DNA of 57,229 bases from Pectobacterium brasiliense (lineage in GTDB: Bacteria; Pseudomonadota; Gammaproteobacteria; Enterobacterales; Enterobacteriaceae). Location of the stretch: NCBI RefSeq assembly GCF_013449685.1, contig NZ_JACDSF010000028.1:1-57229 (forward strand), given 5' to 3'. Position numbers and translations under genes: made by a program. Of the stretch, positions 1-57,229 are shown in pieces (within the stretch, counting starts at the first letter, position 1; each line of letters opens with the position of its first letter). The notes beneath the pieces are model-generated. The model did no database searches, had not been told where the DNA came from, and was given only the letters and a program-made list of their open reading frames with translations.

Positions 1-23
1 TTCGATTCCCGTCGTAGCCACCA
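1..23 (+). tRNA. tRNA-Met (elongator), 3' end only
   Basis: The window opens inside a tRNA: the T-loop TTCGATTCC, the 3' acceptor strand and an encoded CCA are present. The acceptor and T-arm match elongator tRNA-Met as I recall it (E. coli metT/metU), which lies just before a tRNA-Gln gene in the same cluster. The anticodon is outside the window, so identity rests on the 3' end and context. Confidence 0.75.
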
Positions 24-29
24 TATTTT

Positions 30-104
30 TGGGGTATCGCCAAGCGGTAAGGCACCGGATTCTGATTCCGGCATTCCGAGGTTCGAATCCTCGTACCCCA
101 GCCA
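30..104 (+). tRNA. glnV: tRNA-Gln (anticodon CTG)
   Basis: A complete 75-base cloverleaf with encoded CCA. The acceptor arm TGGGGTA pairs with TACCCCA, the T-loop is TTCGAATCC, and the anticodon loop has CTG at 62-64. It reads the glutamine codon CAG. It is separated from the preceding tRNA-Met by six bases and is followed by a terminator, so it is the last gene of a polycistronic tRNA transcript, in the same order as the E. coli cluster next to ubiF. Confidence 0.95.
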
Positions 105-130
105 AATAAAGCTGGTAAAGCAGCAAAGAA

Positions 131-165
131 ACGGGGCGACAATCGAAAGATGTCGCCCCGTTTTG
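131..165 (+). terminator. Rho-independent terminator of the tRNA cluster
   Basis: An 11-bp stem (ACGGGGCGACA at 131-141, TGTCGCCCCGT at 151-161) with a 9-base loop is followed by a T-rich tail. It lies just after tRNA-Gln and before the next gene. Confidence 0.9.
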
Positions 166-238
166 TTATGTCTGGTATTAACATCATCCGGTGCTAACAT
201 ATGCAAACCAATGATTCGATTTTCCCAAAAGGGCGGGC

Positions 239-838
239 ATGAAGGTTTTATCGACATCCTCTGTTATTCATGGTTTCAGCCAATTGCGGCGATCCGTGAT
301 GCGTGCACAGTTAAGCAAACTGTTACTCAGCGTGGCGTTGCCATTTTGTTTCATCGCGTCGACTTATGCCGCCAATGTCACTTCTTTTAAGATGTCATCG
401 CAAACGTTCGCTGACCGGATGAATGCCAATCTGACGAAACTCAATATCCCTCTCGCATTGACCATTAAGTTGGAAAAGGGAAGTTCCGTCGATGACTTTC
501 AGCACATTTTTAACGAGCATGTTGGATTAATTGGGTCGTTAGAGAGTAAAAGCCAACAGCTTAATGGAATCTTGCTACTCAACGCCGCGTCAGAATCCGC
601 AGAAGCAACAAGACAGAATCTGCAAATCGTTACAGCCGCATTTTCTGCGCTATTGGGTGAGAACACGTCATCAGGTGAAAATAGTATCGAAAGCCCTGAA
701 GTGACCGAGATGATGTTCGGCCTGCTTCATGACAGTCAGGCCTCAGGTAAAGGCGTTCGGCAGATAGGACATGTTCGCTTTACAGCAACGACTAATGAGG
801 ACACCGATATTATCTTCACCGCCGAGCCCGTGCTGTAG
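239..838 (+). CDS. Unrecognised secreted or periplasmic protein
   Basis: A 199-residue protein I do not recognise. A hydrophobic segment (LSKLLLSVALPFCFIAS, about residues 25-41) followed by TYA-A reads as a cleavable signal peptide, giving a mature exported protein of about 155 residues. No catalytic motif is visible; the mature part is Ser/Thr/Glu-rich. The upstream ATG at 239 has a good ribosome-binding site (AAGGG, 6-7 bases before it). An internal ATG at 299 would give a more usual signal peptide (MRAQLSKLLL...) but has only a weak site. It stands alone between the tRNA terminator and convergent ubiF. Function unknown; it could be accessory because it lies beside a tRNA cluster. Confidence 0.75.
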   Translation: MKVLSTSSVIHGFSQLRRSVMRAQLSKLLLSVALPFCFIASTYAANVTSFKMSSQTFADRMNANLTKLNIPLALTIKLEKGSSVDDFQHIFNEHVGLIGSLESKSQQLNGILLLNAASESAEATRQNLQIVTAAFSALLGENTSSGENSIESPEVTEMMFGLLHDSQASGKGVRQIGHVRFTATTNEDTDIIFTAEPVL

Positions 839-860
839 CGGGCGGCGTCCTCATTATTCA

Positions 861-2027
861 TCAGACGCCAATGGCATATTTCAATGCGCGCTGTTTTAAC
901 ACGCCAGCGCGCTGTGCAACCATCAGCGCCATATTGCGCGCAAAGCTCAGCGGCGGTAACGCATTACTGAACGCGTTATAGAAGAGGTCCATCCCGCTTT
1001 GCATCATCAGATTATCCGGCATACGGCGGCACTGATAGCGGCGTAACACGCGCTCAGAAGCCCATCCTTCTCCTGCATTACGCGCATTAATTAACACGTC
1101 CAGCAGCGCCTCAACGTCGCGATACCCCAGATTAACCCCCTGCCCTGCCAACGGATTGATGGTATGCGCGGCATCACCCAACAGCACCAAGCCTGGCTTG
1201 ATATAGGTTTGTGCATGGCGTCTGACCAACGGGAATGACCCAGCGGAGAGCGCCTTGACTGTACCCAATCGCTCAGGAAACGCGGCCGCAATTTCTTTAT
1301 CCAACTGTGTAAGCGACATCACCTGAAGCTGACGAATGCGCTGCGGACTGTCATACCACACCAGCGATCCCCACTGGTCAAACAGCGGCAAAAATGCACG
1401 TGGGCCGCTCGACGTAAATTGTTGCCAGGTCACATCCTGCTGGGGCTGCGAGGTCTCAACGCCGATCAACATACAAGACTGACGGTACTGCCAGCCGTTG
1501 ATACCAATCCCCGCCCACTGGCGAACCTGAGAATTTGCGCCATCGGCTCCCACCACCAGCGCAGCCGTCAATTGCTGCCCATCGGCAAGCTGTAAGCACC
1601 AGCCATCATCGGTGCGCTGCAGGTTCTGCGGCGTAGCCGGGCAATAACAGTGACAGCGTTCCTCTTCCTGCAAACTTTCCCAGAGCGCCCGTTGCAGCAC
1701 GCGGTTTTCCACCATAAAACCCAGCTCGGGCAGGTGAATGTCGGCAGCATCAAAAACGACTCTGGCATTCGCCCATTCCCAGGTTTCCAAGCGACGGTAA
1801 GGCGCGCTGCGCATCTGCTGCACACGCTGCCATGCGCCCAGTTCTTTCAATAGCGCAACCGACGCATAGCCAATCGCCGAGATCCGTAAATCAGGCGGAC
1901 TGGCGGCATCAAACGGCGTCGGCATTTCCTGCTCAACCACGGCAACCTGAAATCCTTGCTGTGCCAACCCAAGCGCCGCAGCCGCGCCGACCATGCCACC
2001 GCCAACCACAATCGCATCGTAATGCAT
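861..2027 (-). CDS. ubiF: 3-demethoxyubiquinol 3-hydroxylase (UbiF)
   Basis: FAD-dependent monooxygenase that hydroxylates 2-octaprenyl-3-methyl-6-methoxy-1,4-benzoquinol in aerobic ubiquinone synthesis. At 388 residues it is close to E. coli UbiF (391). An N-terminal dinucleotide fold (GGGMVGAAAALG, about residues 9-20) is followed by a mid-protein GADGANSQVR motif. The C-terminal FAD motif is GDAAHTINPLAGQGVN. The family includes UbiH, UbiI and UbiF; position beside tRNA-Met/Gln and miaB, as in E. coli, selects UbiF. The ATG has an upstream AGAGGAT site. It is divergent from miaB. Confidence 0.95.
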   Translation of the reverse strand: MHYDAIVVGGGMVGAAAALGLAQQGFQVAVVEQEMPTPFDAASPPDLRISAIGYASVALLKELGAWQRVQQMRSAPYRRLETWEWANARVVFDAADIHLPELGFMVENRVLQRALWESLQEEERCHCYCPATPQNLQRTDDGWCLQLADGQQLTAALVVGADGANSQVRQWAGIGINGWQYRQSCMLIGVETSQPQQDVTWQQFTSSGPRAFLPLFDQWGSLVWYDSPQRIRQLQVMSLTQLDKEIAAAFPERLGTVKALSAGSFPLVRRHAQTYIKPGLVLLGDAAHTINPLAGQGVNLGYRDVEALLDVLINARNAGEGWASERVLRRYQCRRMPDNLMMQSGMDLFYNAFSNALPPLSFARNMALMVAQRAGVLKQRALKYAIGV

Positions 2028-2254
2028 ATTGGCTTTATCCTCTCTGGTTCTGGTTTATTCACACCAGTAAAAATGCATGAAAATAGTGTACTGGATTTAC
2101 GGGTAACTTTTCAGAAAAGCCGCATTTTTATAGAAAGTAAGGCGTTATCAAATCAGCGTGGTTTCCGGCGCTGGTCACAACGTCGGCGAGCGATTACAAT
2201 ACCCACCCCAAATAAGGGGAATCTTTCTTATCCGCACTGAGTAATGGTAAGTCG

Positions 2255-3679
2255 ATGACAAAAAAACTGCATATTAAAACCTGGGGCTGTCAGATGAATG
2301 AGTACGATTCATCGAAGATGGCTGATTTACTGGGAAGTACGCACGGCTATGAGCTGACTGAAATCGCTGAAGAAGCCGATGTCCTGCTGCTCAATACCTG
2401 TTCGATCCGTGAAAAGGCGCAGGAAAAGGTCTTCCATCAACTTGGCCGTTGGAAAACGCTGAAAGATCTCAATCCGAACCTGATTATTGGTGTCGGTGGC
2501 TGCGTGGCCTCACAGGAAGGCGCGCATATTCGTGAACGTGCGCACTACGTTGACGTTATTTTTGGCCCGCAAACCTTGCACCGCCTGCCGGAAATGATTA
2601 ATCACGTTCAAGGCACCCGTAGCCCTATCGTTGATATCAGTTTCCCTGAAATCGAAAAATTCGACCGCCTGCCAGAGCCGCGAGCCGAAGGGCCAACCGC
2701 TTTCGTCTCCATCATGGAAGGCTGCAATAAATATTGCACATTCTGCGTGGTGCCTTATACCCGCGGCGAAGAAGTCAGCCGCCCGTGCGACGATGTGTTG
2801 TTCGAAATCGCTCAACTGGCCGCGCAAGGCGTGCGTGAAGTTAACCTTTTAGGACAGAACGTCAACGCCTATCGCGGCAAAACCTATGACGGTGAAATCT
2901 GCTCCTTTGCTGAACTGCTGCGTCTGGTTGCCGCTATTGACGGGATTGACCGTGTCCGCTTTACCACCAGCCATCCGATTGAATTCACAGATGATATTAT
3001 CAGCGTCTATGAAGATACGCCGGAACTGGTCAGCTTCCTGCATTTGCCAGTACAAAGCGGTTCCGACCGCGTGCTGACGATGATGAAACGTCGTCATACC
3101 GCGCTGGAATACAAAGCGATCATCCGTAAACTACACAACGCACGTCCGGGCATTCTAATCAGTTCTGACTTTATCGTCGGTTTCCCTGGCGAAACGCAGG
3201 CTGACTTTGAACAGACGATGAAGCTGATCACCGATGTGAATTTCGATATGAGCTATAGCTTTGTCTACTCTGCCCGTCCGGGAACACCGGCTGCGGATAT
3301 GGTCGATGACGTACCGGAAGAAGAGAAAAAACAGCGTCTGTATCTTCTGCAAGAGCGCATCACCCAGCAGGCAATGCGGTTTAGCCGCCTCATGTTGGGC
3401 ACCGTCCAGCGTATTCTGGTAGAAGGCACCTCACGTAAGAGCGTGATGGAACTGTCTGGCCGTACGGAAAACAACCGTGTCGTCAACTTTGAAGGCACAC
3501 CGGATATGATTGGTAAATTCGTCGATGTGGAAATCGTTGATGTTTATACCAACTCGCTGCGCGGCATTGTGGTGCGCACCGAAGATCAAATGGATCTGCG
3601 CGTACATGAATCACCGTCTTCCGTGATTGCGCGTACCCGCAAAGAGAATGAGATCGGCGTCGGGTTCTATCAGCCGTAA
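2255..3679 (+). CDS. miaB: tRNA-2-methylthio-N6-isopentenyladenosine methylthiotransferase
   Basis: Radical-SAM enzyme that adds a methylthio group to i6A37 of tRNAs reading UNN codons, using two [4Fe-4S] clusters. Its 474 residues match the E. coli length. The N-terminal UPF0004 domain carries Cys12, Cys49 and Cys83 for the auxiliary cluster. The radical-SAM motif CNKYCTFC (Cys157, 161, 164) follows, and a TRAM domain ends the protein (about 380-445). It is a single gene with its own terminator at 3710-3735. Confidence 0.97.
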
Positions 3680-3709
3680 TCGATGTATGTTTCAGTCTCA
3701 GCGTGATTG

Positions 3710-3735
3710 ATGGGTGGCTTTGCCACCCATTTTTT
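3710..3735 (+). terminator. Terminator after miaB
   Basis: A perfect 9-bp stem (ATGGGTGGC at 3710-3718, GCCACCCAT at 3722-3730) has a 3-base loop and a run of T. It directly abuts the dispersed repeat copy that follows. Confidence 0.9.
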
Positions 3736-3810
3736 ATGGCAGGCTATCCCTGCCTGCCACCCTCCGAGCCGTTGCTTCGCAACGTTGAAAAACGTTCCTG
3801 CGTTTTATTA
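3736..3810 (+). repeat. Dispersed hairpin repeat, copy 1
   Basis: A diverged copy of a three-hairpin intergenic element also seen at 40407-40480 and 48712-48788. Hairpin 1 is GGCAGG/CCTGCC (3738-3743 with 3753-3758). Hairpin 2 is CGTTGC/GCAACG (3770-3775 with 3779-3784). Hairpin 3 is an A-rich AAAACG/CGTTTT hairpin (3789-3794 with 3801-3806) resembling a terminator. It lies between the miaB terminator and ybeZ, in the same direction as both. Confidence 0.75.
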
Positions 3811-4021
3811 TGGCAGGATTATCATTCAATAATCCGCTTCAATTTCATGCAGCTTACCTTTGCTTTTGCGAGGCGGTACCCCAATATCATGATTGTGACT
3901 TGCACCATCAGGCATTCACGAGGAATAATTCATTCATATGGCTGACACATCAGGCCGTCTGACAACTATTCATTTTGTGCAGGCAGAAAGTGCCAGCGCA
4001 GTAACGCTCAAGAGGAATAAT

Positions 4022-5080
4022 TTGAACGTAACGACAAAAGAGATTGCCCTTGAACCCGCCGATAACCAACGCCTGCTCAGCCTTTGCGGTCCGTTTGATG
4101 ACAATATTAAGCAGTTAGAGCGCCGCTTAGGCATCGAGATCAATCGCCGCGATAACCAATTTAAGCTGGTCGGTAAAAACCTGCTGACGCAAGCTGCCGC
4201 CGATATCCTGCAACGTCTGTATGTCGATACGGCCCCAGTACGTGGCGTCATCGGCGATATCGATCCTGAGCAAATCCACCTAGCGATTAAAGAATCTCGC
4301 GTGCTGGAACAGTCTGCAGAACACGTTCCTGACTATGGCAAAGTGGTCAACATCCGCACCAAACGCGGCGTGATCAAACCACGCACGCCGAATCAGGCAC
4401 AGTATGTCGCCAATATCCTCGATCACGACATCACATTCGGTGTTGGCCCAGCGGGAACGGGGAAAACCTACTTAGCCGTCGCTGCTGCCGTGGATGCACT
4501 GGAGCGTCAGGATATTCGCCGTATTCTGTTAACGCGCCCAGCAGTCGAAGCTGGCGAGAAATTGGGCTTCCTGCCTGGTGACCTGAGCCAGAAAGTCGAT
4601 CCTTACCTGCGCCCACTTTATGATGCTCTGTTTGAAATGCTGGGCTTTGAGCGCGTAGAGAAGCTCATCGAACGCAACGTCATTGAAGTCGCGCCACTGG
4701 CTTACATGCGTGGCCGAACGCTGAACGATGCCTTTATTATTCTGGATGAAAGCCAGAACACCACCATCGAACAGATGAAAATGTTCCTGACACGCATCGG
4801 GTTCAACTCAAAAGCGGTCATCACTGGTGACGTCACGCAGATCGATCTGCCGAAGAATCTGAAATCCGGCTTACGCCACGCGATAGAAGTGCTGGCCGAT
4901 GTGGAAGAGATCAGTTTTAACTTTTTCCACAGCGAAGACGTAGTGCGCCATCCAGTGGTTGCACGGATTGTGAATGCCTATGAAGCGTGGGAAAATGCCG
5001 AACAGAAACGTAAAGACGCCTTAGCAGAACAGCGTAAGCGTGAAGCACAGGCTGCGGCATCAGATCAGGAGCAAAAATGA
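4022..5080 (+). CDS. ybeZ: PhoH-family ATPase YbeZ
   Basis: PhoH-like P-loop NTPase, proposed to act with the endoribonuclease YbeY in rRNA processing and RNA quality control. Walker A is GPAGTGKT, and the Walker B region is [11 protein letters not shown] chose TTG at 4022 because it gives an N-terminus ([14 protein letters not shown]) that aligns with E. coli YbeZ and has AGAGGAAT just upstream, giving 352 residues. An in-frame ATG at 3938 would add 28 residues; its GAGG lies about 14 bases away, which is less favourable. The ybeY start overlaps its stop by four bases (ATGA). First gene of ybeZ-ybeY-corC-lnt. Confidence 0.93.
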
Positions 5081-5556
5081 GTCAGGTGATTCTGGATTTA
5101 CAAATCGCCAGCGAGCAAGCACAAGGGCTACCGGAAGAAAAAGACTTTCAGCGCTGGCTGGAAGGCGTTCTGCCACAGTTTCAGGAAGTCTCTGAAGTCA
5201 CGATCCGTATCGTGGATGAGGCCGAAAGCCGCGACCTGAATAACACCTATCGCGGTAAAGACAAGCCGACCAACGTGCTGTCGTTTCCTTTCGAGGCACC
5301 GCCTGAGGTCGAGCTTCCTTTGCTTGGCGATTTAATCATCTGTCGTCAGGTTGTCGAACGTGAAGCCGCGGAGCAGGAAAAAACCGTAGAAGAGCACTGG
5401 GCGCACATGGTTGTCCATGGTAGCCTGCATCTGCTAGGGTATGACCATATCGAAGACAGCGAAGCCGAAGAAATGGAAGCGCTGGAAACCGAAATTATGC
5501 AAAGTATGGGCTATGCCGATCCTTACCTTGCAGAAAAAGATGGCCTCACCGAATAA
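5077..5556 (+). CDS. ybeY: Endoribonuclease YbeY (rRNA maturation factor)
   Basis: Zinc-dependent single-strand endoribonuclease of the UPF0054 family, needed for 16S rRNA 3' maturation and 70S ribosome quality control. At 159 residues it is near the E. coli size (155). The family signature [11 protein letters not shown] (about residues 114-124) supplies the three zinc-binding histidines. It overlaps ybeZ by ATGA, implying translational coupling. Confidence 0.96.
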
Positions 5557-5684
5557 ATAGAAATACATTTTATCTGGCCCGAGATCGGGAAGATATCGGG
5601 TACTAATCTGCTCCACGTCAGCCGCTGTGTCGATTCCAACGGCTGGTAATAATCCCATAACAAGAGTGATGTTAATTAAAACGC

Positions 5685-6563
5685 ATGAGCGACGACCATT
5701 CTCAAAACAGCGATGCACCCAGTCCCAAAAAGGGCTTCTTTTCTCTTATTCTTAATCAGCTTTTTCACGGCGAGCCAAAAGATCGTAACGGTTTACTCAC
5801 TCTGATTCGTGATTCCGAACAGAATGAACTGATCGATCCCGAAACACGAGATATGCTCGAAGGCGTCATGGATATCGCCGACCAGCGTGTACGCGACATC
5901 ATGATCCCTCGCTCGCAGATGATTACGCTCAAACGCGATCAAACGCTGGAAGAGTGTCTGGACGTGATTATCGAATCCGCCCATTCTCGTTTCCCCGTGA
6001 TTAGCGAAGATAAAGACCACATTGAAGGCATCCTGATGGCGAAGGATTTGCTGCCGTTTATGCGCAGCGATTCCGAGCCCTTCAGTATGGATAAAGTGCT
6101 GCGTTCCGCCGTGGTTGTGCCGGAAAGTAAACGCGTTGATAGAATGCTGAACGAGTTCCGCTCACTGCGCTATCACATGGCGATTGTCATCGATGAGTTT
6201 GGTGGCGTATCCGGCCTGGTCACGATTGAAGATATTCTTGAGTTGATTGTCGGCGAAATTGAAGACGAATACGACGATGAAGAAGACAGAGATATTCGTC
6301 AGCTTAATCGCCAAACCTACACCGTTCGTGCATTAACCGATATCGAAGATTTTAACGAAGCTTTCGGTACGCGGTTCAGCGATGACGAGGTCGACACCAT
6401 TGGCGGCTTGGTTATGCAGTCTTTCGGCCATCTTCCTGCCCGTGGCGAAACCATCGACATAGAAGGTTACCTGTTTAAGGTTGCGATGGCGGACAGCCGC
6501 CGTATTATTCAGGTTCATGTCAGAATCCCTGACAATGCCCCTCAACCAAAATTGGAAGAATAA
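5685..6563 (+). CDS. corC: CNNM/CorC-type CBS-domain protein (YbeX/CorC)
   Basis: Cytosolic protein with paired CBS domains (about residues 70-190) and a C-terminal CorC/HlyC transporter-associated domain (about 205-285). Linked to magnesium/cobalt efflux and, as YbeX, to ribosome maturation. The 292-residue length matches E. coli. The N-terminus lacks the DUF21 membrane domain, as expected for this paralogue. It follows ybeY after 128 bases with no convincing terminator and leads directly into lnt. Confidence 0.95.
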
Positions 6564-6570
6564 TTTGGCA

Positions 6571-8100
6571 ATGGTTGTCGCTTCTTTTCTACAACGCCAG
6601 CAGGTCAAAGCCCTGCTGGCGCTCTTATTTGGTGCCTGTGGCACGCTGGCATTTTCTCCCTTTGATTTCTGGCCTGCGGCGATTATCTCGCTCATGGGCC
6701 TACAGGCACTGACGCTCAACCGTACGAGTCGTCAGTCAGCCTGGATAGGATTTTGCTGGGGATTGGGTCTGTTCGGTAGCGGCGTTAACTGGGTTTACGT
6801 CAGTATCGCGCAGTTTGGCGGAATGCCGGGCCCTGTCAATGTTGCGCTGGTCGTTCTGCTCGCCGCCTATTTGTCGCTCTACCCTCTGCTGTTTTCTGCC
6901 CTACTCTCACGCCTCTGGCCGAAAACAACGCTGTGGCGTCTGGCGCTTGCCGCTCCCGTGCTCTGGCAGCTAACTGAATTTTTGCGCGGCTGGGTGCTCA
7001 CTGGTTTTCCGTGGCTGCAATTCGGCTACAGCCAAATTGACGGCCCGCTCAAAGGTATCGCACCTATTCTGGGCATTGACACCATTACCTTCCTATTGAT
7101 GAGCCTCAGCGGGCTGCTCGTTTATGCCATCAATCAACGAAAAATCGCACTGGCAGCCATTGCCATCGGCGTTTTCGTTTTATCATGGCCGCTGCGCAAC
7201 GTGCAGTGGTATACCCTGCAACCTGAACGCGCCGTCAATGTCGCTCTGGTTCAGGGCAACATCCCTCAGGCCATGAAGTGGGAACAAGATGAGCTGTTGA
7301 ACACGCTGAAAATCTATCTGGATAACAGCCTGCCCTATATGGACAAGGCCCCTATCGTTATCTGGCCAGAAACGGCGATTCCTGATATTGAAAGCCGTCA
7401 GGGTGCCTATTTAAAGCAAATTGACGACATTCTGCATAGCCGTAATAGCAGCCTGATTACGGGTATTGTCGATATCCGGCGTGAGGGGAATAAAACCGAT
7501 TTTTATAACTCAGTGATCGTTTTGGGTGACAAAGATCCGTATCACTACCCCACAACGAACCGTTACAACAAAAACCATCTGGTACCTTTTGGCGAGTTTG
7601 TCCCGCTGGAAACGTTGTTACGCCCGCTAGCGCCGTTCTTCGATCTCCCCATGTCATCGTTCAGCCGCGGAGACTACGTTCAGCCTCAGTTGTCTGTGCA
7701 CGGCTTCAAGCTCAACGCCGCTATTTGTTATGAAATCATCTTAGGCCAGCAGTTGCGTGATAACTTCCGGCAAGACACCGATATGCTGCTGACCATCTCG
7801 AACGATGCTTGGTTTGGCCATTCAATCGGCCCGTGGCAACACTTCCAGATGGCACGCATGCGCGCACTGGAATTAGGTCGCCCTCTGGTTCGTAGTACCA
7901 ATAACGGCGTCACTGCGGTGATTACCCCTGATGGCAATGTCAGCGCCAGTCTGCCGCAGTTTACGCGTGCGGTGCTGAGCACGCAGGTCGTGCCAGCAAC
8001 GGGGATAACGCCTTATGCGCGCTTCGGTTCTTGGCCGCTCTGGATCATTACGTTACTGGGCGGTGTCGCTGCCGTTTTCTTCGGTTTGCGTCGCCGATAG
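6571..8100 (+). CDS. lnt: Apolipoprotein N-acyltransferase
   Basis: Inner-membrane enzyme that transfers the third acyl chain to the N-terminal cysteine of apolipoproteins. Several membrane segments (about residues 10-210) precede a periplasmic nitrilase-like domain. The expected catalytic triad is visible as Glu in IWPETA, Lys in [11 protein letters not shown] and Cys in AAICYEI. ATG at 6571 gives 509 residues and aligns with E. coli Lnt. A TTG at 6565 has better spacing from GGAAG (6554-6558) and could be used instead. Reading further upstream would overlap corC and has no homology support. Last gene of its operon, with a strong terminator. Confidence 0.96.
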
Positions 8101-8121
8101 CCAGCCCCTCTTCACATCCCT

Positions 8122-8149
8122 AAGGGCATGCTTTTGCATGCCTTTTTTT
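8122..8149 (+). terminator. Terminator of the ybeZYX-lnt operon
   Basis: The GGCATGC/GCATGCC stem with a TTTT loop is followed by seven T residues, 22 bases after the lnt stop. Confidence 0.92.
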
Positions 8150-8154
8150 ATTTA

Positions 8155-8170
8155 TGGCACGGTATTTGCC
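8155..8170 (+). promoter_or_regulatory. Sigma54-type promoter upstream of gltI
   Basis: TGGCACGGTATTTGCC matches the sigma54 consensus TGGCACG-N4-TTGC at every conserved base, with the GG (8156-8157) and GC (8168-8169) separated by exactly ten bases. It lies just after the lnt terminator, so gltI is the only sensible target. Predicted start is near 8181, giving a leader of roughly 325 bases. The E. coli ybeJ-gltJKL operon has been listed among nitrogen-regulated genes, which fits. Confidence 0.65.
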
Positions 8171-8250
8171 TCTTATTACCCTGTAAAGGGTTGTTTCTGT
8201 ATTTTTTTGGATATTACGTCGGCGTAAAGCTCTCTATTGGGGCAAGTAAC

Positions 8251-8265
8251 GCACCAAATTGGTGC
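8251..8265. promoter_or_regulatory. NtrC-like palindrome upstream of gltI
   Basis: GCACCAAATTGGTGC is a perfect 15-base inverted repeat resembling the NtrC (NRI) site core GCACCA-N3-TGGTGC. A second half-site, TTTGGTGC, follows at 8287-8294. Both lie downstream of the predicted sigma54 promoter rather than upstream, which is unusual for an enhancer. The rest of 8101-8506 holds no gene I can support. Confidence 0.55.
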
Positions 8266-8506
8266 CACTCTCTGACATTGCTGTTATTTGGTGCGGCGGA
8301 TATCGCAAAAAACAAACATTTATATTTCAATCTATTTACAATCAGCTACTTTTTAACTGTATAGACAGTAACTTCGCGCTTTAACGGTGCAGCGTTATCA
8401 CAGAGAAGTCGCAAAGCATTATGAGTGATACCGCAATACGATGTTAGCTTGAAGACAATGTTACTTGAAGATGACGGGTATATAACGACAGCAAAGGAGT
8501 TAGAAC

Positions 8507-9403
8507 ATGCAAATGCGTAAACTGGCATTATCACTGCTTCTGCTTGGCACCGCCGCCAGCGTAGCTCAGGCTGAAGATCTGGCCGGTACATTGAAAAAGG
8601 TCAAAGATAATGGCGTGATCGTCATTGGACACCGCGAATCGTCCGTGCCTTTCTCTTACTATGACAACACGCAAAAAGTGGTCGGCTACTCTCAAGCCTA
8701 CTCTGACAAAATTGTCGAAGCGGTTAAGAAAAAACTGGATGCGCCTAATCTGCAGGTCAAGCTACTCCCTATCACCTCTCAGAACCGTATCCCACTGTTG
8801 CAGAACGGTACCTTTGATTTTGAATGTGGTTCAACGACTAACAACCTGGAACGTCAGAAACAAGCCGCGTTCTCTAACACCATTTTCGTGGTCGGTACGC
8901 GTCTGTTAACCAAAAAAGATTCCGGCGTAAAAGACTTCCCGGATCTGGCGGGTAAAACCGTCGTAGTGACTTCCGGCACCACCTCTGAAGTTCTGCTGAA
9001 CAAGCTGAATGAAGAAAAACAGCTGAAAATGCGTATCATCAGTGCGAAAGACCACGGCGACTCCTTCCGTACGCTGGAAAGCGGCCGAGCTGTCGCCTTT
9101 ATGATGGATGATGCACTGCTGGCGGGTGAACGTGCGAAAGCGAAAAACGCCGATCAGTGGGATATCGTCGGCAAAGCGCAGTCTGAAGAAGCCTACGGCT
9201 GTATGCTGCGTAAAGACGATCCGCAATTCAAGAAACTGGTTGATGACACCATCGCTGAAGTTCAGACCTCCGGTGAAGCTGAAAAATGGTTCGATCGCTG
9301 GTTCAAACAACCGATCCCACCAAAAGATCTTAACCTGAACTTTGCACTGTCAGACGAAATGAAAGCGCTGTTCAAAGCGCCAAATGACAAAGCACTAAAC
9401 TAA
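8507..9403 (+). CDS. gltI: Glutamate/aspartate ABC transporter, periplasmic binding protein
   Basis: Periplasmic substrate-binding protein delivering glutamate and aspartate to GltJKL. An N-terminal signal peptide (KLALSLLLLGTAASVAQA, cleaved near residue 22) precedes a family-3 solute-binding domain spanning the 298 residues. The fragment GHRESSVPFSYYD near the mature N-terminus is typical of GltI. AAAGGAG lies 8 bases before the ATG. It heads gltIJKL, but a terminator lies between it and gltJ, allowing more binding protein than membrane subunits. Confidence 0.96.
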   Translation: MQMRKLALSLLLLGTAASVAQAEDLAGTLKKVKDNGVIVIGHRESSVPFSYYDNTQKVVGYSQAYSDKIVEAVKKKLDAPNLQVKLLPITSQNRIPLLQNGTFDFECGSTTNNLERQKQAAFSNTIFVVGTRLLTKKDSGVKDFPDLAGKTVVVTSGTTSEVLLNKLNEEKQLKMRIISAKDHGDSFRTLESGRAVAFMMDDALLAGERAKAKNADQWDIVGKAQSEEAYGCMLRKDDPQFKKLVDDTIAEVQTSGEAEKWFDRWFKQPIPPKDLNLNFALSDEMKALFKAPNDKALN

Positions 9404-9449
9404 TTAATAATGAGAATAAGGGCAGAGCTATCTGCCCTCTGATTGCTGA

Positions 9450-9609
9450 TTCGTGGCAGGGCAGACAGGCATGTGATGGTCGTTCCCCATCACATGTTGC
9501 CCCGAGAAATTTCGATAAACAGGAAAATAAACAATACACCTGTAGTTTGAAACAGAACGGGAATATGGCCGCTCATCAATCTTCAGGGTAGCTTCGCTAC
9601 CCTTTTTTT
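9450..9609 (+). ncRNA. sroC: SroC-like sRNA segment in the gltI-gltJ intergenic region
   Basis: The 219-base space between gltI and gltJ ends in an intrinsic terminator immediately before gltJ. In E. coli and Salmonella this interval yields SroC, a processed 3' fragment of the glt transcript that sponges GcvB. Position and terminator match; I did not establish sequence conservation or the 5' end, so the left boundary is approximate. A GGGCAGA/TCTGCCC hairpin at 9420-9436 lies just upstream. Confidence 0.5.
9585..9609 (+). terminator. Intrinsic terminator between gltI and gltJ
   Basis: An 8-bp stem AGGGTAGC/GCTACCCT (9585-9592, 9596-9603) with a TTC loop leads into a run of seven T. It ends 13 bases before the gltJ ATG, so transcription of gltJKL requires read-through or another promoter. 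Confidence 0.9.
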
Positions 9610-9622
9610 ACCGGAGTTCGTT

Positions 9623-10363
9623 ATGTCAATAGATTGGAACTGGGGCATATTTCTACAAGCCGCCCCCTTCGGCAACACAACCTACCTCGGGTGGATTTTG
9701 TCCGGTCTGCAAGTCACCGTCACATTATCTATCTGTGCCTGGATTATCGCCTTTCTTATTGGTTCTTTATTTGGAATCCTGCGTACCGTCCCAAATCGTT
9801 TCCTTGCGGGCATTGGTACCTGCTACGTCGAACTATTTCGCAACGTCCCACTGATTGTCCAGTTCTTTACCTGGTATCTGGTGGTTCCTGAACTGCTTCC
9901 CGTCAACATCGGTATGTGGTTTAAAGCCGAACTCGATCCCAATATTCAATTCTTCCTGTCCTCAATGATTTGTCTGGGGCTCTTCACCGCAGCGCGCGTT
10001 TGTGAGCAGGTGCGTGCAGGGATTCAATCACTACCACGCGGCCAGAAAGCCGCTGGGCTGGCGATGGGCCTGACGCTGCCGCAAACCTACCGCTATGTGT
10101 TACTGCCGAATGCGTACCGTGTGATTGTTCCGCCGTTAACCTCAGAGATGCTGAACCTGGTAAAAAACTCAGCCATCGCCTCCACGATTGGTCTGGTTGA
10201 TATGGCGGCACAGGCAGGGAAACTGTTGGACTATTCCGCCCACGCGTATGAATCCTTTACCGCCATCACGCTGGCGTACGTTGGCATCAATGCCATCATT
10301 ATGTTGATTATGCAGGTCGTTGAGCGAAAAACCCGTTTGCCGGGCAATATGGGGAGCAAATAA
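9623..10363 (+). CDS. gltJ: Glutamate/aspartate ABC transporter permease GltJ
   Basis: Inner-membrane permease of the HisMQ family, pairing with GltK to form the channel. Its 246 residues carry several hydrophobic segments. The ABC-interaction (EAA-like) loop ARVCEQVRAGIQSLPRGQ-x-AAGLAMG is at about residues 121-147. The ATG is preceded by CCGGAG. Three bases separate it from gltK. Confidence 0.96.
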   Translation: MSIDWNWGIFLQAAPFGNTTYLGWILSGLQVTVTLSICAWIIAFLIGSLFGILRTVPNRFLAGIGTCYVELFRNVPLIVQFFTWYLVVPELLPVNIGMWFKAELDPNIQFFLSSMICLGLFTAARVCEQVRAGIQSLPRGQKAAGLAMGLTLPQTYRYVLLPNAYRVIVPPLTSEMLNLVKNSAIASTIGLVDMAAQAGKLLDYSAHAYESFTAITLAYVGINAIIMLIMQVVERKTRLPGNMGSK

Positions 10364-10366
10364 ATC

Positions 10367-11041
10367 ATGCATGAATTTGACTGGAGCTCAATTGGGCCAA
10401 GCATGCCGTACCTGATTCAGGGGATGGTCGTCACACTCAAAATTACGCTAACGGCGGTGGTCTTCGGGATTGTCTGGGGTACGATTCTGGCGGTGATGCG
10501 CTTGTCGCCGATCAAGCCTATCAGTTGGTTCGCCAAGCTGTATGTGAACCTGTTCCGCTCCGTTCCGCTCGTCATGGTGCTGCTGTGGTTCTATCTGGTG
10601 GTTCCTAGCTTATTACAAAATGTGCTTGGGTTATCGCCGAAAACCGATATTCGACTGATTTCAGCTATGGTAGCCTTCTCGCTGTTCGAGGCAGCCTATT
10701 ATTCGGAAATCATTCGTGCGGGTATTCTCAGCGTGTCACGCGGTCAATCTTCCGCGGCGTTAGCATTAGGCATGACGCACTGGCAATCCATGAAGCTGGT
10801 TATTCTGCCGCAGGCATTCCGCGCGATGGTGCCGCTGCTGCTGACGCAGGGGATTGTTCTGTTCCAGGATACCTCACTGGTTTACGTGCTCAGCCTCGCT
10901 GATTTCTTCCGTACCGCCTCAACCATCGGCGAGCGTGACGGAACACAAGTTGAAATGATCCTGTTTGCTGGGTTCATTTATTTTCTCTTCAGCATTACTG
11001 CCTCAATGCTGGTCAGTTACCTGAAAAAAAGGACGGTTTGA
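10367..11041 (+). CDS. gltK: Glutamate/aspartate ABC transporter permease GltK
   Basis: Second HisMQ-family permease of the complex (224 residues, as in E. coli). Membrane segments and the EAA-type loop [19 protein letters not shown] are visible at about residues 104-123. Its TGA overlaps the gltL ATG by one base (TGATG), so the pair is likely translationally coupled. Confidence 0.96.
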
Positions 11042-11766
11042 TGATTTCCCTGAAAAATGTTTCTAAATGGTACGGCCAATTTCAGGTGCTAGCCGACTGC
11101 TCCACAGAAGTAAAAAAAGGTGAAGTCGTGGTCGTCTGCGGGCCCTCTGGCTCTGGTAAATCAACCCTGATCAAAACCGTAAACGGTCTGGAACCGATCC
11201 AACAAGGTGAAATTACCGTCAATGGCATCGCCGTTAACGATAAGAAAACCAATCTGGCCCAGTTGCGTTCCAAAGTCGGGATGGTGTTCCAACACTTTGA
11301 ACTGTTCCCGCATTTATCCATTATCGAGAACCTGACGCTGGCGCAGGTGAAAGTGCTGAAACGTAAGCGTGAAGACGCCAAAGCTAAAGCGCAGAAGCTG
11401 TTGGAACGCGTAGGGCTGGCGGCACACGCCAACAAATACCCAGGACAGCTTTCCGGCGGTCAGCAACAGCGTGTCGCCATCGCGCGTGCACTGTGCATGG
11501 ATCCTATCGCGATGCTATTTGACGAACCGACATCCGCACTTGATCCAGAGATGATCAACGAAGTGTTGGACGTTATGGTTGAATTGGCGCAGGAAGGCAT
11601 GACCATGATGGTCGTTACGCATGAAATGGGCTTTGCCCGTAAAGTGGCGCACCGCGTGATCTTTATGGATGAGGGCAAAATCGTTGAAGACACCCGTAAG
11701 GATGATTTCTTCAATAACCCACAGTCCGAACGCGCGAAAGACTTCCTAGCAAAAATCCTGCATTAA
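11041..11766 (+). CDS. gltL: Glutamate/aspartate ABC transporter ATP-binding protein GltL
   Basis: Cytoplasmic ATPase powering GltIJK uptake. Walker [10 protein letters not shown] (about residues 34-42), signature LSGGQQQR, Walker [13 protein letters not shown] and switch VTHE are intact. I use ATG at 11041, which gives 241 residues and the E. coli N-terminus ([12 protein letters not shown]); a TTG one codon earlier is unlikely. Last gene of the operon. Confidence 0.97.
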
Positions 11767-11778
11767 TAATCAGATACA

Positions 11779-11803
11779 GCGTGCCGCAAGGCACGCTTAT
11801 TTA
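11779..11803 (+). terminator. Terminator of gltIJKL
   Basis: A GCGTGCC/GGCACGC stem with a GCAA tetraloop (11779-11796) is followed by TTATTT, 12 bases after the gltL stop and facing convergent ybeL. Confidence 0.8.
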
Positions 11804-11817
11804 CTGCTCCTACAGCC

Positions 11818-12300
11818 TTACGGCTGAAACGGCTGGCGGTGGAACAGGTCATGTGAGCATTTCGGGCAGAGTGGTAAAACCTCCGGCGTGTAGAATGCAA
11901 TATGATGATGGCAGTTCTCACACACCAAATTACCTAGCCCCACCACTTCACCGCTGTGATACACCCCGTGATGATTCACATCTTTGAAGATCTCACGCCA
12001 CTCTAGCTGCGTTTTATCCGTAATATCCGCCAGCTCCTGCCACAGGCTTTCCTTGATGACTCGCATAAACACGCTGTCGGTAAACTCATCCTGACTTTCG
12101 TTATAGCTGCGGGCAAATTCTTCCAGATCGCGCTGAACAGCCTGAATCACCTGCTCGATTTCTTTCTGCGTCAGTTCCGAGCTTTCCTGCAAGGTTTTGC
12201 GGGCGCTCTGCACCAGACTGTCGAGATCGCGTTCACCATTGTTCAGCCGATCCGTCACTGAAGCCATTAACTCGCGGTAATAGCGGGCTAGTTTATTCAT
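11818..12300 (-). CDS. ybeL: Zinc-ribbon protein YbeL (DUF1451)
   Basis: Conserved protein of 160 residues without an established function. An acidic, helix-rich N-terminal two thirds is followed by a C-terminal zinc ribbon with two cysteine pairs (CENC at about residues 127-130, CPKC at about 145-148). CAGGAGGAAGC before the ATG is a strong ribosome-binding site. Convergent with gltL and divergent from leuS, as in E. coli. Confidence 0.92.
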   Translation of the reverse strand: MNKLARYYRELMASVTDRLNNGERDLDSLVQSARKTLQESSELTQKEIEQVIQAVQRDLEEFARSYNESQDEFTDSVFMRVIKESLWQELADITDKTQLEWREIFKDVNHHGVYHSGEVVGLGNLVCENCHHHIAFYTPEVLPLCPKCSHDLFHRQPFQP

Positions 12301-12610
12301 GCTTCCTCCTGAATTAAGCGGGTTGAAAGGTGATAAAGCACGACTATTCGCTGTCTGGCACTCTGGGCCAAAAACCGATACGTTGCCTATCTCTCTCTAT
12401 TTTAGATTATTTTTTCGGTACACCTGATAAATTGTCGCCAATTTGCGCAACGCCTCGCAGTATGTCGCTCACCGATCAGAAATATTCCTCAGTCGGGCGC
12501 TGGGTGTTGTTGCCCGCGCCGCTTACGGCTATGCTATGCGGATCTTTTGTTATGAATCAGAACAGGCTACTCACGTAGCGATTCTTCACTAAACAGGACC
12601 CCTGGCAGCC
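12301..12610. other. ybeL-leuS divergent intergenic region
   Basis: These 310 bases separate divergent ybeL and leuS and must hold both promoters. I see no convincing ORF, repeat or riboswitch. No T-box is expected, since leuS in enterobacteria is not T-box controlled. Confidence 0.6.
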
Positions 12611-15193
12611 ATGCAAGAGCAATACCGCCCAGAAGAGATAGAAGCGGACGTCCAGCTTCACTGGCAAGAGAAGCAGACATTTAAAGTCACCGAACAGCCC
12701 GGCAAGGAAAAATACTATTGCCTTTCCATGCTGCCTTACCCTTCTGGCCGACTACATATGGGCCATGTCCGTAATTACACCATCGGCGACGTGATCTCCC
12801 GTTATCAGCGCATGCTGGGCAAGAACGTTCTGCAACCGATCGGTTGGGATGCCTTTGGCCTGCCGGCAGAAGGCGCAGCGGTTAAAAACAACACCGCGCC
12901 AGCCCCCTGGACCTACGCCAATATCGACTACATGAAAAACCAGCTCAAACTGCTGGGCTTTGGCTATGACTGGGATCGTGAAGTCGCGACCTGCAAACCA
13001 GACTACTACCGCTGGGAACAGTGGTTCTTCACCAAGCTGTACGAGAAAGGTCTGGTTTATAAAAAAACCTCCGCCGTTAACTGGTGCCCGAACGACCAGA
13101 CCGTACTGGCGAACGAACAGGTTATCGATGGCTGCTGCTGGCGTTGTGACACCAAAGTCGAACGCAAAGAAATTCCACAGTGGTTTATCAAAATCACCGC
13201 TTACGCAGACCAACTGCTGAACGATCTGGATACGCTGGAAAGCTGGCCTGAGCAGGTCAAAACCATGCAGCGTAACTGGATTGGCCGTTCTGAAGGTGTG
13301 GAAATCACCTTTGACGTGGCAGACAGCGACGAGAAACTGACCGTTTACACTACGCGCCCGGATACGTTCATGGGCGTGACCTACGTTGCCGTTGCCGCTG
13401 GTCACCCTCTCGCTGCGCAGGCTGCTGCAACCAACCCAGCACTGGCCGATTTCATTGCAGAATGCCGTAATACCAAAGTTGCCGAAGCCGATATGGCGAC
13501 GATGGAGAAAAAAGGCATGGCCACTGGCCTGTATGCGATTCACCCGCTGAACGGTGAGAAAGTCGCTATCTGGGTCGCCAACTTCGTCCTGATGGAATAC
13601 GGTACGGGCGCAGTGATGGCCGTTCCAGGCCACGACCAACGTGACTGGGAATTTGCCACCAAATACGATCTGTCCATCAAGCCCGTTATTCTGAACGCCG
13701 ATGGCAGCGAGCCCGATCTGTCCGCTCAGGCGATGACAGAAAAAGGCAGCCTGTTCAACTCTGGTGAGTTTGACGGTCTGGATTTCGAGGCTGGATTCAA
13801 CGCTATTGCCGATAAGCTGGTAGAAAAAGGCATCGGCGAGCGTAAAGTCAACTATCGCCTGCGTGACTGGGGCGTCTCCCGTCAGCGTTACTGGGGCGCA
13901 CCAATCCCAATGGTGACGCTGGAAGACGGCACCGTCATCCCAACGCCAGAAGATCAACTGCCGGTGATCCTGCCGGAAGATGTCGTGATGGATGGCATCA
14001 CCAGCCCGCTGAAATCTAACCCAGAATGGGCGAAGACAACCGTTAACGGTCAGCCAGCGCTGCGTGAAACCGACACGTTCGACACCTTTATGGAATCTTC
14101 CTGGTACTACGCACGCTACACCTGCCCACAGTACGATCAGGGAATGTTGGATCCGGCTGCCGCCAACTACTGGCTGCCCGTTGACCAATACGTTGGCGGT
14201 ATCGAACACGCCATCATGCACCTGATGTATTTCCGCTTTTTCCACAAACTGATGCGCGACGCTGGTCTGGTGACCTCTGATGAACCCGCCAAACGCCTGC
14301 TGTGTCAGGGCATGGTGCTGGCTGATGCCTTCTACTATCTGGGCAATAACGGCGAACGCATCTGGGTGTCTCCGACCGACGTAACCGTTGAGCGTGATGA
14401 GAAAGGACGCATCGTCAAAGCCGTCGATAACGAAGGCCGTGACGTGGTTTACGCTGGCATGAGCAAAATGTCGAAGTCTAAAAACAACGGCATCGACCCG
14501 CAGGTCATGGTAGAGAAATACGGTGCAGATACCGTGCGTCTGTTCATGATGTTTGCTTCTCCGGCGGAAATGACGCTGGAATGGCAGGAATCCGGCGTAG
14601 AGGGCGCAAACCGCTTCCTGAAACGCGTCTGGAGACAAGCCTTCGAACATACCGAGAAAGGTGCGGTAACGGCTCTGGATATCGCTACACTGACGGAAGA
14701 TCAGAAATCACTGCGTCGCGATCTGCACAAAACGATTGCTAAAGTGACCGATGATATCGGCCGTCGTCAGACCTTCAACACCGCGATCGCCGCCATCATG
14801 GAGCTGATGAACAAGCTGGCGAAAGCGCCGCAGGACAGCGATCAGGATCGCGCACTGACGCAGGAAACCATGCTGGCCGTCGTTCGTATGCTGTATCCGT
14901 TCACGCCGCACGTTTGCTTCACGCTGTGGCAGGCGCTGCAAGGTGAAGGCGACGTTGATACTGCGCCGTGGCCGGTTGCAGATGAGAACGCGATGGTTGA
15001 AGATTCCAAGCTGGTCGTTGTTCAGGTTAACGGTAAAGTACGTGGTAAAATCACCGTTGCCGCTGACGCAAGCGAAGAACAGGTTCGCGAACGCGCTGCA
15101 CAGGAACCGCTGGTCGCGAAATATCTGGACGGCGTCACGGTTCGTAAAGTGATTTATGTCCCTGGCAAACTGCTTAACCTGGTTGTGGGTTAA
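12611..15193 (+). CDS. leuS: Leucyl-tRNA synthetase
   Basis: Class I synthetase charging tRNA-Leu; 860 residues, as in E. coli. The HIGH-like signature [12 protein letters not shown] is at about residues 43-54. The CP1 editing domain (about 225-415) contains the TTRPDTFMG and [15 protein letters not shown] motifs. KMSKS (MSKMSKSKN) lies at about residue 619. The tRNA-binding C-terminus ends in NLVVG. It begins a run leuS-lptE-holA-nadD with little or no spacing. Confidence 0.98.
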
Positions 15194-15207
15194 GGCAAGG
15201 AGGAACT

Positions 15208-15762
15208 GTGCGACATCGTCTATTCACGTTGTTGCTGGGGCTGGCGGTGTTAATCACCGCTGGCTGCGGTTTTCATCTGCGCGGCACGACACAAGTGCCT
15301 GCGCAGTTACAAACACTGGTGCTCGACAGCAGCGATCCGTATGGTCCGCTAACGCGTGCAGTACGTGAGCAGCTCCGTCTCAGCGATGTGAAAATCGTTG
15401 ACGATGCGACGCGTCAGGATATCCCGTCTCTGCGGGTACTGGGCTCAAGCGAAACGCGCGATACCGTCTCTATTTTTCAGGACGGTAAAACAGCGGAGTA
15501 CCAGATGGTGCTGACGTTGCAGGCGCAGGTGCTGATGCCGGGTGAAGATATTTATCCGCTCAGCGTGACGGTATTCCGCACGTTCTTTGATAACCCGCTG
15601 GCTGCACTGGCGAAAGATGCCGAACAGGACATCGTCCGTCAGGAAATGCGTGAGCAGGCTGCCCAGCAGTTGGTGCGTAAATTGCTGACCGTCAACGGTA
15701 GTCAGGAAGTCAAAAATCGGTTGCAGTCTACCGCTTCCACCGCTGCCGCCACGCGTTCATGA
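15208..15762 (+). CDS. lptE: LPS-assembly lipoprotein LptE
   Basis: Outer-membrane lipoprotein that plugs and stabilises LptD during lipopolysaccharide export. The signal peptide ends in the lipobox ITAGC (Cys19). GTG at 15208, preceded by AAGGAGG, gives 184 residues and matches the E. coli start. Its stop overlaps the holA ATG by four bases. Confidence 0.95.
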
Positions 15763-16784
15763 TTCGGCTTTACCCCGAACAACTCACCGCGCAGCTCCAT
15801 GAGGGGCTGCGCGGTTGTTATTTGGTCTTTGGTTCAGACCCGCTGCTGCTGCAGGAAAGTCTCGACAGCATCAAACGGGTCGCTCAACAGCACGAATTCA
15901 GCGAGCATTTCAGCTTCATTCTGGATCTTCATACCGACTGGGATGCGATTTTCAGCACCTGTCAGGCGCTCAGCCTATTCGCCTCGCGCCAATCGCTCTT
16001 ACTGGTTTTGCCGGAAAACGGCCCAAACGCCGCGATGGGTGAAAATCTGGTTAAGCTCTCTGGATTATTGCACCCCGATATTTTGCTGATTCTGCGCGGT
16101 CATAAGCTGACCAAAGCGCAGGAAAACAGCACCTGGTTTAAAGCGCTGGCGCAAGACAGCGTCTATATCAATTGTCTGACGCCGGAACAGGCCCAGCTCC
16201 CTCGTTGGGTTGCTCAGCGTGCCAAATCCATGAAGTTGACGCTGGATGACCAGGCCACGCAGCTCATTTGCTATTGCTATGAAGGCAACTTGCTCGCGCT
16301 GTCTCAGGCGTTAGAGCGGCTGGCACTGCTTTATCCCGATGGTAAGCTGACCCTGCCGCGCGTGGAAAGTGCGGTCAATGATGCCGCTCACTTCACCCCG
16401 TTCCACTGGCTTGATGCGCTGCTGGCAGGCAAAGGCAAACGCGCCTGGCACATTTTGCAGCAGTTAAAACAGGAAGATTGCGAGCCTGTCATTTTACTGC
16501 GCACGCTACAGCGTGAACTGCTACAACTGCTGGTGCTAAAACGGCGTATGTCAGATACACCGCTGCGTACGCTCTTCGATCAGCAAAAAGTGTGGCAAAA
16601 CCGGCGTGACCTGCTCACTCAGGCACTGCAGCGGCTTTCTCTTCAGCAGCTACAGCAGGCCGTACGATTGCTTACGCAGGTAGAAATAACCTTAAAGCAA
16701 GACTATGGTCAGTCCGTTTGGTCTGAACTGGAATCGCTTGCCATGCTTCTGTGCGGCAAAGCCTTGCCGGAGGCATTCATTTGA
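15759..16784 (+). CDS. holA: DNA polymerase III subunit delta
   Basis: Clamp-loader delta subunit, which opens the beta clamp. Its 341 residues match the family, starting [10 protein letters not shown] degenerate AAA+ fold lies N-terminally (no Walker A, as expected for delta) and a collar domain C-terminally. It overlaps lptE by ATGA and nadD by TTGA. Confidence 0.95.
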
Positions 16785-17440
16785 ATACATCACCCGCGGC
16801 GCCATCCCTGACCGCGTTTTTTGGCGGCACGTTTGACCCGATTCATTACGGTCACCTTCAGCCAGTAACCGCACTGGCAAAGCTCGTGGGGCTGACTCAC
16901 GTCGTCCTGATGCCCAATAACGTTCCGCCGCACCGGCAGCAGCCCGAAGCCAGTTCCTGGCAGCGTTTTCATATGGCTGAACTGGCCGTGGAAGGCAACC
17001 CGCTATTTACCGTGGACGATCGTGAACTGCAACGGCAAACGCCCTCCTATACCATCGATACGCTGGAAGCGCTGCGGGCTGAAAAAGGCCGAGATGTGCC
17101 ACTGGGCTTTATCATCGGGCAAGATTCGCTGCTAACGCTGCACCACTGGCACCGCTGGCAGGATCTGCTTAGCGTCTGTCATTTGCTGGTATGCGCTCGG
17201 CCCGGCTATCGCTCAACGCTGGAAACACCCGAACTACAGCAGTGGCTGGACGATCATCTGACCCACACGCCGGACGATCTTCATCAGCAACCGCAAGGAC
17301 GGATCTTTTTAGCAGACACGCCGCTGGTCACCATTTCCGCCACGGACATTCGCCAGCGTCGCCAGCAAGGTCTGGACTGTCGCGATTTATTACCTCCCGC
17401 CGTGCTCAGCTATATCGACGAAAGCGGCCTGTACCAATAA
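16781..17440 (+). CDS. nadD: Nicotinate-nucleotide adenylyltransferase
   Basis: Adenylates nicotinate mononucleotide to deamido-NAD in NAD synthesis. The nucleotidyltransferase motifs are [12 protein letters not shown] near the N-terminus and ISATDIR near residue 186. TTG at 16781 is chosen because CCGGAGG lies just before it and the 219-residue product is close to E. coli NadD (213). An ATG at 16751 would overlap holA by 34 bases without homology. The cobC gene that follows nadD in E. coli is absent here. Confidence 0.94.
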
Positions 17441-17634
17441 CACCGCTTTTCCTGCCCATCAGCCACGGGCTTTATACCACTCGGTAAAAGTGCGTGATAT
17501 ACTCCGCGGCTGGTTTCAATCACCGGGAAACACGAAAATTCTCGGCAATTACTCGGTGATTCACCTTTTTCCTAAACAATTCAGCGCCACACGCGTTCGT
17601 CAGTTGCTGACAAAACGCCATTGAGGGGGAACCT

Positions 17635-17952
17635 TTGCAAGGTCAAGCACTCCAAGACTTCGTTATTGATAAGGTCGATGACTTAAAAGCCCAGGATATT
17701 GTTGCACTTAACGTGCAGGGTAAGTCCAGCATCACCGATTACATGGTTATCTGTACGGGTACCTCTACGCGTCATGTCGCTTCTATCGCCGATCACGTCG
17801 TGCAGTCTTCACGTGCCGCAGGTCTGATTCCACTCGGTGTCGAGGGCGAAAGCGCGGCTGACTGGGTTGTTGTCGATTTAGGTGACGTGATGGTTCATGT
17901 CATGCAAGAAGAAAGCCGCCAGTTGTACGAATTAGAAAAGCTGTGGGGCTAG
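17635..17952 (+). CDS. rsfS: Ribosomal silencing factor RsfS
   Basis: Binds ribosomal protein uL14 and blocks subunit joining in stationary phase. At 105 residues with the fold signature [14 protein letters not shown] and [20 protein letters not shown] it is a full-length RsfS/YbeB. TTG at 17635 follows a strong GAGGGGGA site. One base separates it from rlmH. Confidence 0.95.
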
Positions 17953-17953
17953 T

Positions 17954-18424
17954 ATGAAACTGCAACTGGTCGCCGTTGGCACCAAAATGCCAGACTGGGT
18001 GCAGACTGGTTTCACCGATTATCTGCGCCGTTTCCCAAAGGACATGCCTTTCGAATTGCTCGAAATTCCGGCGGGGAAACGGGGTAAAAATGCGGACATC
18101 AAACGCATTCTGGAGCGCGAAGGCGAACAGATGCTAGCCGCAGTAGGGAAAGGCAACCGCATTGTTACGCTGGACATTCCAGGGACTCGCTGGGAGACAC
18201 CGCAGTTGGCGCAACAGCTAGAGCGCTGGAAACAGGACGGGCGCGACGTCAGTTTGCTGATTGGCGGACCGGAAGGACTTTCGCCGGAGTGCAAAGCCGC
18301 AGCGGAACAAAGCTGGTCACTCTCGCCATTAACGCTGCCGCACCCACTTGTTCGTGTACTGGTGGCGGAGAGTCTGTACCGTGCATGGAGCATTACGACC
18401 AATCACCCTTACCATCGGGAGTAA
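17954..18424 (+). CDS. rlmH: 23S rRNA pseudouridine-1915 N3-methyltransferase RlmH
   Basis: SPOUT methyltransferase modifying pseudouridine 1915 in helix 69. The trefoil-knot SAM-binding motifs are [12 protein letters not shown] (about residues 100-111) and the C-terminal [22 protein letters not shown] segment, whose final residues are catalytically needed. The length of 156 matches the family (155). Directly after rsfS in the same operon. Confidence 0.96.
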
Positions 18425-18457
18425 GGCGATACGATGAAACCTGTGAAATAACGCTGG

Positions 18458-20362
18458 ATGAAAGTAGAACGTAAACCCTTTCGTGATTATACGGCTGAGT
18501 CCGCCCTGTTTGTGCGCCGTGCTTTGGTGGCCTTTCTGGGCATTTTGCTGCTTTCTGGTGTATTAGTCGCTAATCTTTATCATCTGCAAATTGTGCGCGT
18601 TGATGACTACCGCACACGCTCTAATGAGAACCGCATTAAACTGGTTCCTATCGCGCCCAGCCGCGGCATCATCTATGACCGTAACGGCACTCCGCTGGCG
18701 CTGAACCGCACTATCTATCAGTTAGAACTGGTACCCGACAAAGTCGACAACCTTAAAGATACGCTGGAAGCGCTGCGCCCTGTCGTCGATCTGACCGATA
18801 GCGATCTGGAAAATTTTGAAAAAGAGCGCAAGCGCTCACGCCGCTTTACCTCCATTCCGGTAAAAACTGGGCTCGATGAGATTCAGGTCGCCCGTTTTGC
18901 CGTCAACCAATACCGCTTCCCCGGCGTTGAAGTTAAAGGCTACCAGCGCCGCTACTATCCCTATGGTTCTGCGCTGACGCACGTTATCGGCTATGTTTCC
19001 AAAATAACCGATAAAGAAGTAGAGCGGCTGACCAAAGAAGAAAAAATTGCCGACTATGCCGCCACGCGTGACATTGGTAAGCTCGGGATTGAACGTCATT
19101 ACGAAGACCTGCTACATGGTAAACCCGGTTATGAAGAAGTTGAGGTTAACAACCGTGGCCGCGTGATCCGCCAACTCCATGAACAGCCACCGCAGGCCGG
19201 GCGTGATATTTATCTGACGCTGGATCTAAGCCTGCAAATCTACATCGAGAAACTGCTGGAAGACAGCCGTGCGGCCGTGATTGTCACCGATCCACGCGAC
19301 GGCGGTATTCTGGCGATGGTTTCCACGCCCAGTTACGATCCCAACCTCTTTGTCGACGGGATTTCCACCAAGAATTACGCAAAACTCCAAAGCGATCCCG
19401 ATCGTCCGCTGATCAATCGCGCAACGCAGGGGATTTACCCCCCCGCCTCCACCGTTAAACCTTATATCGCGGTTTCCGCCCTGACGGCGGGCGTGATCAC
19501 CACGAACACGAGCCTGTTCGATCCCGGCTGGTGGCAATTACCGGGCTCCGAAAAGCGCTTCCGCGACTGGAAAAAATGGGGACATGGCCGTCTTAACCTC
19601 ACCAAATCGCTGGAAGAGTCCGCAGATACGTTCTTCTATCAGGTTGCTTATGACATGGGCATCGATCGCCTATCCGAATGGATGAATAAATTTGGTTATG
19701 GTGAGAAAACTGGCATCGATATTTCGGAAGAAAGTGCCGGCAACATGCCAACCCGTGAGTGGAAACTCAGGCGATTTAAGAAACCCTGGTATCAGGGAGA
19801 CACCATTCCCGTCGGGATCGGCCAAGGTTACTGGACGGCAACCCCTATCCAGATGAATAAGGCATTGGTCACGCTCATCAACGACGGTCAGGTCAAAACG
19901 CCACACCTGCTTTATAGTTCTCGGGAAAATGGTGTTATCGTGCCTTTCCGACAGACTGAGAATCTACAGATTGGTAATATCCACTCTGGCTATTGGGAAG
20001 TGGCGAAGGACGGAATGTATGGTGTGGCTAACCGCGCTAACGGCACCGCACACAAGAGTTTCGATGATGCACCTTATAAAATTGCGGCAAAATCCGGTAC
20101 GGCGCAGGTTTTCGGCCTGAAAGAAAACGAAACTTATAATGCGCACAAGATCGCAGAGCATCTGCGTGACCATAAATTAATGGTTGCGTTTGCCCCGTAT
20201 AAGGACCCAAAAGTCGCGATGTCGATTATTCTGGAAAACGGTGGAGCAGGCCCGACCGTGGGTGCTATCACTCGCCAGATCCTTGATCATATCCTGCTGG
20301 GTGATAACAATACCGATTTACCTAGCGCGCCTCCTGCGCCGCCGGGTAGCGAGAGTGAGTAA
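18458..20362 (+). CDS. mrdA: Penicillin-binding protein 2 (PBP2)
   Basis: Class B transpeptidase of the elongasome, cross-linking peptidoglycan during rod-shaped growth. One N-terminal membrane anchor (about residues 20-42) is followed by the pedestal domain with SRGIIYDRNG. The transpeptidase motifs are STVK (in PPASTVKPY), SAD and KSGTAQ. It has 634 residues, as in E. coli (633). mrdB (RodA), its glycosyltransferase partner, follows after nine bases. Confidence 0.97.
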   Translation: MKVERKPFRDYTAESALFVRRALVAFLGILLLSGVLVANLYHLQIVRVDDYRTRSNENRIKLVPIAPSRGIIYDRNGTPLALNRTIYQLELVPDKVDNLKDTLEALRPVVDLTDSDLENFEKERKRSRRFTSIPVKTGLDEIQVARFAVNQYRFPGVEVKGYQRRYYPYGSALTHVIGYVSKITDKEVERLTKEEKIADYAATRDIGKLGIERHYEDLLHGKPGYEEVEVNNRGRVIRQLHEQPPQAGRDIYLTLDLSLQIYIEKLLEDSRAAVIVTDPRDGGILAMVSTPSYDPNLFVDGISTKNYAKLQSDPDRPLINRATQGIYPPASTVKPYIAVSALTAGVITTNTSLFDPGWWQLPGSEKRFRDWKKWGHGRLNLTKSLEESADTFFYQVAYDMGIDRLSEWMNKFGYGEKTGIDISEESAGNMPTREWKLRRFKKPWYQGDTIPVGIGQGYWTATPIQMNKALVTLINDGQVKTPHLLYSSRENGVIVPFRQTENLQIGNIHSGYWEVAKDGMYGVANRANGTAHKSFDDAPYKIAAKSGTAQVFGLKENETYNAHKIAEHLRDHKLMVAFAPYKDPKVAMSIILENGGAGPTVGAITRQILDHILLGDNNTDLPSAPPAPPGSESE

Positions 20363-20371
20363 CAGACAGTC

Positions 20372-21484
20372 ATGACCGATAGCCAACAAAAGGGATCGTT
20401 CTGGGCGAAAATCCACATCGATCTGCCATTCCTTCTCTGCATCCTGGCACTGCTAGGCTATAGCCTATTTGTTTTATGGAGTGCCAGCGGGCAAGACATC
20501 GGCATGATGGAACGCAAAGTCGTTCAAATCGTGTTGGGGTTTACGGTGATGATCGTGATGGCACAAATCCCCCCACGCGTGTATGAAGGCTGGGCACCCT
20601 ACCTCTATATCGTCTGCGTGATTTTGCTGCTCATCGTGGATATTTTTGGGCAAATCAGTAAAGGCGCACAGCGCTGGCTGGATCTGGGCTTTGTCCGTTT
20701 TCAGCCGTCAGAAATTGCCAAAATCGCTGTACCTCTGATGGTCGCGCGTTTTATCAACCGTGATATGTGTCCACCGTCGTTAAAAAATACGGCCATTGCA
20801 CTGGTGCTGATTTTTGTCCCTACGCTGCTGGTTGCCGCGCAGCCCGACTTAGGCACCTCAATTCTGATCGCGCTATCAGGGCTATTTGTGCTTTTCCTCG
20901 CCGGTATGAGTTGGCGCTTGATTGGCATCGCCGTCCTGCTACTCGCCGCTTTTATTCCTATACTCTGGTTTTTCCTGATGCATGATTATCAGCGCGCTAG
21001 GGTCATGATGCTGCTCGATCCAGAAAGCGATCCACTCGGAGCCGGGTACCATATTATTCAGTCGAAAATTGCGATAGGCTCAGGCGGGCTGTCTGGAAAA
21101 GGCTGGTTGCACGGCACGCAGTCTCAGTTAGAGTTTCTGCCAGAGCGCCACACCGACTTTATCTTTGCCGTGCTGTCTGAAGAGCTTGGGTTAATCGGTG
21201 TGTTGATTCTGCTCGTCATGTATCTATTCATGATTATGCGTGGCTTGGTCATCGCCGCAAATGCGCAAACCTCGTTCGGCCGGGTGATGGTCGGCGGGCT
21301 GATGTTGATTCTGTTTTTCTATGTGTTCGTCAATATCGGGATGGTCAGCGGTATACTTCCCGTCGTTGGCGTGCCGCTACCGCTAGTCAGCTACGGTGGC
21401 TCGGCGCTGGTCGTCTTAATGGCGGGGTTCGGTATCGTCATGTCGATACATACTCACCGCAAACTGCTATCTAAGAATTTATAA
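20372..21484 (+). CDS. mrdB: Peptidoglycan glycosyltransferase RodA
   Basis: SEDS-family polymerase that works with PBP2 and MreB. About ten membrane segments cover the 370 residues. SEDS signatures include [19 protein letters not shown] and the C-terminal [13 protein letters not shown]. Overlapping context with mrdA and rlpA is the conserved shape-determination cluster. Confidence 0.97.
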
Positions 21485-21497
21485 CACGAGGTGAGCA

Positions 21498-22622
21498 ATG
21501 CGTAAGGATTGGCTTTGGGTCGGCGTAGCAACTCTGGCGCTTGCGGCCTGTACCACAACGGAACAGCGGCAGCCTGCGCCGCCCGTGACTCAGGTTTACA
21601 GCGGCCCGACGGAAGAAATCGGTGGCGCAGAACCGCGTTATGAACCCTACAATCAGGGGACGCTGCAAGACTACAGCATCAAAGGCAAGAGCTATAAGAT
21701 TGTCAAAAATCCGCAAAATTTTAGCGAGACAGGTTTAGCCGCATGGTACGGCGAAGAAGCAAGCGGCAACCGCACGTCAATCGGCGAAACATTTGATCCT
21801 AATGCGATAACCGCCGCCCACCCAACACTGCCTCTGCCAAGCTATGTCCGCGTAACTAACCTGAGTAACGGTCGCCGTCTGGTTGTACGCGTAAACGATC
21901 GCGGGCCGTATACGCCGGGCAGAATTATCGATCTGTCCAAGGCCGCAGGCGATCGGCTGAATATCTCGAACAATACCAAAGTAAAAGTGGACTTCATCAA
22001 CGTCGCGCCAGACGGCACGCTATCCGGTCCCGGAACCGTGGGCACCACCGTCGCTAAGCAAAGCTTCGCCCTGCCGGAACGTCCGAGCTTCGGTGCCAGC
22101 GGGCTGGGCACACCGATGATGGAAACGACGTCGCCAACGCCCAACAGCGCCGTGCACCCGATCAGCAATAGCAGCCTGAGTGCACCAGCAGAAAGCACAC
22201 AGCCGCAGAGCAGCGCGCCGTCGCACAGCGGTGGTTTTCTGGGGGCGCCTTCCGCCCTGCGTGCTGGCGTAGTTGAGTCCAGCATGACGCCAGCGGTAGC
22301 GCCATCGTCATCCGCAGCACCAATGCACGCCGCGCCAGTTGCAGCTGCAACAGTTGCCGCGCCCGCGACTGCAACACCATCTGCCACAGGTCGCTATGTG
22401 GTTCAGGTGGGTGCATTGAGCGATCAACAGCGCGCGCAAACCTGGCAACGTAGCCTGAGCGAACGCTTCCGCGTCGCTGGGAAAGTCACGGCGAGCGGCG
22501 GCCTGTATCGTATTCAACTGGGGCCATTCCAGAATCGTCAGCAAGCCGCTGAACTTCAACAACGTTTGTCAGTCGAAGCTCAGCAGCAGTCGTTTATTAC
22601 CGCCGCACCCAGCACCCTCTAG
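21498..22622 (+). CDS. rlpA: Rare lipoprotein A (RlpA), septal lytic transglycosylase-like
   Basis: Outer-membrane lipoprotein with lipobox LAAC (Cys18). A double-psi beta-barrel domain (about residues 77-170, with GEEASGNRTSIGETFDP and VRVNDRGPYTPGRIIDLS) cleaves denuded glycan in some species. A long Ser/Ala/Pro-rich linker (about 185-300) leads to a C-terminal SPOR domain (about 298-370) that binds denuded septal peptidoglycan. At 374 residues it is near the E. coli length (362). Confidence 0.95.
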   Translation: MRKDWLWVGVATLALAACTTTEQRQPAPPVTQVYSGPTEEIGGAEPRYEPYNQGTLQDYSIKGKSYKIVKNPQNFSETGLAAWYGEEASGNRTSIGETFDPNAITAAHPTLPLPSYVRVTNLSNGRRLVVRVNDRGPYTPGRIIDLSKAAGDRLNISNNTKVKVDFINVAPDGTLSGPGTVGTTVAKQSFALPERPSFGASGLGTPMMETTSPTPNSAVHPISNSSLSAPAESTQPQSSAPSHSGGFLGAPSALRAGVVESSMTPAVAPSSSAAPMHAAPVAAATVAAPATATPSATGRYVVQVGALSDQQRAQTWQRSLSERFRVAGKVTASGGLYRIQLGPFQNRQQAAELQQRLSVEAQQQSFITAAPSTL

Positions 22623-22788
22623 TAACAGATAATCGGCAGACTCACGCAGCAAAAATGGCGGCTATGGCATTGAACATAGCGCCCTTTTGCAAAATCACGT
22701 AACGTAATGTCTGATGCCTGCCTATTTGCCATCTGCTATAGTGTGGCTCGTTTTTTAACTCATACCCACGGATGTTGTTGTTCCAATC

Positions 22789-24000
22789 ATGAATACTGTA
22801 AACACGTCTCGTTTTACTAAACGTACTGCGCTTGGCGCACTGCTCGCCATTAGCGCCTCTTCCTTTGCCTATGCCGAAGATGTCAATCTTAAAACGATGA
22901 TCCCCGGCGTCCCGCAAATCGATGCTGAATCCTACATCCTGATTGATTACAACTCTGGGAAAGTGTTGGCGGAAATGAATGCCGACACGCGCCGCGATCC
23001 GGCCAGCTTAACGAAAATGATGACCAGCTACGTAATTGGTCAGGCCATTAAATCAGGAAAAATCAGCCCGAACGACATTGTTACCGTCGGTAAAGATGCT
23101 TGGGCAACCGGCAACCCGACCTTCCAAGGCTCTTCCCTGATGTTCCTGAAGCCGGGCGACCGCGTTCCTGTCTCCCAGTTAAACCGCGGCATCATTCTGC
23201 AATCCGGTAACGATGCCTGCGTCGCGATGGCCGACTACGTTGCTGGCAGTCAGGATGCCTTCGTTAACCTGATGAACGGTTACGTGAAAGCTCTGGGGCT
23301 GAAAAATACCAATTTTGAAACCGTGCACGGCCTTGATGCGCCGGGCCAGTTCAGTTCGGCACGCGATATGGCTCTGATCGGTCAGGCGCTGATCCGCGAT
23401 GTGCCAGAAGAATACGCGACCTACAAAGAGAAAGAGTTTACATTCAACAATATTCGCCAGCCTAACCGCAACGGTTTGCTGTGGGATTCCAGCCTGAATG
23501 TTGACGGCATCAAAACGGGCCATACGTCATCAGCGGGCTTTAATCTGGTCGCCTCGGCAACAGAAGGCCAGATGCGCCTGATTTCTGCGGTACTGGGTGG
23601 ACGTAACGCTAAAGGCCGCGAATCAGAAAGTAAGAAACTGCTGACCTGGGGCTTCCGCTTCTTTGAAACCGTCGCGCCATTGAAAGCAGGCAAAGAATTC
23701 GCTTCTGAGCCCGTCTGGTTTGGCGACAGCGACCGCGTTGCGCTGGGTGTTGAGAAAGATGCCTACCTGACCATTCCGCGCGGCCGTATGAAAGATCTGA
23801 AAGCCAGCTATGTTCTGGACAACACGGAACTGCATGCACCGTTAGCCAAAAATCAGGTTGTGGGTTCCATCAACTTCCAACTGGATGGCAAAACCATCGA
23901 TCAGCGCCCGCTGGTGGTCATGAACGAAGTGAAAGAAGGCGGGATCTTTGGCCGCATGATCGACTACATCAAACTGATGTTCCATCACTGGTTCGGTTAA
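22789..24000 (+). CDS. dacA: D-alanyl-D-alanine carboxypeptidase PBP5
   Basis: Periplasmic class C low-molecular-weight PBP that trims pentapeptide stems. A signal peptide (to about residue 29, SFAYAED) is followed by the motifs SLTK, SGN (QSGNDAC) and KTG ([10 protein letters not shown]). The beta-rich C-terminal domain ends in an amphipathic membrane anchor ([15 protein letters not shown]). It has 403 residues, as in E. coli. Confidence 0.97.
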
Positions 24001-24044
24001 TCCCCCTTGTGTGGGGCCAAAACGTCCCCATATAGATACCATCT

Positions 24045-24079
24045 ATAACTCCCGCAGAACGCGGGAGTTATGCTTTTTT
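24045..24079 (+). terminator. Terminator after dacA
   Basis: A perfect 11-bp stem (ATAACTCCCGC at 24045-24055, GCGGGAGTTAT at 24061-24071) is followed by six T. Confidence 0.93.
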
Positions 24080-24150
24080 AGTATACTGTACTGATGTCAG
24101 TGCTAATACCGTCGGAATAATGCCGACGTATTACCCTCTCTGGAGCGCAA

Positions 24151-24414
24151 ATGAAAACCAAATTAAACGAACTGCTTGAATTCCCCTGTGTTTTTACCTA
24201 CAAGGTCATGGGTGAGGCAAAACCAGAGTTAGTCGATCTGGTCGTTGAAGTGGTACAGCGTCATGCGCCAGGCGACTACACGCCGCAGATCAAACCCAGC
24301 AGCAAAGGGAATTATCACTCCGTTTCCATCACCATCACTGCGACACACATTGAGCAAGTGGAAACGCTGTACGAAGAACTGGGCAACATCGACATCGTGC
24401 GTATGGTTCTGTAA
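24151..24414 (+). CDS. ybeD: DUF493 family protein YbeD
   Basis: Small conserved protein (87 residues, same as E. coli) with an ACT-like fold known from structure; function not established. The sequence starts [13 protein letters not shown] and is nearly identical to the family. A CTGGAGCG site precedes the ATG. It lies between dacA and lipB, as in E. coli. Confidence 0.94.
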
Positions 24415-24573
24415 AGCATAGAGTTCTGTAAGACCTAGGGTTCTGTAAAAGTCATACTGTAATAAAAACGGGCGGGGAAACTGGCGAGTGCGGCAGGGTT
24501 TTGTGATGTTGCAAAGTGCTGTTCGCTGAGGCTTCCCGCCGTTATAATCCCCCTACCTTTCCTTAACCTGAAG

Positions 24574-25257
24574 ATGACACACTTGCTACAGGATAAGATC
24601 ATCGTACGCCAATTTGACGTACAGCCGTATGAACCCGTCTCTCTGGCGATGCATAATTTCACCGACCGACGTGATGATAAAACCCCAGATGAAATCTGGC
24701 TGGTTCAGCACCCTCGCGTATTTACGCAGGGTCAGGCAGGCAAAGCCGAACATGTCCTCATGCCCGGTGATATTCCCGTGATTCAGAGCGACAGAGGCGG
24801 TCAGGTGACCTACCACGGCCCCGGTCAGCAGGTCATGTACGTGTTGATTGACCTGAAGCGTCGCAAGCTCGGCGTTCGTCAGCTCGTCACCGCCATCGAA
24901 AATACCGTGATTGGCACACTGGCACATTTCCAGATTGAGGCCTATGCGCGCCCTGATGCGCCCGGTGTTTACGTAGTAGAGCGTAAAATCTGTTCGCTAG
25001 GGCTGCGTATTCGCAAAGGCTGCTCTTTCCACGGGCTGGCACTCAATATTGCCATGGATCTCTCCCCTTTCCTGCGTATCAACCCGTGTGGTTACGCCGG
25101 AATGGAGATGACGCAACTCAGCGATCTGGTGCTGGGCGTCACGGTGGATGACACCGCTCCTGTGCTGGTGAACACCTTTTTGCAGTTAGTCGGCTACTCC
25201 ACCCCCGAATTTGTTTCGTGGAATCTGAACGTTCAGGGTGAGCCGCTTCCTGGTTAA
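24574..25257 (+). CDS. lipB: Octanoyl-[acyl carrier protein]-protein N-octanoyltransferase
   Basis: Moves octanoyl groups from ACP to lipoyl domains. Family motifs include [12 protein letters not shown] (about residues 72-83) and the catalytic cysteine in [11 protein letters not shown] (about residue 169). A CSLGLRI-x-RKGCSFHG segment supplies the conserved lysine-loop region. At 227 residues it is slightly longer than E. coli LipB (213). It feeds LipA, encoded next. Confidence 0.96.
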
Positions 25258-25484
25258 CGCATTTCATCCTGTTAATAAAAATCAGTCAGGTAGACGATCA
25301 TTTTTTGATAAATTACATTTTATTCACATAATTTCTTCATTTTGATCGCGCAAAAGCTGATTGTGGTTAGGCAAGATGATATAATTTTTATAGTTTTTTA
25401 AAAAAAAGTTTAACTAAAAACATAATCCTTTGAATTTGAATTACAAATTTAAAGAAACGATTCAGAACTGGAACTTACGCAAAC

Positions 25485-26450
25485 ATGAGTAAACCGATTC
25501 AGATCGAACGCGGCGTTAAATACCGCGATGCCGATAAGATGGCGCTAATCCCAGTACGTACCGTCGTCACCGAACGCCAGGAGCTTCTGCGCAAACCTGA
25601 ATGGATGAAGATTAAACTTCCGGCAGATTCAAGCCGTATTCAGGGAATCAAAGCGGCCATGCGCAAAAACGGGTTGCACTCAGTTTGCGAAGAAGCGTCC
25701 TGTCCGAATCTGGCGGAATGTTTCAACCACGGTACCGCCACCTTCATGATTCTGGGTGCCATTTGTACCCGTCGCTGCCCGTTCTGTGACGTTGCCCACG
25801 GCCGCCCGCTTACGCCGGATGCCAATGAGCCTGAGAAACTGGCACAGACTATCCATGACATGGGTTTACGCTATGTCGTGATTACCTCCGTTGACCGTGA
25901 TGATCTGCGCGACGGTGGAGCCCAGCACTTTGCAGACTGCATTAGCGCTATTCGCCGCAAAAACCCGAATATCCGCATCGAAACGCTGGTGCCAGACTTC
26001 CGTGGCCGTATGGATCGCGCATTAGAGATCCTGACCACCACGCCGCCAGATGTGTTCAACCACAATCTGGAAAACGTACCACGCGTTTACCGTCAGGTCC
26101 GCCCTGGTGCGAACTATGAGTGGTCACTGAAGCTGCTGGAAAACTTCAAGAACGCGCATCCAGATATTCCAACCAAATCTGGCCTGATGGTTGGATTGGG
26201 GGAAACCAACGCGGAAATCGTGGAAGTGATGCGTGACCTGCGTCGCCACGGTGTGACGATGCTAACGCTGGGACAATATTTACAGCCGAGCCGCCATCAC
26301 CTGCCAGTACAGCGCTACGTCAGCCCGGATGAATTCGATGAGATGAAGGCCGAAGCGATGGCAATGGGCTTTACCCACGCTGCCTGCGGTCCATTTGTTC
26401 GCTCGTCCTACCATGCCGACTTACAGGCAAAGGGCATTGAAGTAAAATAA
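25485..26450 (+). CDS. lipA: Lipoyl synthase
   Basis: Radical-SAM enzyme inserting two sulfurs into octanoyl groups. The auxiliary cluster motif [12 protein letters not shown] and the radical-SAM motif CTRRCPFC are both present, and the final RSSYHAD places the serine ligand. It has 321 residues, as in E. coli. The 227-base A+T-rich space after lipB suggests its own promoter. Confidence 0.97.
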
Positions 26451-26486
26451 GCGCTCATACATATTTACACATTTTTTATGTGGAAT

Positions 26487-26516
26487 AAAAAACGGACGGC
26501 AATTGCCGTCCGTTTT
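26487..26516. terminator. Bidirectional terminator between lipA and tatE
   Basis: A long inverted repeat (AAAACGGACGGCAATT-type arm at 26488-26503 with its complement to 26516) has A and T tracts on either side. It serves convergent lipA and tatE. Confidence 0.9.
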
Positions 26517-26532
26517 GCTGTGTGAGATGCGA

Positions 26533-26730
26533 TCAGGGTTCTTTGCGAGATGAATCATGCAGCGCTACCGTATCATCCGTCTTTGCCGGCTGCTCGTCAC
26601 TCATCGCCTTCTTGAAGCCTTTAATCGCCGCGCCCAAGTCACCGCCGAGGCTACGAAGTTTATTCGTACCGAACAGCAGAATAATTAACGCGCCAATCAC
26701 CAACAGCTTGGTAATACTGATACCTTCCAT
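26533..26730 (-). CDS. tatE: Sec-independent protein translocase TatE
   Basis: TatA-family pore subunit. An N-terminal membrane helix ([16 protein letters not shown], about residues 5-20) is followed by the hinge and amphipathic helix [20 protein letters not shown]. Its tail is short and hydrophilic. It has 65 residues; the tail length and solitary location next to lipA identify TatE rather than TatA of tatABC. Confidence 0.93.
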
Positions 26731-26982
26731 ACAAACCTACCTGATTTAGATGCTGGAGACGCCAGCGAACGAGAACAATTTTTATTAAAATAATTCTTTT
26801 ACTCTATGTTCTATCTAAGACCTTATGCGGCACGACACAATTTGCATCTGTAACAAATTGCATCTATAACAAAGTAAGATGCGGCAAAAACACTTTCACC
26901 TACATTCAGATTGCTTTACAACTTTCGCCTCGGCACCACTACAAAACTCCCTTCTGACGGCGTAAACTTTCCCTACTAAAGC

Positions 26983-27100
26983 GGAGATGACATTCCTCCC
27001 TACCCTCGCACAGCTAAAACGCTGACAGCCTTAAACACAGGGTACAACCGCCACTCTGCTAATGATGTCTACGTCCACCTCGCAGAGAGGGCGTAGCATC
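26983..27100 (+). ncRNA. Fluoride riboswitch (crcB motif) with expression platform
   Basis: The 432-base gap before crcB contains the crcB-RNA pattern. GGAG-ATG (26983-26989) is followed by GACAT (26989-26993) and CTCC (26996-26999). GGAG pairs with CTCC. GACAT pairs with ATGTC (27065-27069) inside the conserved CTAATGATGTCTACG. The central stem is enlarged and includes TACCCT/AGGGTA (27001-27006, 27039-27044). Downstream, CGTAGCATC (27092-27100) can pair with GATGTCTACG (27064-27073), competing with the aptamer, a likely switch. A fluoride exporter follows. Identified by eye only. Confidence 0.7.
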
Positions 27101-27162
27101 TTGCCCGATACTCTCCGGGACTACAAAAGCAACTCAGGCAAAACAACCCAAGAAAGGTTTCT

Positions 27163-27546
27163 ATGTTTAGTACATTACTCGCGGTATTTATTGGTGGCGG
27201 AGTCGGTAGCGTGGCACGCTGGCAGCTTGGCATGAAGTTTAATAATCTGTATCCAACGCTGCCGCTGGGCACGCTGCTTGCCAACATGATCGGGGCTTTT
27301 GTTATTGGTGGCGCACTCGCTTTCTTCCTACGCCATCCTCATCTCGATCAGGACTGGAAAATATTGATTACCACTGGGCTGTGCGGCGGTTTGACGACGT
27401 TTTCGACCTTTTCCGCAGAAGTCGTCATGTTCCTGCAAAGTGGGCAGTTGGCGGCAGCGGGGCTACACCTCCTGTTGAATCTGGCGGGGTCGTTGCTTAT
27501 GACCGCACTGGCGTTTGCGCTGGTCACGTGGGTGACAACACACTGA
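27163..27546 (+). CDS. crcB: Fluoride exporter CrcB/Fluc
   Basis: Dual-topology fluoride channel that exports F- as a dimer. Its 127 residues hold four membrane segments. The family motifs [10 protein letters not shown] (residues 9-18), [12 protein letters not shown] and [15 protein letters not shown] supply the pore and central Na+ site region. It is preceded by a fluoride-riboswitch-like leader and an AAGAAAGG site. Confidence 0.95.
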
Positions 27547-27594
27547 GATAACGTGAAAATTGATAGCACGTGGAAATAGCACGTAGAAAATGAA

Positions 27595-27625
27595 GCAAAA
27601 AAAACCCGCCATAGGCGGGTTTTCA
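27595..27625. terminator. Terminator between crcB and cspE
   Basis: AACCCGCC/GGCGGGTT with a 3-base loop. On the minus strand it ends in eight T, so it terminates cspE strongly and crcB more weakly. Confidence 0.88.
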
Positions 27626-27639
27626 CGAAATCGGTATAA

Positions 27640-27849
27640 TTAAATAGCGTTAACGTTAGCAGCTGAAGGACCTTTGGCACCGTCAGTGATTTCGAACTCT
27701 ACACGCTGACCTTCAGCCAGAGTTTTGAAACCATTGCTCTGAATGGCAGAGAAGTGTACGAACACATCTTTGCTACCATCTTCAGGAGTGATGAAACCGA
27801 AGCCTTTAGACTCATTGAACCACTTAACACTACCTTTAATCTTAGACAT
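27640..27849 (-). CDS. cspE: Cold-shock-family protein CspE
   Basis: Small nucleic-acid chaperone and transcription antiterminator. The cold-shock domain carries RNP1 (KGFGFITP) and RNP2 (VFVHFSAI) and fills all 69 residues; the sequence differs from E. coli CspE at only a few positions. The start is ATG at 27849 ([10 protein letters not shown]) with AAGG upstream; an in-frame ATG ten codons earlier lacks homology. Confidence 0.96.
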
Positions 27850-28066
27850 CAAACTTACCTTTACATGAATGAAAGACACAAAATCTGTGTCAGGTACAGT
27901 ACAACAATAGATTGGCCTTTTGTCCAGTTGAAGTTGGATAAAAAGTGATAAAAGTCGCTAAAAATGTATACCGCGCAACTCTGGTGTCCTATTTTAACCC
28001 GATGCAGAACGCAGAGAGTTCAGTTCTGGCCAATTCATCACTTTTTACGATATGAAGGAAGGCATA

Positions 28067-28771
28067 ATGGTAAGCAAAACGCTGGGTCTGATCGGGGGCA
28101 TGAGTTGGGAATCTACCATCCCGTATTACCGCATTATCAACGAGTATGTTAAAAACAAACTTGGCGGCCTGCACTCCGCCAAAATCATCCTGCACAGCGT
28201 CGATTTCCACGAGATCGAACGGTTGCAGTCACAAGGTGATTGGGAGCAGTCAGCTGCTGTACTCAGTAATATCGCAGTAGGGTTGCGTCAGGCGGGAGCA
28301 GAAGCGATCGTCATCTGTACCAACACCATGCATAAAGTGGCCGATGACGTTGAACGCGCCTGCCAGCTTCCTCTTTTACATATTGCCGATGCCACGGGTA
28401 CCAGCCTGAAACAGCACAAATTGAAGAAAGTCGGTTTGCTTGGAACCCGCTATACCATGGAGCAGGAGTTCTATCGCCAGCGCATTCAGGAACGATTTGG
28501 CGTGGAGGTGATAATTCCTGACCATGAGGGAAAAGAGGCTGTTAATCGCATCATTTACGATGAACTGTGTCTGGGAAACATTAACGACGCATCGCGGCAG
28601 GTCTATCGGGACATTATCCAGCAGCTTGAACAGCAAGGTGCAGAAGGCATCATTCTGGGGTGTACGGAGATCCCGTTGTTAATCGGCGCCCAGGATGCGG
28701 AAGTTCCTCTTTTTGATACCAGCAGGCTCCATGCGATTGCCGCTGCGAAATTTGCGCTTAACCAGGCATGA
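28067..28771 (+). CDS. Aspartate/glutamate racemase family protein (YgeA-like amino-acid racemase)
   Basis: PLP-independent racemase fold of 234 residues. The two catalytic cysteines are in IVICTNTMHKVADD and ILGCTEIPLL. The N-terminus GLIGGMSWESTIPYYR is diagnostic of this clade, and it aligns end to end with E. coli YgeA, a broad-specificity amino-acid racemase. ATG at 28067 has GAAGGAAGG just upstream; an ATG at 28052 is possible. Substrate cannot be fixed from sequence. It is divergent from cspE and marks the start of the second synteny block. Confidence 0.9.
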   Translation: MVSKTLGLIGGMSWESTIPYYRIINEYVKNKLGGLHSAKIILHSVDFHEIERLQSQGDWEQSAAVLSNIAVGLRQAGAEAIVICTNTMHKVADDVERACQLPLLHIADATGTSLKQHKLKKVGLLGTRYTMEQEFYRQRIQERFGVEVIIPDHEGKEAVNRIIYDELCLGNINDASRQVYRDIIQQLEQQGAEGIILGCTEIPLLIGAQDAEVPLFDTSRLHAIAAAKFALNQA

Positions 28772-28858
28772 TTATGAATTAATTCGATAAAATAAAATTC
28801 ATACGCAAACTAGTAATAGCCTCTTTTATTTACTCAAGTTTCCTCTTTTCGCAAAGAA

Positions 28859-28898
28859 AAAAAGCAGTATTGAGATGAGAGACCCAATACTGCTTTTT
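28859..28898. terminator. Bidirectional terminator between the racemase gene and ypfM
   Basis: A 14-bp perfect inverted repeat (AAAAAGCAGTATTG at 28859-28872 and its complement at 28885-28898) is flanked by A and T tracts, serving both the plus-strand racemase and minus-strand ypfM. Confidence 0.88.
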
Positions 28899-28946
28899 CA
28901 CATGATTTTATTCCTGGTATGGAATGACTAACAGTACTTCTCGTTA

Positions 28947-29006
28947 TTATTTACGTAGCATTGTTTCAATAAAATCTTTCCAAGTACTCACTTCTACTTC
29001 TACCAT
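28947..29006 (-). CDS. ypfM: Small conserved protein YpfM (19 residues)
   Basis: A 20-codon reading frame, too short for ordinary gene finding, encodes MVEVEVSTWKDFIETMLRK. Its core WKDFIE-x-MLRK matches the 19-residue E. coli small protein YpfM as I recall it, which also lies beside yffB-dapE. Supporting signals are AAGAGG five bases before the ATG, a perfect TATAAT -10 upstream and a terminator downstream. Function is not known. Confidence 0.88.
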   Translation of the reverse strand: MVEVEVSTWKDFIETMLRK

Positions 29007-29035
29007 ACGAACCTCTTGGTGATTAACGGCAACAT

Positions 29036-29064
29036 ATTATACGCACACTTTTTAATCAAGTGAA
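29036..29064 (-). promoter_or_regulatory. Sigma70 promoter of ypfM
   Basis: On the minus strand, TTCACT (29064-29059), a 17-base spacer and a perfect TATAAT (29041-29036) place the start near 29029, about 22 bases before the ypfM ATG. The remainder of 29065-29239 shows nothing I can name. Confidence 0.75.
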
Positions 29065-29239
29065 AGTACCGTGACAGTATAAAAAGCGTACTAATATTTA
29101 TTTCTGCTACACAGTTCACAGTAGATCTCCCCGCCTTTTTTCGGCATGCTGGGCTATCGCACGATTAGGCTCAGTCAGGCCATGTTGTCCTGAACAACAA
29201 TCGTCATGCAACCCAATAAGCAGAAAGGATTTTATCCCT

Positions 29240-29617
29240 ATGGCGCTGACCATGTACGGCATCAAAAACTGTGACACTATAAAGAGAGCGCGCCGCTGGC
29301 TGGACGATCAACAAGTGGCGTATCGCTTCCATGATTACCGTATCGACGGTCTGGATGAACAGCGGCTACAGCGTTTTATCGACCAACTGGGGTTTCAGGC
29401 CTTACTCAACACACGCGGAACGACCTGGCGTAAACTCAGTGAAGAACTGCGTGAACGGATCAACAGCGATACCAGCGACAGCCTACAGGCCGCCAAAAAC
29501 CTAATGTTGGAACAGCCAGCGGTGATTAAACGGCCGTTGCTGATAACCGATGACGGCCACGCGCTGCTTGGTTTCAGTATCGACAGCTACCAGAAATTTA
29601 TTGCGGAGAACAAATAA
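29240..29617 (+). CDS. yffB: ArsC/Spx-family protein YffB
   Basis: Thioredoxin-fold protein of the ArsC family (125 residues). The active-site-like cysteine lies in [12 protein letters not shown], and the C-terminal IKRPLLI-x-D segment carries the arginine/proline positions of the fold. Its biochemical role is unproven; E. coli YffB lacks demonstrated arsenate reductase activity. It immediately precedes dapE, as in E. coli. Confidence 0.93.
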
Positions 29618-29618
29618 C

Positions 29619-30746
29619 GTGTCTTGCCCAGTCATAGAGCTCGCTCAACAGTTAATTAAACGCCCTTCCCTCAGCCCGAATGACGAGGGTTGCCAGGCGC
29701 TCATGATTGAACGCCTGAAGGCGATTGGCTTTACCGTCGAAGCGATGGATTTTGGCGATACCCAGAATTTCTGGGCATGGCGCGGCACAGGGAAAACACT
29801 GGCCTTCGCCGGACACACCGATGTGGTTCCCAGCGGCGATGAAAGCCACTGGCAGCATCCACCGTTTGAACCCATCATTCGTGACGGCATGCTGTACGGG
29901 CGCGGCGCGGCGGACATGAAGGGTTCACTGGCTGCAATGGTGATTGCCGCTGAGCGCTTTGTCGCCGCCCATCCTAATCACCAAGGGCGTCTGGCGTTCC
30001 TGATTACCGCGGACGAAGAAGCCAGCGCCGTTAATGGCACCGTAAAAGTGGTTGAGGCGCTGATGGCACGTAACGAGCGATTGGACTACTGTCTGGTCGG
30101 CGAGCCGTCCAGTACGCATGTTGTAGGTGATGTCGTCAAAAATGGCCGTCGTGGTTCTATTACCGCGAATCTGCGCGTGCACGGTGTGCAAGGGCACGTG
30201 GCTTATCCTCATCTGGCGGACAACCCCGTTCATCGCGCAGCACCGGCGCTTAACGAACTGATCGCCACCGAGTGGGATCAGGGCAATGCCTTCTTCCCAC
30301 CGACCACGATGCAAATCGCCAATATTCAGGCAGGCACCGGCAGCAATAACGTCATCCCCGGCGAGTTATTTGTGCAGTTCAATTTCCGCTTCAGCACCGA
30401 ATTGACGGATGTGTTAATCCAGCAACGCGTGGCAGAATTACTGGATCGCCACCAGCTTAATTACACCATCGACTGGAAGCTCTCCGGCCAGCCATTCCTG
30501 ACCGCACGCGGCGAACTGGTCGATGCCGTGGTGAATGCCGTCAAACATTACAACGAAGTTACCCCAGAGCTGCTGACCACCGGCGGTACCTCCGATGGCC
30601 GTTTCATTGCCCGCATGGGTGCACAGGTCGTTGAACTGGGCCCCGTGAACGCCACGATCCATAAAGTGGATGAATGCGTCAGCGCGGCAGACCTGCAACT
30701 GCTGAGCCGCATGTACCAGCGCATTATGGAGCAGCTCATCGCATGA
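29619..30746 (+). CDS. dapE: Succinyl-diaminopimelate desuccinylase
   Basis: Di-zinc M20 hydrolase making LL-diaminopimelate for lysine and peptidoglycan. Metal and catalytic motifs are [21 protein letters not shown] and TADEEASA, plus the C-terminal [12 protein letters not shown] at 29619 gives 375 residues, the E. coli length, and the matching start [11 protein letters not shown]. An upstream ATG inside yffB would add 23 residues without homology. One base separates it from yffB; its stop overlaps the next ATG. Confidence 0.96.
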
Positions 30747-31417
30747 TGACACCAGCTACGTTAACCGGTAAAAGCGACCAGCACCTAGTCGCTTTACAGG
30801 GTCGTCATCGTCTTCAACCGGAGGCGGTAACCGCGTTTCTGGCGCTACAGCAGGCGGCAAAAACGGCGGGATTTAACCTACAGCCCGCTAGCACGTTTCG
30901 TGACTTCGAGCGCCAGCGTCAGATTTGGAATGGCAAATTTCGCGGCGAGCGGCCCGTTATGGATGCCAACAGCCAGCCGCTGGACGTGCACTCTCTGGAC
31001 GAAGGCGAGCGCTGTGAAGCGATTCTGCGCTGGTCCGCTATGCCCGGTTCCAGCCGCCACCATTGGGGGAGCGATCTCGATATCTACGACCCCGATTTAT
31101 TACCCGCAGGCCGTTCGCTCCAGTTGGAGCCGTGGGAATATGAGGAAGGCGGTTACTTTGCCGCACTGAATACGTGGCTGAGTGCGCACATGCATGAATA
31201 CGGTTTTTATCGCCCTTATGCGCACGATCTCGGCGGTGTCGCAGCCGAACTCTGGCATATCAGCTATTATCCACTCGCACAGTATGCGGAAGAACAGCTT
31301 ACACCCGACCTCATTCTTGCCGCTTGGCAAGATGAAGACATTGCAGGCTACCACTGGCTCAGCCAGAACTTGCCGCAGCTGTTTACCCGTTATATTCATA
31401 ATGTTGATGAGGCGTAA
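30743..31417 (+). CDS. M15-family (VanY-like) D,D-carboxypeptidase homologue
   Basis: A 224-residue protein of the M15B zinc peptidase family. The zinc motif is [19 protein letters not shown] (H-x6-D type, about residues 99-117). The second zinc histidine and catalytic Glu are in [10 protein letters not shown] (about 173-182), and an N-terminal STFRDFERQ helps bind the stem peptide. No signal peptide is visible, so a cytoplasmic location is inferred. The ATG overlaps the dapE stop (ATGATGA), so it is translated with dapE; in E. coli dapE is directly followed by ypfN. Confidence 0.88.
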
Positions 31418-31419
31418 CC

Positions 31420-31611
31420 ATGGCATGGCTGGCTGATTACTGGTGGATAATTCTGATTGTCCTGATAGGCATGCTGATTAACGGCATCAAAGAATTGCGC
31501 AACGTTGACCATACGCGTTTTCTGCTCAATAAACCGAAATTGCCCCCACACCGTGACAACAACGACAAGTGGGACAATGAAGACGACGACTGGCCGAAGA
31601 AAAAACCCTGA
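31420..31611 (+). CDS. ypfN: UPF0370 family protein YpfN
   Basis: Small membrane protein of 63 residues with one N-terminal helix ([17 protein letters not shown], about residues 6-22) and a charged, Asp/Lys-rich tail ([16 protein letters not shown]). Function unknown. Last gene of yffB-dapE-peptidase-ypfN, two bases after the peptidase gene. Confidence 0.92.
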
Positions 31612-31626
31612 CACCTCTCCTCACAG

Positions 31627-31664
31627 ACCGCCTGCACGCGAGCTAAGCCCCGCGCAGGCGGTTT
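31627..31664. terminator. Terminator between ypfN and the chemoreceptor gene
   Basis: A 9-bp stem ACCGCCTGC/GCAGGCGGT (31627-31635, 31654-31662), with a longer loop, sits between convergent genes. T-tracts are short. Confidence 0.6.
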
Positions 31665-31698
31665 GGATGCTTACACTTCCGTTAAACATGCATTTCCA

Positions 31699-33369
31699 CT
31701 AAAACGTTTCCCAATTCGCATTCGATGGCCTGCCATGAGTGGGTTTAGGCAACAGTGACGTTGGTAATGCAGCAAGCGACGGCGCGCTCTCGGCACGGTG
31801 TTCCTGCGTTCCTGACTGATTAATCTTGAACACTGCCACCGCGTTTTGTAAATATCTGGCCTGCTCTTCCAATGCCGCAGCGGCAGACGCGGATTCTTCC
31901 ACCAGCGAGGCGTTTTGCTGAGTAACGCGATCCATTTCATTGACCGCCTGCCCAACCTGATCGATTCCCCGACTTTGCTCATCGGACGCCGAGGCGATTT
32001 CCCCCATGATATCCGTTACCCGGCTCACCGCACCGACGATTTCTTTCATCGTGTCACCCGCGTCTTTAACCTGCAAAGAGCCGGTATTGGTGCGGCTAAC
32101 CGAATCATCAATCAGCGATTTGATCTCTTTGGCAGCCTGAGCACTGCGCTGTGCCAGCGTTCTCACTTCCCCTGCCACCACGGCAAAGCCTCGCCCTTGC
32201 TCCCCAGCGCGCGCCGCTTCTACCGCAGCATTCAGCGCCAGAATATTGGTTTGGAAGGCAATGCTATCAATCACGCTGGTAATGTGGGCGATTTTTTGTG
32301 AACTGTCGGCGATCTCATTCATCGTCTTCACGACATTATCGACGACAGTACCGCCTTTATTGGCCGTCTCCGACGCATTTTTTGCCAGCAGCGTAGCCTG
32401 ACGCGCATTATCTGAGTTCTGCTTCACCGTTGAGGTCAGTTGCTCCATGCTAGCCGCGGTTTCCTGTAGCGATGCGGCCTGCTGCTCCGTGCGCGAAGAC
32501 AGATCGTTGCTGCCCACCGAGATTTCACTGGCCCCAGAGTGGATGGAGTGGGAGCTGTCGCGCACCAGACTGACAGTACGGATCAATGACTGCTGCATAT
32601 GATGTAGCCCCGCCGCAAGCTGGCTCATCTCATTGCGTCCAGTCGTATCAATGGCATGTGTCAGATTGCCCTCGGCAATCGCGCTGATATGCTGCATGAG
32701 CGTACGCAACGGATGCAAAAGAATACGCTGCAACCCGATCCAACTGAGGATAATCACCAGCACGACGACGACGGAAAGTGCGCCCAGAAGCCACAGCATC
32801 GTTTCAAATGCTGCATGGTTTGCCTGTAGCCCGTCATCCGATAGCTGGTTTTGCGCCTCTCGCCACGTAATATAGGTGTCCTGCATGGCCACATTCAGCG
32901 GCGTGGCACCGCTACTCAATTTCATCGCCGCCCCCGCTAACCCACCAGAAAGCGAATCCACAATATCATTCAATAGCTTGTCGTAAGCGGTGTAGCTCGC
33001 CTCAAGTTTTTTGGATAATGCTTCATCCAACCCAGGCGTATTAGGCAGAGACAAATAGTGTTTATAACTACTCTCTGAGGCGGCCAATTGCGATTTTGCT
33101 TGCTGTAAAAGAGCCTGCATAGCCTCTTTATCCGCATTCCCCATCATCATGTTTTGTATAATAGAACCGATAGCGATGCGCGTCTGATTCATCATAATCC
33201 ATGCATCAGTAAAGGCCGCTACATTCTGGTTAGAGCTTTGAGAAACTAGGAATCCGTCTCTGTCGTTAGTCAATGCACGAACGGATAGCGCACCGGTTAA
33301 AAATTGAGATACTCCCATCACAAACAATAAGATAACAAGAATGGTAATGACTTTAATACGTTTAAACAT
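31699..33369 (-). CDS. Methyl-accepting chemotaxis protein
   Basis: Transmembrane chemoreceptor of 556 residues. A first membrane helix (about 7-29) is followed by a periplasmic Tar-like helical sensor (about 35-188) and a second helix (about 190-214). A HAMP domain (about 215-268) and a cytoplasmic coiled coil follow. The signalling tip contains AARAGEQGRGFAVVAGEVR, which contacts CheA/CheW. The C-terminus is NWETF, the CheR/CheB tether of high-abundance receptors, so it should be efficiently methylated. GAGGGTG precedes the ATG. The ligand cannot be predicted. Stand-alone gene not at this place in E. coli. Confidence 0.95.
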   Translation of the reverse strand: MFKRIKVITILVILLFVMGVSQFLTGALSVRALTNDRDGFLVSQSSNQNVAAFTDAWIMMNQTRIAIGSIIQNMMMGNADKEAMQALLQQAKSQLAASESSYKHYLSLPNTPGLDEALSKKLEASYTAYDKLLNDIVDSLSGGLAGAAMKLSSGATPLNVAMQDTYITWREAQNQLSDDGLQANHAAFETMLWLLGALSVVVVLVIILSWIGLQRILLHPLRTLMQHISAIAEGNLTHAIDTTGRNEMSQLAAGLHHMQQSLIRTVSLVRDSSHSIHSGASEISVGSNDLSSRTEQQAASLQETAASMEQLTSTVKQNSDNARQATLLAKNASETANKGGTVVDNVVKTMNEIADSSQKIAHITSVIDSIAFQTNILALNAAVEAARAGEQGRGFAVVAGEVRTLAQRSAQAAKEIKSLIDDSVSRTNTGSLQVKDAGDTMKEIVGAVSRVTDIMGEIASASDEQSRGIDQVGQAVNEMDRVTQQNASLVEESASAAAALEEQARYLQNAVAVFKINQSGTQEHRAESAPSLAALPTSLLPKPTHGRPSNANWETF

Positions 33370-33640
33370 GGCACACCCTCTTTTTCCATAAGGATGCGAT
33401 ATTTATATCTGAAAAAATAAGATAAATATTGAACACTCAACACAAATAAAAACATTGTCTATATTATTTAACATTCAAATATGGATTATATTCTTTTTAA
33501 TATGGATAAATTCTCATTCCAGAAAATATATTAGCTAAATCAAATAGCGGCAGCACCGAAAAATCATTACACACCATACGTAATGATAACGAACACTGCC
33601 ACATCAAAAATCACCAATAAGATAATCTGATGGAATAGGT

Positions 33641-34258
33641 TTATTTCAGATAGGCCAAAGCCTGCTTCAGCATGTGTTCATCAATGCCGTGCCCGACAGC
33701 GGGCGCAACATCTAACGTAAATGACGTACCCAGTTCCTGAAAGCGCTGCGCGGCAGCATACGCATGTCCAACCACAATCACGCCGTCTGCTTCACCGTGA
33801 ATCAGGTGCACTGCAACATCCGCAAAGGCTTTTTCTGGCAGCACAGCAAAGCGACCGCTGAACGCGATAATGTGCCCAGCCAGCAAGGATTCAGACTTCA
33901 ACGCCTCCAGCGACATAATGCTGCCTTGCGAGAAACCCACCAGAACGGTTTGTTCCGCATTCACGCCGCTTTGCACCTGCCAGTGGCGCACCGTCTCAAT
34001 AAAACGCGGCAGGTTTGCTTCAATACGAGATAACCGATTCTCTTCCGTGACACCTTGAACAGAGAACCACTGCCGCCCATCGCCATAGCCAGTACCGAAC
34101 GGCCCAGCAATACTGACCACCATCGCCTGCGGTAAGGCGGCAGCAAAATAGCGCCCAATCTGCGCCATGCCTGCGGCGGTATCACCCACGCCATGAAATA
34201 GTAGGATTAACCGATTCGCTTCCGAAGGCTGCTGAACAACAACATAATCTTGATTCAC
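33641..34258 (-). CDS. ypfH: Alpha/beta-hydrolase esterase YpfH
   Basis: Carboxylesterase of the phospholipase/carboxylesterase family. The nucleophile is in GFSQGSIMS, the acid near LIHGEADGVI, and the histidine in AVGHGIDEHM. GTG at 34258, preceded by CAGGAGAG, gives 205 residues; an ATG at 34288 lies upstream of that site and is less likely. It is shorter than E. coli YpfH (232), mostly at the C-terminus. Substrate unknown. Confidence 0.88.
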   Translation of the reverse strand: MNQDYVVVQQPSEANRLILLFHGVGDTAAGMAQIGRYFAAALPQAMVVSIAGPFGTGYGDGRQWFSVQGVTEENRLSRIEANLPRFIETVRHWQVQSGVNAEQTVLVGFSQGSIMSLEALKSESLLAGHIIAFSGRFAVLPEKAFADVAVHLIHGEADGVIVVGHAYAAAQRFQELGTSFTLDVAPAVGHGIDEHMLKQALAYLK

Positions 34259-34421
34259 ATTTCTCTCCTGAAGGCATGCGCCGAACACGCCACCTGCCGA
34301 TAGTCGTCATAAAGTACGGTTAGCTCTCACTATACGCCGCGCAATAACAGGAGAAATCGGGAATTACTGAATGAGATGTTCCATTTTTTGCAACGACAAA
34401 GGGGATATCCAGCCCACCCTG

Positions 34422-34649
34422 TCAGTGCGGTTTGATAATACGGATCGTTGAAGCCGGATCGTTCACCAGACAATCTGCCGGACGCACCGGCCGTTTAACC
34501 AGTTCGCCACCGCAATTCGGGCAGGCGTGGTGAAACACGGCATCCGCACAGTCAGGACAGAACGTGCATTCGTAGGAACAGATATACGTTTCAGCGTCCG
34601 GCAGCAAATCACAATCGCAGTGCTCACAGTTGGGGCGTAATTCCAGCAT
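34422..34649 (-). CDS. DUF1272 cysteine-rich small protein
   Basis: A 75-residue protein with metal-binding-type cysteine pairs: CEHCDCDL, CSYECTFCPDC and CPNCGGEL, matching the DUF1272 pattern. Such a set of eight or more cysteines suggests one or two zinc ribbons. No function is known. It lies alone between ypfH and tmcA on the same strand. Confidence 0.85.
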   Translation of the reverse strand: MLELRPNCEHCDCDLLPDAETYICSYECTFCPDCADAVFHHACPNCGGELVKRPVRPADCLVNDPASTIRIIKPH

Positions 34650-34696
34650 CGGCTTATCCTGAAAGGCACAGAGTGATTATTACAACTTATCAGATT

Positions 34697-36742
34697 TCAC
34701 AAAATTTGGGAAACCCATCCACGGCACCGCTGCGCATCGAGATCGACCAGTGCGCTGGCGGCTTCTGCGCGCCAGCGTTTCAGAAGTGCTTTCCTACCGG
34801 TCAGCCCCAGCGTCATGGCTATCTGCTCGCCTTCACCCGGTGTTTCCGCCAACAGGCGTAGCACAGGCAGCGGTAATGCGGTGTGAACCAGCAGGCGGCA
34901 AAGCGCGGCGAAGCTGGCCTCCATCGGCCGATGCGCAAACGCAAAACCTGCTAATTCACGCCAGTCGCCTTCATCCAGCTCGGTATTTCCTGTCTGTGGC
35001 AGTGCGAGATTAAGCGGAATCAAACGCTGTAACCAATGCCAGTCACGCGCCAATTGCTGGCTTCCCTGCTCCGCCAGTCTATGCCCTGCTTCACTCAGCG
35101 GCAGCACCGCCATCGCGCTGTAACAGCCGCTGCTGGCTTCAAGATGGCTGCCAATACGCACCAGTTGAAACCCACACGACTGCCAGAACGCCCACAGCTC
35201 CGGCTGATAACCGAAGCTAACCGACAGGTAATCCAACGCTTGTCGCTGTGCCTCACGCCTCTGTTCTGCAATGAGCGCCCGGCCAATCCCTTGTCGGCGA
35301 CATGACGATGCCACTGCAATCCGGCTCACGCGGCGTGCACGCAGCGTCGGCGCATACCATAAACCAGCGTGTGCCGCTAGCGACTGCGCCACCAGATTAC
35401 CGCGCGGGCGTCGCCGCCCTGCCCACACCTCATGAGCCAGCGAGTCCGACAGTCCCCCTTCCTCCACCAGCCACACCACACCACACATCTCGCCCGCCAC
35501 CTGTGCGCTGGCAATATGCATGCCCGACGCATCCATCAGGCGGCGCAAATCCAGCGGTGAAGTACGGTAATGCGCGCTGCACAAAAGCGCGTAGCACCAT
35601 GCCAGACGCTCAGGGTGTATTAGCCAGTCGTCGGCACATTCGGTTCGACTTTCCAGCGCAGAAGAGGGAATAGGTCGATCGGGCTGTGGCGGGGAATGAA
35701 ACGCGTCGGGCTCGTTGAATAGCAGCGCCTGATCCAGCACTCGTTCCAACGGATCGTTCGCGGCCCAGCGCAGAGGCTCTTTCAGCGTAAACGCCCGCCA
35801 CTGCGGCAGCGTCGCACAAAATTTCAGCAGAAATCCCCGTCCGGTGCCTTCGTACCCCTGTACCGTCGTGGTCATCAGAATGCGGGGAAAATACGGTAAC
35901 AGCGCGGAGAGCACGGAAGACGGAATCGCCGCCGCTTCATCAATTAACAGCCAGTCGACATTGGGAGCGCCATGAAGGCGGCAATGTGCCAGCAGCGCAT
36001 CCGGTGCCCAGAACTGCGTCTCGGTACGTGCGTGCTGTTGCAGAATCTCCGCCGCGGCACGGGAAGGTGCGGTAATCCAGCAGGCACCCCGACTACGCTG
36101 AGTCAGCATTCCCGCCAGCGCTGATTTCCCCCGCCCACGCAGTGCGGTAATCACAAACACGCCAGATTCTGCGGCATTCAGCTCATGCAGAATCTGCTGC
36201 TGTTGCGCTGTCGGTTCACCGTTCGCAGGCTGCCAGTCAGATCGCGCGGCCAGTGGCAGAATCACGACTTCCTGACCCTGCTGCCAGAGCACCACGTCCT
36301 CATCGGCCAGCAGTTGGCGCTGAAAATGCTGGATAAAGTGCGGGGTAGCAATCGGCTGGTCTTGCTCGCTCCAGCGCAGGCTATCTTCATCCGGCAGCGT
36401 CGGCCATGTCTGCCACGACGGCACCAGCATAATCAGCCAGCTACCGACCTGTAGCGTGCCTGACAGCATCGCCAGCGCTTCGACGTCCACGCCTTTGCGC
36501 GCATCAAACACCGCGTGAAGAAACTCCCGCCCCAGCAGCGTCCGCACTCGACTGGCTGGCAACGCGGTGACGGAATCAGGCGCGGACTCGCCGATCCACA
36601 GCCAGTCACCAGACAATTGGTGGCTGAGCGCCAGCGCCTGTTCTTCACACCAGCTCGGTTCACCACTCAGCACCAGCAATCGCCGGACGCCATAGCGCTG
36701 CTGCTGGCGTTGGCTGTGGAGAAAATCACGCAACATCATCAC
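34697..36742 (-). CDS. tmcA: tRNA(Met) cytidine acetyltransferase
   Basis: ATP-dependent acetylation of C34 in elongator tRNA-Met, guarding AUG/AUA discrimination. An N-terminal DUF1726 region is followed by an RNA-helicase-like module with Walker A RGRGKSALAG and Walker B DWLLIDEAAAIP. A GNAT domain carries the acetyl-CoA loop SSCRRQGIGRALI, and a C-terminal tRNA-binding part ends the protein. It has 681 residues (E. coli 671). GTG at 36742 or the following ATGs are equally possible starts. The tRNA it modifies is represented at the left end of this window. Confidence 0.94.
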   Translation of the reverse strand: MMMLRDFLHSQRQQQRYGVRRLLVLSGEPSWCEEQALALSHQLSGDWLWIGESAPDSVTALPASRVRTLLGREFLHAVFDARKGVDVEALAMLSGTLQVGSWLIMLVPSWQTWPTLPDEDSLRWSEQDQPIATPHFIQHFQRQLLADEDVVLWQQGQEVVILPLAARSDWQPANGEPTAQQQQILHELNAAESGVFVITALRGRGKSALAGMLTQRSRGACWITAPSRAAAEILQQHARTETQFWAPDALLAHCRLHGAPNVDWLLIDEAAAIPSSVLSALLPYFPRILMTTTVQGYEGTGRGFLLKFCATLPQWRAFTLKEPLRWAANDPLERVLDQALLFNEPDAFHSPPQPDRPIPSSALESRTECADDWLIHPERLAWCYALLCSAHYRTSPLDLRRLMDASGMHIASAQVAGEMCGVVWLVEEGGLSDSLAHEVWAGRRRPRGNLVAQSLAAHAGLWYAPTLRARRVSRIAVASSCRRQGIGRALIAEQRREAQRQALDYLSVSFGYQPELWAFWQSCGFQLVRIGSHLEASSGCYSAMAVLPLSEAGHRLAEQGSQQLARDWHWLQRLIPLNLALPQTGNTELDEGDWRELAGFAFAHRPMEASFAALCRLLVHTALPLPVLRLLAETPGEGEQIAMTLGLTGRKALLKRWRAEAASALVDLDAQRCRGWVSQIL

Positions 36743-36756
36743 ACGCGCCGAATCAA

Positions 36757-37209
36757 TCAGGTCTTGCCAATCAGCAGGGAAAGCAGCCCTGCGGCGATCA
36801 GCGGACCAACGGGAACGCCGCGAAACAGCGCCACGCCCATGACCGTACCCACCAGCAGCCCCGCAACCACAGAGGGTTGATTGCTCATCAGCGACACGCC
36901 GCGTCCGCCAAGCCAGGACACGGCAACGCCAATGAGAATCGCCAACAGAGATTTCCAGTGCAGGAAGGAATGCATGACTTCACTGGCGGTAATTTTTCCG
37001 CTGGCAATCGGTGCCATCACGCCAATCGTCAGAATGACGATACCGATGCTCAGGCCGTATTTTTCCACCCACGGAAAATAGCTGTTCAACGGTGTGATAC
37101 GTATCGCCAGCAGAACCAGAATTGCCAGCGTGACAGTCATGTTGTGGCTGATGATACCCAGCCCCGCCAGGACGAGCAGAATTAACAATGTTGGATCGAG
37201 ATAAGTCAT
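36757..37209 (-). CDS. DUF441/UPF0756 membrane protein (YeaL-like)
   Basis: Integral membrane protein of 150 residues with about four hydrophobic segments ([57 protein letters not shown]). It matches the YeaL family, whose function is unknown. ATG at 37209 (MTYLDPTLL) is chosen; a longer in-frame opening to 37314 has no family support. It sits 14 bases upstream of tmcA and may be co-transcribed. Confidence 0.87.
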
Positions 37210-37380
37210 GGATGCGAGTCTGTCGAAAGTAGTCAGGTTGTGCGTTAAGCAAACCGCGATGATAGCATTAATCAGGGTCAGGGGCAGGAATCGAAGTAAA
37301 GGCCACGTGAGCAAATGATTCGGGCAGAGACGAGAATAGAAAGGCAGCTTTTCGAGAGAGAAATGGGCAAAACATTCAGG

Positions 37381-37412
37381 CCGTCAGCCTATAGCTGACC
37401 GGCGACCTGAAC
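37381..37412 (-). terminator. Probable purC terminator
   Basis: On the minus strand a GCCGGTCAGC/GCTGACGGC stem with one mismatch lies just after the purC stop. The following tract is only moderately T-rich, so this is tentative. Confidence 0.5.
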
Positions 37413-37428
37413 GTAAACGATTGCGCAG

Positions 37429-38142
37429 TTAGTCTAATTTTACGCCAATACGGTGCGCAACTTCTTCATACGCTTCAATCAAGCCACCGAGGCTCTGACG
37501 GAAACGGTCTTTATCCATTTTGTTCAGCGTTTCTTTGTCCCACAGGCGGCTACCGTCTGGTGAGAACTCATCACCCAGCACAACTTCACCTTTGAACAGA
37601 CCGAACTCCAGCTTGAAATCGACCAGAATCAGCCCGGCGTCGCCAAACAGTTTGCTCAGCACGTCGTTCGCCTTGTAGCTCAGCTCTTTCATGCGAGCCA
37701 GATTCTCTTCATTCACCCAGCCGAACGTCTTGCAGTAAGATTCGTTCACCATCGGGTCATGCATCTCATCGTTTTTCAGGAACAGATCGAACAACGGCGG
37801 GTTCAGCTCGATGCCTTCTTCGATACCCAGACGTTTTACCAGCGATCCCGCCGCACGGTTGCGCACGACACACTCGACCGGCACCATGTCCAGTTTCTTA
37901 ACCAACACTTCATTGTCAGACAGCAGGCTCACCATTTGCGTTGGGATTCCAGCTTCTTCCAGTTTGCTCATGATGAAATGGTTGAATTTGTTATTCACCA
38001 TTCCTTTACGGTCAAACTGCTCAATGCGTGCACCGTCTCCTGCTGATGTATCATTGCGGAACTCCAGCACCAGTAGATCGGGATCTTCGGTGGTGTAGAC
38101 GGTTTTCGCCTTTCCACGATACAGCTCAGCTAGCTTTTGCAT
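37429..38142 (-). CDS. purC: Phosphoribosylaminoimidazole-succinocarboxamide synthase
   Basis: SAICAR synthetase of purine synthesis, joining CAIR and aspartate with ATP. It has 237 residues, as in E. coli. The N-terminus [16 protein letters not shown] and the mid-protein [18 protein letters not shown] and LVDFKLEFG motifs identify it. It lies downstream of dapA-bamC on the same strand, with its own upstream region. Confidence 0.97.
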
Positions 38143-38197
38143 CTTTAATTACTCCACACAGTGAGGGTCAACAAGTACGACCCGATATTTAACGCTT

Positions 38198-38213
38198 CCC
38201 CGAACGGTTGCCG
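38198..38213. promoter_or_regulatory. Possible PurR operator upstream of purC
   Basis: CCCCGAACGGTTGCCG upstream of purC resembles the PurR consensus ACGCAAACGTTTTCGT in its AACG-TT core but deviates in the arms. Position before a purine gene is the main support. Confidence 0.3.
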
Positions 38214-38289
38214 ATAGCGCCCGTCAATTCGGGTAGAGATTGTTGAATGAAGAAGGGCCGGATAATCCGACCCTTGGTTTATTTATGCG

Positions 38290-39327
38290 TTATTTACTGA
38301 ACGCCGCCTGGAATACGGCCACCAGTGCATCGTTCTGAGACTGGGTTAGCGTATGCCCTTTGGAGTCGATAAATTGCAGACTGCTGCGGTTATCTAAATC
38401 GCCGACCTGCAATTTGTAATCGCCGTTAGGCAGTTCAGGGTTTTTCGCACCCAGGTCATCCCAGGTTCCACCGCTCGGTGCACGATACGTCACGGAGACA
38501 GAACCCTGCGGACGGCTGCGATCGTTAACCTTCATGCCGATTTTGTCCAACGCGACAGGCAGACGATCCCACACCACGGTATACGGGCCACGTACAATCA
38601 ACAGTGGCAGGCCAGTGTCATCCGCCCCGCTCTGCACATCCAGCGAACCAATAGTGCGGTTTGCTAGTGCGTTTTCGCGTGCGGTTGCCTGAGTATCCAG
38701 ACCATTACTGAGCACATTCAGCATCAGGCCGGTGTAGCGCTGAGCCTGATCGCCCGCCGTTACCGGCTGACCGTTCAGCTGTAACCCCAACAGTTTCACG
38801 ATCAGTGCGACCTGATAACCCTGCTGCTGCACGGAGATCTGATAACGCCCCTGATACGGGACGTCTTCATCTTCACGCGGCCATGAGATCCAGTCAGTCG
38901 TCAGCGTTTGGCTGGCATCCTGACGGCTGGCAATAGTAAACGCCTTGTCTTGCAACACACGGATAACCTGAGACCAGAGCTGGCTGTTTTGTGCGCTATT
39001 TTCTAACAACAGCGTTGCCGTATTTCCTGAGATCTGGGTGCGGGAACCATTCAACAAAGCCAATGGCTGCACTGGAGGACGGATATCCAGCTCCTTGCCG
39101 ACCGCACCATTCAGGGTAACTGGCGGTATCTCAAAATCCCCGTTCTGCACCGGTAAAATCATCCCGGCAGGCGTATTCAGCGCGTGCAGCGCCGGAGCCT
39201 TCAGATAGGATTCATCGCCACTGACCTGACGCTTATAGCGCTGATCGCTGGAACAAGCCGCCAGCAACATCACAAGTGATATGCCAACAACTTTCGCCAC
39301 CATCGACTTTTGTAATGAATAACTCAT
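38290..39327 (-). CDS. bamC: Outer-membrane assembly lipoprotein BamC
   Basis: Lipoprotein of the BAM complex that inserts beta-barrel proteins. The signal peptide ends in lipobox LLAAC (Cys25). The long unstructured N-terminal part ([13 protein letters not shown]) that binds BamD is followed by two helix-grip domains. The C-terminal [20 protein letters not shown] is almost the same as in E. coli. 345 residues versus 344. Sixteen bases after dapA. Confidence 0.96.
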
Positions 39328-39343
39328 TAAATCTCCCTAACGA

Positions 39344-40222
39344 TTACAGCAAACCCGCTTGCTTAAGTGCTTGCCTCATCACCGTACGACCGGAATCGGT
39401 CAGCGGTGTCATCGGCAGGCGCAGCGTATCGGTCGCCATGAGTCCCAATTCCTTACAGGCCCACTTCACTGGGATAGGATTGGGTTCAACAAATAATTTC
39501 TGATGCAGTGGCATCAGGCGCTGATTTAAACGGCGCGCTTCAACAAAATTGCCCTGTGCCGCCAGCTTGCAAAGTTCCGCCATTTCACGCGCAGCAATGT
39601 TCGCCGTTACGGAAATCACACCGTTACCACCGAGTTGCATAAAGTCCAGACCGCTGGCGTCATCGCCGCTCAGCAAAATGAAGTCTTCACTAACCAGCTC
39701 TTGGATCTGGCTTACCCGACTTAAGTTCCCCGTCGCTTCTTTAATTGCGACAATATTTTTCACTTCGGACAAACGGGCAACGGTTTCCGGCAGCATGTCG
39801 CAGCCGGTGCGGGAAGGTACGTTATACAGGATTTGCGGCAGATCGGTATGCTCGGCAATCGCTTTGAAGTGCTGGTACAAGCCTTCCTGCGTCGGTTTAT
39901 TGTAGTACGGTGTGACCGTCAGGCAGCCAACAACACCGGTGCCATGGAAGCGTTTAGTCAGTGAAACGCCTTCAGCGGTAGCATTCGCACCGGTTCCAGC
40001 GATGACAGGAATACGTCCGTCGCTCAGTTCCAGCGTCAACAGCACGACATCGCCATGCTCGTCGTGGCTCAGCGTGGCGGATTCGCCCGTTGTGCCGACA
40101 GAGACAATCGCCGATGTACCGCTAGCGACATGATAATCAATCAGTTTTTTCAAGCTCGCCCGATCGACGGCGCCTTTGGCGTCCATCGGCGTAACTAGCG
40201 CAACAATACTTCCCGTAAACAT
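39344..40222 (-). CDS. dapA: 4-hydroxy-tetrahydrodipicolinate synthase
   Basis: Condenses pyruvate and aspartate semialdehyde at the head of lysine/DAP synthesis. The Schiff-base lysine is in [10 protein letters not shown], with tyrosines in LYNVPSRTG and [12 protein letters not shown] at 40222 ([12 protein letters not shown]) gives 292 residues, as in E. coli; an in-frame ATG six codons earlier is not supported. In operon with bamC, divergent from gcvR. Confidence 0.97.
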
Positions 40223-40406
40223 TGGCCATCCCCTCCACAAACAAGTGCTTCATGGTACTTTTGACTTCTATGCAAAAGCAAGCGGACAAGGGCGTTGTAG
40301 GTGCCTGACGCAGGTTTTTTTATGACGCAGTAAACGAAATTAAAAATGCTTCTGATGTTTTTGGGAAATAGGCTAGTAAGGATAGCCAACATTGCTCCAG
40401 TTTTTT

Positions 40407-40480
40407 ATGGCGGGCTATCCCTGCCCGCCACCCTTCGGGCCGCCGCGAGCGGCGTTAAAAATTGCTCCAGGCAATTTTTT
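40407..40480 (+). repeat. Dispersed hairpin repeat, copy 2
   Basis: The clearest copy of the element. GGCGGGC-TATCCCT-GCCCGCC forms hairpin 1 and GCCGC/GCGGC hairpin 2. AAAATTGC/GCAATTTT with a TCCA loop and six T (40457-40480) forms hairpin 3, which would pass as a terminator. It ends about 40 bases before gcvR and points toward it. The string ATTGCTCCAG plus a T run also occurs just left of the element (40391-40406), suggesting a partial second copy. The rest of the dapA-gcvR gap shows nothing else I can name. Confidence 0.8.
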
Positions 40481-40522
40481 ATGTTTACCATGTGATTAAT
40501 GGGAAAAAAGACAGGAAGCATG

Positions 40523-41074
40523 ATGTTGCCAAGCTCGCAAGAACACTATCTGGTTATTACCGCACTGGGAGTCGATCGCCCCGGTATTGTCAATGCGATT
40601 ACCCGCCACGTCAGTAGCTGTGGCTGCAACATCGAAGATAGCCGTCTTGCTATGCTGGGCAAAGAGTTCACCTTCATTATGCTGCTGTCCGGTAGCTGGA
40701 ACGCGATAACGCTGATTGAATCAACCCTGCCGCTGAAAGGCGCGGAGATGGATTTGCTGATCGTGATGAAGCGGACGGAGTCACAGGCCCGCCAGCCAAC
40801 GCCTTCTACCGTCTGGGTGAAGGTTGACGTTGCCGACTCCCCTCACATCATCGAGCGTTTTACCGATTTGTTCGATTCTCACCAGCTCAACATTGCTGAG
40901 CTGGTTTCAAAAACCCAGCCCGCCGAGGGTGATAAGCCGCCGCAGCTGTATATTCAGATTGCCGCACACAGCTCTGCCACGCTGGATAGCTCAATTATTG
41001 AGCCAGCCTTTCATCAGCTATGTACAGAACTGCACGCACAAGGCAGTATTAGCGTCGTTAACTATGCCCAGTAG
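40523..41074 (+). CDS. gcvR: Glycine cleavage system transcriptional repressor GcvR
   Basis: Accessory repressor that binds GcvA and blocks activation of gcvTHP. Two ACT domains occupy residues about 8-85 (HYLVITALGVDRPGIVNAIT) and about 95-175 (VDVADSPHIIERFTDLF). ATG at 40523 has AGGA six bases before it and gives 183 residues; ATGs at 40499 and 40520 are alternatives. Upstream lies a hairpin repeat that could attenuate it. bcp follows. Confidence 0.93.
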   Translation: MLPSSQEHYLVITALGVDRPGIVNAITRHVSSCGCNIEDSRLAMLGKEFTFIMLLSGSWNAITLIESTLPLKGAEMDLLIVMKRTESQARQPTPSTVWVKVDVADSPHIIERFTDLFDSHQLNIAELVSKTQPAEGDKPPQLYIQIAAHSSATLDSSIIEPAFHQLCTELHAQGSISVVNYAQ

Positions 41075-41165
41075 TATTTGTGCCCAATAGCATAACGCTG
41101 CCATTATTATTGCAAATAGCATGGGTATATCCACAGCATGAAGAGAAATAAGACGGAGAGTCGTG

Positions 41166-41633
41166 ATGAACACACTGAAAGCCGGTGATATCGCACCGAA
41201 ATTTAGCTTGCCCGACCAAGATGGCGAACAAGTAAATTTAACCGACTTCCAGGGACAGAAAGTGTTGGTGTATTTCTACCCTAAAGCGATGACGCCAGGA
41301 TGCACCGTTCAGGCCTGCGGCCTGCGCGATAATATGGACGATTTGAAAAAACATGGCGTTGAAGTTCTCGGTATTAGCACGGACAAATCAGAAAAACTGT
41401 CCCGCTTCGTCGAGAAAGAAGTCTTAAATTTCACGCTGCTTTCTGATGAAGATCATCAGGTTTCAGAAGGATTTGGCGTTTGGGGAGAAAAAACCTTCAT
41501 GGGGAAAACCTATGACGGTATTCATCGTATCAGCTTCTTGATCGACGAAAACGGCAAGGTAGAGAAGGTTTTTGACGACTTCAAAACCAGTAACCACCAC
41601 GACATCGTTCTCGATTATCTGAAAAACGCCTGA
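41166..41633 (+). CDS. bcp: Thioredoxin-dependent thiol peroxidase (Bcp)
   Basis: Peroxiredoxin reducing hydroperoxides. The peroxidatic cysteine is in MTPGCTVQACGLRD (Cys46) with the resolving cysteine five residues later (Cys51), the Bcp arrangement. It has 155 residues; ATG at 41166 with GGAGAG upstream, and GTG one codon earlier is unlikely. It follows gcvR as in E. coli. Confidence 0.96.
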   Translation: MNTLKAGDIAPKFSLPDQDGEQVNLTDFQGQKVLVYFYPKAMTPGCTVQACGLRDNMDDLKKHGVEVLGISTDKSEKLSRFVEKEVLNFTLLSDEDHQVSEGFGVWGEKTFMGKTYDGIHRISFLIDENGKVEKVFDDFKTSNHHDIVLDYLKNA

Positions 41634-41654
41634 TTCGCGGTTTTCAGCGCGTCC

Positions 41655-41682
41655 ACCGGCACCGTCATACGTGCCGGTTTTT
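41655..41682 (+). terminator. Terminator after bcp
   Basis: An ACCGGCAC/GTGCCGGT stem (41655-41662, 41671-41678) with a T run ends the gcvR-bcp unit before the accessory cassette. Confidence 0.9.
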
Positions 41683-41832
41683 CCAGAATCAGGAAAAACG
41701 CTCACAATAGTTCGTTAAATCAGATATGCGGCACAAGACCTCACCTTCTCTTTCTGCTATACCACAGTAGACCAACATACAACGTCATCGTGAGATGCGA
41801 GTAACTCAGTCAAATAAGGCAATCAAATCATC

Positions 41833-42999
41833 ATGAAAACGGTAACCAAAAGCGATCATCTAAGCCATATAGTAATTGAAGGATATAAATCAATTGCTAG
41901 CTGCGATCTGCGCATGGGCTGCCTGAATGTGCTGATTGGCGCAAATGGTGCGGGAAAGTCGAATTTCATTGGCTTTTTCAGACTCATCGCTACGTTATTG
42001 GATCTGCGTTTACAACTGTTAATCAGTAAGTCTGGTGGCCCTGATGCGTTATTACATTTTGGCCGTAAAAAAACGGAAGTGCTGAAAGGCGAACTCTATT
42101 TCGGAAATAACGGGTATAAATTCGCACTAGAACCCACCAACGACAACCGTATGATGTTTCAGAAGGAAACTCTACGGTGGGAAATGAATAATGATGAGAA
42201 GACTCCCCGTTCAGGCAATATTGTAACAAGTGAACAAGATAATCGTTCTGGTCATTTTGAATCCGTAGCAGGAGATGATCGTTCACATTATTTTGATCCT
42301 TTAAACGAAGACGATCATTCCAGGATAGAAAAATACACGCTTCCTGCTATGCGTCGCTGGCGGGTATACCATTTCCATGACACCAGCGAGAGCGCCAGAG
42401 TCAAACAGATTCACCGCATTAATGATAATGACTATTTACGAGAAGACGGTGCCAATTTAGCCGCATTTCTATTTCGTCTGCAAAAGAATCACACGGCACA
42501 TTATCAGCGTATTGTGAAAACGATTCAGATGGTCGCTCCTTTCTTTGGCGATTTTTATCTCCGTCCTACGCCGGATAACCCCGACAGTATTCAGCTTGAA
42601 TGGGTCGAAAAAGATCAGGATATGCCCTTTAACGCCCATGAACTGTCCGATGGCACGCTACGTTTTATTCTGCTGGCGACAGTACTGCTCCAACCTGAAA
42701 CTTACATGCCCAGCGCTATCATCATCGATGAACCTGAATTAGGCCTGCACCCTTATGCCATCAACGTGCTCGCTGCACTCATCAGAAGTACAAGCGAACA
42801 GCACCAACTTATTGTTTCAACACAATCTGTTGAGTTGGTTAATGAATTCGAAGCCGAAGACCTGATCGTCGTGGATAAACATCTTGGTGCCTCTACGTTT
42901 AAACGTTTGGATCAAGATTCACTGCAAGAGTGGCTGGAAGATTACAGTTTAGGAGATCTGTGGAAGAAAAACATACTTGGCGGGAGGCCACAACAATAA
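41833..42999 (+). CDS. OLD-like AAA-family ATPase of a two-gene cassette
   Basis: A 388-residue ABC/SMC-like ATPase of the AAA_15/AAA_21 group. Walker A is GANGAGKSN (about residues 37-45). The signature-like ELSDGTLRF (about 278-286) precedes Walker B AIIIDEPELGLHP (about 303-315) with its catalytic Glu. The switch segment is VSTQSVELVNEF, where many relatives have His in place of Gln. Between the P-loop and signature is a charged 200-residue arm (about 60-260). It ends two bases before a DUF4276 gene. The DNA is visibly richer in A+T than bcp or bepA. It resembles the ATPase partner of OLD/PARIS-type defence pairs; a defence role is inferred. Confidence 0.88.
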   Translation: MKTVTKSDHLSHIVIEGYKSIASCDLRMGCLNVLIGANGAGKSNFIGFFRLIATLLDLRLQLLISKSGGPDALLHFGRKKTEVLKGELYFGNNGYKFALEPTNDNRMMFQKETLRWEMNNDEKTPRSGNIVTSEQDNRSGHFESVAGDDRSHYFDPLNEDDHSRIEKYTLPAMRRWRVYHFHDTSESARVKQIHRINDNDYLREDGANLAAFLFRLQKNHTAHYQRIVKTIQMVAPFFGDFYLRPTPDNPDSIQLEWVEKDQDMPFNAHELSDGTLRFILLATVLLQPETYMPSAIIIDEPELGLHPYAINVLAALIRSTSEQHQLIVSTQSVELVNEFEAEDLIVVDKHLGASTFKRLDQDSLQEWLEDYSLGDLWKKNILGGRPQQ

Positions 43000-43001
43000 T
43001 C

Positions 43002-43664
43002 ATGACGAGGATTAATGTTTTTGTTGAAGGACAAACGGAAGAAACATTCGTTCGCGATACGTTGGCTCCTTACTTTGTGCGGCAAGGTATTTACCTTAAT
43101 GCGATTCTGGCACAAACCAGCCGAGGGCATAAAGGTGGAATTGTCAGCTATGGAAAAGTGAAACATCAAATAACCAGGCTGTGTCAGCAAGATAAGAAAG
43201 CCTGGGTAACCACGCTGATTGATTATTATGGTCTTCCGACTGATTTCCCAATGGTTGGGCAAGGCAAACCTGTTAATGAAGATATATATTCGTGGATCGA
43301 AGATGTGGAAAATGCCTTTGATGCCGATATTGCTCAGCCTAATTTTATCGCCAATTTTTTATTACATGAATTTGAAGCGTTGCTATTTTGTGATCCAGAA
43401 AAATTCGCAGACTGGCTTGAAGACAAAAGGCCAATAGCCGAACTTAATACTATTAAACTGGCATTCGATTCTCCAGAATCTATTAACAATAGCCCACAAA
43501 CCGCCCCTTCAAAACGTATTCTTGCGGCGATACCGGAATATCAAAAGACACTGCATGGGCCGCTGATTGCCGCTGATATCGGGCTGGATACGATTCGTCG
43601 GCAATGTCCTCACTTTGAAGGCTGGCTACAGCGTCTGGAAGCATTGAAACCGCCTCAGCCCTGA
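43002..43664 (+). CDS. DUF4276 (Toprim-like) partner protein
   Basis: A 220-residue protein matching DUF4276. Toprim-like signatures are the N-terminal FVEGQTEETF (conserved Glu, about residues 6-15), WVTTLIDYYGLPTDFP (acidic pair, about 67-82) and LLHEFEALLFCDP (about 122-134). Such proteins are thought to be metal-dependent nucleases partnered with SMC-like ATPases. ATG at 43002 follows the ATPase stop by two bases. GGAGG is 14 bases upstream, so reinitiation after the ATPase gene is likely. A longer opening to 42930 overlaps the ATPase gene and is rejected. No terminator is evident after it. Confidence 0.87.
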   Translation: MTRINVFVEGQTEETFVRDTLAPYFVRQGIYLNAILAQTSRGHKGGIVSYGKVKHQITRLCQQDKKAWVTTLIDYYGLPTDFPMVGQGKPVNEDIYSWIEDVENAFDADIAQPNFIANFLLHEFEALLFCDPEKFADWLEDKRPIAELNTIKLAFDSPESINNSPQTAPSKRILAAIPEYQKTLHGPLIAADIGLDTIRRQCPHFEGWLQRLEALKPPQP

Positions 43665-43815
43665 TGGATTTATCTCTGTGCGATAAGATATCTTCCATGC
43701 AGACTTCCACCTTCACCACGTTTTTCCCGCTCGGGCATTTCTTTGTCTGCCATCGCTGGCTAAGATAGTCAGCAGAATGTTTTCATGTTAGCTGTTGATA
43801 AGGTTATCTTCCGTT

Positions 43816-45279
43816 ATGTCTATTCGGTTAAGAAAAACGGTCATGTCCGTCCTGTTTGGGACATTACTGGCTGGCAACCTGCTTCCTGCTCAGGCCGACA
43901 CGCAGGATCGGCTGCCGGATATCGGCACCACCGCAGGCGGTACGCTCAGTATCAATCAGGAGCTGGAAATGGGCGATTTTTACGTCCGCCAACTGCGGGC
44001 GGGTGCGCCGCTTATCAACGATCCGCTGCTGTCCAATTACATTAATCAGCTCGGTAACAGATTGGTCAAACAGGCTGATTCGGTGCGTACACCGTTCCAT
44101 TTTTACCTAATCCGCAATGACGACATCAACGCCTTCGCCTTCTTCGGCGGCAACGTCGTGCTGCATTCCGCGCTGTTCCGTTATGCCGATAGCGAGAGCG
44201 AGCTGGCCTCGGTGCTGGCACATGAAATCTCTCACGTTACCCAACGCCATCTGGCACGCAGCATGGAATCACAGCAGCGTAGCGCCCCGCTCACCTGGGT
44301 CGGTGCGCTCGGTTCTATTCTTCTGGCAATGGCCAATCCACAGTTGGGAATGGCGGCGCTCAGCGGCACGCTGGCGGGCGCGCAGCAGGGCATGATTACG
44401 TTCACGCAGGCGAACGAGCAGGAAGCCGACCGCATCGGTATTCAGGTATTGCAGCGCGCGGGCTTTGATCCACAGGCCATGCCGAACTTCCTGCAAAAGC
44501 TGGCGGATCAATCACGCTATGCTTCCAGACCGCCGGAAATGTTGCTGACTCACCCCTTGCCGGAAAGCCGTCTGTCCGATGCCCGCAACCGCGCCAACCA
44601 GATGCGCTCAACGCCAGTACAATCTTCTCAGGATTTCCTGTTCGCCAAAATACGCACCTTTGGTATGTATGGCTTACCGGAGCGCCCGCTGAACAACGAT
44701 CTGCTGGAGCAATGGGAAAAAGGCAACGTGCGAGAGCAACTGGCCGCGAAATATGGCCGCGCGATACAGCTTTATCAGGCGAAGAAGTACGATGAAGCCC
44801 GTAATGTGCTGCAACCGCTGCTAAGCAGTGCGCCTGAAAATCCGTGGTTTCTGGATATGATGACGGATATCGATATAGGACAAAGCCGCGCGACACAGGC
44901 TATCGCCCGTTTACAAAACGTGCCCGGAATGCAGGCGAACCCGGTACTTCAGCTTAATCTGGCGAATGCCTATGTGGAAGGGAAACAGCCCGCTGCCGCC
45001 AGCAAAATACTCTATCGCTACACCTACGCGCACCCTGACGATTCGAACGGCTGGGATCTGCTGGCACAAGCCGCAGCAGCACAAGGACAGCGGGCAGAAG
45101 AACTGGCCGCGCGAGCGGAGAGTCTGGCCCTCAGCGGTCAGCTCGATCAATCTATTCGGTTACTGAGCAACGCGAGTTCACTGGTTAAATTGGGGAGTCT
45201 GGAACAGGCGCGTTACGACGCCCGCATTGACCAGCTCCGCCAGTTGCAGCAACGCTTCCGCCAGTACCAGAAATCCTGA
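43816..45279 (+). CDS. bepA: Periplasmic metalloprotease/chaperone BepA
   Basis: M48 zinc protease with TPR repeats that promotes or degrades stalled LptD and other outer-membrane proteins. A signal peptide (about 1-27, ending PAQA) precedes the HEISH zinc motif (in [12 protein letters not shown]) and a third ligand Glu in [10 protein letters not shown]-terminal TPRs follow (about 310-480). ATG at 43816 gives 487 residues, exactly the E. coli length. In E. coli perM lies before bepA; here the ATPase/DUF4276 cassette occupies that side. Confidence 0.95.
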
Positions 45280-45293
45280 TAAGGAGCATGACG

Positions 45294-45665
45294 ATGACAC
45301 CGTCCTCAACCCAAACACCTGTGACGATTTACCACAACCCGCGCTGTTCCAAGAGCCGTGAAACGCTGGCGCTGCTACAGGAACACAATATTACGCCCAA
45401 CGTCGTGCTCTATCTCGACACGCCGCCCGACGCCGTAACGCTGGCTCAGCTTATCAAGCAGTTGGGCTTGACTAGCGCGCGCGAATTGATGAGAACCAAA
45501 GAAGAGAGTTATCAGCAGTTGGGGCTGTCCAACACCGCACTAACGGAAGCACAGCTGATTCAGGCGATGATCGATAACCCGAAGCTCATCGAGCGACCTA
45601 TCGTCGTGGCACAGGGTCAGGCACGTATTGGTCGTCCGCCGGAACAGGTGCTGGAAATACTGTAG
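45294..45665 (+). CDS. yfgD: ArsC-family arsenate reductase-like protein YfgD
   Basis: Glutaredoxin-dependent ArsC-type protein of 123 residues. The catalytic cysteine sits in YHNPRCSKSRETL, and IERPIVV carries the arginine near residue 105. ATG at 45294 lies seven bases after AAGGAG; an ATG at 45288 is too close to it. It follows bepA after 14 bases. Real substrate uncertain. Confidence 0.93.
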   Translation: MTPSSTQTPVTIYHNPRCSKSRETLALLQEHNITPNVVLYLDTPPDAVTLAQLIKQLGLTSARELMRTKEESYQQLGLSNTALTEAQLIQAMIDNPKLIERPIVVAQGQARIGRPPEQVLEIL

Positions 45666-45702
45666 TTGTAGGTAAAACGATAGCCGTAAGCGATCCTCAA
45701 CG

Positions 45703-45725
45703 ACGATCGTTAATAACGATCGTTA
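45703..45725. repeat. Tandem palindrome next to hda stop
   Basis: ACGATCGTTA and TAACGATCGT are arranged back to back around a single base, each containing the palindrome ACGATCGT with a GATC site. It lies in the convergent yfgD-hda space, abutting the hda stop codon. It could act as a weak bidirectional terminator or a protein site. Confidence 0.6.
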
Positions 45726-45726
45726 A

Positions 45727-46428
45727 CTACAGCCCGAGGATCTCTTTCACAAAAGGAATGGTCAGCTTGCGCTGTGCGGTGATGGAAGCACGGTCGAGCT
45801 GATCGAGCGTCATAAATAACGTGCGCATTTCCCGATCAAGACGCTTAAGCAGAAAACGGCTGACGTCTTCCGGCAATTCGAATCCGCGCAGTCTGGCACG
45901 CAGCTGTAGCGCTTCCCCTTTTTCGTCATCCGACAATGGTTGCAGCTTGTAGATTTGTCCCCAATCAAGGCGAGAAGCCAGATCGGGCAGACGTAAATTC
46001 AACTGACGCGGCGGACGATCGCCAGTAATCAACAGTCGGGCACGCCCTGTTTCCTGAATGCGGTTATACAGATTAAACACCGCCATTTCCCACTCTTCAT
46101 CACCTGCGATAGATTCGATATTATCGATACACACCAGCGCCAGTTGCTCCATCCCTTCCAGCACATCGGGTACAAAGTAGGCACGTTTATCCAACGGCAC
46201 ATAGCCCACCGCACGTTCCTGACGCGACAATTCGGCGCAGGCAGCATGCAGCAGATGGCTGCGCCCGCCCCCTTCGCGTGACCAGAAATAGATGTAGCTA
46301 CCATGCTCCTGATACAAAGCATTATTGACGGCGGCAAGAAGAGACGCGTTTTCACCCGGATAGAAACTGGCAAATGTTTCGTCATCGGGTAAGTAGAGTG
46401 GCAATGAAAGCTGTGCCGGCGTGTTCAG
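45727..46428 (-). CDS. hda: DnaA regulatory inactivator Hda
   Basis: AAA+ protein that, with the beta clamp, stimulates DnaA-ATP hydrolysis after initiation. The clamp-binding motif QLSLPL is at residues 5-10. AAA+ motifs include [14 protein letters not shown] (Walker A-like), LVCIDNIE (Walker B), RPP in TGDRPPRQL and the sensor arginine in [10 protein letters not shown] choose CTG at 46428: GAGGTGA is ideally placed before it, and the 233-residue product begins [16 protein letters not shown] like E. coli Hda, for which a CUG start has been reported. A longer ATG form runs into uraA and lacks homology. Confidence 0.92.
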
Positions 46429-46534
46429 AATCACCTCAAGCAAAACGTGCAGGAAACGGATCGAGTTTATCACAGAAACCGGCCCCTGTTGAGGACGCGA
46501 TACGCACGGCCTCAACAGGGGAGGAATGACGCGG

Positions 46535-47824
46535 TTATGAACGCGCGTCGTTCTCTTCCGGCGCATCGAGGATCTCTTCCTCTTTGCGGAACAGGCTGAT
46601 GACCTTAAACACCAGACTCATGCCGATACCGACAACCGTCGCCAGCGCCATGCCCTTCAGTTCAGTCGAGCCCAGATGCACTTTGGCGCCGCTGACACCG
46701 ATGATCAGAATCACGGAGGTCAGGATCAGGTTCTGCGCTTTGTTGTAATCCACTTTGGATTCAATCAGCACGCGAATACCAGATGCACCAATTACGCCGT
46801 ACAGCAGCAGCGACACGCCGCCCATAACGGGAACCGGTACAGCCTGAATCGCCGCCGCCAGTTTGCCCACGCAGGAAAGCAGAATCGCCAGGATCGCCGC
46901 ACCGCCGATCACCCAGGTGCTGTACACTTTGGTAATCGCCAGCACACCGATGTTTTCACCGTAGGTTGTGTTCGGTGTGGAACCGAAGAAGCCAGACAAC
47001 ACGGTAGAAATGCCGTTGGCGAACATAGAGCGGTGCAGCCCCGGTTCACGCATCAGATCTTTCTTCACGATATTCGCCGTCACCACCAGGTGACCAACGT
47101 GTTCCGCGATCACCACCAGCGCCGCAGGCAGAATCGCCAGAATGGCAAACCACTCAAAACGTGGCGTATAGAATGTCGGCATCGCAAACCAGTGCGCTTC
47201 ACGAATCGGCGTCAAATCCACCACGCCCAGTGCGAACGACAGCGCATAGCCTGCCAGTACCCCGATTAGAATCGGGATGATCGCCAGAAAACCGCGAAAC
47301 AGCACCGAGCCCAGAATGGTGATTGCCAGCGTCGCCAGTGAAATCGTCACCGCGGTAGAATCGACAGAAGCGCCATCGGCAGGCAGTAGCCCAGCCATTC
47401 CCGCCGCAACACCGGCCAGTTCAAGACCGATAACGGCGACAATCGCCCCCATCGCCGCAGGGGGGAACAGCACATTCAGCCAGCCAGTGCCCGCTTTCTT
47501 AACAATCAGCGCCACCAGACAGAACAACACGCCGCACATAATGAAGCCACCCAGTGCAACTTCATACCCCAGCGGCAACAGCAGCAAAACCGGGGAAATA
47601 AACGCGAAGCTCGACCCCAAATACGCCGGGATTTTGCCCTTACAAATGAATAAATAAAGCAGCGTGCCCACACCGTTGAATAACAGTACGGTTGCCGGAT
47701 TGATCTTGAACAGAATGGGTACCAGAACGGTAGCGCCAAACATCGCGAACAGATGCTGGAAACTCAACGGGATGGTTTGTAACAAGGGTGGTCGTTCACT
47801 TACCCCGATGGCGCGACGAGTCAT
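46535..47824 (-). CDS. uraA: Uracil:proton symporter UraA
   Basis: Inner-membrane uracil permease of the NAT/NCS2 family with 14 membrane segments; 429 residues, as in E. coli. The motif [14 protein letters not shown] carries the substrate-binding Glu/His (about residues 241-254), and [14 protein letters not shown] the second (about 279-292). ATG at 47824 ([13 protein letters not shown]) matches E. coli. It works with upp, just upstream, but a terminator separates them. hda follows. Confidence 0.97.
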
Positions 47825-48020
47825 CTTCAATATCCTCTGTAGTGTTGTTATCTAGTGTTGCTATTTATGTGTGCAGGTCGACCCGCACTTATTATCACAG
47901 CCAGACGCATCCCACCCCACCGTAGCGAAGCAGGAGAATGGTGACTGCTGATGTATAAAAGAACCGCGTGTGACGTAACACAGGCCGTGGCACACCATAG
48001 GAAATACTTAGGTTTACGCC

Positions 48021-48048
48021 AAAAAAAAGCCGACTATCAAGTCGGCTT
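48021..48048 (-). terminator. Terminator of upp
   Basis: On the minus strand AAGCCGAC-TTGATA-GTCGGCTT is followed by eight T in total, six bases after the upp stop and about 200 bases before uraA. Confidence 0.93.
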
Positions 48049-48053
48049 ACCTG

Positions 48054-48680
48054 TTATTTCGTACCAAATATTTTATCGCCCGCATCACCCAGGCCCGGCA
48101 TGATGTAACCCTGCTCGTTGAGGCCTTTATCGATGGATGCCGTGTAAAGTTCGACATCTGGGTGGGCTTTTTCCAGTGCGGCAATCCCTTCTGGCGCCGC
48201 GACCAATACCAGTACCTTAATGCTGTGACAACCTGCTTTTTTCAGCAGATCGATCGTCGCAATCATTGAGCCACCGGTTGCCAGCATGGGGTCAACCACC
48301 AGCGCCATGCGCTCTTCGATATTGGAAACCAGCTTCTGGAAATAAGGAACAGGCTCCAGCGTCTCTTCATCACGGTATATGCCGACAACGCTGATACGCG
48401 CGCTAGGCACATTTTCCAGCACGCCGTCCATCATCCCCAACCCTGCACGCAGAATCGGTACGACGGTAATTTTCTTGCCTTTGATCTGATCGACTTCAAC
48501 CGGACCGCACCAGCCATCAATGGTGACTTTTTCGGTTGCCAGGTCAGCCGTCGCTTCGTAAGTCAGCAAACTTCCCACTTCGGAAGCCAGCTCACGAAAA
48601 CGCTTCGTGCTAATATCGTTCTCACGCATCAAACCCAGTTTGTGTTTGACGAGTGGGTGTTTCACCTCGACGATCTTCAT
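48054..48680 (-). CDS. upp: Uracil phosphoribosyltransferase
   Basis: Salvage enzyme converting uracil and PRPP to UMP. It has 208 residues, the E. coli length, starting [19 protein letters not shown]. The PRPP loop is [18 protein letters not shown] (about residues 127-144), and the C-terminal [18 protein letters not shown] contacts uracil. GGGGAG lies upstream of the ATG; an in-frame extension to 48722 is not supported. Its leader has an upp-type initial U tract followed by a hairpin repeat. Confidence 0.97.
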
Positions 48681-48711
48681 CATTATCTCCCCATCGGCTA
48701 AGTGGACGGAC

Positions 48712-48788
48712 AAAAACGCCAAGCGCGTTTTTAAACACCGCTTGCGGCGGCCCGCAGGGCGGCGGGCATGAGAGCCCGTCGTAAAAAA
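48712..48788 (-). repeat. Dispersed hairpin repeat, copy 3, within the upp leader
   Basis: Reading the minus strand, ACGACGGGCTCTCATGCCCGCC, GGGCCGCCGCAAGCGG and AAAAACGC-GCTT-GGCGTTTTT correspond in order to the three hairpins of the copy at 40407-40480. The last hairpin with its U tract ends 31 bases before the upp ATG. Confidence 0.78.
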
Positions 48789-48803
48789 AATCGCGGGATT
48801 ATA
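48783..48803 (-). promoter_or_regulatory. upp promoter -10 and U-rich initial transcribed region
   Basis: On the minus strand a perfect TATAAT (48803-48798) is followed after five bases by GA and eight T (48792-48783). E. coli upp has the same layout (TATAAT, five bases, GATTTTTTTTG), where UTP-sensitive start selection and reiterative transcription reduce expression when UTP is high. The -35 is poor. I infer the same control here. Confidence 0.75.
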
Positions 48804-48905
48804 CCGCCTTTTTTACTTAGCGCCATATGATTAAGCCTGATCCAGATCAACCGAGGAAAGAAATTGTCGCCATTAACGAAAAATAGCCAGCCGATGACTC
48901 ATCAC

Positions 48906-48921
48906 TCGCAAACGATTGCCT
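48906..48921. promoter_or_regulatory. PurR operator upstream of purM
   Basis: TCGCAAACGATTGCCT matches the PurR consensus ACGCAAACGTTTTCGT in its CGCAAACG left arm and most of the right arm. It lies about 100 bases before purMN, which PurR represses in E. coli. The rest of 48804-49018 holds only the divergent upp and purM promoters. Confidence 0.75.
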
Positions 48922-49018
48922 ACACTGTTAGAATTAGCGCGCATTATTTTTACCACAGTATGTTTTCTAAATACCGTGTTTTCTGAATACGACCCGTAAC
49001 CTTCGTGGGGACTCAGCA

Positions 49019-50056
49019 GTGACCGACAAAACCTCTCTCAGCTATAAAGACGCAGGCGTGGATATCGATGCGGGTAATGCATTGGTAGACCGTATCAAAG
49101 GTGTAGTGAAACAGACCCGTCGCCCGGAAGTTATGGGTGGATTGGGTGGTTTCGGTGCCTTGTGCGCCTTACCGCAAAAATACCGCGAACCGATTCTGGT
49201 TTCCGGCACTGACGGAGTCGGCACCAAACTGCGCCTGGCGATGGACCTGAAACGCCACGATACCATTGGTATCGATCTGGTTGCGATGTGTGTGAACGAT
49301 CTGGTCGTTCAGGGCGCTGAACCGCTGTTCTTCCTCGACTATTACGCTACAGGCAAGCTGGATGTTGACACCGCTGCCAGTGTGATTACCGGTATCGCGG
49401 AAGGCTGTAAGCAATCAGGCTGTGCACTGGTCGGTGGTGAAACCGCCGAAATGCCGGGGATGTATCACGGTGAAGACTACGACGTTGCCGGCTTCTGCGT
49501 CGGTGTCGTAGAAAAATCAGAAATTATTGACGGCAGCAAAGTGCAGAACGGCGATGTTCTGGTTGCCCTCGCTTCCAGCGGCCCGCATTCAAACGGTTAT
49601 TCTCTGGTGCGCAAAGTGCTCGAAGTCAGCAAGACCGATCCAGAACAGTTCGAGTTGGAAGGTAAATCACTGGCCGATCACCTGCTGGCCCCGACCAAAA
49701 TCTACGTGAAATCTATACTGTCCCTGATTGAGAAAGTCGATGTCCACGCCATTTCTCACCTGACTGGCGGCGGCTTCTGGGAAAATATCCCGCGCGTACT
49801 GCCAGAAGGCATGCAGGCGACGATCGACGAATCCAGCTGGCAATGGCCTGCCGTTTTCAACTGGCTGCAACAGGCCGGTAATGTCAGCCGTCACGAAATG
49901 TATCGTACTTTCAACTGCGGTGTTGGTATGATCATCGCACTGCCAGCCGAACAGGCAGACGAGGCCGTTGCATTACTCAACAGCAGCGGCGAAAACGCAT
50001 GGAAAATCGGCGTCATTACTCAAACCGATGCCGGAGACGCAGTGGTTATTAACTGA
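49019..50056 (+). CDS. purM: Phosphoribosylformylglycinamidine cyclo-ligase
   Basis: AIR synthetase of purine synthesis. It has 345 residues, as in E. coli; GTG at 49019 gives [18 protein letters not shown]. Signature motifs are [12 protein letters not shown] (about residues 62-73), [11 protein letters not shown] and [13 protein letters not shown]. Its TGA shares one base with the purN ATG. A PurR-like operator lies upstream. Confidence 0.97.
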
Positions 50057-50694
50057 TGAAAAACATCGTTGTGCTGATTTCAGGTCATGGAAGCAACTTA
50101 CAGGCGTTGATTGACGCCTGTAAGAACGGACGCCTTAAAGGAAAGATCGTCGCCGTATTCAGTAATAATGCGGAGGCTTACGGGCTAGAACGCGCACAGG
50201 ATGCGGATATTCCTACGTGCGTCCTGAACCCTGAAGACTTTGCCGACCGTGCTGCATTTGATGCCGCACTGGCAAATGAAATTGAGCAATATGAACCGGC
50301 GCTGGTGATCCTAGCAGGCTACATGCGGATTCTTAGCCCGGAATTTGTTGCCCAGTTTGCCGGCAAAATGCTGAACATTCACCCTTCCCTGCTGCCCAAA
50401 TATCCCGGCCTGCATACACATCGCAAGGCGCTGGAAAATGGCGATCGGGAACATGGAACATCCGTCCATTTCGTCACTGATGAACTGGATGGCGGCCCAC
50501 TGATTCTGCAAGCGAAAGTGCCTGTATTCAGTGACGACACGGAAGAAAGCCTGAGCGAGCGCGTGAAGACGCACGAGCATACGATTTATCCGATGGTCAT
50601 CAACTGGTTCCTGAATGGCAGACTGGTGATGCGTGATAATGAAGCCTGGCTGGACAGTGTGCGTATTCCACCACAGGGCTACGCTGCCGAGTGA
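50056..50694 (+). CDS. purN: Phosphoribosylglycinamide formyltransferase
   Basis: Transfers a formyl group from 10-formyl-THF to GAR. 212 residues, as in E. coli. Catalytic Asn and His are in NIHPSLLPKYPG, and the Asp is in DELDGGPLI; the phosphate loop is ISGHGSNLQAL. Coupled to purM by TGATG overlap. A strong terminator follows, ending the operon and the second synteny block. Confidence 0.97.
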   Translation: MKNIVVLISGHGSNLQALIDACKNGRLKGKIVAVFSNNAEAYGLERAQDADIPTCVLNPEDFADRAAFDAALANEIEQYEPALVILAGYMRILSPEFVAQFAGKMLNIHPSLLPKYPGLHTHRKALENGDREHGTSVHFVTDELDGGPLILQAKVPVFSDDTEESLSERVKTHEHTIYPMVINWFLNGRLVMRDNEAWLDSVRIPPQGYAAE

Positions 50695-50721
50695 TATTGT
50701 CAGCTCATCGCTTCATCATAG

Positions 50722-50752
50722 AGTAAGGTTCCCCTGTGGAGCCTTACTTTTT
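50722..50752 (+). terminator. Terminator of purMN
   Basis: An 11-bp stem (AGTAAGGTTCC with GGAGCCTTACT, one G-U pair) with a 5-base loop ends in five T. Confidence 0.92.
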
Positions 50753-50776
50753 ATTACGTCTTCTTATTACGTCTTC
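50751..50776. repeat. Short tandem duplication TTATTACGTCTTC x2
   Basis: A 13-base unit occurs twice head to tail at 50751-50763 and 50764-50776, immediately after the purMN terminator. Confidence 0.85.
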
Positions 50777-50999
50777 TTTTCTACATCCACTCATTAATCA
50801 TCACCCTTTTCCCTTCCCTCTCTGCACTTTAAATATTTACTAATCTTTACGAAATAATCACTAAGACTCAGATAAAAAAGAATATTTCATTCAGCGTTCA
50901 GCACCAGCCTCCCCGCCGCTATACTAGCGTTGGCATACTCATGCCAGCGTGACCTCAGTAACCACGGTTCACGTCCCTTTTATCGATTAAGGATTCACT

Positions 51000-51129
51000 A
51001 TGTCCGGTACGAGCAATTCCGTTCGGCTACGACCGCTGGGGCGGGACAATCTCACTTTACTATCTGGCGAAACACAAAACCGTGACGGGAACCGGCGGCG
51101 AAGCACCGGGAAGTTCTATTAGTCAGTGA
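51000..51129 (+). pseudogene. speG: Internally deleted speG (spermidine N-acetyltransferase) remnant
   Basis: A start with TAAGGA upstream opens MSGTSNSVRLRPLGRDNL, resembling the SpeG N-terminus (SVKLRPLEREDL in E. coli). From about 51055 a different frame reads LYYLAKHKT and continues to a TGA at 51127-51129, resembling the SpeG C-terminus (QYLAEHKT). The 150-odd residues between, including the whole GNAT acetyl-CoA site, are gone and the junction is out of frame. The remnant should make no functional enzyme; the 40-codon frame ending at 51122 is a by-product. Confidence 0.72.
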
Positions 51130-51245
51130 GGTAAAAAGGCCAGCTCGCTGGCCTAAATCGATTTATTGATCCTTTAGCCCTGTCTCTTAAGTTCGTTTAT
51201 GTAGGCTTGGAGACGGTTTCGTGCGCCACAATACCGCTATTCTCA

Positions 51246-51431
51246 TGCTACCTCGTAGCACGCGCACGACGCAGGGCGCTCAATCGCCGCCGCCCTGCGA
51301 ACCCAGGCTTCCGGCTAAATTATGCCGCTGCGCGATGCCCTCGTCGGTATCAGGCTTAAACGGACCGCTTGCGACACGCTCCCGACGTGGCGCAAGCTTG
51401 AGCCGCGTCCATGCGGCTCATCCTAAGCCTG
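51246..51431. other. Strongly structured noncoding segment
   Basis: Within the 830-base space between purN and ybbP lies a run of inverted repeats. These are TGCTAC/GTAGCA (51246-51260), CGCAGGGCG/CGCCCTGCG (51270-51299), and an outer stem CAGGCTTA/TAAGCCTG (51351-51358, 51424-51431). The outer stem encloses GCTTGCG/CGCAAGC (51367-51397) and GAGCCGC/GCGGCTC (51400-51419). The last three form a three-way junction. Short ORFs through it look random. It may be a dispersed repeat, a mobile-element remnant or a structured RNA; I do not recognise it. Confidence 0.65.
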
Positions 51432-51523
51432 CTATCTCCTCAGCATAATTTTTTACGCCGGATGATGAGCAACATCATCATGCTATTGTGCTTATTGCTA
51501 GAGACTCACTCAGTAAATAAATA

Positions 51524-53953
51524 TTACCCCGCGAACTGCCGGAACAGTGCTTTACCACGTAACAGCCGCAGTCCCAGCCAGCCGCCGCAGAGCGACAAAA
51601 GGAACGCCGCGATTAACGGCAGTGCTATCCACATCCCGATATTCGGTTCCCAGGCAAAATTAAAGACCTTGCGCTGCAACAGCCACAGGGCCGACTCTGC
51701 GCCAATCGCCGCCGCCGTTCCCGCAACTAAACCCAGCACCGCGAACTCACACCACAGCGTGGTACGCAGCAAGCGCAACCCGGCCCCCAGCGTTCGATAC
51801 ACCATCAGTTCCTGACGTCGCTGACGCATCCCGACCTGAATCTGAGCCAGCAACAGCAGCACGCCACAGAACAGGACCAGGATGACCATAATCTCCAGCG
51901 CGCGACTTACCTGCTGCAAGACCTGCCCAACCTGACGCAGAATACTGCCGATATCCAGCACGCTCACCGTCGGGAACTGGCGATTCAGTTGCGTAATCAT
52001 CTTCTCGTCGCCATCGTAGCGGAAGCTGGTCAGCCAGGACTGCGGCTGGTTATCCAACGCCCCCACAGGGAAAATAAAGAAGAAATTCGGGCGCAGACTT
52101 TCCCAATCCACCTGACGGAAACTGGTCACCGTAGCGCTAAATGGCTGCGTGTCGCCGGTGAAGGTCAGCGTATCACCAATCTTGATCCCCATCTCTTTGG
52201 CTTCTTTCTCTTCCATTGAGACTTCGCCCGTCTTCGGCGCTTCGCCCTCTACCAACACATTGTGTTGCGGGATCCCGTTCATCCAGGTCAGGTTCAGCTC
52301 ACGGTTCACCGTGTTCCCCCCCGGATCGTCCTCGTGGATCACTTCCGTCGCAACCTGCTGATTAATCTCCGTCAGGCGCGCACGAATAATGGGGAAGAAC
52401 TGCTCCGGCATCACCTCATGCTGAGAGAGGAAATCCCTTATCTGTGGTACCTGATCTGCCGTGATATTCAGCAGGAAATAGTTCGGGCTACCCGGCGGCA
52501 ACTGCTGCTGCCAGCGTTCCAGTAAATCACCGCGCATCACCAGCAGCAGCGCCAATAGCATGAAGGACAGCGAAAACGCAGCCAGTTGACTGAGCGTCGA
52601 CCACGGCTGGCGCAGCAGGCGATTAATCGCCAGACGTAACGCCAGTCGTTTAACCGTCAAACGCCGTAGCAGCAGCAGCCCGCCCCAACCGATAACGCCT
52701 AGCAGTAGCGACAGCACCGCCACGCCGCCAAGCAGCGACCACAGCAGTACGCCGCCACCGGACAACACGGCTAGCAGCCCGACGACAATAATCAGGACGA
52801 TCGGCAGGTAATAGCGCAGCGGCCACACGTTCGCCACCACATCCTGACGCAACACGCGCAGCGGCTGTGTCGCCAGCAGCAGTCGATACGGCCGCAGCCC
52901 AACCAGCAGTGAGATCAGCACCAGCGATCCCAGCGCCCATCCCCACGGCCACAGCCCAGAGGCTGGCAGTGTCGCAGGCAGCACCGGCGCCAGCATTTTC
53001 ATTAACAGCGCCTCAAACCCCAGGCCGAGCACGCTGCCGCACACCGCCGCCAAACCAAGCACGGAAAGCCACTGCCCGATGATTAACCGCCTCAGCGCCT
53101 GTTTACCTGCGCCCAGCGTTTTTAGAATAGCGACCAAATCATAGCGGCTGCGGCAGTAGTGCCCCATCGCCACTGCGACCGCGGCAATAGACAACAGCAG
53201 CGTCAGCAACGCCGACAGCAACAGGAACTGCTGCGACCTTTTTAACGACTGGCTCAGCGCGCCTTCGGAATCTTCCATTCCATACCAGCGCTGATCGGGC
53301 TTAAGCTGTGGCTTGATGAAATTGCTGAATTCACTAATTTGCTTCTCATTGCCAGAAAACATGTAGCGCCAGGTAATGCGGCCCCCCGGCTGAATCGCCC
53401 CCGTTTTCTCGACATCGTCCAGATTCATCAGAATACGTGGCGCGGTCTCAAACGGATTAAAGCCGGCATCCGGTTCCTGAATCAGTTCACCGCTGATGCG
53501 CAGCGAGGTATCGCCGACGTCCAGCATGTCACCCACTTTCAGCCCAAGTAACGCCAGCAGGCGTGGAGCCACCAGTACCGTTCCCGCTTCCGCATGCAGC
53601 CCTTCGGGGCGCGTCTGCAAATTACCGTACAGCGGATAGCGTTGGTCAGTGGCTTTAACCTGCGCCAGCTGTGGCGTATCGCCCGCAAATGTCATGGTCA
53701 TGAAAGAAATTTGGCGGCTAAGCGTCAGCCCGCGCTGTTCCGCTTCCTGAAGCCAGGTGTCCGCGACAGGCCGCGATGCACGCAGCACGCGGTCGCCTGC
53801 CAGAAAATCTCTACTCTGCTGGCTAAGCCCTTTTTCCATGCGGTCGCTGATCGTGCCCAACGCCAGCACACAAGCCACCGCCAGCGTTAGCGCAAGCCAG
53901 ACAATTAATAAGGAAGGAGAGCGCCATTCGCGCCAGAACCACCGCCAGATCAT
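51524..53953 (-). CDS. ybbP: Putative ABC transporter permease YbbP
   Basis: MacB/FtsX-type permease of 809 residues (E. coli 804), with the LolC/FtsX layout. The first membrane helix (about 15-35) is followed by a large periplasmic domain and central helices (about 245-430). A second periplasmic domain precedes three C-terminal helices (about 690-795). It overlaps ybbA by four bases and forms an exporter-like complex with it. The substrate is unknown; adjacency to tesA suggests a link to lipid or ester metabolism, but this is inference. Confidence 0.94.
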   Translation of the reverse strand: MIWRWFWREWRSPSLLIVWLALTLAVACVLALGTISDRMEKGLSQQSRDFLAGDRVLRASRPVADTWLQEAEQRGLTLSRQISFMTMTFAGDTPQLAQVKATDQRYPLYGNLQTRPEGLHAEAGTVLVAPRLLALLGLKVGDMLDVGDTSLRISGELIQEPDAGFNPFETAPRILMNLDDVEKTGAIQPGGRITWRYMFSGNEKQISEFSNFIKPQLKPDQRWYGMEDSEGALSQSLKRSQQFLLLSALLTLLLSIAAVAVAMGHYCRSRYDLVAILKTLGAGKQALRRLIIGQWLSVLGLAAVCGSVLGLGFEALLMKMLAPVLPATLPASGLWPWGWALGSLVLISLLVGLRPYRLLLATQPLRVLRQDVVANVWPLRYYLPIVLIIVVGLLAVLSGGGVLLWSLLGGVAVLSLLLGVIGWGGLLLLRRLTVKRLALRLAINRLLRQPWSTLSQLAAFSLSFMLLALLLVMRGDLLERWQQQLPPGSPNYFLLNITADQVPQIRDFLSQHEVMPEQFFPIIRARLTEINQQVATEVIHEDDPGGNTVNRELNLTWMNGIPQHNVLVEGEAPKTGEVSMEEKEAKEMGIKIGDTLTFTGDTQPFSATVTSFRQVDWESLRPNFFFIFPVGALDNQPQSWLTSFRYDGDEKMITQLNRQFPTVSVLDIGSILRQVGQVLQQVSRALEIMVILVLFCGVLLLLAQIQVGMRQRRQELMVYRTLGAGLRLLRTTLWCEFAVLGLVAGTAAAIGAESALWLLQRKVFNFAWEPNIGMWIALPLIAAFLLSLCGGWLGLRLLRGKALFRQFAG

Positions 53954-54681
53954 GCGTCCTCCCGCAGCTTGCCGTCGACTAACCGCAGACGCCGCTCGCA
54001 GCGCGCCGCCAGCTGTTCATCGTGCGTCACCAGAATCAGCGTCGTGGCATAATCGCGATTGAGGGAAAACAGCAGATCAACGATGCGTTCACCGGTTTTA
54101 CGATCCAGATTCCCGGTAGGTTCATCGGCAAACAAGACGTTAGGACGACCGCTGAACGCGCGTGCCAGCGCCACACGCTGCTGCTCACCGCCGGAAAGCT
54201 GAGCGGGAAGATGATGTAAGCGCTCCCCCAGGCCAAGCTGCTGTAACAGCTGCTCGGCCTGACCACGGCTGTGGCTGTCGCTTTCACCGCGCAGCAACGC
54301 GGGTAATTGCACGTTCTCCAACGCATTCAGCGTCGGCACCAGCATGAAAGACTGAAAGACAAAACCAACATGCTGAGCACGCAGCGCCGCACGGCCTTCT
54401 TCATCCAATGCGTTGAGTGATTTGCCCATCAGGCTCACGTCGCCTTCCGTGCCATCATCCAGCCCGGCCAAAATCCCCAGTAAGGTCGATTTCCCCGAAC
54501 CAGATTCCCCAATCAGGGCAATTGTCTGCGCAGGTTTGACAATAAGCTCAACTCCGGTAAGGATGGAAAGCCGATTTTCTCCCTGACCAACGTGCTTACT
54601 AAGATGATGAACTTCAAGAATGTTTTCTACGTGCGCAGTTTGGCTTGGCGTAGCACTCGCTGGGCTGGTCTTCGCAAACAT
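53950..54681 (-). CDS. ybbA: ABC transporter ATP-binding protein YbbA
   Basis: LolD/MacB-type ATPase of 243 residues. Walker A GESGSGKST, signature LSGGEQQRVALARA, Walker B VLFADEPTGNLD and switch VTHDEQ are intact. ATG at 54681 is supported by AAAGGA eight bases upstream. This start places the first 26 codons opposite the 5' end of divergent tesA. E. coli YbbA starts about 15 codons later, so the N-terminal MFAKTSPASATPSQ may be dispensable. Confidence 0.94.
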   Translation of the reverse strand: MFAKTSPASATPSQTAHVENILEVHHLSKHVGQGENRLSILTGVELIVKPAQTIALIGESGSGKSTLLGILAGLDDGTEGDVSLMGKSLNALDEEGRAALRAQHVGFVFQSFMLVPTLNALENVQLPALLRGESDSHSRGQAEQLLQQLGLGERLHHLPAQLSGGEQQRVALARAFSGRPNVLFADEPTGNLDRKTGERIVDLLFSLNRDYATTLILVTHDEQLAARCERRLRLVDGKLREDA

Positions 54682-55287
54682 GTTTTCGTCCTTTTGCTTC
54701 TGGGATTATGCAGCGTACGCGCTTTCGCCGCTGACACATTATTAATTCTGGGCGATAGCCTCAGTGCAGGCTACCAGATGCCGGCCGCTAACGCGTGGCC
54801 AACGCTCTTGAACACACAGTGGCAAACGCAGAAAAAAGGCATCACGGTGGTTAACGCCAGTATTAGCGGTGACACCACCGCACAAGGGCTGGCGCGTCTT
54901 CCTGCCCTGCTTAAACAGCATCAGCCGCGTTGGGTATTGATTGAACTGGGCGGCAATGATGGGCTCCGGGGATTTCCGGCAGCCAATATCGAGCAGGATC
55001 TGACGAAAATCATCACGCTGGTCAAACAGGCTAACGCCCAGCCGTTGCTCATGCAGATCCGTTTGCCAACCAACTATGGCCGTCGCTACACCGAGTCATT
55101 CAGCAATATCTACCCCAAATTGGCGGAGCAGTTTGCGCTTCCTCTGCTGCCTTTCTTTATGGAGCAGGTGTATCTTAAACCGGAGTGGATGATGGAAGAT
55201 GGCATCCATCCAACCCGGGATGCCCAACCGTTTATCGCAGAATGGATGGCGAAGCAGTTGGAACCCTTAGTTAACCATGAGTCTTAA
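54604..55287 (+). CDS. tesA: Multifunctional acyl-CoA thioesterase I / protease I / lysophospholipase L1
   Basis: Periplasmic SGNH hydrolase. A signal peptide (hydrophobic FVLLLLGLCSVRAFA, cleaved before ADTLL) precedes block I GDSLS (catalytic Ser), block III GGND and block V DGIHP (Asp and His). ATG at 54604 or 54607 gives MNFKNVF, as in E. coli TesA, but a longer n-region than in E. coli. No clear ribosome-binding site is visible. The first 78 bases overlap the start of ybbA on the other strand. Confidence 0.94.
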   Translation: MMNFKNVFYVRSLAWRSTRWAGLRKHVFVLLLLGLCSVRAFAADTLLILGDSLSAGYQMPAANAWPTLLNTQWQTQKKGITVVNASISGDTTAQGLARLPALLKQHQPRWVLIELGGNDGLRGFPAANIEQDLTKIITLVKQANAQPLLMQIRLPTNYGRRYTESFSNIYPKLAEQFALPLLPFFMEQVYLKPEWMMEDGIHPTRDAQPFIAEWMAKQLEPLVNHES

Positions 55288-55315
55288 TAAATAGGCTTTT
55301 GAATTAGGTAAAGTT

Positions 55316-56086
55316 ATGCAAAAAACGGTTTTCATTACCGGTTGCTCCAGCGGCATTGGCCTGATTGCCGCTCAGGATCTGAAAAAACGTGGCTATCGCG
55401 TGATTGCAGCCTGCCGCCGTATAGAGGATGTCGCTCGCCTGACTGCGCTAGGCCTGGAAGCGATTACGCTCGATCTGGATGACAGCGCCAGCGTGGAACA
55501 AGCCGCTGCGGAGGTGATCAGGCTGACCGATAACCGCCTGTACGGTTTGTTTAATAACGCCGGATACGGCCTGTATGGCCCGTTGAATACCATTTCGCGC
55601 CAGCAGCTTGAACGGCAGTTTTCCAGCAACCTGTTCGGCACGCATCAGCTCACGCAACTGTTATTGCCTGCGATGCTGCCGCACGGCGAAGGCCGCATCA
55701 TCCAGACCAGTTCCGTACTGGGACTGGTGTCAACGCCGGGTCGCGGTGCGTATGCCGCCAGCAAATATGCGCTGGAAGCCTGGTCAGATGCGTTGCGTAT
55801 GGAATTACACGGCAGCGGCCTGCACGTCAGCCTGATCGAGCCCGGCCCGATCAGTACGCGCTTTACCAACAATGTCGCACAGACGCAGACGGACAAACCG
55901 GTGACCAACCCCGGCATCGCCAAGCGCTTCACGCTGCCGCCGGAAGCGATATTACCGAAGCTCCATCATGCGCTGGAAAGCTCACGGCCTAAATTACGCT
56001 ATCCCGTGACGCTGGTGGCTCACGCCTTAACCTGGCTGCGTCGTTTGCTACCGGGGTGTCTTCTGGATAAGGTATTACGAGGATAA
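55316..56086 (+). CDS. ybbO: SDR-family oxidoreductase YbbO
   Basis: Short-chain dehydrogenase of 256 residues; the E. coli homologue is an NADP-dependent aldehyde reductase. The cofactor motif is TGCSSGIG (residues 8-15), with NNAG (about 80-83), a catalytic Ser in QTSSVLG and YAASKYALEAW carrying Tyr and Lys (about 145-155). It lies 28 bases after tesA and is probably co-transcribed. Confidence 0.94.
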   Translation: MQKTVFITGCSSGIGLIAAQDLKKRGYRVIAACRRIEDVARLTALGLEAITLDLDDSASVEQAAAEVIRLTDNRLYGLFNNAGYGLYGPLNTISRQQLERQFSSNLFGTHQLTQLLLPAMLPHGEGRIIQTSSVLGLVSTPGRGAYAASKYALEAWSDALRMELHGSGLHVSLIEPGPISTRFTNNVAQTQTDKPVTNPGIAKRFTLPPEAILPKLHHALESSRPKLRYPVTLVAHALTWLRRLLPGCLLDKVLRG

Positions 56087-56196
56087 GGTCGCAGAGGGTG
56101 GTGTATTGCGCACTCACCTCTGCACAAGGCTTGTAAGTGACACCGACAGGCCCCATCTAAGAGTCAAATGAATTCAAGAAGTAAGAGAGACTACTC

Positions 56197-57057
56197 ATGT
56201 TAGAACAACAAGCGACTATCGTTGACGTCAATGAATCCAACCTGCATCAGGTGTTGGAACACTCCACGACACTGCCAGTCCTGTTTTACTTCTGGTCGGG
56301 GCGTAGCCAGCACTGCCTGGAACTGGAACCGGTGCTGGACAAGCTGGCGCAGGAATACGCCGGGCAGTTTGTTCTGGCGAAGGTTGACTGTGATGCAGAA
56401 CAGCGCGTAGCCGCCCAGTTTGGCTTGCGCTCAATCCCAACCGTGTATCTGTTTAAAGACGGGCAACCGCTGGACGGTTTTCAGGGGCCACAGCCGGAAG
56501 AAGCGATTCGTGAACTGCTGAAACGCGCGCTGCCGAAAGAAGAAGAGCTGAAAGTCGCACAGGCGCAGCAGCTGATTCAGGAAGACAAACTACCGGAAGC
56601 GATGCAACTGCTGAAAGACGCCTGGCAACTCAGCCAGCAGCGCAGCGACATCGGTCTGATGCTGGCAGAAGTGCAGATTCAGCTCAACCGCAGTGAAGAT
56701 GCGGAAGCCGTGTTGGCCACTATTCCTTTGCAAGACAGGGATACCCGCTATCACAGCCTTGTTGCCCAGATTGAATTACTGAAACAGGCAGCAGATACGC
56801 CAGAAATTCAGCATCTACAGCAGCAGTTGGACGCCGACCCGCAAAATGCGGAGCTAGCGGTACAGCTGGCGCTGCAACTGCATCAGGTTGGGCGTAACGA
56901 AGAAGCGCTCGAACTGCTGATGGGCTTCCTGAAGAAAGATCTGGCCGTCGCTAACGGCAGCGCACGTAAAACGCTCATGGACATCATGGCCGCCCTCGGC
57001 ACCAGCGACGCCCTCGCCGCCCGTTACCGTCGACAGCTCTACTCGTTGCTGTATTGA
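56197..57057 (+). CDS. cnoX: Chaperedoxin CnoX (YbbN)
   Basis: Thioredoxin-fold chaperone that protects clients from overoxidation and passes them to GroEL. The thioredoxin domain (about 1-110) has SQHC in place of the usual CGPC, as in E. coli, so it lacks standard reductase activity. A TPR-type domain (about 115-286) follows. 286 residues versus 284. Third gene of the tesA-ybbO-ybbN run, 110 bases after ybbO. Confidence 0.95.
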
Positions 57058-57069
57058 TTCTCTTGTGGA

Positions 57070-57100
57070 AAAGGCCAGAACGTTGATTCTGGCCTTTTTA
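57070..57100 (+). terminator. Terminator after cnoX
   Basis: An 11-bp stem (AAAGGCCAGAA at 57070-57080, TTCTGGCCTTT at 57087-57097) with a T run. Beyond it, 57101-57229 shows no gene I can support. Confidence 0.92.
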
Positions 57101-57229
57101 TTTGCAGGCGAGTATTAGCCATCGGGTTATAGGCTTATGCTAGATTGATGTGATGGTTTCGGGCGTGCTAACCCGGCGTAAAAATTGCGCTGAGGTGATC
57201 GTTACCGCCGAGTGAGCGGCATGGATGCC

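Follow-up and report, generated by a model that had tools for sequence, protein, structure and literature searches.

A dispersed stem-loop unit of about 74 nt in Pectobacterium and its occurrence beside intrinsic terminators

Insertion sequences of the IS200/IS605 family lack terminal inverted repeats, possess a hairpin near each end, and insert 3′ of a fixed short target that is not duplicated in the process. Enterobacteria commonly harbor small interspersed repeats, whose target rule is seldom as clear as in the unit described below. Some ERICs are said to carry insertions of about 70 bp, reportedly noted by Wilson and Sharp in 2006 and by Sharples and Lloyd in 1990. REP sequences are marked by a GTAG-type tag (PMC2817692), boxC is an intrastrand-triplex motif (PMC4666352), SPRITE is a dispersed terminator-like repeat of Streptococcus pneumoniae (PMC10969869), and the target sites of group IIC introns are intrinsic-terminator motifs (PMC4424553). 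No published account of the present unit or of its terminator target was recognized in the literature within reach, which excluded most subscription papers and was also searched with one stem sequence of the unit.

Three copies in the window and their relatives

The window is the whole stretch of DNA that was analyzed, 57,229 nt of Pectobacterium brasiliense contig NZ_JACDSF010000028.1. Scanning with a covariance model (cmsearch) identifies exactly three copies of one unit of about 74 nt within it, these three being among the 15 training rows of the model, and the next match has an E-value of 0.12. This bears out an earlier note on the same DNA, which had described three sites built to a common plan. 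The hairpins of that three-hairpin plan are present, but the stems number four per unit once a small CCC/GGG stem is counted; the third site is likewise real, but its boundary, given as 48788, takes in part of the T-run at 48783-48790, which lies outside the unit. The features are as follows.

3709-3735, + strand: intrinsic-terminator hairpin and T-run where copy 1 landed, behind a MiaB-type radical SAM gene (consensus scan, 10-bp stem)
3736-3809, + strand: element copy 1 (cmsearch, 70.4 bits)
3737-3744/3752-3759, 3770-3775/3779-3784, and 3789-3795/3800-3806, + strand: stems of copy 1
40401-40406, + strand: T6 run before copy 2
40407-40480, + strand: element copy 2, upstream of gcvR (cmsearch, 91.7 bits)
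40408-40415/40423-40430, 40431-40433/40437-40439, 40441-40445/40450-40454, and 40457-40466/40470-40479, + strand: stems of copy 2
48710-48782, − strand: element copy 3, within the leader of upp (cmsearch, 69.5 bits)
48781-48760 (outer), 48749-48736 (middle), and 48732-48712 (A/T-rich), − strand: stems of copy 3
48783-48790, − strand: T8 run before upp where copy 3 landed, shortly downstream of a TATAAT box (48798-48803, − strand)

The unit is about 72-77 nt in size and has no coding capacity. It opens with A(T/C).., followed by a GC-rich hairpin, a CCCTNCGGGCC-like core, a second hairpin, and, last, an A/T-rich hairpin that carries a T-run. Terminal inverted repeats are absent, as the ATGGCG.. 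and ..TTTTTT ends show no mutual pairing in the 15-copy alignment (by eye). The last hairpin is composed of an A-run and a T-run with few GC pairs, and a strict consensus scan called it a terminator at none of the three window sites. Copy 1 (3736-3808) folds at −28.1 kcal/mol, with a z-score of −5.3 against shuffles, and copies 2 and 3 fold better than their shuffles by 2.9 and 2.1 standard deviations. The likeness among the copies can also be seen independently of the model, since copies 1 and 2 are 90% identical over 42 nt and copies 2 and 3 are 79% identical over 57 nt. A BLAST search with 141 nt around copy 2 returned 21 places in the genome, namely the query locus, copy 1 (E 1e-9), and 19 further sites; copy 3 was not among these matches. 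Rfam gave nothing above the gathering score over the three window copies or the units of nine relative loci.

The genome contains 49 matches to the covariance model at E<=0.001, seven named Pectobacterium carry 32-98 copies each, and the unit was found in 20 of 22 named genomes and, in at least one copy, in 36 of 79 genomes of the family, P. brasiliense included. Its presence or absence at individual sites differs between species, 3′-shortened copies occur (L102), and exact head-to-tail arrays exist, for example of three 74-nt units. These observations support the earlier proposal of a mobile, dispersed, REP-like unit. Intergenic hairpins are common, and chance similarity among unrelated GC-rich hairpins has therefore to be considered, but the number of matches, the exact 74-nt arrays, and the occupied and empty alleles refute this explanation and leave it virtually no probability.

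Covariation is strong and supports selection acting on the pairing of the stems, as had been suspected. In an alignment not fitted to the model, 15 of 26 pairs are changed on both sides, which none of 500 shuffles matched, and in the model-fitted alignments of 58 and 50 copies both-side changes occur in 21/26 and 22/26 pairs, respectively. The genome scan thus returned more than chance matches, and compensation accompanies them, even within one orthologous site. Among 13 orthologous copies at gcvR there is compensatory change in four pairs, a number reached by 2 of 500 shuffles, with one of the five measures of this same-site test (further pair types) being no higher than in shuffles (292/500). 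In the upp copy compared across 12 taxa, variable columns number 0/48 in stems versus 8/25 in unpaired positions.

Insertion sites and their gene context

The hairpin at the landing site of copy 1 (−13.8 kcal/mol) abuts a run of six Ts. At gcvR, the hairpin scored before the copy reaches −8.1 and makes no obvious terminator; other Pectobacterium have tandem units at the equivalent place, and 5′-shortened remnants are present. Apparent remains of older tandem units were also seen by eye upstream of the T6 of copy 2. The TATAAT box before upp was not called by a strict promoter scan, and the T-tract is empty in the upp leaders of Dickeya, Prodigiosinella, Lonsdalea, Edwardsiella, Hafnia, and Providencia.

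In Pectobacterium and Brenneria, intrinsic-terminator T-runs are the target seen most often. In P. brasiliense, 21 of 45 array heads lie behind a T-run of at least five, and 17 of these 21 abut a terminator-like hairpin (four do not), compared with a hairpin at 45 of 187 background T-runs, which were counted from a length of at least six in stretches that overlap in part. Among the best-scoring matches listed for relatives, which are partly orthologous to the P. brasiliense copies, 25 of 29 T-run heads are situated at a terminator edge. Empty sites in sister species already carry the hairpin and T-run. Twenty such ‘empty’ sites, picked for a match that continued across the junction, were fetched as site pairs; 18 are without the element, a T-run of at least five follows a hairpin in 17 of these and a T4 in one, and an element fragment remains at the other two (L171 and L187). 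The fetched sites L170 and L179 open with the first nine letters of the element.

The remaining 24 of the 45 heads, which have no T-run of at least five, lie within ERIC, YPAL, or a further palindromic repeat, or at unclassified positions, and terminators are therefore not the sole target. Ten of 50 copies lie in ERIC flanks, the similarity to ERIC residing in the flanks and not in the unit, three interrupt YPAL at CGCGCCAT^CCTTGGCG, and six fall outside all target classes (one being a tandem follower and one lying beside an ERIC end). Copies are also found in the rrnB T1-T2 spacer of Escherichia coli. In ERIC and rrn, the units finish with TTTGT and lack a U-run. All that is constant at the insertion point is a T, which belongs to a T-run in some copies and to T^C in others. 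By eye, the ERIC and YPAL junctions are compatible with a duplication of 0 or 1 nt; at T-run sites, target duplication and element end are indistinguishable because the T-runs mask both. Two names were considered and dropped: YPAL/RU-2 (168 bp), which is a host of the unit, and, for the E. coli member, boxC, which is a triplex motif; the fabI region, which we take to carry a boxC, has no covariance-model match in that stretch.

A short, non-coding, intergenic sequence in many copies could also describe a DDE-type MITE such as ERIC or RUP, with its closeness to terminators resulting purely from selection against other insertions, given that insertion at the 3′ end of a gene is mild for the host. 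This seems unlikely in view of two ends that form no terminal inverted repeats, junctions that fit so small a duplication, and a fixed orientation to the T-run with the hairpin abutted exactly, when just 45 of 187 background T-runs have a hairpin at all.

Based on crude ORF calls, 16 of the 20 classifiable T-run heads lie just 3′ of a same-strand gene stop, and nine face a downstream start. Delivery to 5′ leaders, which the earlier note had put forward, is hence not the rule, and the orientation of the unit seems to be set by the T-run rather than by the next gene. The same counts bear on the possibility that the copies are conserved leader attenuators that were brought to particular genes or evolved there. 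Measured from its end, the unit lies about 128 nt from the next start at ybeZ (taking the first ATG of that frame), 18-42 nt at gcvR, depending on the ATG, and 26 nt at upp, so that the latter two copies lie 18-42 nt from start codons; together with the invariant upp stems and the compensation within the gcvR site, this proximity would speak for attenuation. We nevertheless consider it unlikely, with only nine of 20 heads facing a start and an upp tail in the window that reads T5 then G, where no terminator was called. Moreover, the gcvR site is an array, and conversion between units could therefore mimic compensation.

Candidate mover and proposed mechanism

A Y1 transposase was detected in eight of 22 genomes, bore no relation to copy number that was apparent on inspection, and was absent from nine copy-rich genomes (29-98 copies). 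P. brasiliense has a single Y1 gene, IS200-like by eye. No autonomous element sharing the ends of the unit was found, the 11 of 17 Y1 matches that were inspected by eye having other ends. At 10 of 11 fetched loci, IS200-type copies lie behind a hairpin and T-run (by script), and the eleventh lies behind a hairpin with TT only; at their right ends, 10 of 11 display a hairpin with a T-rich tail (by eye), the other (L235) being a partial gene. A reverse-transcriptase domain is absent from nine of 23 genomes, six of which are copy-rich (G080, G084, G088, G089, G091, and G093). Neither Y1 (22 genomes) nor reverse transcriptase (23), each sought as a resident partner, visibly tracks copy number.

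The reverse-transcriptase survey bears upon a SINE-like origin, whereby a terminated small RNA would be copied into DNA by reverse transcription and integrated at the T-runs of terminators in the manner of group IIC introns. Units at T-runs do resemble copies of terminated transcripts (5′ A, 3′ hairpin and U-run), 5′-shortened remnants occur at gcvR, and the target type is shared with group IIC introns (PMC4424553). We consider retroposition very unlikely, however, given the copy-rich genomes that lack the domain, the TTTGT ends of the ERIC and rrn units, the existence of 3′-shortened as well as 5′-shortened copies, and the absence of any match to a group II intron family of Rfam over the copies inspected.

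The explanation that we favor, and regard as reasonably likely, is a small non-autonomous mobile element of Enterobacterales that seeks stem-loops and inserts at terminators and other stem-loops. Insertion takes place immediately after a T, on its 3′ side, either in the loop of a stem-loop or at the stem-loop edge. The unit would move as single-stranded DNA, probably carried in trans by an IS200-like transposase of the IS200/IS605 type (HUH, Y1). After insertion, T-runs are present on both flanks and the terminator-like end downstream offers a fresh landing site; the creation of such a site by each insertion accounts for head-to-tail arrays of units of about 74 nt. The last hairpin may serve as an extra terminator, and selection may have retained it in the leaders of upp and gcvR. 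As the unit brings its own hairpin resembling a stop signal, the ends of messages may shift.

A wider reading is put forward tentatively, as possible rather than probable. The unit would be a mobile terminator with terminators as its targets, recognizing a stem-loop and T in single-stranded DNA, landing there, and itself ending in a terminator, so that each insertion creates the next target. One family would then lie behind the 74-nt arrays found after Pectobacterium genes, the units inside ERIC and YPAL, and the hairpins of the E. coli rrnB T1-T2 spacer, and its entry into the T-tract where the upp transcript begins in Pectobacterium, Brenneria, and Samsonia would have been kept as a structured leader and possible attenuator. 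If the target rule holds, it provides a sequence-level reason for the build-up of repeats at gene 3′ ends and unites short sequences that look unrelated, among them the ERIC and YPAL insertions and the rrnB T1-T2 spacer, which is used in many vectors. It would also supply natural experiments on how an added terminator affects its neighbors, with matched empty sites in sister species, and the terminator preference of IS200-type copies observed here would become testable.

Comparison with known systems

Several described repeats share individual properties with the unit. Like REP/REPIN-RAYT systems, it is small, palindromic, present in many copies, and arranged in tandem, but the GTAG-type tag is absent from the 15-copy alignment and the sole Y1 gene of P. 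brasiliense appears, by eye, to be of the IS200 type. ERIC (IRU, RU-1) and YPAL (RU-2) are likewise short interspersed repeats of enterobacteria and both host units internally; their sequence, size, and ends differ, and the unit is the guest. The resemblance to boxC is that of a GC-rich E. coli intergenic repeat, and SPRITE, likened here by description alone, is also a dispersed terminator-like repeat, although of a different organism. Group IIC introns, in contrast to a unit of about 74 nt, are ribozyme retroelements with a reverse transcriptase.

The IS200/IS605 family offers a further comparison. The unit has hairpins near both ends, lacks inverted repeats, and inserts 3′ of a T, and the inspected IS200-type copies similarly lie behind hairpins (a T-run is present at 10 of 11) and in 10 of 11 cases end in a hairpin with a T-rich tail. 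The unit differs in having no transposase gene and no ends seen to be shared with such elements, and in being abundant in nine genomes that lack Y1. It would work in the manner of an IS200/IS605 element, but it is not classed as a member of that family, since no Y1 element bearing the ends of the unit was detected.

Copies and anatomy of the repeat

The repeat under study is a hairpin-rich unit of about 74 nt, and the features of the window referred to here are as follows.

3736-3809, plus strand: copy 1, before ybeZ
40407-40480, plus strand: copy 2, in the gcvR leader
48710-48782, minus strand: copy 3, in the upp leader
27596-28003, minus strand: cspA thermoregulator leader (Rfam RF01766)
30-101: tRNA gene

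Sequence comparison gave 90% identity over 42 nt between copies 1 and 2, and 79% over 57 nt between copies 2 and 3. A BLAST search of the own genome with 141 nt around copy 2 returned 21 places, including copy 2 itself and copy 1; copy 3 is absent from these 21. The covariance model of the unit (R1), built from 15 own-genome copies with the window's three among them, finds three copies in the window and no more, which bears out the three described in the earlier note, and returns 49 matches in the own genome at E<=0.001 (56 at E<=0.1). The genome is that of a Pectobacterium, since the window's GcvR is 97-99% identical to GcvR of ten named Pectobacterium records.

Well-preserved units are 72-77 nt long and consist, in order, of A(T/C), a GC-rich hairpin, a CCCTNCGGGCC-like core forming a 3-bp hairpin, a second hairpin, GTT(G/A/C)AAA, and a last hairpin in whose outer stem an A-run pairs with a T-run. 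In an unfitted alignment of 15 copies, 92.6% of cells are paired and both partners have changed in 15 of the 26 pairs, which amounts to 52 cells. Four of five pairing measures were matched by none of 500 shuffles, and 43 of 500 equalled the fifth, further pair types. Slid versions of the alignment score far lower in pair counts. In model-fitted alignments, changes on both sides affected 22 of 26 pairs among 50 own copies and 21 of 26 among 58 copies from three relatives.

Landing sites and their empty forms

The bases preceding the unit were examined in 50 own copies (E<=1e-4), which comprise 45 array heads and five tandem followers. A run of at least five T stands directly before the unit in 21 of the 45 heads. 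For 17 of the 21, this run lies flush against a hairpin of -7 kcal/mol or lower; one of the 17, the hairpin scored at the gcvR copy, is not an obvious terminator. Among 40 loci from three relatives, taken from the best-scoring copies and holding 58 units, the T-run is present in 29 of 42 heads and the hairpin in 25 of those 29. Elsewhere, about 268 kb of partly overlapping own-genome stretches contain 187 T-runs at least six T long, and 45 of them have a hairpin of that strength, giving Fisher p values for enrichment of 4e-7 (own) and 2e-10 (relatives) for two sets that are partly orthologous. These hairpins belong to the host, because their sequences differ between sites. Of the 20 own T-run heads that a crude ORF call could classify, 16 lie behind a same-strand gene, and in 15 of these the unit lies 35-106 nt past the stop codon; nine of the 20 face a downstream start and 11 do not. 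Placement in 5' leaders, as the earlier note had proposed, is not supported as a rule and characterises the window's three copies more than the family.

For 14 own sites, the two flanks were joined and used as queries against seven named Pectobacterium genomes, and 20 matches that span the junction were retrieved. The element is absent from 18 of these, covering 10 of the 14 sites, and a fragment is left in two (L171 and L187). Behind a hairpin, 17 of the 18 empty sites carry T5 or more and one (L181) carries T4; hairpin and T-run are therefore older than the insertion. P. carotovorum, for example, has GCCGACAGGCTTTTTTTATTTTTG where the own genome has GCCGACAGGCTTTTTT, a unit ending in T7, and ATTTTTG. 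Because a T-run lies on both sides after insertion, target duplication and unit end are indistinguishable as the source of the second. At two loci (L170 and L179), the nine letters behind the T-run are identical to the unit start; either excision or chance could account for this.

In Dickeya, Prodigiosinella, Lonsdalea, Edwardsiella, Hafnia, and Providencia, the upp site is empty and reads TATAATCC(C/G)GCGATTTTTTT or TATAATCTCGCGATTTTTTT. The T-tract of this site, which in E. coli is the UTP-sensing upp start, holds the unit in Pectobacterium and Samsonia and a weaker-scoring unit (28-38 bits) in four Brenneria, and Symbiopectobacterium-like upp loci have a different, partial form. A strict promoter scan gave no call at the TATAAT box before upp.

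Orthologous places were compared across taxa, since differences between copies could stem from their source copies. At gcvR (13 taxa, 10 distinct sequences), 98.5% of cells are paired and four pairs have changed on both sides, a number reached by two of 500 shuffles; further pair types do not exceed those of the shuffles (292 of 500). Several species carry an array there, three units long in some species other than that of the window, so that conversion between units is possible. Apparent remains of older units, e.g., TTAAAAATGCTTCTGATGTTTTT, lie upstream of copy 2 at 40290-40406, and the window's gcvR site seems to be a decayed array. Across 12 taxa, none of 48 stem columns of the upp unit is variable vs 8 of 25 unpaired columns (Fisher p 8e-5). 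Within the limits of few, related sequences, the two sites support constraint on unit structure after insertion. The last hairpin lies in the leader at both upp and gcvR, where the conserved stems suggest a role. With 49 own-genome matches, pairs changed on both sides, empty sites, and same-site constraint, the earlier view of a mobile unit selected for structure is upheld.

Distribution and further targets

A search with stricter filters gave a match at E<=0.001 in 36 of 79 family-level genomes, the own among them; 20 of 22 named genomes also have matches. Copy numbers are 32-98 in seven Pectobacterium, 30, 77, and 91 in three Brenneria, 35 in Samsonia, 29 and 37 in two Dickeya, 12 in Hafnia, eight in Symbiopectobacterium, six in Prodigiosinella, three in Lelliottia, and one each in Edwardsiella and Lonsdalea; the genome search found none in Providencia and Proteus. 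A genome labelled Serratia marcescens (L045, JADMXW010000014.1) has 85 copies; by eye, its upp leader is nearly identical to that of Candidatus Symbiopectobacterium loci, and the label may be wrong. Gapless arrays occur in B. alni (three units of 74 nt) and likewise in P. betavasculorum.

Other repeats also serve as targets. Three of 50 own copies interrupt YPAL/RU-2, every one at its palindrome tip, CGCGCCAT^CCTTGGCG. Ten of the 50 have ERIC flanks (six near one internal site at alignment positions 40-49, three at a second site, GCCGCCTT^CCTGCAAC, and one unplaced), and one further copy abuts an ERIC end. Five (L104, L106, L118, L119, and L088) lie, by eye, within another palindromic dispersed repeat, ..GCTTGCGACACG../..CGACGTGGCGCAAGC.., and their flanks show no match above shuffles to either ERIC or YPAL. 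Other family genomes supplied nine loci, four of which adjoin 5S rRNA. In rrnB of E. coli K-12, a unit of 76.2 bits (L117:439-511, minus strand) lies between T1 and T2; its flanks resemble, by eye, the 3' end of the 5S rRNA gene, as if it had been inserted in a duplicated 5S tail. A query of 111 bases from locus L108 has a similar stretch in 3950 of 5426 E. coli genomes (best places 80-99% identical); none of the ten best places listed overlaps an annotated feature. Taken together, the junctions suggest a common target rule, namely insertion behind a T at a stem-loop's edge or within its loop.

Comparison with known elements

The last hairpin and its T-run look like a weak, possibly two-way terminator, and at T-run sites would form a second terminator behind that of the host; a consensus scan did not call the last hairpin as a terminator at the three window sites. 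The unit is of a kind already known, the short enterobacterial interspersed repeat; no description of a terminator and stem-loop target with a self-renewing landing site was found in the literature searched. Group IIC introns insert at terminators (PMC4424553). Reverse transcriptase shows no visible relation to unit copy number across the genomes searched.

Eleven loci (L026 and L228-L237) from Pectobacterium, Brenneria, and others were fetched from 17 Y1_Tnp matches. All 11 IS200-type copies lie just downstream of a hairpin, the hairpin sequences differing, and a script found a T-run of at least three at the hairpin in 10 (L231 has only TT). Their right ends have, by eye, a hairpin and T-rich tail in 10 of 11, L235 being a partial gene. 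Resident IS200-type elements thus show the unit's own terminator-in, terminator-out plan. Two results count against an IS200-type mover: the Y1 gene is absent from nine copy-rich genomes, and the ends of the IS200-type elements are not common to the unit. The unit is without coding sequence, and target duplication is little or none where it can be judged. When set beside the mechanism of IS200/IS605 elements, the unit resembles these in its hairpins at both ends, insertion after a T, lack of inverted repeats between the ends, lack of coding sequence, and, at the sites that allow a judgement, little or no duplication.
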